Shown: piece after piece, positions 1 through 64,000 of the stretch | How positions within the stretch are numbered: position 1 is the stretch's first letter | Layout: each line of letters opens with the position of its first letter | IMG/VR virus record: IMGVR_UViG_3300042359_000646 | Location: 62,001 to 126,000 of that record | Source of the DNA: a virus | DNA: 64,000 bases | Reading direction: 5' to 3' (one strand) | The notes under the pieces: model-generated | The model's input: the letters and a program-made list of their open reading frames with translations, nothing else | Database searches by the model: none | What the model was told of the DNA's origin: nothing | Program-made: the position numbers and the translations under genes

Positions 1-2
1 GA

Positions 3-413
3 AACGTCCCAATCTACTTATCAAAGTATGCTCAATCATCTGTTATTTTCGTTGAAGGAGAAAAATGCGCGGCGGCGCTTCAGCAAATAGGAATCGCAGC
101 ACTGAGCTTTCCAAGTTTCGTATATCAACAAAGCTATCTAGCCAAGTTCATGAGGTGCTTGAGTTACAAGGTGCGTAATATCGTCTATTTAACCGATAAT
201 GACGAAGTAGGCGAAGCTAAAGCACAAAAGTTCTTACATGAAGCATGGAAGTCTGGCATAAACGCATCGAGCTACAATATTGCTGAACTGCTCGGCAAAG
301 AGTCAGAAAAAAATTATGATGCGGCTGACGCAATCGATTCGTGGGAAATTTGTACTAGAGAAGAATTATTAGGATTATTAAAAGGATGCAATACACAGAA
401 AGCCTCGGTTTAG
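3..413 (+). CDS. TOPRIM-domain primase, C-terminal fragment (5' end outside window)
   Basis: The reading frame is open from base 3 to the stop at 411-413, so the true start lies upstream of the window. The visible part is a TOPRIM fold: a VIFVEGEK strand-turn with the conserved glutamate, followed about 50 residues later by IVYLTDNDEVG, the DxD motif that binds metal. These are the catalytic elements of DnaG-type and phage primases, and also of some topoisomerases and OLD nucleases. The next gene is a RepA/DnaB-like ATPase that overlaps it by 28 bp, which favours a primase role in a primase-helicase pair. The N-terminal zinc-binding region cannot be seen. Confidence 0.75.
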   Translation, partial: NVPIYLSKYAQSSVIFVEGEKCAAALQQIGIAALSFPSFVYQQSYLAKFMRCLSYKVRNIVYLTDNDEVGEAKAQKFLHEAWKSGINASSYNIAELLGKESEKNYDAADAIDSWEICTREELLGLLKGCNTQKASV

Positions 414-2038
414 AGAAAATTGACTTCACACTTGAAAATAAAGTACAAATTTTCGCAGAGTACCAACAAGATTTGCGAAACTATATCGATACACTGAGCG
501 ACAAAGATTTGCAGAACAAAAAGCTGGTCAAGCGCTACCTTATGTCTTGCCTTGAAAAGAAGTGGTATCCAATTTTGGGCTTCGATTCCAAAGTAATCAA
601 TCACGACATCGAAGATATTGTTGCACCTAAACCAACATTCGAGCGCAGTGTTAATATTCGTGACGTTCTCGCAAGCTATGACCCGACTGACAACTGGCTT
701 ATTCCTAATTTTCTCCGCACTTCAGGGCTTTACATTTTCGGTGCTGCCCCTAAGACTGGTAAAAGTTTGATGGGCTATCATCTCGCCTATTCTTTTATCA
801 TCTCAGGAAGATTTTTGGGTATGCCCGTTCGCAAAGGTAAGGTTCTCTACTTTCAGTTGGAAGAAGACCGCAGAACTATCGCTGAAAGGGCGCATATGAC
901 TGGTTTTGGCGCTAAAAACAACAACGAAGTCAGTTTGCAAGTCAACTTTGACCCCGACTGTTTGGTATTCGAGCGCTTATTCGACGCTACTATCGATATC
1001 CCATACCTTCAGCAGCAGATTATCAAGCATCAACCTACATTAGTTATCATCGACTCGCTTCGCGCCTCCACAAGTAACAGCGAACACTCAGAAAATACGT
1101 CGGAATTTGGTAAAATCATCGCTAAAATTCAGGCAGTATTCGTTCAGACCGATACTTGCGGTATTCTCATTCACCACTTCAGCAAACAAGGTGCTAAGGA
1201 TGGTAAAAAGGGCAATCTGGTAGCTGCTTTGTCTGGTTCGACTAGTATCGCCTCGAACTCATCGGGTATCATCGGAATCTTTAAGAAAAAAGAGGACGAG
1301 TATAGCTCTGATAACAACTTACCAATCACTTTAACGACACTTCCGCGCCAAGGCAAGCCAATCACTATCGAGTATCGCCAAATTACGCAAGAAGATGGTC
1401 TGTGGGGTCTTGAGGTGCTATCCGAGTCTCAAACCCTTGACGACAACTTAACTGGTAAGCTACTTCGATTTTTCTCGACTAATCCTGATAAAGAGTTTAC
1501 GTTGAAAGACCTCAGTAATCTAGGCTCTAGTTTTGAGTTGAAACAAAGTCTGCTATGCCTTGTCGATAATCAGAGTATTATTCAGAAGCACAACGGTACT
1601 ACTAACGTCTATGCGATGCCGTCTGAGTCACTTTGGATGATTGAGCCAGAGAAAGCTGCTAAAGAATATAGCCCTGCCGTCCTAGATGCCCATAACATGA
1701 TGCAACTACGCGACAAACGCGCTCTGTATGACTTGACACACGATTGGACTGCTGACCGCCGCAAAGCTGCCCTCAAACTTCTCTTTTCTGACGAGGAGCG
1801 TGAGCGACTGAAGCAATTGACGACCTCATTCTTGTATCAAGTTGGTGATGTAGTTTCACATAATGGCGAAGATTTCACTGTTACCGCAAGAAGCGAAAAG
1901 GCAAGTTTGCGTGACGTTACCTACACAGTAGTAGATGAAGCTGGCACAGGGTATGTCCTAGAGGAGATGCTAATTGATGGTATTGCTGGTAATGTGAGTT
2001 CAGTTGTAACTGAGGAGATTATTGAGGATGAGTTTTAA
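386..2038 (+). CDS. RepA/DnaB-like replicative helicase ATPase
   Basis: 550 aa. A P-loop GAAPKTGKS lies at about residues 119-127 (Lys126), and a Walker B strand LVIIDSLR near residue 220, followed by ILIHHFSKQG, the histidine-bearing sensor strand typical of RecA-fold AAA_25/RepA hexameric helicases. The last ~200 residues look like a winged-helix segment plus a small beta domain. ATG at 386 follows AAAGG and lies inside the end of the primase gene, consistent with translational coupling. It likely unwinds the fork for the family A polymerase downstream. A purely plasmid-RepA-like or primase-helicase partner role is an alternative; the ATPase call itself is firm. Confidence 0.8.
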   Translation: MQYTESLGLEKIDFTLENKVQIFAEYQQDLRNYIDTLSDKDLQNKKLVKRYLMSCLEKKWYPILGFDSKVINHDIEDIVAPKPTFERSVNIRDVLASYDPTDNWLIPNFLRTSGLYIFGAAPKTGKSLMGYHLAYSFIISGRFLGMPVRKGKVLYFQLEEDRRTIAERAHMTGFGAKNNNEVSLQVNFDPDCLVFERLFDATIDIPYLQQQIIKHQPTLVIIDSLRASTSNSEHSENTSEFGKIIAKIQAVFVQTDTCGILIHHFSKQGAKDGKKGNLVAALSGSTSIASNSSGIIGIFKKKEDEYSSDNNLPITLTTLPRQGKPITIEYRQITQEDGLWGLEVLSESQTLDDNLTGKLLRFFSTNPDKEFTLKDLSNLGSSFELKQSLLCLVDNQSIIQKHNGTTNVYAMPSESLWMIEPEKAAKEYSPAVLDAHNMMQLRDKRALYDLTHDWTADRRKAALKLLFSDEERERLKQLTTSFLYQVGDVVSHNGEDFTVTARSEKASLRDVTYTVVDEAGTGYVLEEMLIDGIAGNVSSVVTEEIIEDEF

Positions 2039-2222
2039 TAGGCTATTTCTGCGGTACTATTTGCAAACTACAGCAGTCTTATTTGGTGCAAGTCTATCTG
2101 CACTAATACTTACTGCCATCTACCCTAAAGATGCAAAAGGTTACTTGACTCAGTTTGCTGTGTTTTTTGGTTCTAGTATAGGTATCGTTGTTATCGGTGA
2201 GAAGGTAAGGAAAAATGTCTAG
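2028..2222 (+). CDS. Small two-helix membrane protein
   Basis: 64 aa from ATG 2028, with GAGGAG 10 nt upstream; a TTG at 2022 is a poorer alternative. Two hydrophobic stretches (AVLFGASLSALILTAIY and FAVFFGSSIGIVVIG) are separated by a short KDAKGY turn, so a two-pass inner-membrane protein is predicted. It overlaps both the helicase stop and the dNMP kinase start. Function is unknown. Small phage membrane proteins of this layout are often superinfection or lysis accessories, but nothing in the sequence decides this. Confidence 0.65.
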   Translation: MSFNRLFLRYYLQTTAVLFGASLSALILTAIYPKDAKGYLTQFAVFFGSSIGIVVIGEKVRKNV

Positions 2223-2865
2223 GAAAATTATCTGTTGCTGCGGTTCAATAAACTCTGGTAAAGACTTCATAATGAATCGCTTGCAGTCTCGATTGATATA
2301 TCAGCACCGCTACACTATGTCTACGGTGCGTTGCCGCTTCGCAGACTCGTTAAATGAAGCTGTAACACCTATTCTTGGCATCAGTGGCAAGGAACTGCAA
2401 GACCGCAGTTTGAAAGAAGAGAAGCGTTTTGTATTTGGCTATAATCGCTCTGGCATCGAGTCTAAGTGGTCTTCGAGAGATGTGCAGAAAAGAGTAGGGC
2501 AATTGCTCCGCGAAGAACTTGGCGAAGATGTTTTTATTAATGCTCTTGACAGAAGATACAATTCTTCTGAAAGTATTTTACTCATTTCAGATTTACGTTA
2601 TCAAAATGAGCTAGATTGGGTACGTTCTCAGGGTGGAAAAGTTGTGTATATTCACAATGAAAAAGCTGCTGTTTTACAGTGTCATCGTGAGTCTGCACAA
2701 TTTGGAGAAAATTATGAGCATCACCCGCCAGAGAGTGAGTTGTTGCAGTGGGATTTTTACAACAAGGTAGAGATACCTGACTACTGGCTCGATAATAATG
2801 ATTTTGATAATCATTCTCATTTTGATGATTTTGTGAAGTTTGTAGTCAATTATTTGGAGAGTTAA
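2215..2865 (+). CDS. Deoxynucleoside monophosphate kinase (T4 gp1-like)
   Basis: 216 aa. The N-terminus KIICCCGSINSGKDFI is a P-loop of the GxxxSGKD type seen in phage dNMP kinases, with Asp after GK as in that family. LLISDLRYQNELDWVRSQGG is the typical second conserved block (DxRFxNE in relatives). The enzyme would phosphorylate dNMPs, completing dNTP supply with the ribonucleotide reductase and ThyX downstream. It starts inside the preceding membrane protein gene, with AAGGTAAGG as ribosome binding site. The family is confident; substrate range cannot be read from the sequence. Confidence 0.8.
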   Translation: MSRKIICCCGSINSGKDFIMNRLQSRLIYQHRYTMSTVRCRFADSLNEAVTPILGISGKELQDRSLKEEKRFVFGYNRSGIESKWSSRDVQKRVGQLLREELGEDVFINALDRRYNSSESILLISDLRYQNELDWVRSQGGKVVYIHNEKAAVLQCHRESAQFGENYEHHPPESELLQWDFYNKVEIPDYWLDNNDFDNHSHFDDFVKFVVNYLES

Positions 2866-2868
2866 AGA

Positions 2869-3000
2869 ATGGAAAAACAAATTCAGACTATAGCAGAATA
2901 TTTACGAGTTACTGTGCTTGAAGTAGCCAAATTGAAAGAGATAGTATGCAAACAGCAGAAAGAGATAAACGAGTTAAAGGAGAAATTGAGTGTTAGATAG
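2869..3000 (+). CDS. Short coiled-coil protein between dNMP kinase and DNA polymerase
   Basis: 43 aa, starting 3 nt after the kinase stop and overlapping the GTG start of the polymerase by 11 bp. The sequence is a continuous charged amphipathic helix (EYLRVTVLEVAKLKE, then KQQKEINELKEKL) with heptad-spaced leucines, so a coiled-coil homo- or hetero-oligomer is predicted. Its tight position suggests translational coupling with the polymerase. No family is recognised. Confidence 0.55.
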   Translation: MEKQIQTIAEYLRVTVLEVAKLKEIVCKQQKEINELKEKLSVR

Positions 3001-5560
3001 AATTTTGGCGATTGACATTGAAACTAATAACCTCCTTTCAGGTATGTTGGACTATTCTGGTTTTCCCTACAAGTTACTTCCTAGCGCGAAGTTGCACTGT
3101 GTTGTTGTAAGAAACGTGGAAACAGGAGAGACGCACTCAGCCGAGAAGGAGGAAATTACTAAGCACTGGCTCAGAACTGTTTTGCATGGTTGCACACACT
3201 TGGTAGCTCATAATGGCATCTCGTTCGACTTTCCAGCGTTGAAGCTATTTGGTATTCTTGATTACAGAATTGGATATCTTGACCAGCCCGATATAGTGTT
3301 TGGGCAATCTTGCCAAATTGTTGATACGTTGCTCTTATCTCGCTTGCTAAGTCCTGACCGCTATACCCCTGAAGGCATGGGACATTCGCTCGAAGTTTGG
3401 GGTCAACGGTTGGGAACAGAGAAGTCAGATTATCGTGCTGCTTGTATTGCTGCGGGTTATATTGAAAAAAATTCCCCCAAAGGCGAACAGTTCCTAAATT
3501 GGACACCCCTTTTGCTTGATTATTGTCAGCAAGATACAGTAGTTACTTGCAAACTGTTTCAGCGCTTGTGGGCTGAGTACTTGGAATATTCGGGCTGGCA
3601 TCAAGCTTTTAAGATGGAGGCGAAGTTGTGTGACCTTGGAGTAAGACGAGAACACCTTGGTTTCGCATTTGACGTTGAAAAAGCGAAAATTGCGGTTGCT
3701 GACCTCCAAGAGAAAATGAAAGCGATTGCGGATGCCATTAATCCAATTCTTCCTCCAAAACCTCGTAATAAAGGGGAACTTGCAGAAGTCACTCCTCCCG
3801 TTAATCAATTAAAAATTCATAAAGCTGTCTATCTTCCTAAAGTACAAATCAAGAAAGACGGTAAACTTTCGTCTGCGGTTGTTAAGTTCTTAACCAACCA
3901 AGAAGAAATTGAGTATACCGAAGGAGATTTTAGTTTCATTTTTGGTGGTCAGACTTTTCAATTGCCTTACTACGAAGCTCTAGTTCCTGAGTTTACTGAA
4001 CCTAGCGATGTGATGCTACGTTTTACTGAAAGAGTTGGTGCTACTATCGAAAAAATCGACGAGGAGTGGCTTCTATTTTATAAGGGGCAAATGTATCTCT
4101 TGCCTTATAATGAACCGCTAGAGAGCCATATTAAAGCAGATATTGACGATATCGACTGGGTGAAGTCTGTCCTTATTTCAAAAAATTGGCAACCCACCGA
4201 ATTTCGGGTTAGGAACCTCATCTGCGACTCTAAAAAACAATCGATACCTTACGAAAAACGTTTGGCAGCTTTGCGACGCTATGTAAAAGAAACTATCGAA
4301 GATGGTAAGTATAAAGAGCAAAGATTAGAGATTCTTGAACTGAACGAAGAAAATCTGTTTCCTACTCTAGCAGAGAAAATTAAAGGGAATCGACCAGTGG
4401 TAGTCCCCACTTCTCCTTGTATACGGGTCGGGGTTGAGAAAGAGCTTTGCCCGTCTCTTATTAAAATTGGAGAAAAAGTTGCGTTTGCCAAAGATTTCGC
4501 TCTGTATCTTACCTATAAACACCGCAAAAATTCGATTGCAGGTGGTGTTGACGATGAAGAGTGGGAGTTTAACGAGGATAATCCGCCAAACTCAGGATAT
4601 TTAAACCAATATCGTCAGGTTGATGGAAGAATACCTGCACCAGCCATCGAAATTGGAGCCGCAAGTCATCGTTATCGACATATCGGCATCACTAACATAC
4701 CCAGAGTTACCAGCACTTACGGTTTTCAAATGCGAGAGCTTTTTGGGTGTGGCTCTGGGGCTTTTCAATTCTCCTATGACTTTTCATCTTTAGAAGCGAT
4801 GGTGATGGCTTTGTGGTGTTTAAAATACACGAATGGGGAAGAGTTGGCAAAAGATTTGGTTGCTGTCAAACCCAATGACATTCACACCAAAAACAGCATT
4901 AAATTAGGAATACCCAGAAGCGATGCAAAATCTCTTCAGTATGCCTTAATTTATGGTTGTCAACCTGCCAAAGTTGCAAAAATGTTGTCTGTCTCTTTAA
5001 AAGAGGGACAAAGAATTTACGATGAGTATTGGCAAGCTGTTCCTGCACTAAAAGAGTTGCGCGACAACTTGGAAAAACATTGGAACAAAAATGGTAAAAC
5101 TTGGATAAGAACAATCGACGGTAGAAAAATTAATACACGTTCTAAGCACTCTCTACTTAATTTTTTGTTTCAGTCTACAGGCATTATTTGTGCCAAATAT
5201 ACTAATGTTTTGTCAATGCAAATTTTGGAGGAAAAAGGGTATTGTATTGATTGTTTTGTAGCTGAACCTGATGTAGCTGAGATGATTCATATGCACGATG
5301 AACAAGCTCTCCGCATCAAAAAACACATGGTACAAATCAAAAAGTTTACTAGTGAAGAAGAAGGTCGTCAGTTTGTGGAAAATTGGAAAGGTGAACAAAT
5401 CTCTCCTTTAATGCACGACAAAAATTGGTATATAGTCCTTCCGAACGATATCTCTAGAGCTATATCCGATGCTATATTAAAAACTGAAAAACTTCTTAAG
5501 CTAAGTGTTCATTTGCAGACTGAAATTATGGTTAATTATAATTGGGCAAAATGCCATTAA
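2990..5560 (+). CDS. Family A DNA polymerase with 3'-5' exonuclease
   Basis: 856 aa from a GTG start. The exonuclease domain has DIETNN near residue 10 (Exo I), LVAHNGISFDF (Exo II) and DYCQQD (Exo III). The polymerase palm shows motif A DFSSLE (Asp597), motif B R643-x3-K647 ending LQYALIYG, and motif C MHDE (Asp770). The residue four after the motif B lysine, which governs ribose discrimination, is Tyr651, as in T7 polymerase, rather than the Phe of E. coli Pol I. The protein is about 150 aa longer than T7 polymerase; the extra length lies between exonuclease and palm (roughly 250-480). It is the replicative polymerase of this phage, coupled to the preceding small gene. Confidence 0.92.
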   Translation: MLDRILAIDIETNNLLSGMLDYSGFPYKLLPSAKLHCVVVRNVETGETHSAEKEEITKHWLRTVLHGCTHLVAHNGISFDFPALKLFGILDYRIGYLDQPDIVFGQSCQIVDTLLLSRLLSPDRYTPEGMGHSLEVWGQRLGTEKSDYRAACIAAGYIEKNSPKGEQFLNWTPLLLDYCQQDTVVTCKLFQRLWAEYLEYSGWHQAFKMEAKLCDLGVRREHLGFAFDVEKAKIAVADLQEKMKAIADAINPILPPKPRNKGELAEVTPPVNQLKIHKAVYLPKVQIKKDGKLSSAVVKFLTNQEEIEYTEGDFSFIFGGQTFQLPYYEALVPEFTEPSDVMLRFTERVGATIEKIDEEWLLFYKGQMYLLPYNEPLESHIKADIDDIDWVKSVLISKNWQPTEFRVRNLICDSKKQSIPYEKRLAALRRYVKETIEDGKYKEQRLEILELNEENLFPTLAEKIKGNRPVVVPTSPCIRVGVEKELCPSLIKIGEKVAFAKDFALYLTYKHRKNSIAGGVDDEEWEFNEDNPPNSGYLNQYRQVDGRIPAPAIEIGAASHRYRHIGITNIPRVTSTYGFQMRELFGCGSGAFQFSYDFSSLEAMVMALWCLKYTNGEELAKDLVAVKPNDIHTKNSIKLGIPRSDAKSLQYALIYGCQPAKVAKMLSVSLKEGQRIYDEYWQAVPALKELRDNLEKHWNKNGKTWIRTIDGRKINTRSKHSLLNFLFQSTGIICAKYTNVLSMQILEEKGYCIDCFVAEPDVAEMIHMHDEQALRIKKHMVQIKKFTSEEEGRQFVENWKGEQISPLMHDKNWYIVLPNDISRAISDAILKTEKLLKLSVHLQTEIMVNYNWAKCH

Positions 5561-5564
5561 ATAT

Positions 5565-6053
5565 ATGTTTAAAGAAATTTACAATGGTTATCAGGTTAAT
5601 AAAGAAGGTGTTGTGTTAGGTAGAAGGGGTCAACCTTTATCGCAACACGATAACGGAAGAGGATATTTAATTGTTTCTCTTATCCTAGATGGTAAGTATA
5701 CATCTAAAGCAGTTCACAGATTAGTAGCCGAAGCATTTCTTGACAACCCTAATAACTACTCGGATGTCAACCATATCGATTGCGATAGGCGTAACAACAG
5801 AGTTGAAAACTTGGAATGGATGACTCACGGCAACAACATCAAGTACAGCTACGACAATGAAAAACGTTCTGCTATTGGTGAAAGCAATGCCAGATGTAAG
5901 ACAACTGAAAAAATTGTTATTGAGATTTGTGAACTACTTCAACAAGGTCTGAAACCATCCAAAGTTCGTGACATGGGTTACTATTACAATCTTGTGAGGT
6001 CAATTAAGCAGAGAAGGTTGTGGACTAGTATCTCCAAAGATTATGTCTGGTAA
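5565..6053 (+). CDS. HNH homing endonuclease with NUMOD4-like N-terminus
   Basis: 162 aa from ATG 5565, four bases after the polymerase stop. The N-terminus (FKEIYNGYQVNKEGVV) is NUMOD4-like. The nuclease core reads HRLVAEAFLDNP, then DVNHIDCDRRNNRVENLEW, the HNH_3 fold common in phage homing endonucleases. A helical C-terminal segment probably reads DNA. The polymerase reading frame upstream is intact through motif C and its stop, so this is a free-standing endonuclease rather than an intron- or intein-encoded one. It may promote its own spread at the polymerase locus. Confidence 0.85.
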   Translation: MFKEIYNGYQVNKEGVVLGRRGQPLSQHDNGRGYLIVSLILDGKYTSKAVHRLVAEAFLDNPNNYSDVNHIDCDRRNNRVENLEWMTHGNNIKYSYDNEKRSAIGESNARCKTTEKIVIEICELLQQGLKPSKVRDMGYYYNLVRSIKQRRLWTSISKDYVW

Positions 6054-6121
6054 TACCTCCCTCGACGGATGACACTCACCCCAATCCCCGACATAATACC
6101 CACATCAACTAAGTGACTTAC

Positions 6122-7012
6122 ATGAACAACCAATTCATTGCACCAATTAAGACATTCCTCAAACTCACTCGCGAAAATCTAGAGTGGGTAGCAAATGAGA
6201 TTCAGCATCAGTATTTTCTCTCTACCCTCCGAGACATCGAAAAGAAATATCCCGAAATGCACACCGAAGTGGAAGCGTTCACTGAACATCTCGACGCTAT
6301 TTTTTATGGTATTACAGACGAAGATTGCCCTGATTTCGTCGAAGCACCTGACACAACTTATTTTCGCGTAGTAGCGAAAGGCACTCAAGGCAACTCAGCA
6401 GCCTCCCCAGTAAACAAGTTTGAAAATGGGGTGGTGACAACTATCTCCAACTCAATCATTGTGTGGGATTCAGGATTCTCGAACACAGTATATTCTGTAG
6501 GTGTCGTACTTGCCAAGGAAGGGGATTCTTACCGTATCTTGGATTACATTCGCGACAAGCTCGAAATTATTGGACAGCTACAGGAAATCCGTAACTTTGC
6601 ATCAAAATACCCTGAAGCTAAAGTAGGGATTGTTCCACAAGCTAACGGTGCAGCTATTCTTCGCTTGCTGCAATCTGAATTTCCAGACATTATAGAGGCA
6701 AAACTTGCTCTAGGGGATAGAACTAAAGTAGAACAAGCTATTATGGAACGCAAGCTGTTGACTGTACCTCCTAGTTTCAATGAGTTTGACGAGTGGAAAC
6801 GTATTGTGAATTGGGGTATCGGCTATCTGGCTATTGACAGCCTTACGAACGTTGACCTTACGTACTTGAAAGAAGGCGACCGCTTAACAAATCGCTGGGG
6901 TAACGACTCAGCATTTGAAACGCCAGAAGAAACTGAGTTCTTCAATAGCAAAATTGCCAACGACGGACTCAACGAACCTGACTATCCTTACGATAATGAG
7001 ACAAGCGCATAA
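6122..7012 (+). CDS. Unknown protein, possible RNase H-fold nuclease (terminase C-terminal-like)
   Basis: 296 aa from ATG 6122 (GTG 6113 is possible). Residues ~105-260 resemble the nuclease half of a large terminase: a strand with Asp (IVWDSGFSNTVYSVGVVL), a strand-turn-helix (AKVGIVPQANGAAILRLLQ) where terminases usually have an acidic residue, and a terminal stretch (RKLLTVPPSFNEFDEW, then AIDSL) like the end of that domain. No ATPase part is present, and the second acidic position is missing. The C-terminus is acidic. Treat as hypothetical; the resemblance is an inference from pattern only. Confidence 0.3.
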   Translation: MNNQFIAPIKTFLKLTRENLEWVANEIQHQYFLSTLRDIEKKYPEMHTEVEAFTEHLDAIFYGITDEDCPDFVEAPDTTYFRVVAKGTQGNSAASPVNKFENGVVTTISNSIIVWDSGFSNTVYSVGVVLAKEGDSYRILDYIRDKLEIIGQLQEIRNFASKYPEAKVGIVPQANGAAILRLLQSEFPDIIEAKLALGDRTKVEQAIMERKLLTVPPSFNEFDEWKRIVNWGIGYLAIDSLTNVDLTYLKEGDRLTNRWGNDSAFETPEETEFFNSKIANDGLNEPDYPYDNETSA

Positions 7013-7251
7013 TGGAACCTGAAGTCATCCAAGTGTTTTACATTTACCCTGAAGGCTGCGAGGACTTATACCGTTATGCAGTTGTTGGTGAACTCCGCGA
7101 TGTAGGTACTAACGGTGTCACTATCGACTTTGAGGAACGCGCAAGTGTAGAAGAGCCTTATAAGACTCAACAAACAATCTCATTTACGGTAGAAGAAGCT
7201 CAGGCACTACAAAAAAGTGTCGGACTAATTCTTAAGCAATTTAAGCGCTAG
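7012..7251 (+). CDS. Hypothetical small protein
   Basis: 79 aa, ATG overlapping the previous stop by one base (TAATG), so translationally coupled. The pattern is strand-rich: VIQVFYIYPEGCEDLYRYAVV, then a second strand group around GVTIDFEE, and a C-terminal helix EEAQALQKSVGLILKQF. No family recognised. It ends convergently against the minus-strand gene whose stop lies at 7248. Confidence 0.6.
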   Translation: MEPEVIQVFYIYPEGCEDLYRYAVVGELRDVGTNGVTIDFEERASVEEPYKTQQTISFTVEEAQALQKSVGLILKQFKR

Positions 7252-7631
7252 TAGGGAGGCTCTTGTTCAGGCTGAGGCTTCTGTGGCATCAAGCTCATAA
7301 GGCTTGGAAGAACGTAACTAGCCGTTAATGCTACTCCGCCTAATTTCCCAGCCGCACCTAGCGCCTTTCCTCCATAGTGCTTAACTTTTCCGCCTACACC
7401 AAGACCTGCAACTCTTTTCGCTTCTGCTGCTGCTGTTCTCTTAGCCTGTGTAGCTGCTTGTGCATTCTGTGTGGCGGTATTTATTCTGTTACTATCAAAT
7501 GTTTGCTTCTGTTGAGCTTGCATTTGTTTGTACTGAGTCCAGTCTCCAGTTTTTTTAGCTTTTTCATATGCTTGACGATTAAGATTACCTAATTCCGTAT
7601 CTCCAAGAGCAAAGTTAGCGAAGTGTTGCAT
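7248..7631 (-). CDS. Ala/Gly-rich putative virion protein with MQHFA N-terminus
   Basis: 127 aa on the minus strand, isolated among plus-strand genes. The N-terminus MQHFANFALG nearly matches that of the protein at 58046-58591. The middle is Gln/Lys/Ala-rich (probably helical), followed by a glycine-rich hydrophobic stretch (GGKALGAAGKLGGVALTASYVLPSL) and a Pro/Gln-rich tail. This composition resembles small internal or membrane-active virion proteins. Its promoter region overlaps the divergent promoter for the gene at 7685. Function is inferred only from composition and the shared N-terminus. Confidence 0.55.
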   Translation of the reverse strand: MQHFANFALGDTELGNLNRQAYEKAKKTGDWTQYKQMQAQQKQTFDSNRINTATQNAQAATQAKRTAAAEAKRVAGLGVGGKVKHYGGKALGAAGKLGGVALTASYVLPSLMSLMPQKPQPEQEPPY

Positions 7632-7653
7632 TTTTGTATATTCGTGCTATTAT
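7626..7653 (+). promoter_or_regulatory. Sigma70-like promoter before 7685
   Basis: TTGCAT (7626-7631), 16-bp spacer, TATTAT (7648-7653), with TG one base before the -10. The -35 overlaps the start of the divergent minus-strand gene. It lies about 30 bp before the ATG at 7685. Confidence 0.45.
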
Positions 7654-7684
7654 CTTTATCAACAATTCTACCATCTACAAACAT

Positions 7685-7960
7685 ATGTTATTAGAACCAC
7701 CAGCCGACGAGCCTATCCACAATTTCGATTTATCTCTACTCAACAAGCGCATTGCCGAAGTCAAAGACGCAGATGCTCCAATGTCCACAAAGAAACTTGC
7801 TCAAGCATTTATCGACAATACAATTATCCCTATTCTGAACACACCTCAAATCTATCAGATGTTGCAAAACCCTAAGTTTGTAGAGGAGTTATCTGGTCTT
7901 CTTGTTGGATTCCTTGTTACAGCCGCTAAAATTGCACCTCCTAAGCCTAATGAGCTATAA
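7685..7960 (+). CDS. Hypothetical protein
   Basis: 91 aa from ATG 7685. Longer in-frame starts upstream would place the start inside the promoter. An acidic N-terminal half is followed by helices (APMSTKKLAQAFIDNTIIPIL) and a hydrophobic stretch (ELSGLLVGFLVTAAKIA) that could be one membrane helix. No family recognised. Confidence 0.55.
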   Translation: MLLEPPADEPIHNFDLSLLNKRIAEVKDADAPMSTKKLAQAFIDNTIIPILNTPQIYQMLQNPKFVEELSGLLVGFLVTAAKIAPPKPNEL

Positions 7961-7988
7961 AATAATCTGCTCATATCGAGGCACACCG

Positions 7989-8162
7989 ATGAAATCGACA
8001 GTCGGACTACCAATTGGCGTTCGACTGTTTCCTCCAGATGCAAACTATCCATACAATCGTGTAGAAATTGAAACTAAAACGCAGTTGACATCTGAGCAAG
8101 AGCGCAAACTGTTCAAAATCTTGGGTGATTGGTTCCTACAATTAAAGAAAGAATCTGCATAA
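7989..8162 (+). CDS. Small hypothetical protein
   Basis: 57 aa from ATG 7989: MKSTVGLPIGVRLFPPD, an acidic strand (NRVEIETKTQL) and a terminal helix (SEQERKLFKILGDWFLQLKK). It lies just upstream of the reductase promoter. No family recognised; coding is supported by codon pattern and context only. Confidence 0.5.
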   Translation: MKSTVGLPIGVRLFPPDANYPYNRVEIETKTQLTSEQERKLFKILGDWFLQLKKESA

Positions 8163-8166
8163 ATGC

Positions 8167-8196
8167 TTGCAGAAAAGAAAGCTTCGATGCTAAAAT
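8167..8196 (+). promoter_or_regulatory. Sigma70-like promoter before ribonucleotide reductase
   Basis: TTGCAG (8167-8172), 18-bp spacer, TAAAAT (8191-8196) preceded by TGC. The gene start chosen (GTG 8225) is 29 bp downstream. A near copy of the recurring CAGAAAAAGA motif (CAGAAAAGAAA) lies in the -35/spacer. Confidence 0.5.
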
Positions 8197-8224
8197 AATA
8201 AAACTTCAAACGAGAAAATCAAAC

Positions 8225-9934
8225 GTGACTTTAGACATTACTAAATTCCCGACATGGGGAAAACAAGCTGTAACAGGCAGAATCAAGGACTGGATGAAGA
8301 ATAGCGGCTCACGCTTACCAGTTAGCTGTACAGTATTTGTGTGTGACGATAACAATATCGACGAAAGCTTTATTTTCACATCGAAAGCATTACGCAATGC
8401 AGCAGGTGTGGCGATTCATTTACCTGAAAACATTAAACCAATCAATCGTAGCTTTGAGTGGCGAGTCTATCTAGGTGAAAACTGCGAAGATGAATATGGT
8501 ACGGTTTTACCTGAAATATTCATGGAGCCTGAAACCCATGAATATGTGATTTCTGTAGCTGATTCAATGGAAGAAAGTGAATCTCTTGCAATGTCTATTG
8601 AGAACTCTTGGCTGGCGTTTCTTAACTACACAGGTACTCGTCCACTCGTAGTAGATTTAAGCCGTCTCCGTACCAAAGGAACCACAAACTCACAAGGTCT
8701 AACAGCATCTGGTGCAAGCAGCTTCAAAGCAATTTATACTGCACTATACGCTTACATTTCCGACACTTCACTCACTACCCTCTCTGGTGTCTACAGTACT
8801 CTAAATCAAGTACTTCGTCGTGGAGGCATCTTCAAAAATGGCGCAATCACACTCCACTATGACTACGACTACCCAAACGTCTCCGAGTTCCTAAACATGA
8901 CTCGCGAACAAGTCTCTTGGGCTAAACGCGCTCTTAATGTGGACGAGCATTTAATTATCTCTCATCCCGAAATTCTCGCTGACCTAATCGAGAAAATGCA
9001 AGGCGGTGACGTTTGGCTTGTTAAGAAGCTATACGACGCTAAGGGCGAACGCATCTATTTACAAGTCTGCCTTGAAATTGCTATTAAACATAGAGCAACT
9101 TGTTTATTAATGCACGGTAATCTTGGCGCTTGCACTATCGAAGAAATTCCTCAAGTAATGGCTGAAGGCGTAGAAATTCTATGCCAACTTCACGCAATTA
9201 CAGGTGTGGGAGATTCTGGTATCTACCGTAAGCCCGAAGAAGACCGTCAAGTTGGTTACGGCTTACTTGGATTAGCTAATTTGCTAGCTATTGAAGGTGT
9301 GACTTATCTTGAGTTAGTTCAGGCTTTATCACTAGCCTTCAAGGATGGTAAGTACCCTATTACAACAAAATATAGTCAGAAAGCTTTAGATATTGTTGAC
9401 TCGCTCATTTTTGGATACCGTAAGGGTGCGGAAATTGCGAAAAAGTACGGGATGGAAAGAGCATTCACCATCGCACCAACAGCAACTTGCTCGTACAATC
9501 ACGTAGACCGCGAAGGATACACAACTGCACCCGAAATCGCACCTCCAATTAATCGCTCAATCGAACGCGACTCTGCTACTTTTGGTGTCAAGAGTTATGA
9601 TTACCACCCCAAGACTGAAATCGCTGCTGAAGTGGGCTGGGAAACCTTCTTCAAGCTGAACTCTTATTTCCAACGCTTGATGGATTCAACAGGTCTTGGT
9701 CACTCAATCAGCATGAACTGGTGGAGCGATATGATTTACGCTGACCAGAAATTCATTCAAGACTTCCTCGATAGCCCAATTAAATCGCTATACTACAGCT
9801 TGCCCGTCAAGCCCAACACACAAGATAAGTCAACTTTTACCGTTCCTAGTGGCGAAATTATTGACTTTTCTATCTTCGGGTTTGAACCTCAAGCCGAATC
9901 TTCTCGTATACATTGCACATCTTGCTCGGAATAA
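8225..9934 (+). CDS. nrdA: Ribonucleotide reductase, class I-like catalytic (alpha) subunit
   Basis: 569 aa from GTG 8225, downstream of a promoter; an earlier in-frame ATG at 8129 would begin inside the preceding gene. Visible catalytic parts: Cys35 (VSCTVF), the finger loop QVCLE with Cys282 and Glu284 (usual Asn replaced by Gln280), Cys303 (GACT), APTATCS (phosphate-binding loop), the tyrosine pair Y523-Y524 (SLYY) used for radical transfer in class I enzymes, and a C-terminal CTSC redox pair. DLSRLRTKGTT-type and RRGG-type sequences also occur in class II NrdJ, so automated annotation may say class II. The N-terminal ATP cone is absent. The adjacent R2-like gene and the tyrosine pair argue for class I. 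It reduces ribonucleotides for phage DNA synthesis. Confidence 0.85.
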   Translation: MTLDITKFPTWGKQAVTGRIKDWMKNSGSRLPVSCTVFVCDDNNIDESFIFTSKALRNAAGVAIHLPENIKPINRSFEWRVYLGENCEDEYGTVLPEIFMEPETHEYVISVADSMEESESLAMSIENSWLAFLNYTGTRPLVVDLSRLRTKGTTNSQGLTASGASSFKAIYTALYAYISDTSLTTLSGVYSTLNQVLRRGGIFKNGAITLHYDYDYPNVSEFLNMTREQVSWAKRALNVDEHLIISHPEILADLIEKMQGGDVWLVKKLYDAKGERIYLQVCLEIAIKHRATCLLMHGNLGACTIEEIPQVMAEGVEILCQLHAITGVGDSGIYRKPEEDRQVGYGLLGLANLLAIEGVTYLELVQALSLAFKDGKYPITTKYSQKALDIVDSLIFGYRKGAEIAKKYGMERAFTIAPTATCSYNHVDREGYTTAPEIAPPINRSIERDSATFGVKSYDYHPKTEIAAEVGWETFFKLNSYFQRLMDSTGLGHSISMNWWSDMIYADQKFIQDFLDSPIKSLYYSLPVKPNTQDKSTFTVPSGEIIDFSIFGFEPQAESSRIHCTSCSE

Positions 9935-9938
9935 TGCC

Positions 9939-10676
9939 ATGACTTCTACTTCCAATTACACCGACCTACTCACAAAAAAAAGAAAATGGACACCTGTTCG
10001 CCCTACCTACGAACCTGTAGTTTCTGGTGCTGAAGATGTTCTTGCCAGAGCATTAGCCTTAAGAGCGCTCGAAATCCCTGTCGGTAACTTTATCGAAGCT
10101 GCTACTAAGAAGGAAATACCTGCAACTAGCCTCGAACTTCTCGAAAGCAACATTGTCGATGAGATTCGTCACGACCAAGCTCTGCAATACGCTGCTGACT
10201 CATTTGGAAATCGGTTGCACAACTACGACAAAGAAGCTAGCGCAATCGTCAACGCTTGGGTAAACGCACCCGAACATACTGTACTTAAGGCTATGGTGCT
10301 TGAGCGCTCTGTATTCTTTGTGTTGCTCCCTATCTTACGTTTTCTAGGTAATAGCGCCCTTAGAACCGTTTCTAGTGACATCTCAATGGACGAGCAGATT
10401 CATGTTGTCACCAATTCTCTTTTCTGCAAAGATATGGGAATCGAACTGACCACTAATCTTGACCGCTTACGCAAAACTACTGTCGCTTGGATGGTAGATA
10501 AGGTTGGTGAAGTGACCGCAGCAGCCAACCCTAATCATGCAAGTAAGGACTTCTGGATTCGTCAATCAGATTCCCTCCTATATCGTGGAGTAGCCCCTGA
10601 GTTGGCTGAAACACGTAGAAGTAGAATGCCAGCTTTCTTCGAGTTGGACAACAGAAACACAGCTAACTACGTTTGA
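9939..10676 (+). CDS. nrdB: Ribonucleotide reductase, small R2-like (beta) subunit
   Basis: 245 aa, starting 5 nt after the alpha subunit. A ferritin-like four-helix pattern carries the R2 metal ligands: E75-x-x-H78 (DEIRH), E122 (VLERSVFF), E152-x-x-H155 (MDEQIH, like the RDExLH of R2), and Glu45 as likely first ligand. The position of the usual radical tyrosine, four residues after the first His, is Leu82; a tyrosine sits two further on (Tyr84). The protein is about 100 aa shorter than typical R2. The C-terminus ends in NYV, possibly the peptide that docks to alpha. The R2 call is well supported; the radical or cofactor type is open. Confidence 0.75.
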   Translation: MTSTSNYTDLLTKKRKWTPVRPTYEPVVSGAEDVLARALALRALEIPVGNFIEAATKKEIPATSLELLESNIVDEIRHDQALQYAADSFGNRLHNYDKEASAIVNAWVNAPEHTVLKAMVLERSVFFVLLPILRFLGNSALRTVSSDISMDEQIHVVTNSLFCKDMGIELTTNLDRLRKTTVAWMVDKVGEVTAAANPNHASKDFWIRQSDSLLYRGVAPELAETRRSRMPAFFELDNRNTANYV

Positions 10677-10704
10677 GCCTAGCTTTGACATAGTTACATC
10701 TTAG

Positions 10705-10733
10705 GAGGGATGCTATTGTCCCTCTTTTTATTT
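10705..10733 (+). terminator. Rho-independent terminator after reductase genes
   Basis: GAGGGA (10705-10710), 8-nt loop, TCCCTC (10719-10724), then TTTTTATTT. It closes the nrdA-nrdB transcription unit. Confidence 0.75.
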
Positions 10734-10744
10734 ATATTGACAAC

Positions 10745-11134
10745 ATGAGATTCTTCAACTACCGCTTCCATCAAATTCACGGCATCTCCAAAGCTAATTG
10801 GAACCCGTACACAATGACTGATTGGAAGCAACAAGGACTTCCGTTCATCGATTTTGGTACTCGCATTGATTTTGGACAACATCACCCAGAATGTTTTCCT
10901 GACTATAACCAAGTACGACTTCGAGTTGGTAATTGGCGACTATCACTTCATTTTAATTTTGTAAACTGCGAGTTTGATGAAGACTTCGCGGGTCGTCTAC
11001 TTCCCCACTGGCAAGTGTGCAGAGATGCGGGTTTTTCTGTTGCAGATATCACCAAAGGTATCAGTAAATGGTCAAGTGGAGGTGTAAAAACTGAGGAAGC
11101 TATCGAGAATATTAAACGCTTAATGGGTAAATAA
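10745..11134 (+). CDS. Hypothetical protein
   Basis: 129 aa directly after the reductase terminator; TTGACA lies a few bases upstream of the ATG. Rich in aromatic residues (FFNYRFHQIHG, then WRLSLHFNFVNC), suggesting a compact beta fold, with a basic C-terminal helix (EEAIENIKRLMGK). No family recognised. Confidence 0.6.
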   Translation: MRFFNYRFHQIHGISKANWNPYTMTDWKQQGLPFIDFGTRIDFGQHHPECFPDYNQVRLRVGNWRLSLHFNFVNCEFDEDFAGRLLPHWQVCRDAGFSVADITKGISKWSSGGVKTEEAIENIKRLMGK

Positions 11135-11135
11135 C

Positions 11136-11270
11136 GTGGTCAAAAAATTAGAAGGTTATCGTGAGATTGATGATTTGCGAGGACTAGATGCACAACAAAT
11201 CAAAAAATTGAAAAAAGCCTACAAAAAGAGAATGAAACACTTCGAGCAGAATTTTAGGAGGGCGAAATAA
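11136..11270 (+). CDS. Very small basic helical protein
   Basis: 44 aa from GTG 11136, one base after the previous stop. Lysine-rich helix (QQIKKLKKAYKKRMKHFEQNF). The stop is followed at once by the next gene, whose ribosome binding site (TAGGAGGG) lies within the end of this one. Coding is supported by tight packing. Confidence 0.5.
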   Translation: MVKKLEGYREIDDLRGLDAQQIKKLKKAYKKRMKHFEQNFRRAK

Positions 11271-11271
11271 T

Positions 11272-11430
11272 ATGGAACTAACACTAGAAGACCTCAAGAA
11301 GCACGTAGAGAAATACTACGAAGTCAATGGCAAGTATCCCAACAACATCCGCTTAGCCAAGAAGCTGAAGACTGGCGCAGGATTTCAATCATATTGTGCA
11401 GAAAAAGGAATCAAGGTGAATTATGTCTAA
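11272..11430 (+). CDS. Small hypothetical protein
   Basis: 52 aa, strong Shine-Dalgarno AGGAGGG upstream. Helical and charged (MELTLEDLKKHVEKYYE, then LAKKLKTGAGFQSYC), reminiscent of a small helix-turn-helix-like unit. It overlaps the next gene start by 8 bp. No family recognised. Confidence 0.55.
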   Translation: MELTLEDLKKHVEKYYEVNGKYPNNIRLAKKLKTGAGFQSYCAEKGIKVNYV

Positions 11431-11878
11431 TATTGACCCAACCCTCGACGGCAAAACTCATATCAGGATTGACTCTAAGGCAGCAACTTTTATCGGCAAA
11501 TTTCTCGCCCCTCGTACTCTCTGCGAATTAAATACTCCTGAAGGACGATTCCTATGTGTGGCTGCTTACTGGTATAGTTTGTGCAGCAAAGAAGACAGCC
11601 GCCTGAGCCGTGTGTACGGTTGGGAAACTGAACTTCTTGCTACCCAACTTACAGCGTTGCCTAAAAAGCAGCAACTACCCGCAGCCGAGCTTCAAGAAAA
11701 AATCAAAAAAGCGCTCGACCAAAAATTGAAATGGAGTGAGTACTGGCAAGAAGAGTTTACTGAATCGACACTTCCTTTTCTGTACTACCACGTAGATGCT
11801 GAGGGTAATGTAGTTGACGAGAGTACAAAATATCGATGGCTTCTGAATCACCTTGAAGCAAGACGTACACTATTATAA
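11423..11878 (+). CDS. Hypothetical phage protein with YWYSL motif
   Basis: 151 aa. The N-terminal half (IRIDSKAATFIGKFLAP, then TPEGRFLCVAAYWYSL) has the look of a widespread phage hypothetical family in which a GxFxxxExYWYWL block follows a short conserved start; I cannot name it. The second half is helical (PAAELQEKIKKALDQKLKW) with a terminal aromatic strand. Coupled to the gene before it. Role unknown. Confidence 0.6.
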   Translation: MSNIDPTLDGKTHIRIDSKAATFIGKFLAPRTLCELNTPEGRFLCVAAYWYSLCSKEDSRLSRVYGWETELLATQLTALPKKQQLPAAELQEKIKKALDQKLKWSEYWQEEFTESTLPFLYYHVDAEGNVVDESTKYRWLLNHLEARRTLL

Positions 11879-11898
11879 CAACGGAGAGAAAATACAGC

Positions 11899-12057
11899 AT
11901 GACAGTTTATACAGTTTGGAGATATTGGGAAGAATCAGAGAATGATGAATTGGTAGAAATTTTTTCTTCTCTGAGTGCAGCAGAAAAATATGTAAAAAGG
12001 AAGAAAGAACAGTACCACTTAGAACACACCATCAAAGAATTTAAGGTAAGAAACTGA
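11899..12057 (+). CDS. 52-aa paralogue A (MTVYxVWR family)
   Basis: 52 aa: MTVYTVWRYWEESEND, then EIFSSLSAAEKYVKRKKEQY. It has a strand followed by a helix with the 'SAAEKYV' pattern typical of tiny phage proteins. It is clearly paralogous to the equally long gene at 12308. The pair flank the gene at 12057. Its stop overlaps the next start (TGATG). Function unknown. Confidence 0.65.
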   Translation: MTVYTVWRYWEESENDELVEIFSSLSAAEKYVKRKKEQYHLEHTIKEFKVRN

Positions 12058-12311
12058 TGCAAATCTTATCAGCGAATGCGGTTAGAAATCTACAAGTACA
12101 TGACAATATGTACGATGACCTTGAATATCTGATTGCATTTTGTGTAACAGAGCAGAAAGAAGGACTTGACCATGCCAAATTATTATGGGCAGAAAAAGAA
12201 GATATCTCAGAAGCTACCAAAATTAGGTTGCAAGATTTAGGTTACGCAGTGAAATGGGTTGACGCAAATCCTGATGGTCACTACGACATAAGTTGGAGAG
12301 ACGCAGCATGA
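12057..12311 (+). CDS. Hypothetical acidic protein between two paralogues
   Basis: 84 aa. Helical N-terminus (ANAVRNLQVHDNMYDDLEYLI), then VKWVDANPDGHYDISW. It overlaps both neighbours by 3-4 bp, so the three genes form a coupled set ending in thyX. No family recognised. Confidence 0.55.
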   Translation: MQILSANAVRNLQVHDNMYDDLEYLIAFCVTEQKEGLDHAKLLWAEKEDISEATKIRLQDLGYAVKWVDANPDGHYDISWRDAA

Positions 12312-12466
12312 CAGTTTATATAGTTTGGCGGCGGATTTACGGTGACGAAGATTCCCAATTAGAAGAAATTTTCCTGTCTCGACCATCAGCCGAAGCTTAT
12401 GTAAAAGAGAAAAAAGAAGACTACGACTTAGACCACACTATCCAAGAACGAGAAGCAAAACCATGA
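12308..12466 (+). CDS. 52-aa paralogue B (MTVYxVWR family)
   Basis: 52 aa: MTVYIVWRRIYGDED, then EEIFLSRPSAEAYVKEKKED. Same length and same order of conserved residues as the gene at 11899 (MTVY-VWR, EIF, SAE-YVK-KKE-Y-L-HTI), so a gene duplication. It overlaps the ATG of thyX by four bases. Confidence 0.65.
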   Translation: MTVYIVWRRIYGDEDSQLEEIFLSRPSAEAYVKEKKEDYDLDHTIQEREAKP

Positions 12467-13230
12467 CGCAAAATAAAGTTGAATTAATTGGCTATTATGG
12501 CGGCGACAAGCGCTCTTGCATTTCCGCTTGGCAATCTACTACCGAAGAACTTGGCATCAAGCTTCCAGAGTCAATCCCCGACCGTGTAGATGCTATCTTC
12601 GAGGCAATTGCTAAGACTAAGAAGAAATCCCCTTGGGAATTACTTGATTTCCTTGCCAGCGAGGGACATCACACCCCTATGGAAAAGGGTATACTAGATT
12701 TCCAGATTACAGGGGATATTGCAAGCCACATACATGCGTTAAAACATCGTATTTCCCAAATCAATTCGGAATCTGCAAGGTATAAGGAGTTTGTGGCTGA
12801 CCGCTTTTATATCCCTGAAGATTGGACTGGTTTGACTTTGCAAGAAGATTTTCTCGAAGATAATGGTGAAATTGGTTACGAATCAGGGCAGTATTGGACA
12901 GACGTACTAAAACATGAGTCTGAGCGTCACTTCAAACTGTACCATCAAGCCGTCAAAGACATCTCGAAACCTTTAGGTCGTAAACGTGCAAAAGAATCTG
13001 CGAGATATTTCCTCGGCTACAATACTCAACTCAACTTTGATTGGCAGATGAATTTTCGTAGCTTTGTCAATATTCAAAAACTTCGTAATTCGCCTCATGC
13101 TCAACGTGAAATAAAATCTATAGCCAACACAATGTTGTATCTTATAGAAAATATCCCTGACAAACCGTTTCAATATACTTTAAAGGCATTCGGACTAGAA
13201 TCTACCGTCGAAGACAATCTATTTCTTTAG
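12463..13230 (+). CDS. thyX: Flavin-dependent thymidylate synthase ThyX
   Basis: 255 aa. The ThyX signature RHRxxSxNExSxRY appears as KHRISQINSESARY from residue 94: the first Arg is Lys and the usual Glu is Ser, while the HR, S, N, S and RY positions are kept. ASEGHHTPMEKG matches the conserved N-terminal block and RKRAKESARYFLGY the C-terminal substrate-binding block. It makes dTMP from dUMP using FAD, NADPH and methylene-tetrahydrofolate, in the same pathway as the reductase and dNMP kinase. A hairpin terminator follows. Confidence 0.9.
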   Translation: MTQNKVELIGYYGGDKRSCISAWQSTTEELGIKLPESIPDRVDAIFEAIAKTKKKSPWELLDFLASEGHHTPMEKGILDFQITGDIASHIHALKHRISQINSESARYKEFVADRFYIPEDWTGLTLQEDFLEDNGEIGYESGQYWTDVLKHESERHFKLYHQAVKDISKPLGRKRAKESARYFLGYNTQLNFDWQMNFRSFVNIQKLRNSPHAQREIKSIANTMLYLIENIPDKPFQYTLKAFGLESTVEDNLFL

Positions 13231-13246
13231 ATAGATACAATCCTCA

Positions 13247-13293
13247 ATTACATAGTGGTAGCTTTAAAACAGTAAACCACTCTGTAATTTTTT
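13247..13293 (+). terminator. Long-stem terminator after thyX
   Basis: ATTACATAGTGG (13247-13258) pairs with CCACTCTGTAAT (13277-13288), 11 of 12 bp, and is followed by a T-run to 13293. Confidence 0.7.
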
Positions 13294-13295
13294 CT

Positions 13296-13595
13296 ATGCG
13301 TGTATTAGGCGACAAAGTTGCTATCATTTACAAAGCTAACGTAATTTTTGGTACTATCATTGAGATTTTCAGTAAGAAAGTTTTCGATGAGAGTCTTTTT
13401 GGTTATCGTATTCAATCTGCTGACGCTACGGTTTATTCCCATACTCAGCAAACATCTTTAGACACAACTACCCCCAGACTACTTATCAGCAAAGAATCTG
13501 AAGTCGCAGAGGAGACTCTTTTTACAGTACTAGATGATAGTGCTGGAAGTGAAATTTTAAAAATAAATAATCAGGAAAAGACAAAATATGCTTAG
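13296..13595 (+). CDS. Hypothetical beta-rich protein
   Basis: 99 aa, ATG two to three bases after the T-run of the thyX terminator, so the RNA leader must be supplied by read-through or a promoter inside the hairpin region. Strand pattern DKVAIIYKANVIFGTIIEI suggests a small beta barrel (SH3- or KOW-like). The end overlaps the next small gene. No family recognised. Confidence 0.5.
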   Translation: MRVLGDKVAIIYKANVIFGTIIEIFSKKVFDESLFGYRIQSADATVYSHTQQTSLDTTTPRLLISKESEVAEETLFTVLDDSAGSEILKINNQEKTKYA

Positions 13596-13689
13596 TTTCA
13601 TAGTATTTCTCATCGCTACATTTGGCACTGTAGCTGTATGCCAGTTGATTATCTGGCTTGTAGGTACTGACGGGAGCAACAAGTCTTAA
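13588..13689 (+). CDS. Single-pass mini membrane protein
   Basis: 33 aa: MLSFIVFLIATFGTVAVCQL and IIWLVGT form one membrane helix with a short polar tail. The start overlaps the previous gene (8 bp) and the stop shares a base with the next ATG. Real expression is likely from this packing but unproven. Confidence 0.5.
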   Translation: MLSFIVFLIATFGTVAVCQLIIWLVGTDGSNKS

Positions 13690-14309
13690 TGGTAAAACAT
13701 GACATTCGCCTTCGAGTCAGCAGCCTCATTCGACAACTAGACTACCCGCAAATCCGCCTCAAGCGCCTCGACATCGACCTACTTCGTACTTGGTGCAACG
13801 CAAATTTACCCAAAGCTGTTGAGAAATTTAAACGCGACCGATTCGACCTCAACGAAGCAACAACTTGGGAAGAACTTGCTTGTTATAACACCATCTTACA
13901 AATCTACGGTCGTAAGGTAGCTATATATTTCACCTTTGGGTGGTTAGAGTATCAAGCTGTCAAAGAATTTATTCAGTCTAGGAAGGGGGCAAAGTTTCGC
14001 CAAGACTTTGAGCTTGACCATCATAGCGCTATCTTGCTTTCACCTACAACATTCTTTTCTGCCGAGTCGCTAGACGAATTTTGGGTTAGCTTCGACCTAA
14101 AAAATGGCAAGGGCTACAACTTCCTCGACTACTCGCACTATAATGATGACGAAGACCTTGACAGCGATGATGAAAAATATCAATGGCTTAACGAAGCCCT
14201 AGCTGAACAAGAAGACGCAAAAATCAAAAACCCCTACGAGGAAGCCACTCCTCGACGCACCAGTACACCTCGCAAAACTAAACCTAAAGATGCCACTACT
14301 ACAAAATAA
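13689..14309 (+). CDS. Hypothetical protein with acidic middle and basic tail
   Basis: 206 aa. N-terminal two thirds look globular (RLRVSSLIRQLDYPQIRLKR, then VAIYFTFGWLEYQAV). A strongly acidic stretch (HYNDDEDLDSDDEKY) is followed by a Thr/Pro/Arg/Lys tail. No catalytic motif or family recognised. It lies in a coupled run with the genes before and after. Confidence 0.6.
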   Translation: MVKHDIRLRVSSLIRQLDYPQIRLKRLDIDLLRTWCNANLPKAVEKFKRDRFDLNEATTWEELACYNTILQIYGRKVAIYFTFGWLEYQAVKEFIQSRKGAKFRQDFELDHHSAILLSPTTFFSAESLDEFWVSFDLKNGKGYNFLDYSHYNDDEDLDSDDEKYQWLNEALAEQEDAKIKNPYEEATPRRTSTPRKTKPKDATTTK

Positions 14310-14697
14310 CAAGCGCTACACGCGACCATCCTCGTTACCCGAACTTGTGAATGAGAAAGCTCAACAAGACTTATCGGTAGATATCCTGTCGATACTGGAA
14401 ACTGAAATTAATTTCCTCAACTCTGAACTTCGCAAAGTAGAGGAAGCTAAAAGTAGAGAATTTGGGCTACTGAATCGTTTGAATGTGGCGCAACAGTCAT
14501 TACAAGCCTTCCGTGCCTTGGAAGCTTCACCAGAGCCTGTACAAGAAGCTCCTGTACCTGTTGTCAAGAATGTTCGGAAAGCCGCAACCAAAAAAGCGGT
14601 AACACCTACCCAAAGAAGTATTGCACCAGAACCAACTGTAAGCGATACTGAAAATATCAATCTTGTACACGACGATTTTACAACATTTCCTGAATAA
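14290..14697 (+). CDS. Hypothetical coiled-coil protein with Pro/Ala tail
   Basis: 135 aa overlapping the previous gene by 20 bp. A helical segment (LSILETEINFLNSELRKVEE, then LLNRLNVAQQSLQAF) predicts a coiled coil; the rest is low-complexity (PEPVQEAPVPVVKN). No family recognised. Confidence 0.55.
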   Translation: MPLLQNNKRYTRPSSLPELVNEKAQQDLSVDILSILETEINFLNSELRKVEEAKSREFGLLNRLNVAQQSLQAFRALEASPEPVQEAPVPVVKNVRKAATKKAVTPTQRSIAPEPTVSDTENINLVHDDFTTFPE

Positions 14698-14706
14698 CTA
14701 ACAACT

Positions 14707-15180
14707 ATGACATACAGAACACTACCTTTTGGAAGTTTTTATTTAGACGATTTAATCGACTTGCTTTCTACACCTGAAAATGTAGTGGCTGCTCAAGAGC
14801 GAAAAATAAAAGAGGACTCTCTCTACGCTAAAGCATCTACTGCCGAACGCGAACAACTTCTCTCACCTACAGCTGTTTTCGAGAACGGGTATATCTACGA
14901 TGCTAACAATGGTAAGCACGAATTTATCGTCTCCCTTGGTATCTTCAACCTCGATAAAACTTCCGCTACTGCCACAATAACCAAAGACAACAAGCTCGAA
15001 CTCACTTGGACTGAACGTGCGGGTAAAGGGAAATTCTCTAGCAAGATTCCTAGCTACCTAGTCGCCACTTCAGCACCTGTGTTGAGTTATGAAGGTGGTG
15101 TACTTGATATCCGAGTTCCAGTGGAGTCACGAAGCAAGAATGAAGCGGTATTTGTCGGTAAACTCACTGAATCGAAGTAG
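14707..15180 (+). CDS. Hsp20/alpha-crystallin-like small heat-shock protein
   Basis: 157 aa. Residues ~70-145 follow the alpha-crystallin order: HEFIVSLGIFNLDKTS (start strand, like the YxVxVDLPGFxKED of Hsp20), KDNKLELTWTER (the DGxLxIxxER strand), FSSKIPSYLV, and YEGGVLDIRVPV, where GxL is the hallmark GVL dimer motif of Hsp20. Hsp20 genes are known in cyanophages. As chaperone it would protect or assist assembly of phage proteins. The match is by pattern only. Confidence 0.5.
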   Translation: MTYRTLPFGSFYLDDLIDLLSTPENVVAAQERKIKEDSLYAKASTAEREQLLSPTAVFENGYIYDANNGKHEFIVSLGIFNLDKTSATATITKDNKLELTWTERAGKGKFSSKIPSYLVATSAPVLSYEGGVLDIRVPVESRSKNEAVFVGKLTESK

Positions 15181-15243
15181 AGACGAGCTACACGCTTTAC
15201 TCCTACCTATATTTATTGAGCGAGTAAAGCAACAAATTTATAG

Positions 15244-15266
15244 GGGGACGCTGCGGTGTCCCTTTT
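15244..15266 (+). terminator. Short terminator
   Basis: GGGAC (15245-15249), 8-nt loop, GTCCC (15258-15262), then TTTT. It ends the run that includes the Hsp20-like gene. Confidence 0.55.
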
Positions 15267-15288
15267 CCATATTTAGAGGAGCGAAGCT

Positions 15289-15414
15289 ATGTTTGATTTT
15301 GACCAACTCTATAAACTGATGCTCGAATATCTGTTGATAGTAGTATTGACTGTGTTTGGATTGCAGATTATGCTTATTTTTGTTCGCACTTTGACGGAGC
15401 CTTATTATTTATGA
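15289..15414 (+). CDS. Mini membrane protein
   Basis: 41 aa, with AGAGGAG 8 nt before the ATG. One hydrophobic helix (EYLLIVVLTVFGLQIMLIFV). The stop TGA overlaps the next ATG (ATGA). Function unknown. Confidence 0.6.
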   Translation: MFDFDQLYKLMLEYLLIVVLTVFGLQIMLIFVRTLTEPYYL

Positions 15415-16088
15415 GTAACCCTCGCCGCTACAGTATCTCAATTCTAGAAAACTACTCAGACAAGTCTTTACACGAAATCGCTATTGTTATTGCTCAAAAA
15501 GTACTAACTGTGCAACCAGAAAACTTTGTGTTGCAGAACACTGAGGATTTAGATTTGGGGGTTGAATTTTTACATACTCCAGATGACCCTTTCAGTTGGA
15601 TGTATATTAATGACTTGTTGCCTATATTCAATAATTTTCGCGATACTTGTTTTTGCTTATCTGTTAGTGATGGTGAATGTGGTGGAGAATATCGCTCATT
15701 GTTCTTTAATGGTAAGGCAGTCAAGCAATATCCTGAAATTCGCTACCCAGAGTTTCACATCAACGATTTTGAGTACGAAACTTCGGAGAAAACCCCTTTG
15801 GAAAAGATTGGCGATGTGGTCGAAAAAGTAGAAAAGGCAGCATCGGAACACCTCAGGAAAATGGCAGAATCTATGGGTGAAAGTATGTTCGGCTACGTCT
15901 CAGATGCAGAAAAAGAAGTAGCCCCATTTCAACCTAAAGAAGGATTTGAAAACCGTTCGTGGGAATTTGCAGTTGAGTGGGACAAAACTATTGACAAGGC
16001 ACTTAATAAGCCTGACCCAGTGGCACTTGACTTCATCAAGAAGAGCTTGTTTGGCAACATTATTTTGGAGAACGCACAAGATGCTTAA
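15411..16088 (+). CDS. Hypothetical protein
   Basis: 225 aa. The first ~110 residues look like a mixed alpha/beta domain with several cysteines (TCFCLSVSDGECGGEYRS); residues ~125-150 form a charged helix (LEKIGDVVEKVEKAASEHL). A CAGAAAAAGA motif lies at 15907-15916. Overlaps the macro-domain gene by 8 bp, so the two may be co-translated. No family recognised. Confidence 0.6.
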   Translation: MSNPRRYSISILENYSDKSLHEIAIVIAQKVLTVQPENFVLQNTEDLDLGVEFLHTPDDPFSWMYINDLLPIFNNFRDTCFCLSVSDGECGGEYRSLFFNGKAVKQYPEIRYPEFHINDFEYETSEKTPLEKIGDVVEKVEKAASEHLRKMAESMGESMFGYVSDAEKEVAPFQPKEGFENRSWEFAVEWDKTIDKALNKPDPVALDFIKKSLFGNIILENAQDA

Positions 16089-16608
16089 TACAATGCCCCA
16101 AGGCGCTAACATTCTCGACGTTGACCTCACTAATCCTGAGAACTCCATTTTTATCCCTGTGAACACAGTTGGAGTGATGGGGAAAGGTTTGGCGCTTGAT
16201 TTCAAGAAAATGTATCCAAGCTATTTCAAGGAGTACGCACTTTTTTGTGGTGGTGGGCATTTGAAAACTGGATTGCCTTTAATTCTGGGCGGTCACTATG
16301 CTTTCCCTTCTGCCGCTTGTAGTATACCTGCCAATTGGGGCGGTTCTGGATTAATAGTGCTTTTCCCCACTAAAGATGATTGGCGCAAACCTTCGCAACT
16401 CGACTGGATTAAGCAGGGTCTTGTCGAATTGGCTGTATCTTGTAATTCCGACTATCATGGTTACGTTCAGTGGCGCAAACAAACACGTAATATTCACATA
16501 CCTAAACTTGGCTGTGGGCTTGGCGGTCTTGAGTGGGCTGACGTGAGGAAAATTGTCGAGCAGTTTGCTGATTGTATGCCCGAACACGAAATCTACCTTT
16601 ATGAATAG
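16081..16608 (+). CDS. Macro-domain ADP-ribose-processing protein
   Basis: 175 aa from ATG 16081. Two macro-domain signatures are clear: NTVGVMGKGLALDFKKMYP (ADP-ribose-binding loop and following helix) and IPKLGCGLGGLEWADV (the second phosphate-binding loop plus helix). This is the Poa1p/DarG-like subgroup that hydrolyses ADP-ribose-1''-phosphate or removes ADP-ribose from DNA or protein. In this phage it could recycle products of tRNA splicing-type repair, beside the RNA ligase 1.2 kb downstream, or reverse DarT-like host defence; neither is shown by the sequence. Confidence 0.85.
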   Translation: MLNTMPQGANILDVDLTNPENSIFIPVNTVGVMGKGLALDFKKMYPSYFKEYALFCGGGHLKTGLPLILGGHYAFPSAACSIPANWGGSGLIVLFPTKDDWRKPSQLDWIKQGLVELAVSCNSDYHGYVQWRKQTRNIHIPKLGCGLGGLEWADVRKIVEQFADCMPEHEIYLYE

Positions 16609-16610
16609 CG

Positions 16611-17015
16611 ATGCTAGGAAGTCTTCCTAATCCACAAGAATCTAGGATAATCCCTATCCCAGATAAACTAAACAAACTTTATATAGATACCCACAACATT
16701 CTTCAGCAGTATAAAGATACAACTGCTCCACTACTTGCTAAAGAAATTATAAGGATATCTACTAATTTAGATTTTGTTTTTGAGAATCTATCTATAGCAG
16801 ATGAGGAGTCTAAAATTGAATACTGTATTAGGCTTTATGAATACTACTACAAACTACTTTCTTACTACGACTCACTATTTTTGTCTGATGAAGTTGAAAA
16901 ACACTTAACTGTAGAGGCAGAAAAAGAAAGGCTGTTTACGATAGAACGACAAGCTGAGCGTAAACTACGTGATGCCCTAGTAGAACAAGAAAAAATACTC
17001 TTAGGCTGGTTTTAG
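16611..17015 (+). CDS. Hypothetical helical protein
   Basis: 134 aa, starting 3 nt after the macro-domain gene. Almost wholly helical with many Tyr and Glu (EYCIRLYEYYYKLLSYYDS) and a charged C-terminal coil (EAEKERLFTIERQAERKL). Contains a CAGAAAAAGA motif at 16918-16927. No family recognised. Confidence 0.55.
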   Translation: MLGSLPNPQESRIIPIPDKLNKLYIDTHNILQQYKDTTAPLLAKEIIRISTNLDFVFENLSIADEESKIEYCIRLYEYYYKLLSYYDSLFLSDEVEKHLTVEAEKERLFTIERQAERKLRDALVEQEKILLGWF

Positions 17016-17018
17016 TAG

Positions 17019-17047
17019 TTGACAACATACTCTTTTTCTGTCATACT
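17019..17047 (+). promoter_or_regulatory. Sigma70-like promoter before 17074
   Basis: TTGACA (17019-17024), 17-bp spacer, CATACT (17042-17047). The spacer contains TCTTTTTCTG, the reverse complement of the dispersed CAGAAAAAGA motif, at 17031-17040. Ribosome binding site CAGGAG lies before the ATG. Confidence 0.55.
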
Positions 17048-17073
17048 CCCAATAGTTACTCAGGAGCAATACA

Positions 17074-17355
17074 ATGTCACGAACAAAAAAGCACAAAGAC
17101 CTATTCTTCCTTCGCTTCTTGCACCGAATCATTAAAGCCATTGGTAGTCCATTCACACATCCTCGCGCATCTCGCTGGGCTAAAGTACGTCGTAGAGTCA
17201 GCAGACAGTATGGAGGCTCTAACTGGGGAGACAATCAACGTGTAGACACCAAATACAACTGGACACCATTCAAACGTGCAGCTAAGCGAAGCGACCGTCG
17301 AGAAGCGCTACAACAAGCACATCAACAACTTGAGGAATACGAGTATGAAAATTAA
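17074..17355 (+). CDS. Small basic hypothetical protein
   Basis: 93 aa, very rich in Arg and Lys (MSRTKKHKDLFFLRFLHR, then RASRWAKVRRRVSRQY) with a Gln/Glu C-terminus. Likely nucleic-acid binding by charge. First gene of a run leading to the RNA ligase, under the promoter at 17019. Confidence 0.6.
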   Translation: MSRTKKHKDLFFLRFLHRIIKAIGSPFTHPRASRWAKVRRRVSRQYGGSNWGDNQRVDTKYNWTPFKRAAKRSDRREALQQAHQQLEEYEYEN

Positions 17356-17545
17356 ATTACTCCCTTCGTGGGGATGCGCCGATATAATTGTCCTATCCAT
17401 CTTTTCTGTTTATATTACTTTCGTATTCTTTACTATTGATTTTTGGGATTGGAAATGGAAGACTGATAAAGGCGAAAACTACTACACCATCATGCCGCCC
17501 ACTTTTTCTGTCACTTTTGATTGGGATAGAATCTATGAAATTTAA
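17345..17545 (+). CDS. Small membrane-anchored protein
   Basis: 66 aa from ATG 17345, overlapping the previous stop. A membrane helix (ADIIVLSIFSVYITFVFFTI) is followed by a Trp/Lys/Asp tail. The stop overlaps the next gene. Function unknown. Confidence 0.55.
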   Translation: MKIKLLPSWGCADIIVLSIFSVYITFVFFTIDFWDWKWKTDKGENYYTIMPPTFSVTFDWDRIYEI

Positions 17546-17777
17546 ACTGCCACCAAGATTCAAAATTTTCCACAATGTTTCAGAGGACTATTATCTCGTA
17601 TATCAACGGTTTTACCTCTTTTGGTATATAGCAGAAAGAAGAGATGTTGGTTATGATGCAATGGAAGTAATTCGTTACGCAACACTTGAAGAAGCTGAAA
17701 CTTATATCAACCAATTGCTTGAGCATGAAAAACAATCTAAAATTCCCGATGAAATTAAATTAGTAAAAGAACTATGA
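17535..17777 (+). CDS. Small hypothetical protein
   Basis: 80 aa from ATG 17535. Strands YYLVYQRFYLFWYIAE followed by a helix with TLEEAETYINQLL, the strand-then-'EEAxxYI'-helix pattern shared by several tiny proteins of this phage. Overlaps the RNA ligase start by four bases. Confidence 0.55.
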   Translation: MKFKLPPRFKIFHNVSEDYYLVYQRFYLFWYIAERRDVGYDAMEVIRYATLEEAETYINQLLEHEKQSKIPDEIKLVKEL

Positions 17778-18910
17778 CTAACACCTCTATTGCTCCCGTC
17801 GAAATCGTTACAATCTCGCGTATTATCCCTATCTATAAAAATGGCGAAGAAGCCTCTGCTATCCAAGTTGTGAACTTCAACTTTGCCAATGGTGATGAAT
17901 GCGGCTATAACGTCATTTCACAAAAAGGTATCTATCAAGTAGGTTCCAAGGCTGTTTACATTCAACCTGACTACTGCTTACCCGATTCTCCTCTGTTCGC
18001 CAGTTTTACGGCTCCTAATGGCGACCCCAACAAGTCTCGACTCGGCAAAAACAATCGCATTAGAGCGCTCAAGTTTAATTTTAGCTTTGAAGGTAAAAGT
18101 GACCCAATCTATTCTGTAGGTATCTTGCTCAATACAAATGAGTTACCTATCGAGTTACTGACGGCTGAAGACCTCGCAGCAACACTAGGTATCGTTAAGT
18201 GGGAAGAGCCAGAGAGAGGCGCTACAGGGCTAACCAGAGGCACACTACCTTCTTTTCTGTATGCTACGGATGAAGTCAACTGCGCGAACCTCAAGTCCCA
18301 CATTAATCGTGTTCTTGCAAGCGGAGCAGAAGTTGCGTACACTATCAAAATTGACGGTAGCTCGTTCACCGAGTTTTTCAAGAAGGACTCCGAAGGTAAT
18401 TGGTACACTGGCGTTTGCTCTCGCTCGTTAGAAAAGAAAATTACTGACGACACTGCCGATAGTTGGGTCAAGCTGGCTAAGTCTTCTGGTCTATACGAGA
18501 AAGGCATGGAATACTGCAAAAAGCACAACGTCGAATTGGCATTTCGTGGTGAAATCTACGGTCAAGGCTTGAAAGGTAGCGGTAACAAACTCAATCCTCA
18601 TGCTCAATGCAAACAAGGGTTATATCTCTTTGGTGTGGATAACTTGGCAAGTGGCTTTGCAACTCGAATCAATTATAGTGAAGAGCATAATCTCGATGCT
18701 ATTTGTGAAGAACTTGAACTTAATTATCTTTGCCCCGCAGATTTCCCAACAACACCTAAAAACTACGACGAGCTAATTTCGCTTGCTGCTGATATTTTCA
18801 AAAAAGAGAAAGAAAGCGGTAGTGTGATTGAGGGTATTGTTGTTCGCACCGTTTACTCAAATGATTTGTCGGTCAAGGTCATGAATCCCTACTACGACAG
18901 TAAAAAATAA
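17774..18910 (+). CDS. RNA ligase (Rnl5/DraRnl-like) with N-terminal OB-like domain
   Basis: 378 aa. The nucleotidyltransferase domain starts near residue 180: motif I KIDGSS (Lys192 is the AMP-accepting lysine), motif III-like LAFRGEIYGQG, motif IV EGIVVR and motif V SVKVMN. About 180 residues precede motif I, and the early strands (GIYQVGSKAVYIQPD) fit an N-terminal OB-like domain, the layout of Deinococcus-type Rnl5 ligases and their phage relatives. It would seal nicked RNA, for example tRNAs cut by host anticodon nucleases; the phage has its own tRNAs. DNA ligase is less likely given motif spacing and length. Confidence 0.82.
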   Translation: MTNTSIAPVEIVTISRIIPIYKNGEEASAIQVVNFNFANGDECGYNVISQKGIYQVGSKAVYIQPDYCLPDSPLFASFTAPNGDPNKSRLGKNNRIRALKFNFSFEGKSDPIYSVGILLNTNELPIELLTAEDLAATLGIVKWEEPERGATGLTRGTLPSFLYATDEVNCANLKSHINRVLASGAEVAYTIKIDGSSFTEFFKKDSEGNWYTGVCSRSLEKKITDDTADSWVKLAKSSGLYEKGMEYCKKHNVELAFRGEIYGQGLKGSGNKLNPHAQCKQGLYLFGVDNLASGFATRINYSEEHNLDAICEELELNYLCPADFPTTPKNYDELISLAADIFKKEKESGSVIEGIVVRTVYSNDLSVKVMNPYYDSKK

Positions 18911-18912
18911 CT

Positions 18913-19155
18913 ATGGAACCTAACGTCGATACTTTGCAAGAGCTTAAAAACTTCCAGACCTATTGGAGAACCCGTAATCTGGAAGACCCTACCAAGCTCG
19001 AAGAAATTCTAGAACATCTTGTTACAATGACCATTTCTCAACAAGAAGGGATTATTATGTTGAAAGAGTACGTTGAAAAACAGAAAGAACTTGAAAAGGA
19101 AAAGGAGGCAGACGATTACCATAAATATCAAATGGGATTGTCAGACTTCACTTAA
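18913..19155 (+). CDS. Small charged hypothetical protein
   Basis: 80 aa, 2 nt after the ligase stop. Helical: DTLQELKNFQTYWRTRNLE and a coiled-coil-like Glu/Lys tail (EYVEKQKELEKEKEAD). No family recognised. It ends convergently on the minus-strand gene 19152-19661. Confidence 0.55.
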   Translation: MEPNVDTLQELKNFQTYWRTRNLEDPTKLEEILEHLVTMTISQQEGIIMLKEYVEKQKELEKEKEADDYHKYQMGLSDFT

Positions 19156-19661
19156 TAGTTTGTAACCGATTTCACATAAATCAAGTTGTTGATACAAGTA
19201 AACTCAATAATTGCGAAGTTGCTTGTAAATGCAAAGACGCTGTTGCTACCCCAGCGAAAGCGGGAGTCAAAGCCCGTAATCGTCCAGCTACCACTATTTC
19301 TATCCAACAATAAGCTACCAGCACCATTTCTCAGAGTTGTCTGTAGATTAATGGTGCTGTTTTGTGTAAATACTACCCTAATTTGCTCGACGCTCGTAAA
19401 ATCAGCTTCAGTGGTTGATGTGGTGGTTGTTACGCTAGTGGGTATATTTAGTTTGTTTGCAGTATTATTTGACCTAAACCATCGACCAGCACCAGCAGTC
19501 GGAGCAAATATCTGCCCTGAGACAGTTGCATCGGAAGCTGTGGCATCGTATATTAGCCAAGACTTGAGTTCAATACAGACAACCGCAAAACCTTGTGGAA
19601 GTGCGCTGACATCGAGATTGAGAACTTCAGTAAGTGTATCGAAACTGATTGGATGAGCCAT
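19152..19661 (-). CDS. Tail or fibre-associated protein with GRW module
   Basis: 169 aa. The N-terminal ~70 residues (WLIYDATASDATVSG, then TAGAGRWFRS) match a module seen in many phage tail fibres and twice more in this window (40454 and 56436 genes): an aromatic strand with YD/YN-S and a terminal GRW. The C-terminal part is a Thr/Ser-rich beta domain. Likely a virion adhesin or its linker. It is the first of the isolated minus-strand virion genes. Confidence 0.55.
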   Translation of the reverse strand: MAHPISFDTLTEVLNLDVSALPQGFAVVCIELKSWLIYDATASDATVSGQIFAPTAGAGRWFRSNNTANKLNIPTSVTTTTSTTEADFTSVEQIRVVFTQNSTINLQTTLRNGAGSLLLDRNSGSWTITGFDSRFRWGSNSVFAFTSNFAIIEFTCINNLIYVKSVTNY

Positions 19662-19678
19662 TTATTTATTTTAACATC

Positions 19679-20200
19679 ATGGAAAAAATCAACTTAGATT
19701 GGTATCAAAATCAAATAGCCTTACTAGATAAAGCTATAGAAAGCGCTAGACAACAGAAACAATTAGTTACATCTCTGTATGTTACTAAAATGGAAAGTGA
19801 AGGCTGGGTTTACATTAATACCGAAAGGTGGGATTACGATGCTTCGTCAGGACTTTCCCCTAGACTAATCAGTGCTGAATTGGCAGCTAAGATGGGAATT
19901 TATAAATTTGCCCCACTACAAGAATCTGAAGAAATTTCTAATTTTAGGAAACTGGCAAAAACCGCAAAAGATTCTGGAGAAAAACCACCCACACCTAGCC
20001 AATCGATTTATGCAGAACTAGCAGCGAAGTCTGACCATGAAATGTCATGGAAAAGAAATGCAGAAGACAACTACTATGCGTGGTACAGAGAATCTCCTGA
20101 AATGCGAGGTCTTTATACTAAAGTGCTTGAAACCGAAGCATGGCTTAAAAGTAACGAGATACGTCTAGACTCGCTAGTAGAAAATTCTTACGAACCATAA
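19679..20200 (+). CDS. Hypothetical protein
   Basis: 173 aa from ATG 19679. N-terminal helix (NQIALLDKAIESARQQKQLV) then aromatic segments (GWVYINTERWDYDASSG) and a helical C-terminal half. No family recognised. The end overlaps the minus-strand LamG gene by 13 bp. Confidence 0.55.
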   Translation: MEKINLDWYQNQIALLDKAIESARQQKQLVTSLYVTKMESEGWVYINTERWDYDASSGLSPRLISAELAAKMGIYKFAPLQESEEISNFRKLAKTAKDSGEKPPTPSQSIYAELAAKSDHEMSWKRNAEDNYYAWYRESPEMRGLYTKVLETEAWLKSNEIRLDSLVENSYEP

Positions 20201-21960
20201 AAAATATCGGGAATATAGTCTCCAGTGTAACGTGCAGATTTGGTAACTCGTAGCTGTGAAATTTCAATCCAACTTCTGCTACGGAATAATGAGGTGTTAA
20301 GGCTTGCTACTGAGCTATCTTGGCTATATAACCGCTTGATACTAAATTCCGAGCTTGACGAGGCTGCATTCATCACTTCGCTTGTTGTTGTAGTTGATTC
20401 GAGTTCGCCATTCAAGAATAGAGAACAGCTTGTGCCAGATTTAACAAAAGCTACATCGACTGCTACGCTGTCAGGAATATCAGTTATACCATCGAGCGTG
20501 AAAGAGCCGAAGGCAATCCTGAGCTTGAGGTCATAGATGCCCCACGTAAATCCACCCTCAACATCGATAATCGCACCTCGCGTATTACCAGAAGGATTGA
20601 ATATCTTGGCTTCAAGCGTCACATTGCCAGTTATTTCTAAGTTGCTATCGGTATATCCTATATGAGAGTACTTGTTGAGCCTTCCTGACGCGATAAGAGG
20701 TTGAACTGTAACATTCGACGTAAAACTTCTTGTAAGGCTGTGCTGGGCAAAATCCGTCTCACCCACATTGAATTTAAGTAGTAAGACTGTGTTCGCCGTT
20801 GCGGTATCTTTAGGCGGAACGTCATTGGCAGAAAAAGGGATGCTGGCGCTGGTGTTGATAGTAAGTTGGCGCAAATATCCTTGCCAACTTTGTGATGTCC
20901 ATGAAGGTGTCCCAGTGGCATTTTTTAGACTACCAATACACAGTGGCTCGGTTGAGTTATTGTTGAAATTATTAACAGCCTTAAAATAAGCGCTCAAGAC
21001 ACCATCGATAAATATTTTGTAGACTCGCCCTATTCGATTAATGATGAGGCTATGCTCCTTGATATCGTCTGGTAAGGCACAAGAAAGTGAAACGCCACCA
21101 AAGACAGCAAACAAGGTACTATCAGTCGCTACACCCACATAAAAGCCAATACTGGAAGAGCGATGGCTACCCACGATACATCCATACTCGCCTACGCTCG
21201 TTTTGGCAGAAAAGAAGGAAATAGTAAAGTCAGTTTCATCAAAATCTAACGAGACAGCCTTGGTTGCTTCCAGTCTCCCAGTAGAGCCAAGAAGGAGGCG
21301 CGACTTACTGATGCTCGGAGTCCCTACAGTGGCTGTGATAGCCGAGATGCCAGCACCAGTATATGCAGTTGTTGAAGATGAGAATGCCAGATACAAAACT
21401 TCGTCTGAGGGAGCTTCCCAATTTATTTTTTCTGCATAAGCGACAGCCCCTGTCTTAGTGATGTTGTCAGAATAGTCTATATTCGCGTAAAGTTTATTGA
21501 CATATTGCAATTCGAGAACTTGCTTGCCGAAGTAAGCTGTTAAAAGCGTAGCTAGACTGTATTGTTTAGGTAGCGCGAAGATATCAGTGAAATTCTTGAT
21601 TATGTGACCATTTGGGACAAGTTCGATGAAATATTTCGTGTACTTGCCAGCATTGAGAATTGTGAGCGTTGTGTTGGCTGTTAGAGTGATGCTGAGGTAC
21701 TGAGTAACGGTAGCGAGGTCAAGTGAGTATGTGTCGGTCGAGATTGTAATCGAGGTCAGGGTGTAAGCGTCAATTTGGTTCTGAGGTATGTACTCGAAAC
21801 CAGACGATACAGCGAGGCTATCAGACGAGCCTGTATGGATGCCCCAACACTTACGGTCGAAGTTAATTAGGGGTGTATTTTCAGGTAAGATAGCAGTATC
21901 GAGAGCTGAAAGTTCGCTGTCGCTGTTTATCGTGTATCCGTTACGGGGAGGTCTTGACAT
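20188..21960 (-). CDS. LamG/ConA-like adhesin, two lectin-fold domains
   Basis: 590 aa. N-terminus has the fibre-type start (LINFDRKCWGIHTGSSD). Two ConA-like jelly rolls follow, near residues 195-370 and 400-590, with typical strands such as HSLIINRIGRVYKIFIDGVL and VAFVKSGTSCSLFLNGE. It ends ISQLRVTKSARYTGDYIP, the same terminal signature as in the 41698 and 51446 proteins. Likely a tail-tip or fibre protein binding surface polysaccharide. Starts ATG at 21960. Confidence 0.7.
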   Translation of the reverse strand: MSRPPRNGYTINSDSELSALDTAILPENTPLINFDRKCWGIHTGSSDSLAVSSGFEYIPQNQIDAYTLTSITISTDTYSLDLATVTQYLSITLTANTTLTILNAGKYTKYFIELVPNGHIIKNFTDIFALPKQYSLATLLTAYFGKQVLELQYVNKLYANIDYSDNITKTGAVAYAEKINWEAPSDEVLYLAFSSSTTAYTGAGISAITATVGTPSISKSRLLLGSTGRLEATKAVSLDFDETDFTISFFSAKTSVGEYGCIVGSHRSSSIGFYVGVATDSTLFAVFGGVSLSCALPDDIKEHSLIINRIGRVYKIFIDGVLSAYFKAVNNFNNNSTEPLCIGSLKNATGTPSWTSQSWQGYLRQLTINTSASIPFSANDVPPKDTATANTVLLLKFNVGETDFAQHSLTRSFTSNVTVQPLIASGRLNKYSHIGYTDSNLEITGNVTLEAKIFNPSGNTRGAIIDVEGGFTWGIYDLKLRIAFGSFTLDGITDIPDSVAVDVAFVKSGTSCSLFLNGELESTTTTSEVMNAASSSSEFSIKRLYSQDSSVASLNTSLFRSRSWIEISQLRVTKSARYTGDYIPDIFYGS

Positions 21961-22335
21961 TAGTTTATTGTACCAAATAAAAGATACGCACTAAGGAGGA
22001 TGATTTTACTAAAAATGTATGTCAGAATGCGTTGGCGTAAGCAAAAAACAACAGAGTTGATTTGAGTCTCAGTACGCGGAGACGTTCGATTTTGAGATTA
22101 TGAAGCTGTTTAATATATCTCTAGGCTGATGGCAGAAAAAGAGAGTTACTTATTCTTTCTACTTTCAATGTACTCCAAGGACATTTTATAAAAGATGATG
22201 TTTTTATGGTGGTTGGGTATGTTGTTATGAATATACATACGAATATTCTTTGTCTTGATTATTTTGAGACAGAAGAGGAAGCATGGAGAAGTATCTTAAG
22301 CTATAATCATTAAAACCTAGCAAAGAGCGACGATT
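21961..22335. other. 375-bp mostly non-coding divergent region
   Basis: Lies between the divergent LamG gene and phoH. It holds a strong AAGGAGG (21993-21999) with no convincing gene behind it, one CAGAAAAAGA motif (22133-22142), and a possible 35-aa gene (22206). No hairpin terminator or tRNA is visible. Confidence 0.5.
22206..22313 (+). CDS. Possible 35-aa protein, short form of the YVV domain
   Basis: MVVGYVVMNIHTNILCLDYF then ETEEEAWRSILSYNH. No clear ribosome binding site, but the sequence aligns with the C-terminal half of the 25650 protein (WYVV...IVC...EALRSVSSYH), which supports coding and a shared ancestry. Confidence 0.4.
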   Translation: MVVGYVVMNIHTNILCLDYFETEEEAWRSILSYNH

Positions 22336-23040
22336 TTGGCTAAGCAAAGAAATCAATCATCCACTGCTTTATTCGATATCTCAAAGCTACTCAAGGTAGA
22401 AGCAAAAACAACGAACCAACAGAAAGCGTTCGACCTCTGGGGAGAGAACTACAATCTCGTACTCAGTGGTTTTCAGGGAACTGGGAAGACCTACCTCGCT
22501 CTGTATCTGGCGCTCAAGTCTTTCTTATTGAGAAAATACGAGAGGATTGTAATTGTCCGTTCGATTGTTCCAACACGTAACATTGGCTTCCTGAAAGGCT
22601 CACAGGCAGAAAAAGAGGAGATTTTTGAACAGCCCTACAAATATCTTGTCAACAAACTCTTACCATCAGTCCCTAACGCCTACGATGTGATGAAAAAAGA
22701 GAAAACTATCGAGTTCGTCAGTACTAGTTTCATTAGAGGTAATAATCTAGATAATTGTATTGCAATTTTAGATGAATTTCAGAATATGTCGTACCACGAA
22801 TTATCGTCAGTTTTAACGAGATTTGGGGATTCTGCAAGATTGATTCTAAGCGGAGATTTTTTTCAGAGCGACCTGAAATACTCAGATGAAAAAGATGGGG
22901 TTTTGCAGTTCTTGCGGGTAATTGATTTGATGGAGGAGGACTTCAAAAGAGTTGACTTTCAGATTCAGGATGTCGTTCGTAGCGGTCTAGTTCGTAGATT
23001 TTTAATGGCGGAGCATGAACTAAGGCAGCAGAGTAACTAA
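22336..23040 (+). CDS. phoH: PhoH-like ATPase
   Basis: 234 aa. P-loop GFQGTGKT, IVIVRSIVPTRNIGFLKG (the PhoH RxxxxxGExLGFLPG-type block), ILDEFQNMSYHEL (Walker B, DExQN) and ARLILSGDFFQSD. PhoH is widespread in phages of cyanobacteria and other marine bacteria, with proposed RNA-related or phosphate-stress roles that are not settled. The only start giving full domain length is TTG 22336; no ATG is near, so a weak start is likely. Confidence 0.88.
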   Translation: MAKQRNQSSTALFDISKLLKVEAKTTNQQKAFDLWGENYNLVLSGFQGTGKTYLALYLALKSFLLRKYERIVIVRSIVPTRNIGFLKGSQAEKEEIFEQPYKYLVNKLLPSVPNAYDVMKKEKTIEFVSTSFIRGNNLDNCIAILDEFQNMSYHELSSVLTRFGDSARLILSGDFFQSDLKYSDEKDGVLQFLRVIDLMEEDFKRVDFQIQDVVRSGLVRRFLMAEHELRQQSN

Positions 23041-23074
23041 CCCACTCAAAAACTTGCTTAGTTAGGGGGTTTTC
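23039..23074 (+). terminator. Probable terminator after phoH
   Basis: AACCCACT (23039-23046) pairs with AGT...GGGTT (23060-23071, with a TAGG bulge), followed by TTTT. The T-run is short. Confidence 0.4.
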
Positions 23075-23109
23075 ATGTACACTAGCTTAACAACATCAAA
23101 ATAACACCT

Positions 23110-23259
23110 ATGACTATGACCACTGAAGAACTAGAACAAATAAAAAGATGGGAAAAACACTGGATAAACTTTGAACGTGACTTCCGAATCCCTAAAACTG
23201 AAGACTTAGAAGTTATTGACCCGTTCAGAGGACTAAAAAGGCGTTACAAACGTTCTTAG
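23110..23259 (+). CDS. Small charged hypothetical protein
   Basis: 49 aa: MTMTTEELEQIKRWEKHW, an acidic middle and a basic end (GLKRRYKRS). Its stop overlaps that of the convergent minus-strand gene at 23256. Codon use fits the neighbours. Function unknown. Confidence 0.45.
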   Translation: MTMTTEELEQIKRWEKHWINFERDFRIPKTEDLEVIDPFRGLKRRYKRS

Positions 23260-23489
23260 TATTTCTTGCTATCTTCTGGTTGCGGAGTTGGTTCTTTAAC
23301 AGGCTCGTCCTCGTCATCATCATCTTCATCCCAGAACACCTCGCTCATTTCCAGCAGTGAAAACAGTAAGCCAAGATGTTCCGAGACTAGTTCGCTATTC
23401 TTCTCGCTCAAATCTACTAAAGCTAGACCCTGAGCCTTTTCCGCGATTTTTATTTGATTTTCGGTTAATTTCGTGAAATCTATATCCAT
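23256..23489 (-). CDS. Small acidic hypothetical protein
   Basis: 77 aa from the ATG at 23489 (MDIDFTKLTENQ); an earlier in-frame ATG lies 22 codons upstream. Helical, then a strongly acidic stretch (VFWDEDDDDEDEPV) and a Pro/Glu tail. Upstream is a TACAAT -10-like box. Acidic mini-proteins of phages often mimic DNA or bind host proteins; here that is only a possibility. Confidence 0.5.
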   Translation of the reverse strand: MDIDFTKLTENQIKIAEKAQGLALVDLSEKNSELVSEHLGLLFSLLEMSEVFWDEDDDDEDEPVKEPTPQPEDSKKY

Positions 23490-23548
23490 TGAAATATTGT
23501 AGCGCTGAGCTAATAATGTTTTACTGATTGTATCACTTGGAGATTTAC

Positions 23549-23788
23549 ATGACACTTACTATTTTTGGCTACAACAAGCGCACTGAACTTCACCCAAATA
23601 ATTTTTCATCCCACGCACCTTTTCCCGATGTAATTTACGACTTCTTTGCAAGTACTGGTTTCAAACTTTTAAAAATCTCGTCTATTACTCAAGCTGGTGA
23701 ATGTGGTTCAGGTTATTCGACCGCAACTTGGGGCTACTTCAGAAAAGAGGAGATTGCTAAAATCCCCCCCTCTCGAATACATGGCTAA
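23549..23788 (+). CDS. Small hypothetical protein
   Basis: 79 aa from ATG 23549, preceded by TTGGAG. Aromatic-rich (MTLTIFGYNKRTELHPNN, then SGYSTATWGYFRKEEIAK). Overlaps the next gene by 8 bp. No family recognised. Confidence 0.5.
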   Translation: MTLTIFGYNKRTELHPNNFSSHAPFPDVIYDFFASTGFKLLKISSITQAGECGSGYSTATWGYFRKEEIAKIPPSRIHG

Positions 23789-24176
23789 CCCTCCTTTATT
23801 TTACGAAGATATAGACGAGTTCCAAGAAAATTTCGATGTCGATGAATTTGGCGGCGATAATTACTACCCTTGCGGAAGCGCAGAACCGAAACCAACTTTG
23901 CTTGCACTTTTCAATCCTTGTCGAGTACTTGAAGACCGTCTCTACGTCTTCTCTGGCGATAGTGCTTTAGGTAAATCTACATTCGCCCTTTCCTTAGCCT
24001 CTGACCCCGCAGAAATTTACGAGACTGATTCTGGTATACATCCTGACGCAGTGGAGCTAGAGTACGTCAAATATGTTGTGCTGGGCAATAAGTTTCCTAA
24101 GCTAAATGAGGCTGCTCAAGAGGTATTGCAGAATCTCAAGGGTCGTACTATTATTTACGTGAAGTTTGAAAAATAA
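23781..24176 (+). CDS. Small P-loop protein
   Basis: 131 aa from ATG 23781. RLYVFSGDSALGKSTFALSL is a Walker A (GxxxxGKS/T) in a strand-loop-helix setting; later AEIYETDSG and GRTIIYVKFEK could be core strands. At ~80 residues after the P-loop it is much shorter than usual kinases, so it may be a stripped-down kinase or ATP-sensing module. Acidic N-terminus. Function not identified. Confidence 0.55.
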   Translation: MANPPLFYEDIDEFQENFDVDEFGGDNYYPCGSAEPKPTLLALFNPCRVLEDRLYVFSGDSALGKSTFALSLASDPAEIYETDSGIHPDAVELEYVKYVVLGNKFPKLNEAAQEVLQNLKGRTIIYVKFEK

Positions 24177-24177
24177 T

Positions 24178-25575
24178 TTAGAAAAATTTCTTCAACTGAG
24201 GAAATTCTAAATTGAGCCAATTCCAAAAGCCAACATCGTCCCAGCTATAAACTCTCTTGGGTAGTGGTTGGGACATTAAGTTGAAGGCACTTGCACCACT
24301 TTCAAGGTATATTCCGTTGCACAACCCTAAAATGCCTGAGCAAACTACGAACGGGTTGGTATTACTTGCTATTGTTGTCGTGTAACTTTGCACAATATTT
24401 ATATCTCCGCTATTCACTCTTAGTTTCAGTTGAGTAGCGGTTTTTTGTATCCAAATATGTTGCCACTGCCCCGTCACTGGACTCCAAGGCGTAGTTATGA
24501 CCACTGACCCATTTATCGAAACTTCGAGGCTGTTAGCTGCGTTTTTGACTAACTTGAATACACCATTTTTTTCTGTCAGCGTCGTCAGACGACCCGCGAC
24601 AGGACTCGTAAAATAAACAAAAGTATTTAGTGTGAACTCATTAGGAAAAACTACTCCTTCGTAAGAGATTGACGTACCCGCAGAAGCTATAAGGCACTCC
24701 GTACCAAATAATTTCTTTTCTGACTCATACTCAATTCCCGACATCGAAGCTATTTTTGAATTGCTGCTCTGGTCACTCAGCCGCCCATTAAAATCTAAGT
24801 GTAGGAGGCTCGAATTATTACTTGGGGATACATATGACATTAAATCTACTGCAACGTCTGGAATCCTCAAAACGAGACTATTAGAATAAACGATAGAATT
24901 TGGCTTTAGCGTCGTGGGAATCGAAATATCCGCCTCGAACCAAATGTTGTTACTTGCATCTGTAATTCTCGCAAGATTTATTGTGCTGTTGATAGTTGAG
25001 AGAGACTGCGTTTCGCCATACTCAAAAAATATCTCTCCAAGTACTCCAACTCCTTTTTCTGACCATTTGCTCGGTGTCAGTGCGATTGTGGTTTGTAAAG
25101 TGTTGCTGTTGTCGTAATACTTGGCGCTCAGTGCGCTGGGAAAAGTGTTTGTTCCTCTGAAAAGTAGATTGAGTATTGAATTGCTTAGCTTGGCTGTGCC
25201 GAAATCTAGTGTCAGCGTTACGCCTGTGCCAGAGTAGAGAATAAGTTCTGAGCCAGTTTCTATGGTGACATCAGAAAGTGCAGCATTAGCAACGATAATG
25301 CCGTCAGAGGTAGTAAGGCGGAGGAAAATGGGGTCTGCATAGTCGATTAGTCCCTCTCCGAAATTGATGTCAAGTTGATTTTGTACGGTGTTGCCTGTTA
25401 CGTCCCAATAGCTTGCGTCTAAATTGAGCGCTGAGATGCCGAATAGGGTGTTGGTGATATTCGCTCCGCTTGTATCATGCAGAGTGGCTAGAATCGGCAA
25501 AGAAGCTGCTGCGATGGTCTGCCGCTTAATTACTTTTTCTGTGATGTCAACGCAAGTGCTGAAGAGTGTAGTCAT
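24178..25575 (-). CDS. LamG-containing virion adhesin
   Basis: 465 aa. Residues ~1-240 are beta-rich (tail-protein Ig-like strands such as AALSDVTIETGSELILYSG). Residues ~255-440 are a ConA-like jelly roll (LLHLDFNGRLSDQSSN, then TLNTFVYFTSPVAGRLTTL and QWQHIWIQKTATQLKLRVN). The C-terminus (SWDDVGFWNWLNLEFPQL) resembles the Trp-rich end of the 35823 protein. Probably a receptor-binding component. Isolated minus-strand gene with plus-strand small genes on both sides. Confidence 0.65.
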   Translation of the reverse strand: MTTLFSTCVDITEKVIKRQTIAAASLPILATLHDTSGANITNTLFGISALNLDASYWDVTGNTVQNQLDINFGEGLIDYADPIFLRLTTSDGIIVANAALSDVTIETGSELILYSGTGVTLTLDFGTAKLSNSILNLLFRGTNTFPSALSAKYYDNSNTLQTTIALTPSKWSEKGVGVLGEIFFEYGETQSLSTINSTINLARITDASNNIWFEADISIPTTLKPNSIVYSNSLVLRIPDVAVDLMSYVSPSNNSSLLHLDFNGRLSDQSSNSKIASMSGIEYESEKKLFGTECLIASAGTSISYEGVVFPNEFTLNTFVYFTSPVAGRLTTLTEKNGVFKLVKNAANSLEVSINGSVVITTPWSPVTGQWQHIWIQKTATQLKLRVNSGDINIVQSYTTTIASNTNPFVVCSGILGLCNGIYLESGASAFNLMSQPLPKRVYSWDDVGFWNWLNLEFPQLKKFF

Positions 25576-25649
25576 TGTTATATCTTACCATCGGAATATT
25601 GTAATGCGGGTGAGGTTGTGGTAATTTAGCTTTACTTAAGGAGGTAAAA

Positions 25650-26021
25650 GTGAGAAAATTATTACGTAATTGGATTGAAGGTCTATACGAAGCTACCGAA
25701 TCTTGGGTAGAGCGAGAATCTCATTGCTTGACCTTAGAAGAACATAAAGAAGCATACCTATCCAATTTACCGAGTAGGATGGCAGAAAGATATGTAGCTA
25801 AAAACTACAATACTGTGCCTAGGCACGAAAAGTACTCTCTTCCAGAGTTTGATTGTACTAAATGGTATGTAGTTCAAAAATCTACTGGTATTGTGTGTGA
25901 GCGTGGGTACAATTCAATACATGAAGCCTTACGTTCGGTGTCTAGCTATCATGAGGAGTATTACTCTGAGTGGGTACGAGATAATTTACATAATATCGAT
26001 ATACCAAATCGAAGGTGGTAG
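25650..26021 (+). CDS. Hypothetical protein with YVV domain
   Basis: 123 aa from GTG 25650, with a consensus AAGGAGG upstream. N-terminal helices (KLLRNWIEGLYEATESWVER), then a C-terminal domain KWYVVQKSTGIVCERGYNS + IHEALRSVSSYHEEY. That domain recurs as the 35-aa product at 22206. No known family recognised. Confidence 0.55.
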   Translation: MRKLLRNWIEGLYEATESWVERESHCLTLEEHKEAYLSNLPSRMAERYVAKNYNTVPRHEKYSLPEFDCTKWYVVQKSTGIVCERGYNSIHEALRSVSSYHEEYYSEWVRDNLHNIDIPNRRW

Positions 26022-26023
26022 TA

Positions 26024-26051
26024 TCTCATGCGCCGATGGGCTGTGAAGAGG
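26024..26051 (+). repeat. Copy A of a ~28-bp dispersed repeat
   Basis: TCTCA, two variable bases, then CGCCGATGGG + CTGTGAAGAGG. Copy B is at 59876-59903 with one change in the 21-bp core. Both copies lie about 240-250 bp upstream of the paralogous two-gene cassettes. The region 26052-26240 between repeat and promoter holds several TTATAG/TTATAA units but no gene. Confidence 0.7.
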
Positions 26052-26243
26052 GGGGTCTTGAATGATGATGCTGATTAATCGTAATGTTTATATTTATAAT
26101 GTCTGGACGGTACAGTAAAGGTTTATAGACAGCTAAAATAATTTCTTCTAGACGTTTTTATGTGTACTTATAGCCTTAATCACTATAAAAGACCTTGTAA
26201 CTTATAAATTATATTTTTGTTTATAAGCTAAGTAAAAATAGTA

Positions 26244-26254
26244 TGCTATAGTGG
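26244..26254 (+). promoter_or_regulatory. TGCTATAGTGG promoter, copy A
   Basis: The 11-mer TGCTATAGTGG (extended -10 TGCTATAGT) is identical at 34188-34198. It is 34 bp before the ATG at 26288, has AAAAATAGTA just upstream, and lacks a consensus -35, so a phage-modified or activator-dependent promoter is possible. Confidence 0.5.
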
Positions 26255-26287
26255 TTATAACGTTGAAAATATGGTATAACATTATAA

Positions 26288-26986
26288 ATGAGTATAGAGC
26301 CGAAATTAGTGAGTAACTTACAAATAGAAGTACGAAGAACTCCTCCAGACTTCGAGACTACCAGACGAATTATTTCAGAGCTTACTGGTGTTGATGAAGA
26401 GCCTAGCCTTACCAAAGTAACTCAAGTAGTAGAGCTACTATCGCAAAGCTTCTTGTCCGAGGTAGCTAAACTGATAGCTGCTAACGAAAATACCAGAGAA
26501 GGGAAAACAATCAAACCGAACAAACTTGCTTTGCTTTTGCGCCAAAATACTTATCTACTAAACGATTTTGATGTTGTTGCAGATGAAGATGGCGAGAACC
26601 TAAAAATTCATTACAAAGGTAAGTCGGATACAGTAACAGTCTACAAAGCCTACGACTATTTACGTCTTGAGTTGGCTAGATTTGTGGGGTATAGAGAATT
26701 TGACAACAGAACTATCTCTAGAGCCATCATGCAAGCTAAGAACTACCTTGAGTACGACAAAGACTTCATTGACTGCAATATTGCTGATGCTCTTGTAGTT
26801 GAAAAAGCCTACGCTCTTTTTTACTCTAGAGGGAATAGAAAAAACATCACTATCCCTGAACTAAAAAGGACAATCGATTCTGTAGACCTTACTACAAAAG
26901 AGATTCAAGATATTCTTCTCAATGCTGGTTGGGAATATACAACATCAGGAACCTGCCCCACTAAATTTTTTAAACCAAAACACTAA
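26288..26986 (+). CDS. Cassette A protein 1, putative DNA-binding regulator
   Basis: 232 aa, no ribosome binding site, first gene of a two-gene cassette. It is paralogous to the 60151 protein: matching blocks include KLALLLRQNTYLLNDFD (KLARFFTTAPHLLVNFD in the other) and a C-terminal ~45-aa unit (ELKRTIDSVDLTTKEIQDIL, then FFKPKH). The terminal unit looks like a winged helix and is also fused to the GIY-YIG protein at 60845. Function is unknown; DNA binding is inferred from the terminal unit. Confidence 0.55.
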   Translation: MSIEPKLVSNLQIEVRRTPPDFETTRRIISELTGVDEEPSLTKVTQVVELLSQSFLSEVAKLIAANENTREGKTIKPNKLALLLRQNTYLLNDFDVVADEDGENLKIHYKGKSDTVTVYKAYDYLRLELARFVGYREFDNRTISRAIMQAKNYLEYDKDFIDCNIADALVVEKAYALFYSRGNRKNITIPELKRTIDSVDLTTKEIQDILLNAGWEYTTSGTCPTKFFKPKH

Positions 26987-26991
26987 AAAAC

Positions 26992-27531
26992 ATGGCACAA
27001 ACATTTATCTACGCTATCCATTGCCCCAATAAGAATGAAATCAAAATTGGTTATGCAACTAATCCGACTAGTAGACTTTCACAGCTTCAGGTTGGCACTA
27101 CAGATAGACTTGACCTCTTAATAACATTTGCAGGTGGTCTTGCAGAGGAAAAAGAGATACACAAGGCTCTTGCCAAACATAAAATCTCTGGTGAATGGTT
27201 CAAATACTCTCCAGAAGTTTTCTCTGTCTTGATTGATGCAATGGCGAACCAATTCCCTATTACTAGAACTACCGCCAATCCTAAAGTAGTAAGGCAACTT
27301 GAAAGGCGGCTGGCTCTAAGTTTAGAATATATTGATGAATTGCTTCAAGAACGTCTAGAGCGTCTTAACACGATTAAAGAAGTGCAAGAGCTTATGAAAG
27401 AATCTTTTTCAGATTGTAGGCATCTAGTTTCAGGTATGTTGAATGTTCCTGAAGTGTTTAGTGAATTAACTGATTCTGAATTTGTGGCAGTTTTGCAAAA
27501 ATATTCTGAATTAATCAACAGGGACAATTAA
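26992..27531 (+). CDS. Cassette A protein 2, GIY-YIG T5orf172/MUG113-type
   Basis: 179 aa. The GIY-YIG core is residues 1-85: TFIYAIHCPNKNEIKIGYAT (strand with Tyr, then KIG-Y in place of YIG), TSRLSQLQ with the conserved Arg, EEKEIHKAL with the catalytic Glu, and GEWFKY. This is the T5orf172 subclass, often found in phage regulators and endonucleases. The C-terminal half is helical and differs from that of its paralogue at 60845. It may cut or bind DNA for homing or exclusion of rivals; not proven. Confidence 0.7.
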   Translation: MAQTFIYAIHCPNKNEIKIGYATNPTSRLSQLQVGTTDRLDLLITFAGGLAEEKEIHKALAKHKISGEWFKYSPEVFSVLIDAMANQFPITRTTANPKVVRQLERRLALSLEYIDELLQERLERLNTIKEVQELMKESFSDCRHLVSGMLNVPEVFSELTDSEFVAVLQKYSELINRDN

Positions 27532-27533
27532 CC

Positions 27534-27860
27534 ATGAACAACAAAGTACTTACAAACTTCCGCGACCATCCCTCACTTCGCTACGACGACCCACAATCTC
27601 TCTTCAAAATCGACGACAAAGTATATCTCATCAGTGAAGGTGTTGTGCGCCAAATTATGCCTCGGCAAATGGTCAACACTAACATTGGGGAGCCTTATAA
27701 AGCGTTAACTAGGTTCTATTTTGTATTTGCAGATGACAGTCAAAAAACTTACATGGAATCGATTGATTTTGCCCCAAAACACGAAGAATCTCTAAGGCAA
27801 TTGCTTGAAGAACCTCAAACCTTAATGGAGTCATTGGACAAAGTAGGATTACTATGCTAA
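27534..27860 (+). CDS. Hypothetical protein
   Basis: 108 aa starting 2 nt after the GIY-YIG gene. Strand-rich centre (KIDDKVYLISEGVVRQIMP, then LTRFYFVFADDSQKTYM) and a helical end. No family recognised. Overlaps the next start by 7 bp. Confidence 0.55.
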   Translation: MNNKVLTNFRDHPSLRYDDPQSLFKIDDKVYLISEGVVRQIMPRQMVNTNIGEPYKALTRFYFVFADDSQKTYMESIDFAPKHEESLRQLLEEPQTLMESLDKVGLLC

Positions 27861-28288
27861 CTACAATCCCACATACAACCACAGACTACACTTATTTTGA
27901 TGCTGGAGGTGTTACTTTTGCTGTTCCTTATGAATCTACTACTTACGAGACTTACGTGGTCGGAGGAGTCTGTGATGGTGAACGTGTAGGTCAATGCAGA
28001 GAACATCTTCTACGCAATAAGAGAAGCGAACTCCTAGAATCTACAAGTACAGAACAGTCTTGTGTGATGCAAGGTTTTGTCTGGAATAAGATTGACAAGT
28101 TTCCTCAGATACCTTCGTCAGGGAAGCCCCACTGCGAACTCATTTACGAACAAAGTTGCACATTAAAATATGAAGGGGATGAGCCTGTATCTGCGAACTG
28201 TTTCTGGGATAAGCAAAACCTCACAAAATTAGGTAGATATTTGCAAATTAAGCAAATACTTGAAAAAGCAAGGAATAAACGAGCATGA
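27854..28288 (+). CDS. Hypothetical Cys-containing protein
   Basis: 144 aa. YTYFDAGGVTFAVPYESTTY then several scattered cysteines (GGVCDGERVGQC, SCVMQGF, GKPHCEL, SCTLKYE, NCFWD), too irregular for a standard zinc finger but compatible with metal binding. Basic helical end. Unknown family. Confidence 0.5.
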   Translation: MLTTIPHTTTDYTYFDAGGVTFAVPYESTTYETYVVGGVCDGERVGQCREHLLRNKRSELLESTSTEQSCVMQGFVWNKIDKFPQIPSSGKPHCELIYEQSCTLKYEGDEPVSANCFWDKQNLTKLGRYLQIKQILEKARNKRA

Positions 28289-28512
28289 CCTACACAATTC
28301 GCATCACAAGCATCTCTAGACAACCCCAGACAGCACTAAGTCATTTAACCTTCGATAAGTCTTTACGTGGCTATATTGACCACACTGAAGACCCTATTCA
28401 ATATATGGCAAATTTACTTAAAGATACTAATAATTCTCTGATTGTTGATTATATATCTACATTCCCTACAGCAGAAATTGGGGTAACTATTTACGATACT
28501 CATCCATCTTAA
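28285..28512 (+). CDS. Small hypothetical protein
   Basis: 75 aa coupled by a 4-bp overlap (ATGA). Strands TYTIRITSI and AEIGVTIYD enclose a helix (PIQYMANLLKDTNNSLI), a small alpha/beta unit. Unknown. Confidence 0.5.
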   Translation: MTYTIRITSISRQPQTALSHLTFDKSLRGYIDHTEDPIQYMANLLKDTNNSLIVDYISTFPTAEIGVTIYDTHPS

Positions 28513-28571
28513 GATAGATGCAGAAAAGAGGATTGGCGCTTAGTATTAGTTTGTTGTGATTCGAGGTACTG

Positions 28572-28688
28572 ATGGTCGATTTAGTCACTTTTCTTTTACT
28601 ATCTCTTATTGCAGTTATTGCAATTTGTCTTATTTTGTTTTTTCTGTCTTTAATTGTCGATGGTTTAGTAGAGAGGTTTATACGTTAA
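28572..28688 (+). CDS. Mini membrane protein 1 of an overlapping trio
   Basis: 38 aa: VTFLLLSLIAVIAICLILFF is one long hydrophobic helix, with a charged end (VERFIR). TAA shares its last base with the next ATG (TAATG). First of three tandem tiny membrane genes. Confidence 0.45.
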   Translation: MVDLVTFLLLSLIAVIAICLILFFLSLIVDGLVERFIR

Positions 28689-28747
28689 TGACTTATTTCA
28701 TTATTGGATTTATTATTGGCGCTCTTGTTGCCAAGCTTTATAACTAA
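28688..28747 (+). CDS. Mini membrane protein 2 of an overlapping trio
   Basis: 19 aa, MTYFIIGFIIGALVAKLYN: a single glycine-bearing hydrophobic helix. Start and stop each share one base with the neighbours, which is the main support for coding. Confidence 0.4.
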   Translation: MTYFIIGFIIGALVAKLYN

Positions 28748-28839
28748 TGTTCCTACATCTAATTCTGCCATTAACATTGGCACTCAGTATTCCTACACTT
28801 TTTGCATACATTGCACTTAGATTATATTTTGGAGATTAA
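28747..28839 (+). CDS. Mini membrane protein 3 of an overlapping trio
   Basis: 30 aa: LHLILPLTLALSIPTLFAYI then ALRLYFGD. One hydrophobic helix with a basic/acidic tail. Its last codons contain the TTGGAG ribosome binding site of the next gene. Confidence 0.45.
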   Translation: MFLHLILPLTLALSIPTLFAYIALRLYFGD

Positions 28840-28840
28840 C

Positions 28841-29320
28841 ATGACCACACAACCACTTCTCGCCGTATCTAACGCCACTACCGAACTCTCGCCCGAAGAG
28901 AACGAGTTACTCCTTTCTGCAATCAACTTGAGCAGTCAAGAAAAGAGCGTCCAAGCCGAGTTGAAGGACGTGAAGATAAAAGTGACCGAACTGTTCACAA
29001 AACGCTTTGATACCGCAAAAACTGGCACAATCGCGAAGCTTGGTAAATCAAGCATTCAAGTCAAGCGCAAAGCTGGCAAAGTCGTGTTGACCGATGAGCT
29101 AATTCAACTGAGAGAAACTATCGATGATGCAATCACAGACCACATTGCATCCAACGAAGGTGAAATTCTAAAGCTGAAAGAGCAAATCGAAGCTTTGCAA
29201 CAACAGATTCTAGCACTGAAAATCAGTGATGAAATCTTGATGATGGAGTTTGACTTCAAACAACGTGTTGCTGCATTGCCTGAACCCGAAGCTGTATACG
29301 AAGTTGCGATTAAGGTGTAG
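28841..29320 (+). CDS. Hypothetical coiled-coil protein
   Basis: 159 aa from ATG 28841. Helical throughout, with coiled-coil segments (SQEKSVQAELKDVKIKVTEL and LKEQIEALQQQILALK) around a basic strand section (GKSSIQVKRKAGKVVLTD). Could be a nucleic-acid-associated or structural accessory; no family recognised. Confidence 0.6.
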   Translation: MTTQPLLAVSNATTELSPEENELLLSAINLSSQEKSVQAELKDVKIKVTELFTKRFDTAKTGTIAKLGKSSIQVKRKAGKVVLTDELIQLRETIDDAITDHIASNEGEILKLKEQIEALQQQILALKISDEILMMEFDFKQRVAALPEPEAVYEVAIKV

Positions 29321-29322
29321 CT

Positions 29323-29544
29323 ATGAAAGCCTATTGTTACGGCTCAGCTTTTAAGAAGGAGCGTGTAGCTACTACAGAGTGGTTTTTCGGGGTAATTGTT
29401 TCTAAAGACCCCTCATCTGCAAGAGTAGACGTTATTGCAACCGAACAATCCCAAATAATGCTTCGTTTGGGTTACTACCTAGCTAAGTTTGACTGTTTCG
29501 AGATTGACCCCGAAATTGCACCAATGAACCGTGAGGACGCATGA
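29323..29544 (+). CDS. Small hypothetical protein
   Basis: 73 aa: strand-rich (CYGSAFKKERVATTEWFFGV, then PSSARVDVIATEQSQIML). Overlaps the next start by four bases. Unknown. Confidence 0.5.
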   Translation: MKAYCYGSAFKKERVATTEWFFGVIVSKDPSSARVDVIATEQSQIMLRLGYYLAKFDCFEIDPEIAPMNREDA

Positions 29545-29681
29545 TTTCATATAAAATTGATTGGGTAGTTCTGAATAAGGTAGCTGTAAAACTAGAGGAT
29601 AATGAGGACGGTAGTGGAACTATTATTTTTGATGATGGTAGTTCCGCAGCAATATCTGAGTTGGAAAAATGTTATGAATAA
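29541..29681 (+). CDS. Small beta-rich protein
   Basis: 46 aa: MISYKIDWVVLNKVAVKLED then GSGTIIFDDGSSAAISELE. Two or three beta strands and a short helix. Overlaps neighbours on both sides, which supports translation. Confidence 0.45.
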   Translation: MISYKIDWVVLNKVAVKLEDNEDGSGTIIFDDGSSAAISELEKCYE

Positions 29682-29955
29682 ACGTGACCCCCGCATTAAG
29701 CATCGATTAGTTACAGTATTCCCAGTAAACTTTATTCGCGGAAAACATAAATTCCGTGATGGAGTTGAGCGTAGCGTAGTCTGGGAAAAACCTTGGAAGC
29801 TAGGAGGAGTAATTTTTATTCCTTTATTTCAGTTCAAAGTTCAGCCTCGATTCACTATCAACGGTAAGAAGTTAAGTAATAACGAGAGTTTTTGTTATTT
29901 CACTGCCAGATTTATTTGGTGGCAAATTAATGCAACGTTTTGGTACAGTAAATGA
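29674..29955 (+). CDS. Small basic hypothetical protein
   Basis: 93 aa from ATG 29674. Basic and aromatic (MNKRDPRIKHRLVTVFPVNF, then ERSVVWEKPWKLGGVIFIPL). Unknown family. Overlaps both neighbours by 4-8 bp. Confidence 0.5.
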   Translation: MNKRDPRIKHRLVTVFPVNFIRGKHKFRDGVERSVVWEKPWKLGGVIFIPLFQFKVQPRFTINGKKLSNNESFCYFTARFIWWQINATFWYSK

Positions 29956-30239
29956 CTATGGAACCTAAAAACAGAATTTACGTTGTTGCAGTCTACGCTG
30001 AAATTAGAAATAGCGAGGACACGTACAACAATATCTACACAGTTCTGCTCGATGAACCAGATGAAACCGAGCAAGATGCAATCAACATGGGTAGAATACT
30101 TTTCGTCGCTGATGTACTGAGAGACTCAAAACTTGATGTCATGGGTGAGACTGTGATAAGTAAAGATGACATTCGCATCTGCTACATCGGATGCAGAGAA
30201 ATTACTGCTGAAGACCTTGACCCTAATAGTTACGGATAA
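29952..30239 (+). CDS. Small acidic hypothetical protein
   Basis: 95 aa. Alpha/beta pattern: RIYVVAVYAEI, YTVLLDEPDETEQDAI, then a helix and ICYIGCREITAEDL. Unknown family. Confidence 0.5.
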   Translation: MTMEPKNRIYVVAVYAEIRNSEDTYNNIYTVLLDEPDETEQDAINMGRILFVADVLRDSKLDVMGETVISKDDIRICYIGCREITAEDLDPNSYG

Positions 30240-30243
30240 AAAC

Positions 30244-30702
30244 ATGACAATTACAACACAATCTGAAATCGAAGCAATCATCTCACAACAAGACTTTCCA
30301 ATCCGCCTTAAAGTCAGTGAATACGACTACATCGAGCTTCGTGCCAATGACCGAATCGGATTTATCTATCTACCTAACGAGGAAGATTATGTTAGAAAAG
30401 TTTGCAACTACTTGAAGACAGGTGAAAACCCTAACCCATACAAGCAACTTTATTTAGTATCATTCCCAACCACAAAAGATGGACTTCACGACTTGCACTT
30501 CGAGAAAGCTTTCGGTAAGGGCGTACAGGTCAAGAGAATTTCTTTTTCTGTTGATGCTGACACCAGACTGAGTGACAAGTGGCATCCCTCTTTTATCGAA
30601 GAAGTTAACCGCACCTTAGAGACTTATTTTGAAAGTAAGCAAGATTTCGACGAAGCTAAGTTTGAAGAGCTTGTAGAAGGTATTTTCAAGGATTACGAGT
30701 AA
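30244..30702 (+). CDS. Hypothetical protein
   Basis: 152 aa from ATG 30244. Begins with strands (IRLKVSEYDYIELRANDRIG) and ends with acidic helices (FDEAKFEELVEGIFKDYE). Has a TCTTTTTCTG motif at 30541-30550. The end overlaps the convergent LamG/propeller gene. Unknown family. Confidence 0.5.
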   Translation: MTITTQSEIEAIISQQDFPIRLKVSEYDYIELRANDRIGFIYLPNEEDYVRKVCNYLKTGENPNPYKQLYLVSFPTTKDGLHDLHFEKAFGKGVQVKRISFSVDADTRLSDKWHPSFIEEVNRTLETYFESKQDFDEAKFEELVEGIFKDYE

Positions 30703-33700
30703 AGCGACCTCTCAGCCAGTCCAAGATACTCGTAGATGTTTGTCTCAATTGACTGAATCTCAGCCGTAGTAAGCTGTCTGTTGTAAAGTAGACAGCCCAA
30801 GAAAAGTCCATTCACGTCACTTGCAATCGAATCGACTGTCAACGCGCTACTTGAACTAAATACCAATACCTGAGCGTCAGTGCTGTCTAGATTAGAGTCT
30901 AGCGGTGTTGACGCTTTTTTTTGCCGTACATCTGTAATTATCTGGGAAATGCTGGCTCCATCACTACTATAAAATTCTAACTGGTCTGTGTAGTTGCTTA
31001 TCAGGACACTATAAGCCGCTAGAGCGTTAGCGTACCCATATAGTCCAGTGCTTATGAAGCTTTTCGGTGTAGTCCAGTTATCAGAAAAAAAGTACAGAAA
31101 AGAAGTTGATTCGTTCGGGCTTCCCACTAGCAAGTCATAGTTGGCATTAAATGACAACGAGTATCCGAAATTAGTGGTCGCGCTTGTGATGGTTTTGATG
31201 ACTGTCCAAGCGCCAGTTTCGTATTTCCAAATTTTTACCTCGTTAGCAAAGTTAGCGGTCGCCAAGTAATCGCCCTTTAGCGCAAAATCAAGCGTAGCGC
31301 CTGTAATTGTTTGCGTGAGCGTGTCTGAGTCGAAAACCCGAACATTTCCTGAGTTGTCTTGCGCCGCCCATCGCGACAAAGAAGAATTGCCCAGAATTTT
31401 TTTCCCGAAAAAGTTGAAGACGTTACTAGGGGTCGTATTGTAGATTCCAGCAGTAGAAGTGAACTTGTAAATGTTATTACTGCCTTGAACTGAAGCCAAA
31501 AGTGCCGTATTGTCATCCTTTACAAGTGCCGCCAGACCGAAGCCATCTATATAAGGTACAGGACTAGTTTGACCTAAGTTGAGTGTAGATGTCCAAGTAG
31601 CTACGCCAGTCCGAGTGAAATGAAGTACGCGCCCTTCTCCTAAGTTGCTATTTTTAACACCAATACAAATCAAGTCGCCAGTGCTATTTATTTGAAGCGA
31701 GGCGTTAGCTAAAGCAGCAGCGTCACCTGAAGTCAGTGGCAAAGTTACCGCAGACCCGAACGCCCAAATACCAGAAATTCGTCGCACTACTTTGACTGTG
31801 TTCGCCAAATCGTCAATGTAAACAAGATTACTTTCATCCTCAGAAATTGCCACTTTACTAAAGCGACCCGACTGCGTGGATACTTTTACAAAATCACCTT
31901 CATTAAACTGAAGTGCGCCTACCAACTGAGTGCCTGAGCCGCCATTGAAGGTGTAGCCTGAACTTGAGCCAACATATTTGCGATATGATTTAGCCGCCAA
32001 CTCTCGATACACAAAAAACAAGGTACGAACACCGACCACCTGCGAAGCAAGATTTATTTTCTGCCCTGAGCTTGCGATGTTGTATGTCTTGCCATATAAA
32101 AGCGAAGTTTCCAGTGTCGAACTAGTTGTTGCATTAGCTGTTGATGTGAGATTAGGTATTGTGCCGCTAGTTACGCTTGATTTAGCAAAGTAGCCGTCAA
32201 GATATCCAGATATGTTTGTGATGCCGAAAGTACGTGACTCATTAAGACTCACTTCATAATCTTGATAGTAAGTGCTGTTTGAAATTCTTATGGTAATTGG
32301 TGTTCGGGCTGGTCGTACTGCAAAATTACTTAAAACTAACTGGAAAGTTGCTGTCAGTGAATTGGGCGCTACAGATACAGTACTAACATTTAGAGTCGCT
32401 TCATTTGTTTGCCAGTCAGAATTATTGGGGATTAGTAAGCTTACGAAGTAGGTTGTGGAATCTGAGTACGAGCCAGTTTGGGTAATTGTGTATGTGGTGG
32501 TTGAATTAGGAGCGACAGAAGTTGCGCCAGCAACGGAAAAAATTCGCCTAGAAAAAATCCCCTGAAAATTTGAAGACGTTTTGTTCCTGAACTTAATTGG
32601 GTAAAATTGCTCGACCTTGGCTTGAGGCAGGAGCGTAGCGACTTGAGGAAAATATTGGTCGAGGTTGGTCACGCTCTCCCAGACAGAAAAAGAAATTAGG
32701 CTGAAGTTTCCTGTAGGTGCTTGATATTTGCTTGAATTGAACCAGAACTTGTAGCTCGGTAGTTTGATTTGTAACGTTGTAGTAAGCTTTAGTACGCCGT
32801 TGAGCCACACTTTAACTGCATACTGGCTAAACTCTAGCCGAAGCACTTGAACAGGCTCTGAGGGGTCAAAAGTGCCAATGTCTTGTAGATTGATGGTATT
32901 TGAGTTGAGTCTTCCAAATTTGAATAGGTTGTCCAGTTTCCTTACAAAAAAACTAAGGTTGGGCGAGTCCCAGTAGCTTAGTAGCTCTACATTTGCACCG
33001 ATGTTGGCAGAAAGAAATCGTAGCTCGACTGTAAAACTTGATGTGAGAAGTCGGGCGCTTTGTATGATAAGGGAATTGGGCGTTATTAGCTTCGTTTGTG
33101 TTTTATAGTCATTTGTGGTCGTGTCAGTCAATTTTGTAAAGTTGCCAATTTCGTCAGCATATTTTAGATAGCAGATTTGATTGTCGCTCGGCTCATAGTC
33201 AACCAAGGCGCTATCGAAAACCTCTGCACTTATTGATAAAAGCCAAGGAATTGCCACATTCTTGTAGCCAATATTTTTAACATCACCAGTGAAGTTGCCT
33301 ATTTTAAAAGTGCCAGACTGAATCTTGTAGTTGAAGACGAGAGTAGCCGCCAACTCATTTATCTTGATACTCAGCACATTTCCTTTTCTGACAACGCGCA
33401 GCAGTGACCATGTAAGCGTAGTAAAGGTTAGCCCAGTACTTATAGTCTCAAACACTGCCGAAGCTATCTGACGCTTAATTACTAGCACATCAGAGATGAT
33501 TGTAAAAGTAAATTCATCCGCTACAGTGAATAAAGTTTGATTTATAACTCCAGAGGGATAAAATTGCCCAAAAAAGGAAAAATCGTATTTGTTTGTAACG
33601 GATGAATAGCTTGTTGACGAAGTGGTATACGAAATCGTGCTGCTATCGTATACGTCCAGAGGAGTAGGTAGATAGTTCTGCTCTGTTTCGGTAAGTTGAA

Positions 33701-33734
33701 GTGGTTCAGGAGAAAAGGTATGTCTAGGAAACAT
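30693..33734 (-). CDS. Large virion adhesin with LamG and propeller-like domains
   Basis: 1013 aa. The first ~370 residues contain two ConA-like folds (e.g. LLRVVRKGNVLSIKINELAA and LRLEFSQYAVKVWLNGVLKL). An Ig-like segment follows (~430-510). Residues ~600-900 repeat the FG-GAP/kelch pattern (KVAISEDESNLVYIDDLANT, IWKYETGAWTVIKTI, LSFNANYDLLVGSPNE), a beta propeller. It ends with a lectin-type tail (LTTAEIQSIETNIYEYLGL). Probably a tail fibre or baseplate adhesin. Overlaps the next minus-strand gene start by one base. Confidence 0.7.
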   Translation of the reverse strand: MFPRHTFSPEPLQLTETEQNYLPTPLDVYDSSTISYTTSSTSYSSVTNKYDFSFFGQFYPSGVINQTLFTVADEFTFTIISDVLVIKRQIASAVFETISTGLTFTTLTWSLLRVVRKGNVLSIKINELAATLVFNYKIQSGTFKIGNFTGDVKNIGYKNVAIPWLLSISAEVFDSALVDYEPSDNQICYLKYADEIGNFTKLTDTTTNDYKTQTKLITPNSLIIQSARLLTSSFTVELRFLSANIGANVELLSYWDSPNLSFFVRKLDNLFKFGRLNSNTINLQDIGTFDPSEPVQVLRLEFSQYAVKVWLNGVLKLTTTLQIKLPSYKFWFNSSKYQAPTGNFSLISFSVWESVTNLDQYFPQVATLLPQAKVEQFYPIKFRNKTSSNFQGIFSRRIFSVAGATSVAPNSTTTYTITQTGSYSDSTTYFVSLLIPNNSDWQTNEATLNVSTVSVAPNSLTATFQLVLSNFAVRPARTPITIRISNSTYYQDYEVSLNESRTFGITNISGYLDGYFAKSSVTSGTIPNLTSTANATTSSTLETSLLYGKTYNIASSGQKINLASQVVGVRTLFFVYRELAAKSYRKYVGSSSGYTFNGGSGTQLVGALQFNEGDFVKVSTQSGRFSKVAISEDESNLVYIDDLANTVKVVRRISGIWAFGSAVTLPLTSGDAAALANASLQINSTGDLICIGVKNSNLGEGRVLHFTRTGVATWTSTLNLGQTSPVPYIDGFGLAALVKDDNTALLASVQGSNNIYKFTSTAGIYNTTPSNVFNFFGKKILGNSSLSRWAAQDNSGNVRVFDSDTLTQTITGATLDFALKGDYLATANFANEVKIWKYETGAWTVIKTITSATTNFGYSLSFNANYDLLVGSPNESTSFLYFFSDNWTTPKSFISTGLYGYANALAAYSVLISNYTDQLEFYSSDGASISQIITDVRQKKASTPLDSNLDSTDAQVLVFSSSSALTVDSIASDVNGLFLGCLLYNRQLTTAEIQSIETNIYEYLGLAERSLYS

Positions 33735-34087
33735 TAGATAGTTACAATCTCATTAACAAATCCATACGCAACAATAGCTCCAGTAGTTGCAGCCCAAGCT
33801 TTTATAACTACCGAACCTGTATAAACTAAGCCATTTATCACAGGCACAAGACCTCTGCCAGCAGGAATTGTAAGAGGAATTAAATTAGTAGAGCCAGTTC
33901 CGCCAATTGCAAGAGTTACAAGCACATCATTCGCACTATTATTGCAAAATGCGACCCAACATTCGTGCAAATTTGTCGGATGACTCGTATGAATCGTGTT
34001 AGCCGAACCTGATGTAGTGGCGTTGATAGGAATACCAATTCCATTTGTGCTTCCACTTAAGATTATTTTCTGGAAAGAATCAGCCAT
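33734..34087 (-). CDS. Small beta-sandwich virion protein
   Basis: 117 aa. Begins FQKIILSGSTNGIGIPI and continues LHECWVAFCNNSANDVLVTL, then LIPLTIPAGRGL: the pattern of a single-domain beta-sandwich found on phage tails and capsids. Coupled to the 1013 aa adhesin (stop and start overlap), so likely an accessory of that fibre. Confidence 0.5.
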   Translation of the reverse strand: MADSFQKIILSGSTNGIGIPINATTSGSANTIHTSHPTNLHECWVAFCNNSANDVLVTLAIGGTGSTNLIPLTIPAGRGLVPVINGLVYTGSVVIKAWAATTGAIVAYGFVNEIVTI

Positions 34088-34187
34088 TTTTTATATTTAC
34101 TCATCTATATGTAGATATCATACCGTAAAATACAAAGTCATCTATTAGTAAAAATATTTTATTAGGTGTGGGATTAGTATTTTTATG

Positions 34188-34198
34188 TGCTATAGTGG
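34188..34198 (+). promoter_or_regulatory. TGCTATAGTGG promoter, copy C
   Basis: Identical 11-mer to 26244-26254, 29 bp before the ATG at 34228. Upstream at 34143-34183 are three ATTAG units, two joined to runs of A or T (ATTAGTAAAAAT, ATTAGTATTTTT), possible operators. Confidence 0.5.
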
Positions 34199-34227
34199 GT
34201 ACAAGTAAAAATTACCTACTAATTAAT

Positions 34228-35049
34228 ATGGAAACAGTAAGTCCTGTCATTGTCGAAGATATTGAGTTATATGTAAGTGCCGACGGGCAAGAATCAGGAA
34301 TGTCCATCAGTGCATTAGCTCGGTTTATTGGTAAGACTGAAGCTAGTCTGCGTACAAGAATTTTGTCTAATATTGACAAGTCAGATGAAGACCGTGCAAA
34401 ACCCCTACCAAAAACCTTAGAACCCTTTGCTGGTAAGGCTTTTAGCACCGTGCTTGCTGGAGTAAATGGTGCTAAGATTGTTCCTGCTAAAACTTGCGAA
34501 GCTCTTATTTTTTACTATGCTTTTGAGAAACAAGATTCTCAGGCGCTATTTGCATATAGAAAATTTGCACAAAAAGGTCTGCACCAGTGGATTAAAGAGG
34601 CAACTAACAGTATTGAAGATAGAAACGATTCTAGGTTGCTTGCTACTGTGCAAGAAATTCTCTCTGAAGTTCGCGGTCTTAAAGAAGTTTCAAAACGATA
34701 CACCGCAATTCGTGAAAAGACTTCAACATACATGACTGGCACAGATGAGTTGTTAAATTTATTGGAAGACAATTCTGGTATGCTGCCCAGCGCCCATGAT
34801 GGTTTATTTACAGATGGCAAGATGTCTCTTGAAGCTTGGTTATATTACAAAAAAGATGGTTTGACTCTTCCTCGACCACTATTCAGACGACTTGCAAGCA
34901 TTGTTGCTGAAACATATCGCTCTTTGGTTAAAGATGACCCTGAAAAACGCCATTGCATTGTCGCTGGCAAGAAAAAATATAATGTGTCTGTGTATTCTGA
35001 GATTCATTTTCCTATTTTGCAAGTTGCTTTAAATAAGGTTATGGCTTAG
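34228..35049 (+). CDS. Putative phage antirepressor-like regulator
   Basis: 273 aa from ATG 34228, with no Shine-Dalgarno. The N-terminal region (SGMSISALARFIGKTEASLR) reads as a helix-turn-helix followed by an Ala/Ile-rich helix; ALFAYRKFAQKGLHQWIKEA resembles a block found in cyanobacterial and phage KilA/antirepressor-type proteins. Shares its promoter element with cassette gene 26288. Likely a transcriptional or lysis-lysogeny regulator; assignment is tentative. Confidence 0.4.
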   Translation: METVSPVIVEDIELYVSADGQESGMSISALARFIGKTEASLRTRILSNIDKSDEDRAKPLPKTLEPFAGKAFSTVLAGVNGAKIVPAKTCEALIFYYAFEKQDSQALFAYRKFAQKGLHQWIKEATNSIEDRNDSRLLATVQEILSEVRGLKEVSKRYTAIREKTSTYMTGTDELLNLLEDNSGMLPSAHDGLFTDGKMSLEAWLYYKKDGLTLPRPLFRRLASIVAETYRSLVKDDPEKRHCIVAGKKKYNVSVYSEIHFPILQVALNKVMA

Positions 35050-35052
35050 ATT

Positions 35053-35328
35053 ATGAAAAATTCAGTAATTCTTGACATGTATTTAAAAAGTTGTTTAGGA
35101 GTTGTTGGTGAACGGAAAGATGTTTCTTGTGAAATTGTAAAATCGCCTGAAGCTATACGCCTTACTCGTAAAGTGCGTACTACTGATGGCAAGACCTACA
35201 ACTTGCAAATAACTTATACTCCTGAAGAGTTTTCCACAAAACCAGACCGCAAAAAGATGCAAAGTAGCGTTGATATGAATGTTGGTAGATTACTCTACAA
35301 ACTTATGAATCCGCAATCTGAATTTTAG
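35053..35328 (+). CDS. Small hypothetical protein
   Basis: 91 aa, 3 nt after the regulator gene and probably in its operon. Beta strands (AIRLTRKVRTTDGKTYNLQI) and a C-terminal helix (SSVDMNVGRLLYKLMN). Its end overlaps the convergent resolvase gene by 26 bp. Unknown. Confidence 0.5.
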   Translation: MKNSVILDMYLKSCLGVVGERKDVSCEIVKSPEAIRLTRKVRTTDGKTYNLQITYTPEEFSTKPDRKKMQSSVDMNVGRLLYKLMNPQSEF

Positions 35329-35788
35329 TTTTGTAAATGTGACAAAGCGCCACTGCCGTACTATCCGCGCAGTGGTTGTCTCTTAAAGGGAACTTACGTT
35401 CTGGAAATACTTTTTCAACTGCATCAATCACCTGCTGCTTATCTGCTCCACCCCCCGATGTAACTGCTTTTTTTACTTCGGTAGGCTTATAACAAAACTC
35501 AGCTAATTCATATTTATACGACAAATACCTAAGTACCCCAATTACTTGATTCAACTTTGCCCCAGTCGCGCCTTTCATTACAGGGTCTTCAAAAATGTAA
35601 GTGTTTGGTTTATATTGTTTAACTAGTTGCTTGAAATGTGTCGCTATTTCACTAAGATTCTCAGAGATAGTTTTGCCAGTTGTGACAAAATTTTCAGCAT
35701 ACAATAACTTCAGATTTTCTTTTTCTGCCTCTATTACAGAAAATCCGAGATTGCGGTATCCTATGTCACAAGAAAGCAAAATGGTCAT
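35303..35788 (-). CDS. RuvC-type Holliday junction resolvase
   Basis: 161 aa. RuvC RNase H fold with all acidic sites: LLSCDIGYRNLGFSVI (Asp8), YIFEDPVM (Glu), and DNHCADSTAVALCH (C-terminal Asp, with His and Asp). TEVKKAVTSGGGADKQQV matches the RuvC 'PxxVKkxvtGxGxAdKxQV' block. It would resolve branched DNA before packaging. A minus-strand gene among plus-strand ones; it has a TCTTTTTCTG motif (35718-35727) within the coding sequence. Confidence 0.82.
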   Translation of the reverse strand: MTILLSCDIGYRNLGFSVIEAEKENLKLLYAENFVTTGKTISENLSEIATHFKQLVKQYKPNTYIFEDPVMKGATGAKLNQVIGVLRYLSYKYELAEFCYKPTEVKKAVTSGGGADKQQVIDAVEKVFPERKFPLRDNHCADSTAVALCHIYKTKIQIADS

Positions 35789-35822
35789 AATAGTAAAATA
35801 TAAATAATAACAAGCCTAACAC

Positions 35823-36728
35823 ATGACACTATCGCTCGATTATATCGCAGACAACGCACTTCCATGCCGCAGTTATCTTGACTTCACTAATGTTGCATAT
35901 AGTAGCGTGAGTGGGTCAACTTTCACTCAGCTAAATTTAATTGGCAACACAGATTACGACTTTATCTCTACAGGCGCACTAAACTTTCCGCAACGAGGTG
36001 TTGAAGGGATAACGTTTACTTCTACCCAGAAATTATCTCCTCGCGTCTCAGACATCATTTCTGGCGCTTCTGGCTACTCTTTACTTGTCGTATCTAAAAA
36101 TTCAGCTAATTCATTACTAAAAGTTGGCAAAACCAACCCAAATCTACCCAAACTGCTCGAAATTGACTACACTACTACGAATTTTGCACAGAATTACTCA
36201 CGACTCAACGTTTCTGACCGAGAATTGACTCTTGGCGACCTCGAAACTACTCAAGTCTGCCTACTTTCGCATGATGTTGTTACTGGAGTGACAAATACAT
36301 CGATAAATTTAGCTGATTTTCAACAAAACACCAAACTTGATGCTGGATATATGTTACCAAACTTGTCGTCATTTGTTTTAGGCGAAGGATTTGGCGGTGA
36401 GCTGCTTAATTTCTTGCTTTTTGTGCCAGCTATCGATAATGTGCATCTTTTGGAGCTTGGACGACGAGTATCGGACTATATTCCGCAATCAGAGCTAAAA
36501 TTTGACAAGCTGCTGCTGACAACTGAGAGTGAACTAGAATTGGCGACCTCACTTCTTTCTGCACCCCGAATCGTGTACAATCTGCCCCTAAAAATAAAAA
36601 ACCTAGAGACAAATAGCGCTTTAGGTTTCGATAGTAATTTAATTGTGCTTGCAACTTATGTTTGGGATAATTTAGAAGATTCCCAGTGGAACAATTTATC
36701 TGAAAATCTTTGGAATAATCTTGGTTAA
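35823..36728 (+). CDS. Tail-fibre-like protein with ConA-like fold
   Basis: 301 aa. N-terminal strands (YIADNALPCRSYLDFTNVAY) and a middle that resembles the lectin fold of other proteins here (GYSLLVVSKNSANSLLKVG, LLNFLLFVPAIDNVHLLEL). The C-terminus is Trp/Asn-rich (WDNLEDSQWNNLSENLWNNLG). Probably virion. It is plus strand, opposite to most virion genes nearby, and converges on the 36732 gene. Confidence 0.5.
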   Translation: MTLSLDYIADNALPCRSYLDFTNVAYSSVSGSTFTQLNLIGNTDYDFISTGALNFPQRGVEGITFTSTQKLSPRVSDIISGASGYSLLVVSKNSANSLLKVGKTNPNLPKLLEIDYTTTNFAQNYSRLNVSDRELTLGDLETTQVCLLSHDVVTGVTNTSINLADFQQNTKLDAGYMLPNLSSFVLGEGFGGELLNFLLFVPAIDNVHLLELGRRVSDYIPQSELKFDKLLLTTESELELATSLLSAPRIVYNLPLKIKNLETNSALGFDSNLIVLATYVWDNLEDSQWNNLSENLWNNLG

Positions 36729-36731
36729 TTT

Positions 36732-37487
36732 TTAGTATATGAATCCGTTGTAACGGCGCACTTTGAAATTAGCGAAAGGAGATTCAGCTTTATTATTATT
36801 ACTTACAGTAGGAGGTAAACCATTAGTTTGATATGTTCCTGCTGGAGCATTTCTTAACTGCACCTTTCTACGTTTTTGTGAAAGAGTCCCAATTTGTTCT
36901 TGCCCAACACCTTGAGTAGTGCGATTAGCTAAAGGGTATGGTTGAGAATTGCCAGATTGAGTTTGTCCACTAGCGTTAGGGACAGTGATAGCTGTAGTAT
37001 CAATAGTTTGTTGACTTGCAGGGGGAGGTGTTGTTATTACACCGTTCTGAGTAGGTTGTGGTCTTTGAACTGGCTGAGCCGCAGGTAACTGAGCTTGTGG
37101 TTTAGGCGCGTTTGGAGTAAATGGCTGATTGTTAATCGGTGTCTGGGTTACATTTGTAGCTGAAGCATTTGTAGTAGCAGGTAAAAGAGCCTGATTACCA
37201 ACTTGACCAGCTTTACGTGCTTGCCAAGCATTTCTTAGGCTTGCACCACCATAACCAGCAGCTCCACCTAATGCTGCACCTCCAGCCACTTGACCAGCAA
37301 GATTGCCAATTGATTTGTCATCACTGCCAAGATAATTAATAGCACCAACACCTGCACCGATGCCAGCACCAATTTTAGCCGCACCACCAGAAGTAGATAA
37401 TGCTTTGCCAGCTAATCCTGCCCAATCAAAAGGTGCAAAATTTGCATTTTTATATTTAGTTGCTCTTGCGTATGCTGAAATTCTCAT
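36732..37487 (-). CDS. Gly-zipper / Pro-Gln-rich virion protein with shared N-terminus
   Basis: 251 aa. N-terminus MRISAYARATKYKNANFAPF resembles that of the 45151 protein. Residues ~25-90 are Gly/Ala-rich helices (GAAKIGAGIGAGVGAINYL, GQVAGGAALGGAAGYGG) like membrane-inserting glycine zippers. The rest is Pro/Gln/Thr low complexity. Composition fits an internal or ejected virion protein. No family recognised. Confidence 0.55.
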   Translation of the reverse strand: MRISAYARATKYKNANFAPFDWAGLAGKALSTSGGAAKIGAGIGAGVGAINYLGSDDKSIGNLAGQVAGGAALGGAAGYGGASLRNAWQARKAGQVGNQALLPATTNASATNVTQTPINNQPFTPNAPKPQAQLPAAQPVQRPQPTQNGVITTPPPASQQTIDTTAITVPNASGQTQSGNSQPYPLANRTTQGVGQEQIGTLSQKRRKVQLRNAPAGTYQTNGLPPTVSNNNKAESPFANFKVRRYNGFIY

Positions 37488-37505
37488 GTTTTAGGCAGTA
37501 AATTG

Positions 37506-37946
37506 CTAAAGTAATGTATCTATTGTATCCTGTAGACTCAAAGAATCAAAACCAGCAGCCACGTACATAGGCACTTTTACTGTTGGTTGCCAGTTAGGGT
37601 CAGGTTCAGTTTGTGCCATTAATGCACCTAAAGCTTGAGCAGTTTGAGGCGACATCATACCACCAACAACAAGGGTGGTGATGTTATCCTGAATAAATCC
37701 AATATCTCCATTTTGAAGGGCAGGAATCAAGCCTTGCCTGTAGGTTAAGCTCTCGCTAATAGGGAGCTTTTCATTGTCAGGGATAAGTGTGAAAGCCTCT
37801 CTAATATCAATTAGTTTTGGCACGTCAAGCCTAGGTACTGTGTTAACAACTTCCACTTCAGTTGCTAACAGATAACTCCACAAATCATTGGGATTTGTGA
37901 TGTTTAGGGCTTCAGATTGAGAAAGAATCCACTGTCGTTTGTTCAT
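37506..37946 (-). CDS. Hypothetical virion-block protein
   Basis: 146 aa. Helical start (MNKRQWILSQSEALNI), then LDVPKLIDIREAFTLIPDNE and MSPQTAQALGALMAQTEPD, which may be a folded helical domain. Between the Gly-zipper protein and the SGNH hydrolase. Unknown. Confidence 0.5.
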   Translation of the reverse strand: MNKRQWILSQSEALNITNPNDLWSYLLATEVEVVNTVPRLDVPKLIDIREAFTLIPDNEKLPISESLTYRQGLIPALQNGDIGFIQDNITTLVVGGMMSPQTAQALGALMAQTEPDPNWQPTVKVPMYVAAGFDSLSLQDTIDTLL

Positions 37947-37969
37947 TTATGTTGTTATTTCCATACTAT

Positions 37970-39262
37970 TTAATTTAAAAGAGAACTAACAATCCGCCCA
38001 GCCAAATTATAGTAGCCAGCAAGAGATAAATGGCTTTTATCTGTGCCAGACAGATACCAATTTTGAGATGTCATCTCCGAGGCGTTTGTCAATTCTGTAA
38101 TATCTACCACGCTCATCCGAGGATTGTTTGAAACATAATCCTTGGATGCATTCCTGTAGTTTATTAATTTAGAATCATCAGGAGTACTCACTGGATGAGA
38201 TGGGACGACTAACCAAAATAATTGCTCAATAGCCCACCCTTGAGAAAGCCAAACTGCCTCAAATCGAGTTACTAAAGCATCCAAGTTGTCCGCAAAAGCT
38301 GAAGCGCTGCTCCCATCACTAATAGCTTTACTACCTACACTTGCAAGCACCTCATTGCGGTCGTTCAAACCACTACTGACCCAGATTACAACAATAGGAA
38401 CTAAACCTTGAGCTTCTTGCAATCTTCTTGCTTCTTTAAAGCAAGTAATGATAGTAGCATCTGGGGTTGACTGGAATCCCGCAGCCATACCTCTTAAAGA
38501 TTGCCCCCCTACCCCATGCATAGTATGGACACTACAGCCCCTTATCCTATTATTAATTTCAATGCGATTATACAAAGCAAAAACAGCGCCAGTAGAAGTA
38601 GCTTGACTTGGTAGCCACCATCTGCAAGATGTATTTCGATTCATAGTGCTAGTCGTTCGTCCTGACGGAATATCAATTACCCCATAAGCTAATGAATCAG
38701 AAGCTCCTACACAAGAAAAACTCGCAATAGCGCCTAAATTATAAAATGGCGACTCCTCACTCCTAAATTGAGCGCCATTAATAGCCCCACCATTTGTAGC
38801 AAACAACCCAAAGCAGTAATGCCCCTTAAATGCGCCATTGATATCCCATGTACCAGTTTTGTCCAAGACGATGCCATTACTACCCCTAAATGCGTTTACT
38901 CCAGAGGGGGGGATGTACGCATACTGCTGAGTACCCATAGGCAAAGCCCAACTATCTGCAAAAAAGCTAGGCGCACCTGTTGTTTGTCCATTGATGTTAT
39001 TGTTGCCGCCATTCAAAGAGCTATAAAAATAGCCCTGTCCAGTACCGTTCCCATTGTTGTTGTTCGCGCTTATCCATCCTGTTGCGTACAACCCAAATTG
39101 ATTTGAGAGCGCATCTTGAAAACCCTCATCCCATCCGTGTCCACCTAAAAGTTGATTGCTATCACCAATCATTAAAAAATCAATACGCCTATAAGCAGCT
39201 TGTTTTACAGCCCATTTTGTTGTTTGTTGCTCACTATCCCTCAATAATCTTTTAGCAAACAT
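37970..39262 (-). CDS. SGNH/GDSL-type hydrolase on the virion
   Basis: 430 aa. FLMIGDSNQ (nucleophile Ser35), a Gly/Asn-rich insertion at ~60-95, a GLNDRNE block (GxND, block III) and DKSHLSLAGY (Asp408 and His411, block V). These are the four parts of an SGNH esterase; the likely role is to deacetylate or de-esterify host surface polysaccharide during adsorption. Overlaps the next minus gene by one base (39262), so co-translated with it. Confidence 0.75.
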   Translation of the reverse strand: MFAKRLLRDSEQQTTKWAVKQAAYRRIDFLMIGDSNQLLGGHGWDEGFQDALSNQFGLYATGWISANNNNGNGTGQGYFYSSLNGGNNNINGQTTGAPSFFADSWALPMGTQQYAYIPPSGVNAFRGSNGIVLDKTGTWDINGAFKGHYCFGLFATNGGAINGAQFRSEESPFYNLGAIASFSCVGASDSLAYGVIDIPSGRTTSTMNRNTSCRWWLPSQATSTGAVFALYNRIEINNRIRGCSVHTMHGVGGQSLRGMAAGFQSTPDATIITCFKEARRLQEAQGLVPIVVIWVSSGLNDRNEVLASVGSKAISDGSSASAFADNLDALVTRFEAVWLSQGWAIEQLFWLVVPSHPVSTPDDSKLINYRNASKDYVSNNPRMSVVDITELTNASEMTSQNWYLSGTDKSHLSLAGYYNLAGRIVSSLLN

Positions 39263-40404
39263 CAGTACACCTCACAACTAGCTTTTGCTGTCATTGTTTC
39301 AGAGTTGGCAGCAGGGGTAAAAGCTGCATTACAGCGCAAGTAAAACCATAGGCTAGTAGCTTCTAGAGGAGTGATAAATTTGATGTTTTTGGCAACCGCA
39401 AACACCTTATCTCCAATCACAGTAATAATCAGTGGATACCCATCAGCAGGAGTAGCAGTATTAGGGAGTGTAGCTGTGAGCAGTGAATTATCAGATACTG
39501 ATGCGCCCGTTACTTGGGTATCAGCTTCAGTTGTAAAAAAACGTACTGAAAGCGCCATATTTGTAGGGATAGCGGTGATATCAATAATCACTTGAAAATC
39601 ATTTATAAATAATGATTCTCCAACAGCCCCTACATTAGCAAATACACCTCTACCACCATAACTATCCCCTATTGAGTATTGTGCAAGACCAGAGGTGCGA
39701 GTGATTAGGGCTGATGTTAGTTCTTTTACTTTTGGGGTAAAAGGGGTAAGTGCTGATAGTTGTGCAGCAGGGAGGACTACAGGTACTGAACTAGCGGCTA
39801 AGGCTTGTCCTAGGGCTGGTGTCTTACTATCTATAGAAGTAAGAGAAGCATTTCCAGTTGTTTGATTCGCTGCTGTAGATACACCCGCAACGCTTACTTG
39901 TGAAGTATTTGCCGCCGCTCTTAAAGCTACTGTAGCTGTACCTGTGACGGCTGCAAGAGCGCTCAATCTAAATTTTGCGTGTCCTATAACTTCAATCTGC
40001 CAAATCCCCACAGACGCGCTTGGAATAGTAGCACTATTCGTACCTGTGACCATATTTTTAAATACGGCATTCGTAGGAGTAACCCAATTAGTCCCATCGG
40101 TGGTGATTTGTGCTGATAGAGCGCCTGTATAAGTTCCAGTTACTTGAATCGTAACTGTACCTTTGCTATCAAGGTCTATAGATACAGTGGAGCCAGCCGT
40201 TGCAGCACCAGTGGGAACTAGATTTTGAGTGGTAATTGTACCTGTTGCAGTTGTATCAGCAACGCCACCAGAACCTATACCTAGCAGACTATTTAACGTA
40301 TCTAGCCTATCTATTTGACTTTGCTCAAGCTTAGCCCCACGCTCAGAATCTAAATACGACTCTAGCCCAGCTTTCTCTGCCGTTAATTTATCTGTGAGCG
40401 ACAT
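39262..40404 (-). CDS. Beta-rich tail/baseplate-associated protein
   Basis: 380 aa. N-terminal helix (TDKLTAEKAGLESYLDSERG), then Thr/Gly-rich beta repeats; GTYTGALSAQITTDGTNWV is typical of phage and bacterial beta-sandwich proteins, followed by VGIWQIEVIGHAKFRLSAL. C-terminal half is another beta domain. Likely structural partner of the SGNH hydrolase. Confidence 0.55.
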   Translation of the reverse strand: MSLTDKLTAEKAGLESYLDSERGAKLEQSQIDRLDTLNSLLGIGSGGVADTTATGTITTQNLVPTGAATAGSTVSIDLDSKGTVTIQVTGTYTGALSAQITTDGTNWVTPTNAVFKNMVTGTNSATIPSASVGIWQIEVIGHAKFRLSALAAVTGTATVALRAAANTSQVSVAGVSTAANQTTGNASLTSIDSKTPALGQALAASSVPVVLPAAQLSALTPFTPKVKELTSALITRTSGLAQYSIGDSYGGRGVFANVGAVGESLFINDFQVIIDITAIPTNMALSVRFFTTEADTQVTGASVSDNSLLTATLPNTATPADGYPLIITVIGDKVFAVAKNIKFITPLEATSLWFYLRCNAAFTPAANSETMTAKASCEVY

Positions 40405-40453
40405 CCGCTTACCAATTTATTAATTTTCTACTTCTATTGTATACTATTAAAAT

Positions 40454-41311
40454 ATGACAGTAAAAATTGGATATTCCATCAGCGATATTTCAGCAATCAA
40501 GTCACTCCCGACTGCTTTGCTTACAAATGGCTATGCGCGACTGTGTAGGTCTGTCAATGCGTGGTTTAGCTATAATTCCGCCTCTACGGCTACTGCTGAT
40601 GATGTGTCGATATTATTGCCAGCTTCGGGTACAGGACGATGGTTCAAGCTCAAAGCTGACGTAGCTGCGACTGATGTACTTAATTTTAGCGAAGCAGTAG
40701 ATGACCGAGTTGCTTCGCTTATACAAAATAGCTCGACAATTAGTGCTAGTTATAATGACACTGCTAATACACTTACTTTTTCTGTGGTCGGCGCGAGTAT
40801 TGGCGATACGCAGGTTAGTAGTCTTAGCCAAGCAAAAATAACAAATTTAACGAGCGACCTAGCAAGTAAACTTTCAGCAAATCAAAATATTACTGTGTCT
40901 GGGGATGCAACTGGAAGTGGGGCAACAAGCATTACTCTAACACTTACTAATTCTGGTGTAACCGCAGGAAGTTATACGAATGCAAATATCACTGTGGATG
41001 CTAAAGGAAGAGTGACAAGTGCTGCTAATGGCACTGAATCAATTCAAGATGAGATAGCTAATACTTTAGTTGCTGGTACAAATATTTCTTTAAACTACAA
41101 TGACACCGCAGGTACTTTGACTATTAATTCTACTGCTGGAAGTTCTGGCACTAACGTAGAAATTAGAGATGAGGGTATAACATTGACTTCTGCGGCGACA
41201 AGTCTTAATTTTGTGGGTAATGGTGTAGTAGCCTCAAATACTGGAAGCGATGTGACTGTTACAATAGAAGGTAACAAAGCAGGACTTTACGAATTTTTTA
41301 ACCTAATTTAA
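40454..41311 (+). CDS. Tail fibre protein with GRW module and beta-repeat
   Basis: 285 aa. Residues ~30-65 are the GRW module (NAWFSYNSASTATADDVSIL, ending GTGRWFKL). The middle contains NITVSGDATGSGATSITLTL and VTAGSYTNANITVDAKGRVT, a very common phage tail-fibre repeat (GDVTGSG...VDAKGR). The C-terminus repeats a LNYNDTAGTLTI element. Likely a side or tail fibre shaft. Confidence 0.7.
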   Translation: MTVKIGYSISDISAIKSLPTALLTNGYARLCRSVNAWFSYNSASTATADDVSILLPASGTGRWFKLKADVAATDVLNFSEAVDDRVASLIQNSSTISASYNDTANTLTFSVVGASIGDTQVSSLSQAKITNLTSDLASKLSANQNITVSGDATGSGATSITLTLTNSGVTAGSYTNANITVDAKGRVTSAANGTESIQDEIANTLVAGTNISLNYNDTAGTLTINSTAGSSGTNVEIRDEGITLTSAATSLNFVGNGVVASNTGSDVTVTIEGNKAGLYEFFNLI

Positions 41312-41317
41312 ACACAA

Positions 41318-41698
41318 ATGGCAACATCACCAGCATATACAGCAATACCAAGGACAGAAAGAGCAACAATATCTGCGGCTAATACTAATCGGGATGGTAC
41401 TGGCACTATTGTCAACTTATTTACTGCTGGAGCTAATGGTAGCAGGGTAGAGCGAATTACTATTTGTGCTACTGGAACAACTACGGCTGGAATGATTAGA
41501 TTTTATTTATTTGATGGTACAAATACTGATTTATGGTTAGAGGTTAGTGTAAATGCTATAACTCCTAGTGCCACAGTAGAATCATTTTATTCACAATTAG
41601 GTAGCCTTTCTTTTATTCTGTCAAATAGTAAAAGTATTAGAGTATCCACTAATAATGCAGAAAGTTTTAGAATAATTGCTGAAGGAGGGGATTTTTAG
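41318..41698 (+). CDS. Small tail-tip/decoration beta protein
   Basis: 126 aa. Strand order VERITICATGTTTAGMIRFYL, FDGTNTDLWLEVSVNAITPS, then SKSIRVSTNNAESFRIIAEG is typical of small tail or capsid decoration beta sandwiches of phages. The stop overlaps the GTG of the next gene (TAGTG). Confidence 0.6.
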   Translation: MATSPAYTAIPRTERATISAANTNRDGTGTIVNLFTAGANGSRVERITICATGTTTAGMIRFYLFDGTNTDLWLEVSVNAITPSATVESFYSQLGSLSFILSNSKSIRVSTNNAESFRIIAEGGDF

Positions 41699-42447
41699 TG
41701 AATTTTGGTACTCATGGATTTCCTAGAGGATTAGGACTAAGTTCTGGATTATTTGGTTTTGATTTGCCCTCTTATAAATTTCCAGAACCTTACTTTAATT
41801 TAGTAGAATTACTATTGCAAGGTGAGGGAGTTAATAATGGGACTGTAATTACAGATAGTAGCAGTAGAAGTAGGTTTATTACAAGAATTGGTAATGTAGT
41901 AACTTCAACCGACCAAATCAAATATGGGACAAGTTCCCTGTTCTTTCCTGCAACTGGCGGCACTAATTACTTAGAAACTCTCACGGATAGTGGACTTACA
42001 TTTGGCTCTGGCGACCTCACTTTCGAGGTATGGGTGCGCTTTACAAGTATAGGTGTAACAACAGCCATTATGGGCAATGCTCAAGGCTTTTCATGGGGTG
42101 ATGCTGGTATATTCTTGTGTGCCAGCGCTAATGAATTTAGATTTAGAAATTGGGTAACTTTAAATGGTGCATTTTTCTCAACGACAATCGCCTTGAATAC
42201 TTGGTATCATGTCGCCGCAACCAAAGTCGGCACAACAGCTCGTATTTGGGTAAATGGAATTGAGGGAACTAGCGGAACAGTGGAGCTAAACAATATTGCT
42301 AATCCTAAATTCACTCTTGGCAGCGTAATTAGTGGGGCTGGTTTCTCTAGCCTGTTTCAGGGTTATATGAAGGGAGCTAGAGTGACAAAAGGTGTAGCTA
42401 GGTACACTACTAATTTCAACCCTGAAACAGATACTTATTTAAGATAA
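41698..42447 (+). CDS. LamG/ConA-like adhesin
   Basis: 249 aa, GTG start with GGAGGGG ribosome binding site. One jelly roll from about residue 40: LLLQGEGVNNGTVITDSSSR, SGDLTFEVWVRFT, NTWYHVAATKVGTTARIWVN, and the end GYMKGARVTKGVARYTTNF. Lectin-like, ending in the signature shared with the 20188 and 51446 proteins. Coupled to the 899-aa fibronectin protein. Confidence 0.75.
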   Translation: MNFGTHGFPRGLGLSSGLFGFDLPSYKFPEPYFNLVELLLQGEGVNNGTVITDSSSRSRFITRIGNVVTSTDQIKYGTSSLFFPATGGTNYLETLTDSGLTFGSGDLTFEVWVRFTSIGVTTAIMGNAQGFSWGDAGIFLCASANEFRFRNWVTLNGAFFSTTIALNTWYHVAATKVGTTARIWVNGIEGTSGTVELNNIANPKFTLGSVISGAGFSSLFQGYMKGARVTKGVARYTTNFNPETDTYLR

Positions 42448-45146
42448 TGACTGTAATCAAACCATCTACCACATATTACTACCGCACCAAAGCTGTCAAT
42501 CTTGATGGTGAATCTGCCTACTCAAATATAGTCTCAGTAACTACTCCTGCATCATCAAGTAACATCGGCGTTACTCCTCCATCACCATCTCAACCCATAA
42601 TAGTAGCGACAAAAAAAGATAGTAACTCTATTAGAGTAGAACTACAAAAAACTGCACCTAACGAGTACATAAAAGAGCTAAAACTTGACGTATCGGTAAA
42701 CGCTGATTTTAGCGCACCACTTTATTCTAATTTGACATTCTTACTCGACACTAACGTAGTTGCGACAGAAAAAGAAACTCTTGCACTTACTATTGGCGGC
42801 TTAGCGGCTTCAACTCTATACTACTACCGCTTACGCTTCTCAAATGAAACTGGTTTATCGGCGTGGACTTCAGCTTCACTCTCAACAACGACAAATTTTC
42901 CTATCCCTGATGCTCTAGGAACAACCAGCCTGACGGCTATATCTGCAAAGCTTAACTGGGGCAAAGTAACTGGCGCGACCACCTATTTTGTAGATTTGGC
43001 AACCGACACTGCGTTTACTTCTTTAATACTAAACAACGTCAACGCTGGGGATGTCGGTTTTCGCGATGTAGGGTCACTTACGGCTGAAAACCAATATTAC
43101 TATCGTGTAAGGGCTTCAGATGGCACGACAACTTCATCTAGCAGCAATGTGGTTATTTTTACGACGCTTCGAGACGTAGAGACTTATGACGAACAATTTC
43201 AGAACCTCACAACTCCTAGTATTAGCAACATCAGTGATATTTACCTCACTTCTTTTTCTGTATCTTGGAACGCAGTGGCTTTGGCGGATAGCTATAGCGT
43301 CCAAATTTCAGCTACATCAGATTTCAGCAGCATCTTGCAAACTATTGCAACCAAGAATACGTCGGTCAGCTTTACGGGACTAACTACGGCAACTGTTTAC
43401 TATGTGCGAGTACGGGCAATTTCTGTATGGCAAACGACTGCATATTCCGCTACACAAGTTGTAACTACTCTTTCACTTAATACTTCTCTCAATCCCCCTC
43501 AACTGCTCACACCGACAACAATCACTTCTCGTAGTATCTTATTTCAATGGGTTCTACGCAGTTATGCAACTCGATATTTGTTTGAGTTAAGTACTTCATC
43601 CGTATTTGCTTCGGTTGCTTATTCTACTATCGTAGGGAATGTCGGGTCTTTGTTGTTGGATGAAGGCATTAGCCCTGCAACAATCTATTATTCACGTATT
43701 AGGGCGCTCAATTCTAGTCAGTCCTCAGATTACTCCAATGCAGTTACTACAACAACTTCAGCAGCCCTTACAAGCATCACTGGAATCACTACAACTAGCA
43801 TTACCGATACTTCGGCAGTTATTGGGTGGACTTTGAATGGCAGCTACACCAATTATTTGCTGTCAGTATGGAAAACAGAGTCAAATGCTTACTTAGGGGT
43901 CAACTTCTACCGCAACAAGAGCCTCGGCAACACCAACACACATACAATTGACCTATTCTTAGAGCCAAGTAGAAACTACAGCTACACAATCACTGGAAAA
44001 ACAGCATCTGGCGACACAAAAACAACTGCAATACAGACATTTTCGACCAAAGCGGCTGCACCTATACTGCAACTAGCCAAAAACCTCCTAACTTGGACAT
44101 ACAATCTCAACAATCTTGAAGTTAGCACTGATTCTGACTTCAAGTTCTTGCTTAGAGGGTATCCAAGAAGCGTAGCAAACAATGGCAGCTTCAATATAGA
44201 GAATTTGCTCGATTCCAACAACAATTACTATATTCGCGGCAACTTTAACGGCGGCATTTACTCCAATGTGGTCAGTACATCAGCTTTGGCGGTCTACAAG
44301 GGCATCGTTGGCAAAACTTCCTTTTCTGCCATCTGGAAGCGCAGTGCTGGAGCTACTTCATACAGTGTCCAACTAAAAGTGCTAGATACTGGCAACTATG
44401 TGCCTGTAAGTGGCTTCACGTTCCCAAAAAATGTTGGTGACGTTAATAGCTACACATTTGAATCTCTTTCTGCTGACACACAATATCAGGTAATTGTATA
44501 TGACTCCAATTCAAATGTTTCTACTCCATACCTATTCAAAACTAATTTGTTTAGTGATACAGAAGAACCTAGTACTGCATCTCTTACGGTTCCTACAGTA
44601 ACTCTTAGTGGAAGTGCTGATTTTGACCGAGCAAACGTAGTGTTAACTGGCTATTCTAAGTATCTAGTCAATTTGGCGCGAGATAGTGCATTCACACTCG
44701 ACAATACCTATTTTGAGAGCAGTTCCAATAATATCGAGCTTTTACTCAAACCTAATCGCACATATTATTTACGTGCTTATGGGTATAACGGTACTAATCG
44801 CACAGCTTCGCCATCAACTACACTTACCATCAATACACCAGCAGAGCTATATACAGCGTTAGCTATATCTTCAGCGCCAAGTATTACTAATGTCAATATA
44901 CTTGATGAAAGTCAAGTTGAGATTACGTTCGCTCAAGTAAGTAATGCTACCGATTATAAGTTGGAGATTAGTCGTGCAAGTACTTTCACAATTCTCGAAG
45001 AGCTTAGTGTTACTAGGTCTGCTGATAACAAATTCTTAATCTTCGGATTGAGTGGAACGACTGTATATTATGCTAGGTTGTATGCTTTCAATAGCACCAA
45101 AATCAGCGCTTACTCTGGAACCACAACAATCGATACTACCCCATAA
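42447..45146 (+). CDS. Multi-domain fibronectin type III adhesin
   Basis: 899 aa, ATG sharing the last base of the previous stop. It starts in a fibronectin III-like strand set (TTYYYRTKAVNLDGESAYSN) and repeats the pattern ~8-9 times: TLYYYRLRFSNETGLSAWT, NQYYYRVRASDGTTTSSSS, VYYVRVRAISVWQTTAYSA, TIYYSRIRALNSSQSSDYS, TVYYARLYAFNSTKISAYSG. Such arrays act as spacers or sugar-binding arms of phage adhesins. Motif copies at 42766-42775 and 43251-43260 fall inside. Confidence 0.8.
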   Translation: MTVIKPSTTYYYRTKAVNLDGESAYSNIVSVTTPASSSNIGVTPPSPSQPIIVATKKDSNSIRVELQKTAPNEYIKELKLDVSVNADFSAPLYSNLTFLLDTNVVATEKETLALTIGGLAASTLYYYRLRFSNETGLSAWTSASLSTTTNFPIPDALGTTSLTAISAKLNWGKVTGATTYFVDLATDTAFTSLILNNVNAGDVGFRDVGSLTAENQYYYRVRASDGTTTSSSSNVVIFTTLRDVETYDEQFQNLTTPSISNISDIYLTSFSVSWNAVALADSYSVQISATSDFSSILQTIATKNTSVSFTGLTTATVYYVRVRAISVWQTTAYSATQVVTTLSLNTSLNPPQLLTPTTITSRSILFQWVLRSYATRYLFELSTSSVFASVAYSTIVGNVGSLLLDEGISPATIYYSRIRALNSSQSSDYSNAVTTTTSAALTSITGITTTSITDTSAVIGWTLNGSYTNYLLSVWKTESNAYLGVNFYRNKSLGNTNTHTIDLFLEPSRNYSYTITGKTASGDTKTTAIQTFSTKAAAPILQLAKNLLTWTYNLNNLEVSTDSDFKFLLRGYPRSVANNGSFNIENLLDSNNNYYIRGNFNGGIYSNVVSTSALAVYKGIVGKTSFSAIWKRSAGATSYSVQLKVLDTGNYVPVSGFTFPKNVGDVNSYTFESLSADTQYQVIVYDSNSNVSTPYLFKTNLFSDTEEPSTASLTVPTVTLSGSADFDRANVVLTGYSKYLVNLARDSAFTLDNTYFESSSNNIELLLKPNRTYYLRAYGYNGTNRTASPSTTLTINTPAELYTALAISSAPSITNVNILDESQVEITFAQVSNATDYKLEISRASTFTILEELSVTRSADNKFLIFGLSGTTVYYARLYAFNSTKISAYSGTTTIDTTP

Positions 45147-45150
45147 AAAT

Positions 45151-45324
45151 ATGATGAAACACTTCACTCATTTCGCTAAGGCTCATTCGTCGGGCGCTAA
45201 CTTTGCAAATATTTATCAAACAGGGCTACAAAATTTGATTAGTCCTGTTGTAGAAAAAGAAACTAAAAAATACGTCAGAAAAAAGAAGGAGCAAGCGGCA
45301 ACTTCGTCAGATGAAAAAGAATAA
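45151..45324 (+). CDS. Small basic protein with MKHF N-terminus
   Basis: 57 aa, MMKHFTHFAKAHSSGANFAN then QTGLQNLISPVVEKETKKYV and a Lys/Glu tail. Its N-terminus resembles those of proteins at 36732, 58046 and 7248. Five bases after the fibronectin adhesin stop. Possibly a small virion component. Unknown. Confidence 0.5.
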   Translation: MMKHFTHFAKAHSSGANFANIYQTGLQNLISPVVEKETKKYVRKKKEQAATSSDEKE

Positions 45325-45571
45325 AGAGGGCGCAGACTAGTTTCAGCTTCAGTGAGAGGCTTAGTCTGCTGTTTCGCTCCGAAGTTTGAGGACTGTTAGT
45401 AGCCTTTCAGAGCCTGTAGATATCAGGCAGTTTTGACTCTTAACTTTTGCGCCTCAGTTAAGAGTCCCGTGATGCCTACGGTTTTTGACAGGTTCAACCA
45501 CCGACTCTAGAAATCAGTAATTTCGTAATGCCTACGAATCCCTCTAGGACTTTTTTAGTATAACATAACTA
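45325..45571. ncRNA. Convergent intergenic region with five hairpins
   Basis: 247 bp between convergent genes. H1 GCAGACTA (45332-45339) with TAGTCTGC (45362-45369), and an inner AGCTTC/GAGGCT; H2 GCCTG/CAGGC (45412-45428); H3 a perfect 10-bp stem GACTCTTAAC (45435-45444) with GTTAAGAGTC (45457-45466); H4 CCGT/ACGG (45467-45481) then TTTTT; H5 TTCGTA/TACGAA (45522-45538). H4 and H5 share the core CGTrATGCCTACG (12 of 13). H4 plus T-run may terminate plus-strand transcription; the rest is more than a terminator needs, so a structured RNA or DNA site is possible. No gene lies here. Confidence 0.45.
45435..45486 (+). terminator. Hairpin pair with T-run after the adhesin operon
   Basis: Perfect 10-bp stem H3 followed at once by hairpin H4 and TTTTT (45482-45486). 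It is about 110 bp beyond the last plus-strand gene of the adhesin operon. Confidence 0.45.
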
Positions 45572-47131
45572 CTATGCTTGCGGCGCTCCCTCTTGAAGAG
45601 GATATTGCTCAGGTTGTCCTTCTGGTGGGGCAGGAGGCATCTGCATTTGCTGGATTTGAGCCTGTAGAGCCAATACTTCACTTTGTTTTTGTAATTCTTT
45701 TTGTATCTCAGCTTTAAGTGCATCTTCTTGTTTCTTGGCTTTTTCGTCTTCATCGAGTGAAGGTAATCCAAGGTTCTTACGGATAAGGCTAAGTACCTCA
45801 ACGTCATCGGCAGGAATGATGCCAGATGCAATAAGTGAAGTAATAGTGCTGAGACGACCATTAACTGTTGCTTGGTCTTCTTCGACATCGAATACAAACT
45901 CGCCCCAATCTTCGCTGAACCAACTTGAAGGGAAGTTGTCGTGTAATAAGCCACGAATCATTTTGTGGATAATTTCGTGCTTGAGTGTGGTAGTTAGTGC
46001 GAAGATGGTTGAGTCAAAGGTCATCTTGAAATTTTGACCAAAGCCGTTATTACCTAGATTTGTCGTTCCTGAGCCGCTATTAACGTCAAAGATGCCTGAA
46101 GGTATGGCAAAACTGGATTGAATGCCTCTATCGATGTATTCTAACGCTTTGAAGTGATTTTCGCTGGTGTTTTGTATTTGGATGCGGCTGAGTTCTACGT
46201 CGTTATCGGTGACGATGAATCCTCGCTTTTGAATGTCTTTTAGTTGGTGCGAAAGAGCAGCTTGTTTTGTTAGTTGGAGTGGCTTGCCCTTGTTGTCTTT
46301 TTTAACGTTACCTTGGGTGTCAACCATTGTGGTCGTACCGTTGTTGGGTGTTTTTGCCCAGAGTAGACCTTCGCTATCGTTTTTGATGCGGAGTGCTAGG
46401 TGTGTGAGTACTACTTTTTTTAATTTGTAGTACGAATTTGCGGCTGCACCGTCGCCTACACCCCAAATCGCGGTCTTATCAAAGGCTGCCCCGCTTGTGT
46501 TTGTGATATGCAAGAGCTTCTGATATGGAATTTTTACTTGCTTCCCATTTCCATTATCGTAAAGTACCCACTCAATTTTCCCAGAACTTTTAGAGGATTT
46601 TCCGAAAGATATGATTTGCTCAGGATTTAAAACGTGAATATTACCTATACGCCATTGACCACGATACCCCCTTATTTTAGACGATTTAGTGAACTCAGCA
46701 AGACCTATCCCATAGAGAATAGCTGAGGTAAAAATCTGAAATATAATTTTTTTAAAGCTTTTTGGTAATGTTCTTAAATTTGAGTTTACAAATTCTTCTA
46801 TCTCGCGCTTGCTGTGGGAGTATTCGCCAAATGAGCTTGTACATCTTAACGCTTTGAAACTTAAGCACTGTTTGGCTACGGGGTCGCGATTACCTAGCTC
46901 ACTTAACTGTTTTATGCTGGGGCGCTCAGTTTCGTTTGGATGATTTATTTCGGCTTGTGCATCTGCCGTTAACGACTGAATTTCTACTGAGTACATCCCT
47001 TGTTGAAGTGCTGCCATAGGCGTAGGAGTCCCAGCAAACAACAAAGAATCGTCTAGGTCTTCTAATAGGCTTAACTGGGTTGCTTCCTCGAACATCGGCA
47101 TAGGGATAATAAAAAGTTTTATTGATTGCAT
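45572..47131 (-). CDS. Portal protein
   Basis: 519 aa. N-terminal helices, then a central core with RGYRGQWRIGNIHVLNPEQI, a loop KIEWVLYDNGNGKQVKIPYQ, KLLHITNTSGAAFDKTAIWG and the long helix-plus-HEIIH stretch TTLKHEIIHKMIRGLL: the order seen in portal proteins of the DUF935/gp29-like type. The C-terminus is a Lys/Glu helix and a Pro/Gln/Glu tail. It forms the dodecameric DNA gate of the capsid. An in-frame ATG at 47101 gives a slightly shorter protein; neither start has a clear ribosome binding site. It is directly preceded by a GIY-YIG homing endonuclease. Confidence 0.7.
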   Translation of the reverse strand: MQSIKLFIIPMPMFEEATQLSLLEDLDDSLLFAGTPTPMAALQQGMYSVEIQSLTADAQAEINHPNETERPSIKQLSELGNRDPVAKQCLSFKALRCTSSFGEYSHSKREIEEFVNSNLRTLPKSFKKIIFQIFTSAILYGIGLAEFTKSSKIRGYRGQWRIGNIHVLNPEQIISFGKSSKSSGKIEWVLYDNGNGKQVKIPYQKLLHITNTSGAAFDKTAIWGVGDGAAANSYYKLKKVVLTHLALRIKNDSEGLLWAKTPNNGTTTMVDTQGNVKKDNKGKPLQLTKQAALSHQLKDIQKRGFIVTDNDVELSRIQIQNTSENHFKALEYIDRGIQSSFAIPSGIFDVNSGSGTTNLGNNGFGQNFKMTFDSTIFALTTTLKHEIIHKMIRGLLHDNFPSSWFSEDWGEFVFDVEEDQATVNGRLSTITSLIASGIIPADDVEVLSLIRKNLGLPSLDEDEKAKKQEDALKAEIQKELQKQSEVLALQAQIQQMQMPPAPPEGQPEQYPLQEGAPQA

Positions 47132-47134
47132 TCA

Positions 47135-47980
47135 TTATAACTCACTCAGATGAGACAATTTTTCTGCATCGGTAGCTAAGCGCCATTCTGACCATTTCGG
47201 ATTGTCAGATTTAACTCTGTAGAATACTGTCTTATAGGTAACTTCTTTAGTTTTTGAAGCTTTGTCAATAGATTTATAGTATTCTCCACATACTATTACA
47301 GGTACACTACAAGCTGCACTAATTTTCGCTTTAATTGCGTCAGGACAAGGTTTGCCAAAATTATGGTTATTTACCCCACTTTTAGCCACACTGATTTTTA
47401 ATTTATGCTCTTCACTCAGTTTTTTGCCCTTTTGAGCAGCACTCATATTAGCTTTAGCTTCAGGTGTGTTATGGGAAATTTTAATACTGGCTCTATGTTC
47501 TTCGCTAATTTTTTTACCTTTTTGACTAGCGCTCATCTTTCTTTTAGTTTCTTCCGTTTTGGGTTTACCTTTTAGTGCAGTACTGAGTTTCATCCTAGTT
47601 TCAGGATTCACAACCGTACCTTTCTTGGTAACAGACATCTTCTTTTTAGTTTCCTCTGAATGTTTCAAACCCCAACACCCTTTACCACCCAATCTAATAT
47701 TGTAGGTATCTTCACGTAGAATAAAATCTGCTGTAACTACCTTAGCTTCAGCATCGTAGGCATTTTCGGGGCAATTGAATTCTGCTAAAGTTACTCTGGT
47801 AAAATTTTCTATGCCGTATTTTTCGATAGCTGGTTTCAAAGCATAACCACTTCCAAGATAATTCTTAGACCTTTTAGTGTTAGCTAATTTATGTACCCCA
47901 ACATAAATTTTGCCATTGCAAACGTTCGTAGTTTGATATAAAATCCAAGTCTCAACCATTGCGTATACTCGTCCTTTCAT
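47135..47980 (-). CDS. GIY-YIG homing endonuclease with NUMOD3 repeats
   Basis: 281 aa. N-terminal GIY-YIG core (TWILYQTTNVCNGKIYVGVH, then the LGSG-Y and IEKYGIENFTR blocks). Residues ~105-215 hold repeated NUMOD3 DNA-binding units (HSEETKKKMS, TEETKRKMSASQKGKK, SEEHKLKISVAKSG). The C-terminal CGEYYKSIDKASKTKEVTYK is NUMOD1-like. This is the SegB/Mob layout. It is inserted directly before the portal gene (stop overlapping region), so the portal or its flank is the likely homing site. Confidence 0.88.
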   Translation of the reverse strand: MKGRVYAMVETWILYQTTNVCNGKIYVGVHKLANTKRSKNYLGSGYALKPAIEKYGIENFTRVTLAEFNCPENAYDAEAKVVTADFILREDTYNIRLGGKGCWGLKHSEETKKKMSVTKKGTVVNPETRMKLSTALKGKPKTEETKRKMSASQKGKKISEEHRASIKISHNTPEAKANMSAAQKGKKLSEEHKLKISVAKSGVNNHNFGKPCPDAIKAKISAACSVPVIVCGEYYKSIDKASKTKEVTYKTVFYRVKSDNPKWSEWRLATDAEKLSHLSEL

Positions 47981-48019
47981 GTATAATAAATACAGTATAA
48001 CATATAAAAAACATAAACA

Positions 48020-48172
48020 ATGAGCAATATCGATAAAAGTAAAAGATTTAATGCGGTCATATCTGAAAAACGCATGGATAAGCTAAAAAATTACGCTGAT
48101 TCGCGTGAGAAAAAAATGACATCTGTTTTTGAGGACTGGATTGACTCCTTACCTGATACAGCAGTAAAATAA
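48020..48172 (+). CDS. Ribbon-helix-helix (CopG/Arc-like) regulator
   Basis: 50 aa: KRFNAVISEKRMDKLKNYA then KKMTSVFEDWIDSLPD, a beta strand followed by two helices in the CopG/Arc order (FxVxIsexxxxkLkxxAxxxxxxxTsvixexi). It overlaps the next gene at TAATG and is divergent from the GIY-YIG gene, so it could regulate that shared promoter region. Small DNA-binding dimer predicted. Confidence 0.6.
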   Translation: MSNIDKSKRFNAVISEKRMDKLKNYADSREKKMTSVFEDWIDSLPDTAVK

Positions 48173-48918
48173 TGCCAGACTTCACATTCCCGAAAATTGA
48201 TGGTTTTGAGTTCTTATCTCCAAGAAACAGTGTAGGCATACCTTTTGAGACAATCTTTGCCGCAGAGGACAATTCGCTTCACCAGAAACTTAACGGCACG
48301 TATGATAAATTTTTTCCTTTGTATATCTTGACCAATATCCAAGGAGCATCGACTAATTATCGACCCAGCATCAACCTTATCAGCGCCACAGGAACTGAAA
48401 AAAAACTAACAGGCTCACTAACCCCAATAGTCTATAAAGACAAAATCAATAGGCGAGAATACGGTCGCAAAGAACAGGTACATCCCACATTAGGTAATAA
48501 AGGGCTTATTCTGAATACAATCTATTACAGAGAGTTCCTAATACCTAAGCTCGACCCTCGATATTCCTTAATTATCGATAAAAAGTTCATCACCAACACA
48601 ATTCAAAGACCAGCAGAGCAAGCTATAGACATCGGTAAAGCCACTTCTAGCGTCCTAGAGGCGTTTCCAAGAGGTAGTCTCGTCAAATACTCCAACTATT
48701 ACTGGAGATGCCTTAAAGCCACTAAAGCCTACCCTACAGCTACCGATTCTGACTGGCAGCAACTTCCTGAACGACAATCCATTTTCACTGCTGACATTTA
48801 CTCAATTTTTGGCAGTGATGTGCAATATTTGCAAACTTACAGCGAAGACCGCAATTTTCGACCTGAACAACAAGATACCTCTTTGGTTACATATAATGTT
48901 TCTTGTTTTTATGGTTAG
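48172..48918 (+). CDS. Virion-associated hypothetical protein
   Basis: 248 aa coupled to the RHH gene. The C-terminal part has a carbohydrate-binding-like strand set (GSLVKYSNYYWRCLKATKAY then TATDSDWQQL), as in CBM5/12 or tail proteins. The first half is beta-rich with a few conserved aromatic residues. Probably structural, but the plus-strand placement beside a regulator leaves this open. Confidence 0.5.
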   Translation: MPDFTFPKIDGFEFLSPRNSVGIPFETIFAAEDNSLHQKLNGTYDKFFPLYILTNIQGASTNYRPSINLISATGTEKKLTGSLTPIVYKDKINRREYGRKEQVHPTLGNKGLILNTIYYREFLIPKLDPRYSLIIDKKFITNTIQRPAEQAIDIGKATSSVLEAFPRGSLVKYSNYYWRCLKATKAYPTATDSDWQQLPERQSIFTADIYSIFGSDVQYLQTYSEDRNFRPEQQDTSLVTYNVSCFYG

Positions 48919-48926
48919 ATAAAGAG

Positions 48927-49097
48927 ATGAAAAATAAATCATCTTGGACTTTGCCGCCAGAGTCTATCAATCCTTGGCAAGACCTGTTAGACACTGCAAA
49001 TATGCTTAGAGACACTCCTACAACTGAAACTTTAGTGCTTCCAGCTTGTGTGGCTGCTAAACTAGAAAAACGTTGGAAAGAAGGACAAAAGAAATGA
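48927..49097 (+). CDS. Small hypothetical protein
   Basis: 56 aa, start preceded by AAAGAG. SWTLPPESINPWQDLLDTAN, then a helix with LVLPACVAAKLEKRWKEGQ. Unknown. Confidence 0.45.
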   Translation: MKNKSSWTLPPESINPWQDLLDTANMLRDTPTTETLVLPACVAAKLEKRWKEGQKK

Positions 49098-49150
49098 TTA
49101 CTTGGATTTTGGCTGTTTGGCAACTTATCAAATTTGTACCTTGGAGATAA
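49094..49150 (+). CDS. Possible 18-aa peptide
   Basis: MITWILAVWQLIKFVPWR: one short Trp-rich hydrophobic helix. It starts in the stop region of the previous gene (ATGA). Coding is speculative; position is the only support. Confidence 0.25.
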   Translation: MITWILAVWQLIKFVPWR

Positions 49151-49200
49151 TACCTCTTAAGATAGATATACATAAGTTTAGTTTGTGTTATATTAAAAAT

Positions 49201-49277
49201 TGCAGAGATGAAGCAATAGCGGCTTGCCATCCTCATAAGTTGGACATCATTCAGTGCGAATCTGAACTCTGCCTCCA
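49201..49277 (+). tRNA. tRNA-Met (CAT), with encoded CCA
   Basis: Anticodon loop CTCATAA (CAT, with T33 and A37). D-stem AAGC/GCTT, T-stem TTCAG/CTGAA, acceptor GCAGAG/CTCTGC with a T1-C72 mismatch, discriminator T and CCA at 49275-49277. There are imperfections: a T-T mismatch in the anticodon stem (CCATC/GTTGG) and one extra base between acceptor and D-stem. The 1-72 mismatch resembles initiator tRNA, but GGG/CCC in the anticodon stem is absent. Ile2 (lysidine) is possible. Confidence 0.65.
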
Positions 49278-49281
49278 ATAC

Positions 49282-49355
49282 GCGGAACTAGCTCAATTTG
49301 GTAGAGCCAGCCCCTTCCAAGGGAAAGGTTAAGAGTTCAAGTCTCTCGTTTCGCT
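49282..49355 (+). tRNA. tRNA-Gly (TCC), imperfect anticodon stem
   Basis: 74 nt. Acceptor GCGGAAC with GTTTCGC (one G-U), D-stem GCTC/GAGC, loop CTTCCAA (TCC), T-loop TTCAAGT. The two outer pairs of the anticodon stem are A-A and G-A (AGCCC/GGGAA), and the T-stem has an A-C. No CCA encoded. Confidence 0.7.
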
Positions 49356-49358
49356 TAA

Positions 49359-49431
49359 TCCTCTATAGCTCAGTTGGTAGAGCGTCGCGCTGTTAACGCG
49401 AATGTCCTTGGTTCGAGTCCAAGTGGAGGAG
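49359..49431 (+). tRNA. tRNA-Asn (GTT)
   Basis: 73 nt canonical cloverleaf: acceptor TCCTCTA/TGGAGGA (one U-G), D-stem GCTC/GAGC, anticodon stem TCGCG/CGCGA with loop CTGTTAA (GTT), T-arm CTTGG/CCAAG with TTCGAGT. The best-formed tRNA of the cluster. CCA not encoded. Confidence 0.93.
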
Positions 49432-49434
49432 TCT

Positions 49435-49506
49435 GGGTTATTAGCTCAGTGGGAGAGCAGTGGTTTTGTAAACCAAAGGTCGTCAGTCCGAATCTGACTT
49501 TGGGCT
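49435..49506 (+). tRNA. tRNA-Thr (TGT)-like, acceptor stem disrupted
   Basis: 72 nt. D-stem GCTC/GAGC, loop TTTGTAA (TGT), anticodon stem GTGGT/ACCAA (4 of 5), T-stem GTCAG/CTGAC. The acceptor strands GGGTTAT and TTTGGGC hardly pair. A shifted GTCTGGG would pair with TTTGGGC but mostly by G-U and with an over-long linker. The 3' end overlaps the stop of the minus-strand gene at 49506. It may be decaying or need editing. Confidence 0.55.
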
Positions 49507-51440
49507 TAATCCTTAATTTCAATGTTCTCCCTTACATCACCCACAAAGCCGCTTGGGAAGAGCGACGGCTGTTCCCCTAGCTCTGCTTGCTGTTCAGGGT
49601 TTGGCGCAAACACCAGAAGCGATTCCGAGTCATTTGCAGCAATAGGTCTGTACCCAATATTGTAAGTACTAATTCCTCCAGCACCAAAGCTCCCTAATAT
49701 CTGATTGTAGACGTTTATGTAAGCATTCTGGCTATTAAGTGCATTTGGCGGATAGAAGCCCGACACAGCCGCAAAACCCGACTGAGGTATTGTAACTGAG
49801 CTATCGTAATATCTATCGCCAGAGGACGAATTACTGACAACTCTGCGAGGATTGACTTGATAGTAGTAACAGCCATCGTGCGAAAATAGTGGCGGCATCG
49901 AGTATTTCAACACAAACTCAAAAATACCTTGCCTAACAGCCCAAAAGCCACTCTCAGGGTTAATAGGCGTACCCCAAGTAGTCATAGCTCTATTAGGTAT
50001 ATCGGTTTTTATAAGTGCGCCATAAGGATTTGCGCCATCAACAAATAGTGCAGATTTAAAAGTACCTCCAGTGGAGCTTAATCTATCGCCAAAATACGTG
50101 AACTGATTTTTAACTGTTGGGTAAACATCTAAAATTTTGCCATAAGTCCACCAATACTGATATCCCCATGAATAGCTGACACCCCTTTCACCTTGCGCGT
50201 ACTTAATGTCATAAGGTTGCTCAATTTTTCCTTCTGCCATACCCATATCAAGTCGCAGCATATTTACACCTTCCTTAGAAGCCGCTAGTACTCCAAAAGG
50301 ATTAGGTCGCAACACATTTGATTCTTGCTTATATTTGTGTAAACTGAATCTAGCTTCATCAGTCCCGTAGTCAGGGTCTTTTCGCTTAGATGCAAGCCGA
50401 TAGTTGGTATTTCCGACGTAAGTGGCTTGGGAGTTGCAGGTTTCAGTGATTGTTTTTTGAGTCAGGTAATTAGCTGACATTTCAGGACGCAAACACAAAT
50501 CAAGGGCATAGTTCGAGTTTCTTTTCTGCACAAGTACCGAAGTTTCGTCAAAAGCTTGTTGGTCAAATTGCACGGAGGCATTTCTACTGCGTTTCCTAAG
50601 TACTGACTGCCCTCTGCACCAAGTAAATGAATATGTTGGTGTAACACTGTAGGAAACAACCGTAACGCCTAATCTGGACTTACCATTACTGATTTGCTTA
50701 TATCTGCTATCATCTCTTGGCGCAAACCCGTATACAGGAATTTTGTCGTCTGAGTCGATGGCTAAAGCGCCCCAAATACCTCCCCCCAAGTACTTAAGCG
50801 ACTCCAGAGAGAAATTCTCCTTGAAACAGCTAGGAACTCCAGTATCATCAAGGTTAAGCTCATATACTGTCTTTTCTGTAACAACTATTCCATCATTAGC
50901 TGGTGATATGTCTGCATTGTCGATAGTAACCAAACGCCAGTCCACATCTTTTAAGCCATATTGCCTAGTAACAACAGATTTAACATAGGCAAGATGTACG
51001 CTCCAGCCTTCTCGGTTTTTAGAGTTGGCTGTAACAAACGCTTTTATCTGGGTCTGGTAGCTATCACAGAAAAAAGTGAAGATTGGTTCGTTAACGCCGT
51101 ACAGGTCTTCATCGACGAAAACTGAGAAGTAGTTGATGAGGTCTTCTTCTGTCTCTGGGAACTTAACTGGCGCTGGCAGAGGGAATTGGGCTAGCACAGC
51201 GCTTCGCTCTAAGTTGGCTTGAGCTATACGCAACCGAGATGTGACGGTATCGATGGAAAGTTGGTCGAGCCGTCTGACCGTGACTAATTTAAAAAGTGAT
51301 TCTGTCGATTTTCTTTGTTGGGTTCGTTTTTGCGTTCTCGTTTCTACGACAGATTGATTGGAAATTAGTAACCATTCATTCGTCTGATTTTCGCGAAGAT
51401 AAATTTTTCCTGTAGAATCACGTTTGATAAATCTTCCCAT
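49506..51440 (-). CDS. Large virion structural protein
   Basis: 644 aa. Begins MGRFIKRDSTGKIYLRENQT, then a mostly beta protein with repeated aromatic/Gly segments (FTYFGDRLSSTGGTFKS, YYYQVNPRRVVSNSSSGDRY). No enzyme motif; probably a tail or baseplate protein. Its gene lies immediately after the 1644-aa adhesin in transcription order. Family not recognised. Confidence 0.55.
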   Translation of the reverse strand: MGRFIKRDSTGKIYLRENQTNEWLLISNQSVVETRTQKRTQQRKSTESLFKLVTVRRLDQLSIDTVTSRLRIAQANLERSAVLAQFPLPAPVKFPETEEDLINYFSVFVDEDLYGVNEPIFTFFCDSYQTQIKAFVTANSKNREGWSVHLAYVKSVVTRQYGLKDVDWRLVTIDNADISPANDGIVVTEKTVYELNLDDTGVPSCFKENFSLESLKYLGGGIWGALAIDSDDKIPVYGFAPRDDSRYKQISNGKSRLGVTVVSYSVTPTYSFTWCRGQSVLRKRSRNASVQFDQQAFDETSVLVQKRNSNYALDLCLRPEMSANYLTQKTITETCNSQATYVGNTNYRLASKRKDPDYGTDEARFSLHKYKQESNVLRPNPFGVLAASKEGVNMLRLDMGMAEGKIEQPYDIKYAQGERGVSYSWGYQYWWTYGKILDVYPTVKNQFTYFGDRLSSTGGTFKSALFVDGANPYGALIKTDIPNRAMTTWGTPINPESGFWAVRQGIFEFVLKYSMPPLFSHDGCYYYQVNPRRVVSNSSSGDRYYDSSVTIPQSGFAAVSGFYPPNALNSQNAYINVYNQILGSFGAGGISTYNIGYRPIAANDSESLLVFAPNPEQQAELGEQPSLFPSGFVGDVRENIEIKD

Positions 51441-51445
51441 CTCAG

Positions 51446-54400
51446 TTAATTTTTTGCTAATGGTAAATTTGGCGGAGTAAAATCTGAATTATATCTAGTA
51501 GTGCCGTAGGTTATTCTAAATGATTGAATGTAACCTGAGAAATTCGTAATAGCTGCTCCTATATGTAAATCTGCATCCCAACTCATATCACTATTCTTAG
51601 TTTTGTCGCGAAGCTCACCATCAATATACAGCTTAGTGGATTTTGTACTAGCAGAATTAGTTAGAGCAACGTGAAACCACTTCCGCACCTCTAAATCTTC
51701 AGCTATAGCAGGTTGAGTGTAATTTGGGTTGCTCTTGTAGATGCGAAGTGTCGCCTCGTCATTGAATGCGAATATTTTTGGCGAGGTATTTCCCGATGAG
51801 AGAATGCCTTGCAAGATACTGTTCGACGAATATGAACCTGATAAAGAGGTCACATCACCTACTATAGGCTCTGGTGCATACTCAACTGCATCTACTGCAC
51901 TTCCAATCACCAAATTGTTACTACGAGTGAATAGTCCCGAAACAGCTTGAATACTTGTGTTAAAAGTACTTGACAATGAGGTGTAGACTTTATATCCAAG
52001 AGCATTAGCCATTTTTGACCACTCCGCAACAAACCCATTAGCTCCCTTAACTCTATTTTCTGCCACTTCTGGAGATTCAATCGCTGAATCACTAGTAACC
52101 GAAACGCTATTAACATCGCCAACCAATTTATTGTCAAATCCATCTACTTTCCTTGAAAAATCACTCGTATTTGATATATCAACAACATAATCAGTAGCTC
52201 CAACAATATCACTCCAACTAATATTGAATGAAGTCGGTGTTACATCGGACGCAGGGCTTGCAATAGGGGCAGAAAGAGAGAATGTGGTCAATGAGGACAA
52301 ATAGATGTAGAACTCGATGCAATAGTCTTGGTTGGCGCTCAGAGGCTGCTGAAGCGTTGCCACAATGCTCGAACCCTGACCATTAAACCGCATAGACTTT
52401 AACAAGCCAGTAGGATACTCATCTCCGACTACATCGACATTATTTACTGCAAGTGTGACCTCATACTGGCTCTCGTCAACGATATTCGTTCCAGTGGGTT
52501 GAAGCAGCAGCAATGTTTGGTTGTAGTACGGGTCGGGTAAGTAGGCGGGAACCACAGCAATCCTAGTAAGTGTGTTCGATGCTTGATTCAAAGTGCCAAT
52601 TGCCGATGCGACCGTATTTGCCGCCACTGAGACTGAAAAAGTACCACTTGTGAGCGCCTGAATTTCAAACGAGTAGCTATTGTTGTTACTTGCCTTGAGA
52701 AGACCACCCACAATACAATTAGTCAGTGTCAGAGCCGCCAAACTGAAGGCTGGAGCATCTTTGTTGAGAGTAACTGTCGCATATAGCTTGTAGCTGTTAT
52801 CGTTAGGCTGAGTAGTGGCAAAAACAATAGTGAAAGGACTATTCTCTACAAAAACGGCTGTATTGTTGGTAGTTGCGCTGAAATCCTTGTTTGGTAAGCT
52901 TGGCTCATTGTGAATTGCTATGTTGAAGTACACTTTCTGGTCAGTTACTTCGTTTTCCAATAATAGCGTTGCAACATAAGTGTTGTACTGAGTATTCACA
53001 ACGTCAGCAGATTGCCCTAAAATCGTCACTACAGGCAAATTAGTAAGCGCGATGATGCTATTGAAGGTCAGCGACAGTGTATTGCCATTGACAGCCTTAT
53101 TTGACACGTAGTTGTCCGATACCAATGAAATGTAGTCGAGCAATTCTGTTACATCGAGGATATTTGTAACAAGTGGGTATGGGATTAGAGGTACATCGTG
53201 TTGGTAAGCTGTGTAGAGAGCTTTTCCAACTGTGAGGCGTAAGTTCGACAAAAAGTACGGTGCTTGAGTGACGCGATTTTTGTAGTAGCCAATTTTTAGG
53301 TCGCCACTAGAGATGTTGATAACATTACCTGACTGCACAAGCCCAATCCGCACCCCATTACGATAAAACCGATAGACATTGCCCTTTTTCGTAATTGCAA
53401 AATGAGGGAATTTCTGCTGTAAGGTGTATGCTCCATTCTCGTATGCTGGATAAACTGGATTGTTACCTGAAAATACGTCTGTCTCAGCTAAAGTAACCCC
53501 AGAGAACAAGCTAGTAGGTAAGTCGATGCTTCGAGCCATGACTATGTTGCCATTAACCGCTAGAACTGCAAAACCAAAACCAGACTTCTCGACAGAAAAG
53601 AGATGAGCTGTATTCTGAGGGCTAAAAGTGTTGCCGCGATAGTGAAATTCAATAGTCCAATCCCCAGTAAGCACTAACGATGAACTTTGACCAATGGCTT
53701 CAAAATTATCATAAGTCAATCCAGACTGCTCTAATTGAGGCACTACCGCCAAAGAACTATCTGTACCTATAGGAAATACCGTAGAAGAAAATAACGTGTT
53801 GTTGGTGACTATTTCAGCTAGTTGATATTGGTTTGGTGAAACATCATTGATTGTGGTTGATAACTGAAAAGGTAGTTGCAAAATTGGGAAAGATTCAGCA
53901 TAAATCCGTGCAAGCAAGTTACTTTTTGATGAGCTAATGTTAGAGTCCGTTATACCAGCACCTTCTAGCGCCTGAACATACACCACACCTTGTTTTTCGG
54001 GAGTTATGTTGAATTGGTAAGTCTGCTTCAACTCGTCAATCAAATTTAGGTTGGACAAAACGCCATTTGAAACACCTATTTTGCTAATGTCGAACGTAGT
54101 GATAGCTGCATCCCAAGTAATTGTGCAACTGAAAGCTTCGTTAATGTAAGGGCTTGAACCGCTTGTTATGGTGGGTACAGGCGCATTTTTGTTGATGACA
54201 TACGATTGACCTTCAAAGCTTAACTCACCTGTGTAATTCGATATAAGTGTTGAGATGCCTTTATATCTGACCGTTCTCCTATCTACAAAATTTAAGCCTA
54301 GTTTGCCATTACCAGTTCCAGTTGTGGCTGTAACAACGTACTCAAGCTCGTTATTTTTGACAATGGTAGTCAGTGCCGCGCCAGCTACACCTTCTATCTG

Positions 54401-56380
54401 AGAAAGGCTAAAATCCGCAAGAACCAAGTTATCAACTGCTTGTGCAAGGTAAACATACCACTGACAAGTGCTGGTGCTAATAGATGGGGTAGTGACGACA
54501 GTAACAATAGCCAAAATTCGTGCTTTGGGGTGAGTTAGCACGTTAGTTGTCAAAGGTAGAGGTTGTAGGCAGTGATTATAGAAATAGTCGTTAGGGACGG
54601 TCGAACTTACAAAGCGGTTGGCATTGGTGACGCGCAAACCCTTAACACCTAAAGTTCTTGTAGCCCCTCCACTAGATGATACCCAAGGCTGATACAGACT
54701 GCCAAATTTAAGTTCGAGTTTGTTTGTCTCTTGATACAGAGTGCCAGCGTAGGCAACCGTTTTTACATTAACTCCGTTGATATAGAAGTACAAAAAGCCG
54801 TCTTCCCTTGAAACAGCTAAATGAGTGTTAGGTTCGCCAAAAACCGATGCAATTTTTACTGTGCTGGTAGTGATATTGGAGTTGATGGAGCCATTGTTGT
54901 AGAAAAGAATGTCTGTGCTAGGTAAAACGTAATCGGTCAAAGTACCGCCCCATCGAGTTACTAAGTTGCCAGTTTCAGAGCTAAAAGTCTTCCAATTAAT
55001 GCCATCTTCGCTGCAACTAAAGCTGAGATATGCCCCAAGCCTTCTGTGAATATATTGTAAGTCAGAGTAAAAGCTAAAGTCAATGCTGGCAACTAGTTTG
55101 TTATTAGAGGTGAGCGACAGCAGATTAACCTTCTCAACACCATCTGTATCTGAAATATTGAGACTTAGCCATTCTTCTAAAGTTTTGTTCTGCAAAAGAC
55201 CAGCATTATTCTCAAAAAGACCAAGATAAAGCTCCATAGTCCATCGGGAAGTAGATAAATTGGTCGTAATCTGCTCAGAGGTGTAAGTGGTGTTGCCTTC
55301 AAGTTCTAAGAAGCCGCTATTGAAGTTTGGTACTTTTTTGCGTAGCTCTGCATTACTAAGTCGCTTGAAATTTGGTGCATAGTTATAGGCATCAAACTGT
55401 AGAGGGAAATTGAAGAGCGTAGCTGCGTAACTAGCATCAATCCTATTGGCTACAGCGTTTTTTGGCAGTGGTAGGGTGTAATTGTAGAAAGAAGAGGAGT
55501 ATCTTGAGACAGTTTTGGTGATTCTGAAGTTGGAGATGCCGCCACTAAAACTTGCATCAATCATATTGGTTGAGATAAAGCCAATCAGTGAGTCAGCAAG
55601 AAGTGGCGCTCCCAAAGAAAGCCTTGTTAGCGCAGTGTCAGCGTTGTCAGCAGCATTGAAAGTTAAGTTGTAGGAAAAAGTGTAGCTGTTTGTTTGTGTG
55701 AAATTGATGTAAGTTTTTAGTTGATTAGCTTCCCTGACAATTGCGACTGTGTAAAACTGATTGACGGCTATTGGTGAGGTGTTTATTTTGAAGGTCGCAC
55801 CTTTAGAGTAGAAATAAAGGTCTGTGTTCAGTAAAAATAGTCCGTAGCCGTTCGTACTGTTGTTGGAGCTTGAAATACTTGGTGTTTGCCTGTAATCACC
55901 TGCATTGATTTGTATACAAGCCCCCATACCAAAAACAGTTTGAACTGGGTAAATTGTGTCTACATAAAAAGACAAGTCAATAGTGAAATTATCCGTACCT
56001 AAACTAAACCCCTCAGAATATCCACTTAGTTGCACATCACAGTAGCTTGGCTTGACTAACGATTCACCTTGCCCTAGATTAAGTTCCGCAGCCCTACTGA
56101 TACGATTTATTGCGTTTGGGATGCGTAGACATGAACTGACACCTGCAAGAGTCGGTATTCCTGTGGTTGGGTAATTTATTGCGGAATCGATGCTTGTTCC
56201 AGTGAAATTTTTGACATGGCGCTGAAAACGTGAATAATCGCGGCTAAATGGTAGACCTCGACTGTTATCGCTTGCGCTTCCTGAAATGAGCAAGATAACG
56301 TCATTGAAATATACGTCCTCGACCACAGAGTTCGTGGCATCAGCGCTTGCTAGGTATTTTGCTAGAGTCTTTCCTTCCAT
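51446..56380 (-). CDS. Giant multi-domain adhesin (LamG, Ig-like and fibronectin III)
   Basis: 1644 aa, the largest gene here. Several ConA-like/LamG modules (near 120-310, 500-620, 900-1080 and the last ~300 aa), each with typical strands such as FTIDLSFYVDTIYPVQTVFG and TGDWTIEFHYRGNTFSPQN. Between them are Ig-like (PIPYPLVTNILDVTELLDYI..) and fibronectin III segments (SFNISWSDIVGATDYVVDIS). It ends FSGYIQSFRITYGTTRYNSD, the common LamG closure. A long receptor-binding fibre or tail spike is likely. Overlap with no neighbour; it may be transcribed together with 49506. Confidence 0.75.
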   Translation of the reverse strand: MEGKTLAKYLASADATNSVVEDVYFNDVILLISGSASDNSRGLPFSRDYSRFQRHVKNFTGTSIDSAINYPTTGIPTLAGVSSCLRIPNAINRISRAAELNLGQGESLVKPSYCDVQLSGYSEGFSLGTDNFTIDLSFYVDTIYPVQTVFGMGACIQINAGDYRQTPSISSSNNSTNGYGLFLLNTDLYFYSKGATFKINTSPIAVNQFYTVAIVREANQLKTYINFTQTNSYTFSYNLTFNAADNADTALTRLSLGAPLLADSLIGFISTNMIDASFSGGISNFRITKTVSRYSSSFYNYTLPLPKNAVANRIDASYAATLFNFPLQFDAYNYAPNFKRLSNAELRKKVPNFNSGFLELEGNTTYTSEQITTNLSTSRWTMELYLGLFENNAGLLQNKTLEEWLSLNISDTDGVEKVNLLSLTSNNKLVASIDFSFYSDLQYIHRRLGAYLSFSCSEDGINWKTFSSETGNLVTRWGGTLTDYVLPSTDILFYNNGSINSNITTSTVKIASVFGEPNTHLAVSREDGFLYFYINGVNVKTVAYAGTLYQETNKLELKFGSLYQPWVSSSGGATRTLGVKGLRVTNANRFVSSTVPNDYFYNHCLQPLPLTTNVLTHPKARILAIVTVVTTPSISTSTCQWYVYLAQAVDNLVLADFSLSQIEGVAGAALTTIVKNNELEYVVTATTGTGNGKLGLNFVDRRTVRYKGISTLISNYTGELSFEGQSYVINKNAPVPTITSGSSPYINEAFSCTITWDAAITTFDISKIGVSNGVLSNLNLIDELKQTYQFNITPEKQGVVYVQALEGAGITDSNISSSKSNLLARIYAESFPILQLPFQLSTTINDVSPNQYQLAEIVTNNTLFSSTVFPIGTDSSLAVVPQLEQSGLTYDNFEAIGQSSSLVLTGDWTIEFHYRGNTFSPQNTAHLFSVEKSGFGFAVLAVNGNIVMARSIDLPTSLFSGVTLAETDVFSGNNPVYPAYENGAYTLQQKFPHFAITKKGNVYRFYRNGVRIGLVQSGNVINISSGDLKIGYYKNRVTQAPYFLSNLRLTVGKALYTAYQHDVPLIPYPLVTNILDVTELLDYISLVSDNYVSNKAVNGNTLSLTFNSIIALTNLPVVTILGQSADVVNTQYNTYVATLLLENEVTDQKVYFNIAIHNEPSLPNKDFSATTNNTAVFVENSPFTIVFATTQPNDNSYKLYATVTLNKDAPAFSLAALTLTNCIVGGLLKASNNNSYSFEIQALTSGTFSVSVAANTVASAIGTLNQASNTLTRIAVVPAYLPDPYYNQTLLLLQPTGTNIVDESQYEVTLAVNNVDVVGDEYPTGLLKSMRFNGQGSSIVATLQQPLSANQDYCIEFYIYLSSLTTFSLSAPIASPASDVTPTSFNISWSDIVGATDYVVDISNTSDFSRKVDGFDNKLVGDVNSVSVTSDSAIESPEVAENRVKGANGFVAEWSKMANALGYKVYTSLSSTFNTSIQAVSGLFTRSNNLVIGSAVDAVEYAPEPIVGDVTSLSGSYSSNSILQGILSSGNTSPKIFAFNDEATLRIYKSNPNYTQPAIAEDLEVRKWFHVALTNSASTKSTKLYIDGELRDKTKNSDMSWDADLHIGAAITNFSGYIQSFRITYGTTRYNSDFTPPNLPLAKN

Positions 56381-56435
56381 TACCTTCCTTTTATTCGCTT
56401 ACGCTCATTTCTTTCTGTCTACGAACGCCAGTGAG

Positions 56436-58046
56436 CTACCCTGCATCAGTAGTAGCAATCTTACCACGCTTCTTTACCACTCCAACACTATCCTTACGGG
56501 CTGAAAAAAGTATGATGTCAGATTTGCCATTTCCCGACAAAACTGGAGTTGTCCCACTAGGAAATAGTATGCTGTTGTCAAAAGCTACCGCACCTGTATT
56601 CTGTACCAATTCAACAATGAGTGCTTTAGTTTGATTATTAGCAAGTGTAGCGGTAAAGTTAATGTTAGTGATGGTGTTGCTTATATCTGCAACTGGAGTT
56701 TTTAATATTAAGTAGTCGTAATCAGCATCAAGGTCAATTGTGTAGTTTGTCGGTGAGGATATTATCACGGTGTTGGTCTTTATTTGGTCGCCAAGAGCCG
56801 TTATCACTTCGTTAGATAGCTTTGCCAGTCCAACGCTTCCGTCGGGCAGTGCAGGATTAAAAACGACCCACCTCCCAGTTGCAGGATTGGTATTAGGAAT
56901 CAGAACTGTGTCACCGTTGTCGGACGCAGTGGATGCAGCATCGTACTTGTAAGGTCTATTGACCGATTCAACCAAACGCACTTGACCAGATTTATATTGA
57001 ACTGAGTTCAAGCTCTTGAGCGCCGCAATGTTGTCCACTGGCGCGTCCCAGAAAAGAAGGTCTTGTAGAAGCGCGTAATTGACCAGCTTGGGGTAGATAC
57101 TGATGAAGGTCTTAGCCGAAATACCATCTAGAAGTTGAGACGTAGGCGACACTTCTAGGACTACAGCCGAACCATCGGGGATGCCCTTGTTGAACGCAAT
57201 ATCAAGCGTGGGGTACTCTTGCACCACTCCAAGGTTGTCGATACCAGTTGTATCCAAGGCGAAAGAGGTGAGGTTTAAGTATCCAATAATCTTGACACCA
57301 AAGACGAGCCGTATAGCTGGGTCAGAGGTGTATTCGCTTAGATTGAGACGTAAACCCGTCAAAGTACCGCCAGTGTCGTTCACAATCCAGTATTTGATAG
57401 GGACTGGAATGGAATTGATGTTTTCGAGTGGGGCAACAAGTAATGTGTCTTGGTCAGCGCTAATTACGTCAATTTCGGCTAACGCAGTGGTTTCGTATAG
57501 GCTTGCTTCTCTAGTTTTGAACCAGCGACCGCTATTGTGCGCTAACACGGTAATATTGTCTACGGGAGATACTGAACCGCTAATAAATTCGTACACAAAA
57601 CCCGACCCGTTGAGAAGTACCCTAAAGCCAGTTAATAGACCTGTGAGGGCGCTGATGTCTGCGGGGTTAGAATAGCTCGTCGGACTGTTTAAAGTGGCGT
57701 TAGCCGTGATTACTACGTTAGCTGGAGTGATTGGGGTTATGTAGTCTGCGGCAAAGTGATTAAAGCGGTAGATGATTCGAGAAGAGGTGTATGAGTTTGT
57801 AGTTGATACAGAGATGAGGGTTTCATGAATGTCTTCGTAGCTGAGTGTGTTAAAGTTGCTTGCGTCGATTGTTACACTACCGCTTGCGCTCACTGCGAGA
57901 GATTTTACGGGTGACGGGTTAGTATACCCAGCGCGATTTCGCCTAACTAAAAAAAAGTAGTACGTGTTTGCTGAGATGCTCCCACCAGATGTAGTAGTGA
58001 TGGTTGGTACAGGTAGGGTTTTTGACGCTGCGTAGGTTGTCTTCAT
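56436..58046 (-). CDS. Tail fibre protein with two GRW modules
   Basis: 536 aa. N-terminal domain beta-rich (fibronectin-like: TITTTSGGSISANTYYFFLV). GRW modules near residues 165-195 (DNITVLAHNSGRWFKT) and 360-395 (DNGDTVLIPNTNPATGRWVV). The C-terminal part (NYTIDLDADYDYLILKTPVA, ending DIILFSARKDSVGVVKKRG) looks like a phage tail-tip domain. Overlaps the 58046 gene by one base. Confidence 0.65.
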   Translation of the reverse strand: MKTTYAASKTLPVPTITTTSGGSISANTYYFFLVRRNRAGYTNPSPVKSLAVSASGSVTIDASNFNTLSYEDIHETLISVSTTNSYTSSRIIYRFNHFAADYITPITPANVVITANATLNSPTSYSNPADISALTGLLTGFRVLLNGSGFVYEFISGSVSPVDNITVLAHNSGRWFKTREASLYETTALAEIDVISADQDTLLVAPLENINSIPVPIKYWIVNDTGGTLTGLRLNLSEYTSDPAIRLVFGVKIIGYLNLTSFALDTTGIDNLGVVQEYPTLDIAFNKGIPDGSAVVLEVSPTSQLLDGISAKTFISIYPKLVNYALLQDLLFWDAPVDNIAALKSLNSVQYKSGQVRLVESVNRPYKYDAASTASDNGDTVLIPNTNPATGRWVVFNPALPDGSVGLAKLSNEVITALGDQIKTNTVIISSPTNYTIDLDADYDYLILKTPVADISNTITNINFTATLANNQTKALIVELVQNTGAVAFDNSILFPSGTTPVLSGNGKSDIILFSARKDSVGVVKKRGKIATTDAG

Positions 58047-58591
58047 TAATTAACCTCTTTTCTGCTCAGTCTGCTGGCGTATTTTTTAACAGTCTGAGGC
58101 ATACCATCAGGATATAAGTCTGGTTTAGGTATAGGCTCTTCCATCATACCTCCATATCCCTTGTAAGGGTCGGTACGGAATCCAAGATATCCCGTAGGAC
58201 TAGCTGCTCGGTCATCAGTTTTACGAATATCAGACCAACCAGTTTTAGGGAGTACGGCTGGTGCATCGTATTCGTTGTAGCTATGTCTAATAGGTCTACT
58301 TAAAGGGTCTTGTTTATCTAATCCTGATTGTCTAATAGCTCTTTTCCTACTTAATTTTTCTTCTAATTGCAGATTAACTTGGTTTAAGGTATTTTTTGGG
58401 ATTGTATTTATAAGACCTTTATCAAAATCTTTTGTTAGATTGCCAGAGATATTTCCTAATCCTGTTTCTAAAGTGGCAGGGTTTAGTCTCGATTTATCAG
58501 GTATCGCTATCTTTGTGCCTTGTAAATCGTACAATCGCTTCAGTTGTTTATTAGCTTGTCTAACGTACCCAAAGTCTGCGAAGTGTTGCAT
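58046..58591 (-). CDS. Virion protein with MQHFA N-terminus
   Basis: 181 aa. MQHFADFGYVRQANKQLKRL, then mixed helical and basic segments (LNQVNLQLEEKLSRKRAIRQ) and a Pro-rich middle ending in RLSRKEVN. Its first 14 bases (ATGCAACACTTCGC) are identical to those of the 7248-7631 gene. Probably structural; its gene is coupled to the tail fibre gene downstream. Confidence 0.55.
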   Translation of the reverse strand: MQHFADFGYVRQANKQLKRLYDLQGTKIAIPDKSRLNPATLETGLGNISGNLTKDFDKGLINTIPKNTLNQVNLQLEEKLSRKRAIRQSGLDKQDPLSRPIRHSYNEYDAPAVLPKTGWSDIRKTDDRAASPTGYLGFRTDPYKGYGGMMEEPIPKPDLYPDGMPQTVKKYASRLSRKEVN

Positions 58592-58595
58592 AGTT

Positions 58596-58766
58596 TTATT
58601 TCATAACCGTTGTGTTTGTTACAGGCGTAGCTATATTGAAAGTGAACGTCTCACTACCTTGTGTGAGTTTTACCCGATTTCCTTCTTGGACGACTCGCGG
58701 AACCACGTTTTGCAGCCCTTGCTTGATAGCGGCTAGCGCCTCGGTGTAGTTGATGTCTTGAGTCAT
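58596..58766 (-). CDS. Small structural or regulatory protein
   Basis: 56 aa from the ATG at 58766. A TATAAT at 58773-58778 (minus strand) lies only 7 bp before the ATG, suggesting a leaderless transcript; a longer start at 58805 is possible but would be upstream of that promoter. MTQDINYTEALAAIKQGLQN then VQEGNRVKLTQGSETFTFNI: helix then beta strands. Unknown. Confidence 0.45.
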   Translation of the reverse strand: MTQDINYTEALAAIKQGLQNVVPRVVQEGNRVKLTQGSETFTFNIATPVTNTTVMK

Positions 58767-58847
58767 CTCATTATTATACCTTGTCTCAGATTTCTTTTCT
58801 GCCAAACGAGCGACAGCGAGTTGTGTTATTATGTATATGCAACTATT

Positions 58848-59264
58848 ATGCCACTATATATGCCACACAAAACAACTAGACCATATTACCTCCACGTAGA
58901 GATTAGTGAAGCTAACAAATCTGTCATTGTAAGGCTCGACCGTCCACAATTGATGGAGTTCCATGCCCAACCTCGTACTGAACCCAACAAAGCTGAAATT
59001 GTCTTTTATCAGAAGATTTTTGGTACACCAGAGGAAATTGCAGCACTGTTTCCTTACTTCAACGAGTGGTTTCACGTTACAGCAGAAGAAATTCTGACTA
59101 TAAAAGGTCTGGCTCACAAGACAGATATTGCTGATAACCCAATCTGGTGTTCAGTCGGGTTTAAAGAGTTACTGAAAAAAGACTCTAAAGACACGCTCGA
59201 CAATCTCTTAGAATACTTGTGCTTGCTTGTTGAGCATCACTACGGTAAATTTCTCGGAATCTAA
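58848..59264 (+). CDS. Hypothetical protein
   Basis: 138 aa from ATG 58848 (58860 is the next possible). TRPYYLHVEISEANKSVIVR, then AEIVFYQKIFGTPEEIAALF and a helical end (DTLDNLLEYLCLLVEHHYG). Unknown family; first gene of the second accessory island. Confidence 0.55.
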   Translation: MPLYMPHKTTRPYYLHVEISEANKSVIVRLDRPQLMEFHAQPRTEPNKAEIVFYQKIFGTPEEIAALFPYFNEWFHVTAEEILTIKGLAHKTDIADNPIWCSVGFKELLKKDSKDTLDNLLEYLCLLVEHHYGKFLGI

Positions 59265-59289
59265 CAACCTAAACATACATCAATAAGTT

Positions 59290-59811
59290 ATGCCATTACC
59301 TTACAACTCTGGTCTAATGCTGAAAGTCACTTCCGATAGTGGCTCTCAGTTCTTTGCTGACTACTCTTTGAACTCCGATATTGAAAGATTCGGAAAAGAA
59401 GCTCTCGAACTAGGTTTGACTGGCGAAGCTATTTACGATTATGTGAAAGCTGAAACTTTTAAGATTGCACCTGCTGAATTTCCCACAACATTACCCAAAA
59501 CAACCAATATGACCTACCCAATCTCTAAATTTGTTGAAGCAGCCGAAGCATTACGTGAAGAATACGAAAATGCTGAAGTTACGTCGTCCGATACGTCGAT
59601 TACAGTCTCTCGTACTGTTGTCTCTGAAGAAGGTGCTACATATACTTATGGCATCGAGTTTACACCCCCTGATGCTGAATATGATGAGGAGCTTGTCGAA
59701 TTGTACGTTGAGGACTTGTACGAGTCACTTTATGGTGAGGATGTCGAGTACGAAGATGAAGAAGGTGAAGATGATGAGGAGACTATTACTGAAGAAGAGT
59801 TTGCAGTGTAG
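59290..59811 (+). CDS. Hypothetical protein with very acidic C-terminus
   Basis: 173 aa. Starts LPYNSGLMLKVTSDSGSQFF, a globular alpha/beta part, then EAAEALREEYENAEV and Thr-rich strands; the last ~35 residues are mostly Asp/Glu (EYEDEEGEDDEETITEEEF). Acidic tails of this kind can mimic DNA or bind basic partners; function unknown. Confidence 0.55.
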   Translation: MPLPYNSGLMLKVTSDSGSQFFADYSLNSDIERFGKEALELGLTGEAIYDYVKAETFKIAPAEFPTTLPKTTNMTYPISKFVEAAEALREEYENAEVTSSDTSITVSRTVVSEEGATYTYGIEFTPPDAEYDEELVELYVEDLYESLYGEDVEYEDEEGEDDEETITEEEFAV

Positions 59812-60150
59812 TTAATCGCTAGTTTGTATGCTCGATGTGTAACCTCTGGTTGTAATGACTGGGGGTTTCTTGTATTCTCAGTCGCCGAAGGGCTGTGAAG
59901 AGGAGATTGTTCTAGGAGGAGGATTAGAAGTATTAGGAAGGGTACTTTTGCTATTACTTTCTACGAGACTACGTTGTTTCAAGCCTCTAATAGTCTGCAA
60001 ATATTTTTAGCAAATCACTAAAATAACCTAGCAGTAAAACGGTAAGTAATAATTACAAGCCGAGAAACCCTGCAAATAGTCTGCATAGATAACCTAGCAA
60101 AAGTGATGCAAAAATAGTGTGCTATTATAATAAAAAGACTATTAAAGTAC
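59812..60150. promoter_or_regulatory. Regulatory region upstream of cassette B
   Basis: 339 bp without a gene. Holds repeat copy B (59876-59903), two AATAGTCTGCA units (59989-59999, 60075-60085) and two ATAACCTAGCA units (60023-60033, 60089-60099), plus an inverted GACTATT (60137-60143), which look like operators. TGCTATTAT (60120-60128), related to the A and C promoters, is 22 bp before the ATG at 60151. No -35 consensus. Confidence 0.5.
59876..59903 (+). repeat. Copy B of the ~28-bp dispersed repeat
   Basis: TCTCA, GT, then CGCCGAAGGG + CTGTGAAGAGG. Differs from copy A (26024-26051) in three positions, one of them in the 21-bp core. Lies about 250 bp before cassette B, as copy A does before cassette A. 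Confidence 0.7.
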
Positions 60151-60843
60151 ATGAAATCAGCAAACCCCGAAGACTTACTAAAATTAAAGCTAGCAGAACG
60201 ACCGCTAGAGCCTTATGAGATTGCAGAGTTGTTTACCCCAGACAATTACAAAATCAGTGCCTTGTTACTTGCAAAACAACACGCTCAGACTGTAGATATG
60301 CTTCAAGGACTTCAAAACACCCTCGATGAAGTTAACAAACAGCAAAAAGAAACACAAAAGCTCTTGGTAGAGTTATCTACCGACAAGAAAATCTCTGAGA
60401 CTAAGCTAGCTAGATTTTTTACTACTGCGCCCCACCTACTTGTTAACTTTGACTACGATTTTGAAAAAAAGTCCATCACTTTTAAAGAATTGCCCCTAGA
60501 AGCTGACTCTGAAGAAATTGCATTTTTATCTCTGAGTCTTGAGGAATACTTTGGGACTAATCACATTCCTTTTTCTGTACTTCTCAGTGGTATCAAGCGT
60601 TACTTTGCAATCAAGAAAAAACAGAACTTCGCTATTCGAGATTTCCTAGAAGATTACTGTGAAGAGACTTTAGCCAACACTAAAACTAAAAAGCGTACAA
60701 GAATCTATTTTAAGAACTTGAAAGCTGCTTGTGAAGACTGTCCAGAAATTACTCCCAAAGTTATTAAGGATGTAATGCAAGATTTAGGCTACGAGCAAAA
60801 GACCGATGCTTCTAGAGTTATATTTTTTGAGAAAATTAAATAA
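60151..60843 (+). CDS. Cassette B protein 1, paralogue of 26288
   Basis: 230 aa. N-terminal helices with a coiled-coil segment (QGLQNTLDEVNKQQKETQKL). The middle matches the 26288 protein (KLARFFTTAPHLLVNFDYD). The C-terminus (NLKAACEDCPEITPKVIKDV, ending RVIFFEKIK) is the same winged-helix-like unit as in 26288 and 60845. TTTTTCTG near 60570 is a partial copy of the dispersed motif. Putative DNA-binding regulator; no family named. Confidence 0.55.
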   Translation: MKSANPEDLLKLKLAERPLEPYEIAELFTPDNYKISALLLAKQHAQTVDMLQGLQNTLDEVNKQQKETQKLLVELSTDKKISETKLARFFTTAPHLLVNFDYDFEKKSITFKELPLEADSEEIAFLSLSLEEYFGTNHIPFSVLLSGIKRYFAIKKKQNFAIRDFLEDYCEETLANTKTKKRTRIYFKNLKAACEDCPEITPKVIKDVMQDLGYEQKTDASRVIFFEKIK

Positions 60844-60844
60844 C

Positions 60845-61324
60845 ATGGCACAGACATTCATTTATGCTATTCACTGCCCTAATAAAAACGAGGTCAAGAT
60901 TGGATATGCAACTGACCCATTAAAACGTTTGGCAACTTTGCAATGTGGGACTACTGACCGACTGGACTTACTTTTTACTTTCAAAGGTGGTATTGAAGAT
61001 GAGAAATTATTGCATCAAAGGTTGGCTGGCTCTAGAGTCTCTGGTGAGTGGTTTGTCTATAATGTTCATGTATTGCAAGAATTGCTTACTTACCAAGAAG
61101 AAGTTTTCCCTACCCCAATTGATTTTGTACCAGCCGAAATAGAGACTCAAGGTATTTTAAATGTTGCCTATAGTTTCAACAGATTATTCACTACGGCAGA
61201 TGTCAAGAAAGCAATACCCAGCTTAAACTGGTCAAAAGAAGAAATTGCAGAGCTACTTTTAGGTAACGGTTACACACTGAAGACTTACCCTTCCAACCGA
61301 GTTAAATATTTTAAAAAACCATGA
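60845..61324 (+). CDS. Cassette B protein 2, GIY-YIG fused to winged-helix-like domain
   Basis: 159 aa. The first 85 residues are nearly the same as the 26992 protein (TFIYAIHCPNKNEVKIGYAT, then GEWFVY). The remaining C-terminus (FTTADVKKAIPSLNWSKEEI, ending VKYFKKP) differs from that of 26992 but matches the C-terminal unit of the 26288 and 60151 proteins, so domains have been exchanged. Overlaps the next gene by four bases. Function as for the 26992 gene. Confidence 0.7.
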   Translation: MAQTFIYAIHCPNKNEVKIGYATDPLKRLATLQCGTTDRLDLLFTFKGGIEDEKLLHQRLAGSRVSGEWFVYNVHVLQELLTYQEEVFPTPIDFVPAEIETQGILNVAYSFNRLFTTADVKKAIPSLNWSKEEIAELLLGNGYTLKTYPSNRVKYFKKP

Positions 61325-61488
61325 CACACAACTCAACACCTAACTACGATAAATTAATGGCGCTGATTGCCGCTTCAGCGCCTGACCCAATCGAATATCA
61401 CAAAAAAGTTTTAAACAGTCTACGCAATTACATTGACCGCCCCATAAAAGGGGATTTCGCAACTATGAAAAGACCTTGGGAAAACTAA
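61321..61488 (+). CDS. Small hypothetical protein
   Basis: 55 aa: MTHNSTPNYDKLMALIAASA, a helix with HKKVLNSLRNYIDRPI and a basic end. Coupled to the gene before it (ATGA). Unknown. Confidence 0.45.
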   Translation: MTHNSTPNYDKLMALIAASAPDPIEYHKKVLNSLRNYIDRPIKGDFATMKRPWEN

Positions 61489-61489
61489 C

Positions 61490-61819
61490 ATGACTAGAAT
61501 CACACCTCCATTATCAGAATGCACTCTCGAAGACTGTGGCGCTTACGAGCGTTTTCAAGTTAATCATGTGCAAGTTTGGCATCGCTACCTCAACGGTGGA
61601 AATATAATCTGGATTGCAGTGTTTGAAAACCTCGATGACTTCGATGAACACGTTATTGCAAGCTTTGGCAACTACCATCACTGGTACAGCATCAAAGATG
61701 GGCTTTGGTATACAAATCAAGCTTATATGCGAAAAGGTTTAAAACCGAGTGTAGAAGAATGGTATCAAGACTACCTAAAGTCCAGAGCCTCCGCTTTGAA
61801 CCCATCTTCCGAAATTTAA
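61490..61819 (+). CDS. Hypothetical protein
   Basis: 109 aa. RFQVNHVQVWHRYLNGGNII, WIAVFENLDDFDEHVIASFG and WYSIKDGLWYTNQAYM form an aromatic alpha/beta unit. Overlaps the 3' end of the convergent 61775 gene by 45 bp. Unknown. Confidence 0.5.
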   Translation: MTRITPPLSECTLEDCGAYERFQVNHVQVWHRYLNGGNIIWIAVFENLDDFDEHVIASFGNYHHWYSIKDGLWYTNQAYMRKGLKPSVEEWYQDYLKSRASALNPSSEI

Positions 61820-64000
61820 AGGAACATTGTCTAAACTATTTCCGATATTATTGGGAAGCCCAGTCACATTCACTGTAGTAACCAGTCCACCCTTGATAGT
61901 ATTTAGCGCCGTAGCGGTCGTGCTGACCACTGTAAGTGCAACTGGTATCACTTCACCAAATGTGACGCTGACTGGCTGATTAAGCGCACCTCCGTTGATT
62001 ATCTGCGTAGTGAACGTACTCGACTTAGCAGCCCACTTTTGCCCAAAGTATTGAAACACGCTATTTGGCTTTATTGCGTTCTGTGTCCACGTAAATGACG
62101 TACTCAAGCTTGCACCGTCGAACACATCTTTATGCAGCTTGAATGTTGCGCCCTTGATTGCTTCTTGTAAGTTCTGCGCCCCAGTAATTGTCACATCGCT
62201 CAATATGTTGCGGTCACGTACATTTGAGGTCAGATAAGTCAGCGAGTCTTTGAGTCCATTCTTATCCTGTGTTGGGTTGAGTTGATTAACTGGTTTGCGT
62301 ACTGTAGCGCTAGGAGGTCGCCCCAAAGCTGTACTGAAGCTTGAACTCTGTATGTTGCTCTTGAAGCTGGCATCGGCAACTGTGCGGATTGTTCCGTAGA
62401 TTGAGTAGGAGTCGTCTTTGAAACTGGCATCATTAGCTGCGGTTGAATAGGATGGTACTGCTGAACCATCTTTTTTCTGCTGTGTTGGAATCACCTTGTT
62501 GACATCAATACTTGGCGGTACACCTTGTCCTATTACCGCATCATCAGGCACATTCATGTAACTAAATGGACGATAGTAAGTGCCGCTATATAAATCATTT
62601 TGGTTGATAGAACCTAACAAACCATTTAGGTCATTGAATGTTTCATAAATTCTATCAATGTTTTGCTTTGTTGTTTTGCTAGGACGAATCATGTAGCGAG
62701 TATGTTCGTAAACTTCTTCCCCAGTGGTCAAATAGATAGGGTTCTTGCCCCAGAGCGAAGCTGCTTGGTCATTATACTCAGGGTTGCCACTAACAGCCGC
62801 AGAAATCGAGTATCTCGACTTACTAACTATCATCAAGTTAGGAACCCAGTCAGGACTAGGGAAAAGTACTGCTACGGGGTCTTGAGTGCTGGGCGAGTTA
62901 GGTAGTTGAGCTTTGGGAATATACTCAACGTTCCAATCAACTTTGTCGCCATCTTTGTAATATTTGCTAAACGGCTCGATAAAATAGTCTACGCGCTCAG
63001 TGATAGGGATTTTGCGGTATAGGAAGCTTTCAAGTTTGCATTTTGCTTTGTAGACAGAAAGATAATAATACTGAAGACTTATTGGGTCATTTGCAATCTG
63101 ATTCCCAATTTGAAGCAGAAAAGTAAGGTTGATGTATGCCTGAATACTACCTTGAGTCCAGTTTGCCGCATCTTCATTGGCAAAACGCTTAATTGTCCAT
63201 CCTTCAGTCTGTTCAGCTACCAATACTTGCGAATTAGACTTAAGGAGGTTCTGGTACTGCTCTGGCACTTCAATTTTGACGTAATTGCCCGACCTATCCA
63301 ATACTTGAGGCTTAATGTCAAGTTCTAGAGGCTGATATACAAAATCAGTCTGCTTGATACTTGTTACGCGCCACACGATAGGTCTTGCAAAGATATTTTG
63401 CCCCACCATACCCATAGCTTGATTGGCAAGATTGCCTAACAAACCTTTCAGAGCATTTTGTTGAAGTGCAGGATTACTTTGCATCCTGTTAAGAATTGAA
63501 GTGTCAATATTGATTGGAGCCATCGGGTCAGTAACTAGCTCTAGCGCTGAGTGGCTGAAACCATAAGTGCCACTAATTTCCGACTGCGGTTGCCCGTATT
63601 TGTAAAGCGTAATCTTAAATTGCTTACTTAAACCACCGTTATCAACAAACACACTAAGGTCGCGAGGAACGAGGCTGCCATCACCTACTTCTACTGGAGG
63701 TAAGTGGGGATTGCTGTCACCTTCATAAAGTACATACTCATCATCGGTCACTTGGACGTAAGTATTTTGAAGTCCGTAGTTAGTACCACCATTCCAATTG
63801 AGAAGCGTGTTCTTGTAGCAAGGTGTCTCGTTGTCCGTCAAAGTAATTTCAGTAAGAGGCGTAGCCGTAATTGAGCGTCCAGAACCAAGTGCAACGTAAT
63901 CGATGCCAGATTGTGAGTAAATAGCTACTTTGCCGTCAAGGATAGCGCGTTCGTCGAGAAAAGAGCGCAAGCTGAAGAAATCGGTGTTAGCTGGTCTATA
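61775..64000 (-). CDS. Large virion protein, N-terminus beyond window
   Basis: The frame is open through the right edge (YRPANTDFFSLRS just before a possible TTG at 63970), so the gene very likely starts beyond 64000; 740 residues are visible. Beta-rich start; region ~190-240 (PIVWRVTSIKQTDFVYQPLE) and a tail of Thr/Gly/Asn repeats (NTIKGGLVTTVNVTGLPNNI). No enzyme motif. Probably a baseplate or tail component. Confidence 0.55.
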   Translation of the reverse strand, partial: YRPANTDFFSLRSFLDERAILDGKVAIYSQSGIDYVALGSGRSITATPLTEITLTDNETPCYKNTLLNWNGGTNYGLQNTYVQVTDDEYVLYEGDSNPHLPPVEVGDGSLVPRDLSVFVDNGGLSKQFKITLYKYGQPQSEISGTYGFSHSALELVTDPMAPINIDTSILNRMQSNPALQQNALKGLLGNLANQAMGMVGQNIFARPIVWRVTSIKQTDFVYQPLELDIKPQVLDRSGNYVKIEVPEQYQNLLKSNSQVLVAEQTEGWTIKRFANEDAANWTQGSIQAYINLTFLLQIGNQIANDPISLQYYYLSVYKAKCKLESFLYRKIPITERVDYFIEPFSKYYKDGDKVDWNVEYIPKAQLPNSPSTQDPVAVLFPSPDWVPNLMIVSKSRYSISAAVSGNPEYNDQAASLWGKNPIYLTTGEEVYEHTRYMIRPSKTTKQNIDRIYETFNDLNGLLGSINQNDLYSGTYYRPFSYMNVPDDAVIGQGVPPSIDVNKVIPTQQKKDGSAVPSYSTAANDASFKDDSYSIYGTIRTVADASFKSNIQSSSFSTALGRPPSATVRKPVNQLNPTQDKNGLKDSLTYLTSNVRDRNILSDVTITGAQNLQEAIKGATFKLHKDVFDGASLSTSFTWTQNAIKPNSVFQYFGQKWAAKSSTFTTQIINGGALNQPVSVTFGEVIPVALTVVSTTATALNTIKGGLVTTVNVTGLPNNIGNSLDNVPLNFGRWVQSGGSGL

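Follow-up and report, generated by a model that had tools for sequence, protein, structure and literature searches.

A class Ø ribonucleotide reductase with leucine at the radical-tyrosine site and a long loop-1 insertion in its α subunit, from a relative of large freshwater cyanophages

We analysed a stretch of 64,000 nucleotides (the window), positions 62,001 to 126,000 of the IMG/VR virus record IMGVR_UViG_3300042359_000646; all coordinates of the two genes described here are those of the window, plus strand. The genes encode the subunits of a ribonucleotide reductase (RNR). The first, at 8225-9934, has a GTG start and encodes an α subunit of 569 residues. The second, at 9939-10676, runs from an ATG at 9939 to a stop codon at 10674-10676 and encodes a small ferritin-like β subunit of 245 residues. 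It adjoins the α gene, starting 4 bases past its stop, and in every completely sequenced operon of PMC9531940 β is likewise directly 3' of a class Ø α.

The α subunit matches the cryo-EM structure of the S-CBP4 α subunit (7urg) with an E-value of 8.5e-119 in phmmer, and the same structure is the top Foldseek match (E 1.6e-44). In a comparison of profiles, rather than a tree, its barrel is closest to the class Ø clade (E 9.3e-246; next best 1.6e-15). As is usual in class Ø, α gives no match to an ATP cone, though the α subunits of the related phages Pam2 and PA-SR01 do. Further, there is a radical-transfer dyad on βJ, Tyr523-Tyr524 (9791-9796), which is invariant in the α alignment, and a C-terminal redox tail, CTSC (9914-9925), of the CxxC/CxC kind described for class Ø in PMC9531940. 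The finger loop with the catalytic Cys282 (9062-9076) reads QVCLE where the family usually has NVCLE. The latter is found in 30 of 35 class Ø proteins in the literature and is not absolute: Gln also replaces the conserved Asn in the related contigs L001, L019, L021 and L031. This replacement could affect activity.

The β ORF is a real gene, as judged from a match to phrog_6799 in PHROGs ("ribonucleotide reductase class Ia beta subunit", E = 7.9e-90) and from a dN/dS of about 0.10 against its closest relative (L001, 92% identical), that is, purifying selection. In tblastn 56 phage records match it at 31-52% identity, and nearly all of them are cyanophages. The AF2 model has a pLDDT of 91, and its best PDB folds are R2 proteins, Chlamydia class Ic among them; the Foldseek E-values are modest, 2e-3 at best. 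A phmmer search of the PDB with β alone gives no match. Pfam does not recognise β either, in agreement with the remark in PMC9531940 that for class Ø β homology to Pfam families is almost undetectable. Further down the list of structure matches there are generic ferritin-like folds, as there might be if the protein were a ferritin-like oxidase or an inactive remnant and no RNR subunit. We regard this as very unlikely, given the position directly after a class Ø α, the purifying selection and a penultimate Tyr that is kept in 90 of the 90 relatives where the residue is present.

By sequence, the ORF is the β subunit of a Cyano SP/class Ø RNR, a family whose β was published in 2019 and 2022 (PMC6370689, PMC9531940). 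Harrison et al. (2019, PMC6370689) proposed a new subclass on account of the missing Tyr. Burnim et al. (2022, PMC9531940) give a mean length of 240 residues for class Ø β, a radical site occupied by Phe or Leu, "much like class Ic", and an end one residue past a conserved Tyr. The present β has Leu82 and a penultimate Tyr244 (10668-10670). The earlier note had placed it among the smallest R2-like proteins: its 245 residues are few for an R2 but normal within its own family.

Six residues are predicted to bind the metals: E45 (10071-10073), E75 and H78 of the first ExxH motif (10161-10172), E122 (10302-10304), and E152 and H155 of the second (10392-10403). They are the same set as in P-SSP7, where the ligands are E42, E71, H74, E117, E147 and H150 (PMC6370689). 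Second-sphere aspartates directly precede both motifs, D74 the first and D151 the second (10389-10403 with the motif). The five ligands that the earlier note had named are all found at their codons; it had overlooked E45, D74 and D151. We surveyed 94 distinct β sequences, of which 93 cover site 82. In these 93, W17, E45, D74, E75, H78, D151, E152 and H155 are invariant, while E122 is kept in 92. Trp17 (9987-9989) is a candidate for radical transfer; it lies outside the profile alignment described below and is presumably the equivalent of E. coli W48.

The radical-tyrosine site is occupied by Leu82 (CTG, 10182-10184), and Tyr84 (TAC, 10188-10190) follows two residues on. To fix the register, a profile of 54 β relatives was aligned with one built from nine ordinary R2 sequences of public genomes. 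E75 and H78 fall on the R2 ExxH motif and Leu82 on a column where each of the nine has Tyr, free of gaps (P = 3.4e-4). A Tyr hidden by a local gap, which the earlier note had named as the outcome that would overturn its reading, is thereby ruled out.

Leu82 is not a peculiarity of this protein, as had been supposed. Site 82 is Leu in 88 of the 93 relatives, Phe in 5 and Tyr in none, so that Leu or Phe is the rule of the family, also in the published sets (PMC6370689, PMC9531940). Leucine at the radical site is thus an already published feature, correctly rediscovered from the sequence. We found no biochemical characterisation of any class Ø β in the literature, and a 2026 preprint still terms class Ø biochemically uncharacterised (PMC12918982).

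One possibility raised earlier is that the stable radical sits on Tyr84 instead of at site 82. A Tyr is present at site 84 here and in 81 of the 93 relatives. However, the site is Phe in 10 and Met in 2 of them, with the ligands kept, and the Phe is found even in the 92% identical L001; on these 12 replacements Tyr84 was rejected as the shifted radical site. Further, a residue at +6 instead of +4 on the helix should face elsewhere. We therefore consider a Tyr84 radical improbable.

Our main reading, to which we give a probability of roughly 0.75, is that this is a radical-generating class Ø β, likely with its oxidant held by a dimetal centre, from a freshwater siphophage of the Pseudanabaena type. 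Which metals are bound, what oxidises them, where the hole resides and in which order it moves on are inferred, the metal-stored oxidant by analogy with class Ic. The six ligands would bind two metals, Mn and/or Fe, which would be activated by O2 or a related oxidant. Since the ligand set is full and Leu82, the residue at the Tyr site, is inert and unable to carry a radical, the high-valent dimetal centre would keep the oxidising equivalent itself, in class Ic fashion. The hole would leave β probably via Trp17/Asp151 and Tyr244, pass to the α dyad Tyr523-Tyr524 and reach Cys282, where ribonucleotide reduction would start. A metal-only cofactor was one of the possibilities named in the earlier note. 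The complete ligands, the R2-like predicted fold and the class-Ic-like replacement of Tyr favour it; the cofactor itself is predicted.

The resemblance to class Ic could also be read as descent, that is, β as a true class Ic member with a Mn/Fe centre of the Chlamydia trachomatis type. Both have a redox-inert residue at the Tyr site, intact dimetal ligands and probably a metal-stored oxidant, and the best PDB sequence matches of β are Chlamydia NrdB, weak and not significant at E 0.15-0.19. In contrast, the present β has 245 residues against about 346 in class Ic and lacks the C-terminal α-binding tail, and its partner is a class Ø α, not NrdAz. In the published β trees and similarity networks (PMC6370689) this clade and class Ic are separate; the analogy is therefore functional only, and membership in class Ic has a very small probability. 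Even less probable is a metal-free enzyme of class Ie type with a DOPA radical. The radical site is atypical, as such an enzyme would have it, but all carboxylate ligands are kept in the family and the Tyr that would become DOPA is absent from the site. Family models find no NrdI in the 142-kb record, which is possibly incomplete, nor a second R2 or a monomeric class II RNR. A dimetal-held oxidant is the reading that we consider most likely for β.

What is unusual in this operon is the architecture of α, which the earlier note does not mention. Class Ø α subunits are typically minimal with a short loop 1, a trait that does not define the class, and the present one departs from it. Measured from AGVxxH of the βB strand to ASG, the spacing comes to 22-25 residues in some 90 other class Ø α, but to 101 here and in L001 and L002, the only ones among about 95 to share the long insertion. 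A scan of IMG/VR with the insert only matches these two contigs solely. The insertion in loop 1 covers residues 66-144 (79 residues, 8420-8656). A second extension, 19 residues in the αB helix region (residues 171-189, 8735-8791), is seen in an ASG-to-RRGG spacing of 37 vs 18, and two helices are predicted for it. Its origin as a second helix duplication was rejected, as it was not significant after removal of the native SF start. Compared with S-CBP4 and P-SSP7, the present RNR shares the α match to 7urg and the β size, ligands, Leu/Phe site and penultimate Tyr. It differs from them in the 79-residue insertion, the 19-residue extension and QVCLE, and its carrier is a relative of large freshwater siphophages.

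Within the insert, residues 108-130 (8546-8614) read VISVADSMEESESLAMSIENSWL, which resembles the canonical VFVVEDSMEGxNGIEASWR and appears to be a degenerate copy of the class Ø effector-site strand and αA helix (hhalign P 2.6e-5; 0 of 150 shuffles reach it). The original strand-αA-strand segment, residues 35-66 (8327-8422), still aligns with the canonical segment (hhalign P 1.9e-18), but has lost the DSMEG signature and reads VCDD-----NNIDESF. In the AF2 model each copy is predicted as strand-helix-strand; the pLDDT is about 85-89 for most of the second and 59-70 in the stretches beside it. The dN/dS of the insert is about 0.32 vs 0.04 in the 190-360 barrel stretch, indicating a weaker but real constraint.

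From its position and its VxDSxE motif the insert was first suspected to be taken from a monomeric class II RNR of a host or phage. Compared with class II, the insert alone hardly outscores shuffles, if at all, and is partly out of register (hhalign P 0.069), while residues 50-201 as a whole beat insert shuffles in 150 of 150 cases. To the class I α of Pam2 and PA-SR01 the insert shows no similarity. We favour an internal duplication of a class Ø α segment over transfer from class II, because the copy of class Ø's own segment scored far better. Dimerisation or effector control is probably changed by this second effector/αA module within loop 1. In short, β is a new member of a known family, while an α with a duplicated loop 1 is new.

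Loop 1 sits between βB and αB and caps the dimer bundle (PMC9669993). In monomeric class II RNRs its length suffices to mimic the dimer interface, and this length, together with structure prediction, has been used to find monomeric enzymes (PMC9669993). For comparison, the α subunit of S-CBP4 forms a dimer with TTP (PMC9531940). Like the L. leichmannii type, the present α has a long βB-αB insertion with a DSxE strand-helix segment, and by the length of loop 1 it would therefore be of the monomeric type. In other respects it differs from monomeric class II: it has a Tyr dyad, a class Ø barrel and a β subunit, and by sequence it does not belong to that family with its B12 pocket. TIGR02505 gives 12 bits (E 0.04) against a cut-off of 340 bits. 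In a viral structure library, a B12-RNR insertion-domain protein aligns with the α model at a TMq of 0.60. Class I and dimeric class II structures of the PDB reach about 0.41-0.53, a difference that is suggestive only. One possibility is that α is monomeric but still dependent on β, with the loop-1 copy and the extended αB mimicking the second protomer in cis, evolved separately within class Ø by self-duplication. We hold this to be a tentative and rather doubtful reading, a prediction and not a result.

By megablast the region is tied to two Pseudanabaena phages, Pam2 (ON014754.1, 143 kb; L130) and PA-SR01 (MT234670.1, 137 kb; L131), similar in size to the present record of 142 kb. The ORF upstream of the RNR genes (7902-8162) is 80-90% identical to its counterparts in Pam2, PA-SR01 and L001, and the one downstream (10745-11134) is 70% identical to those of Pam2 and PA-SR01. 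Between the same neighbours, the RNR of these two phages is an ordinary class I nrdAB that has an ATP cone by Pfam and the β motif ENIHSRSY, Tyr present; their β has no significant BLASTP similarity to the present one. In the window this position (7902-11134) holds class Ø, which is also found in L001. Since the two types lie at an identical position, flanked by shared genes, class Ø and class I RNR have, judging from gene order and identity, been exchanged in place between related phages.

Thymidylate synthase varies independently of the RNR type, so all four combinations occur: ThyX is found in the window (12463-13230) and in PA-SR01 (L131 9435-10259), ThyA in L001 (8154-9092) and Pam2 (L130 11138-12064).

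A few further observations concern the relatives. The class I β of PA-SR01 (L131 6277-8367, 696 residues) appears to be interrupted by an intein within its second metal motif (DEA / CLTGDHE ... VTGN / CHLQ). Its annotation is that of a plain β, and the intein is unmentioned in the phage's paper. Nodularia phage kac65v162 (L112, 147 kb) encodes an intein-containing class II RNR together with a cobalamin adenosyltransferase, which is a third way of supplying an RNR among large phages of filamentous cyanobacteria. In Microcystis phage Mic1 the class Ø β lies about 12 kb from α (L009 5001-5771, L018 2438-3949) and continues several residues beyond the C-terminal Tyr. Marine bacteria have been listed as class Ø carriers (PMC9531940). 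In a single pattern scan, all 11 bacterial or archaeal contigs with a class Ø β (L099-L109) were seen to contain genes for a portal, scaffold or exonuclease of T7-like cyanophages as well, and these "bacterial" copies therefore look like phage contigs.

If the monomer prediction for α is true, a monomeric-type α that still needs β would be new, and the duplicated loop 1 offers a test of whether a dimer-mimicking α can arise twice. The present β is one more candidate, from freshwater, for determining the class Ø cofactor. Further, the natural exchange of RNR types provides a matched comparison of the costs and gains of a Tyr-based class I and a Tyr-less class Ø enzyme in phages of the same kind of host.
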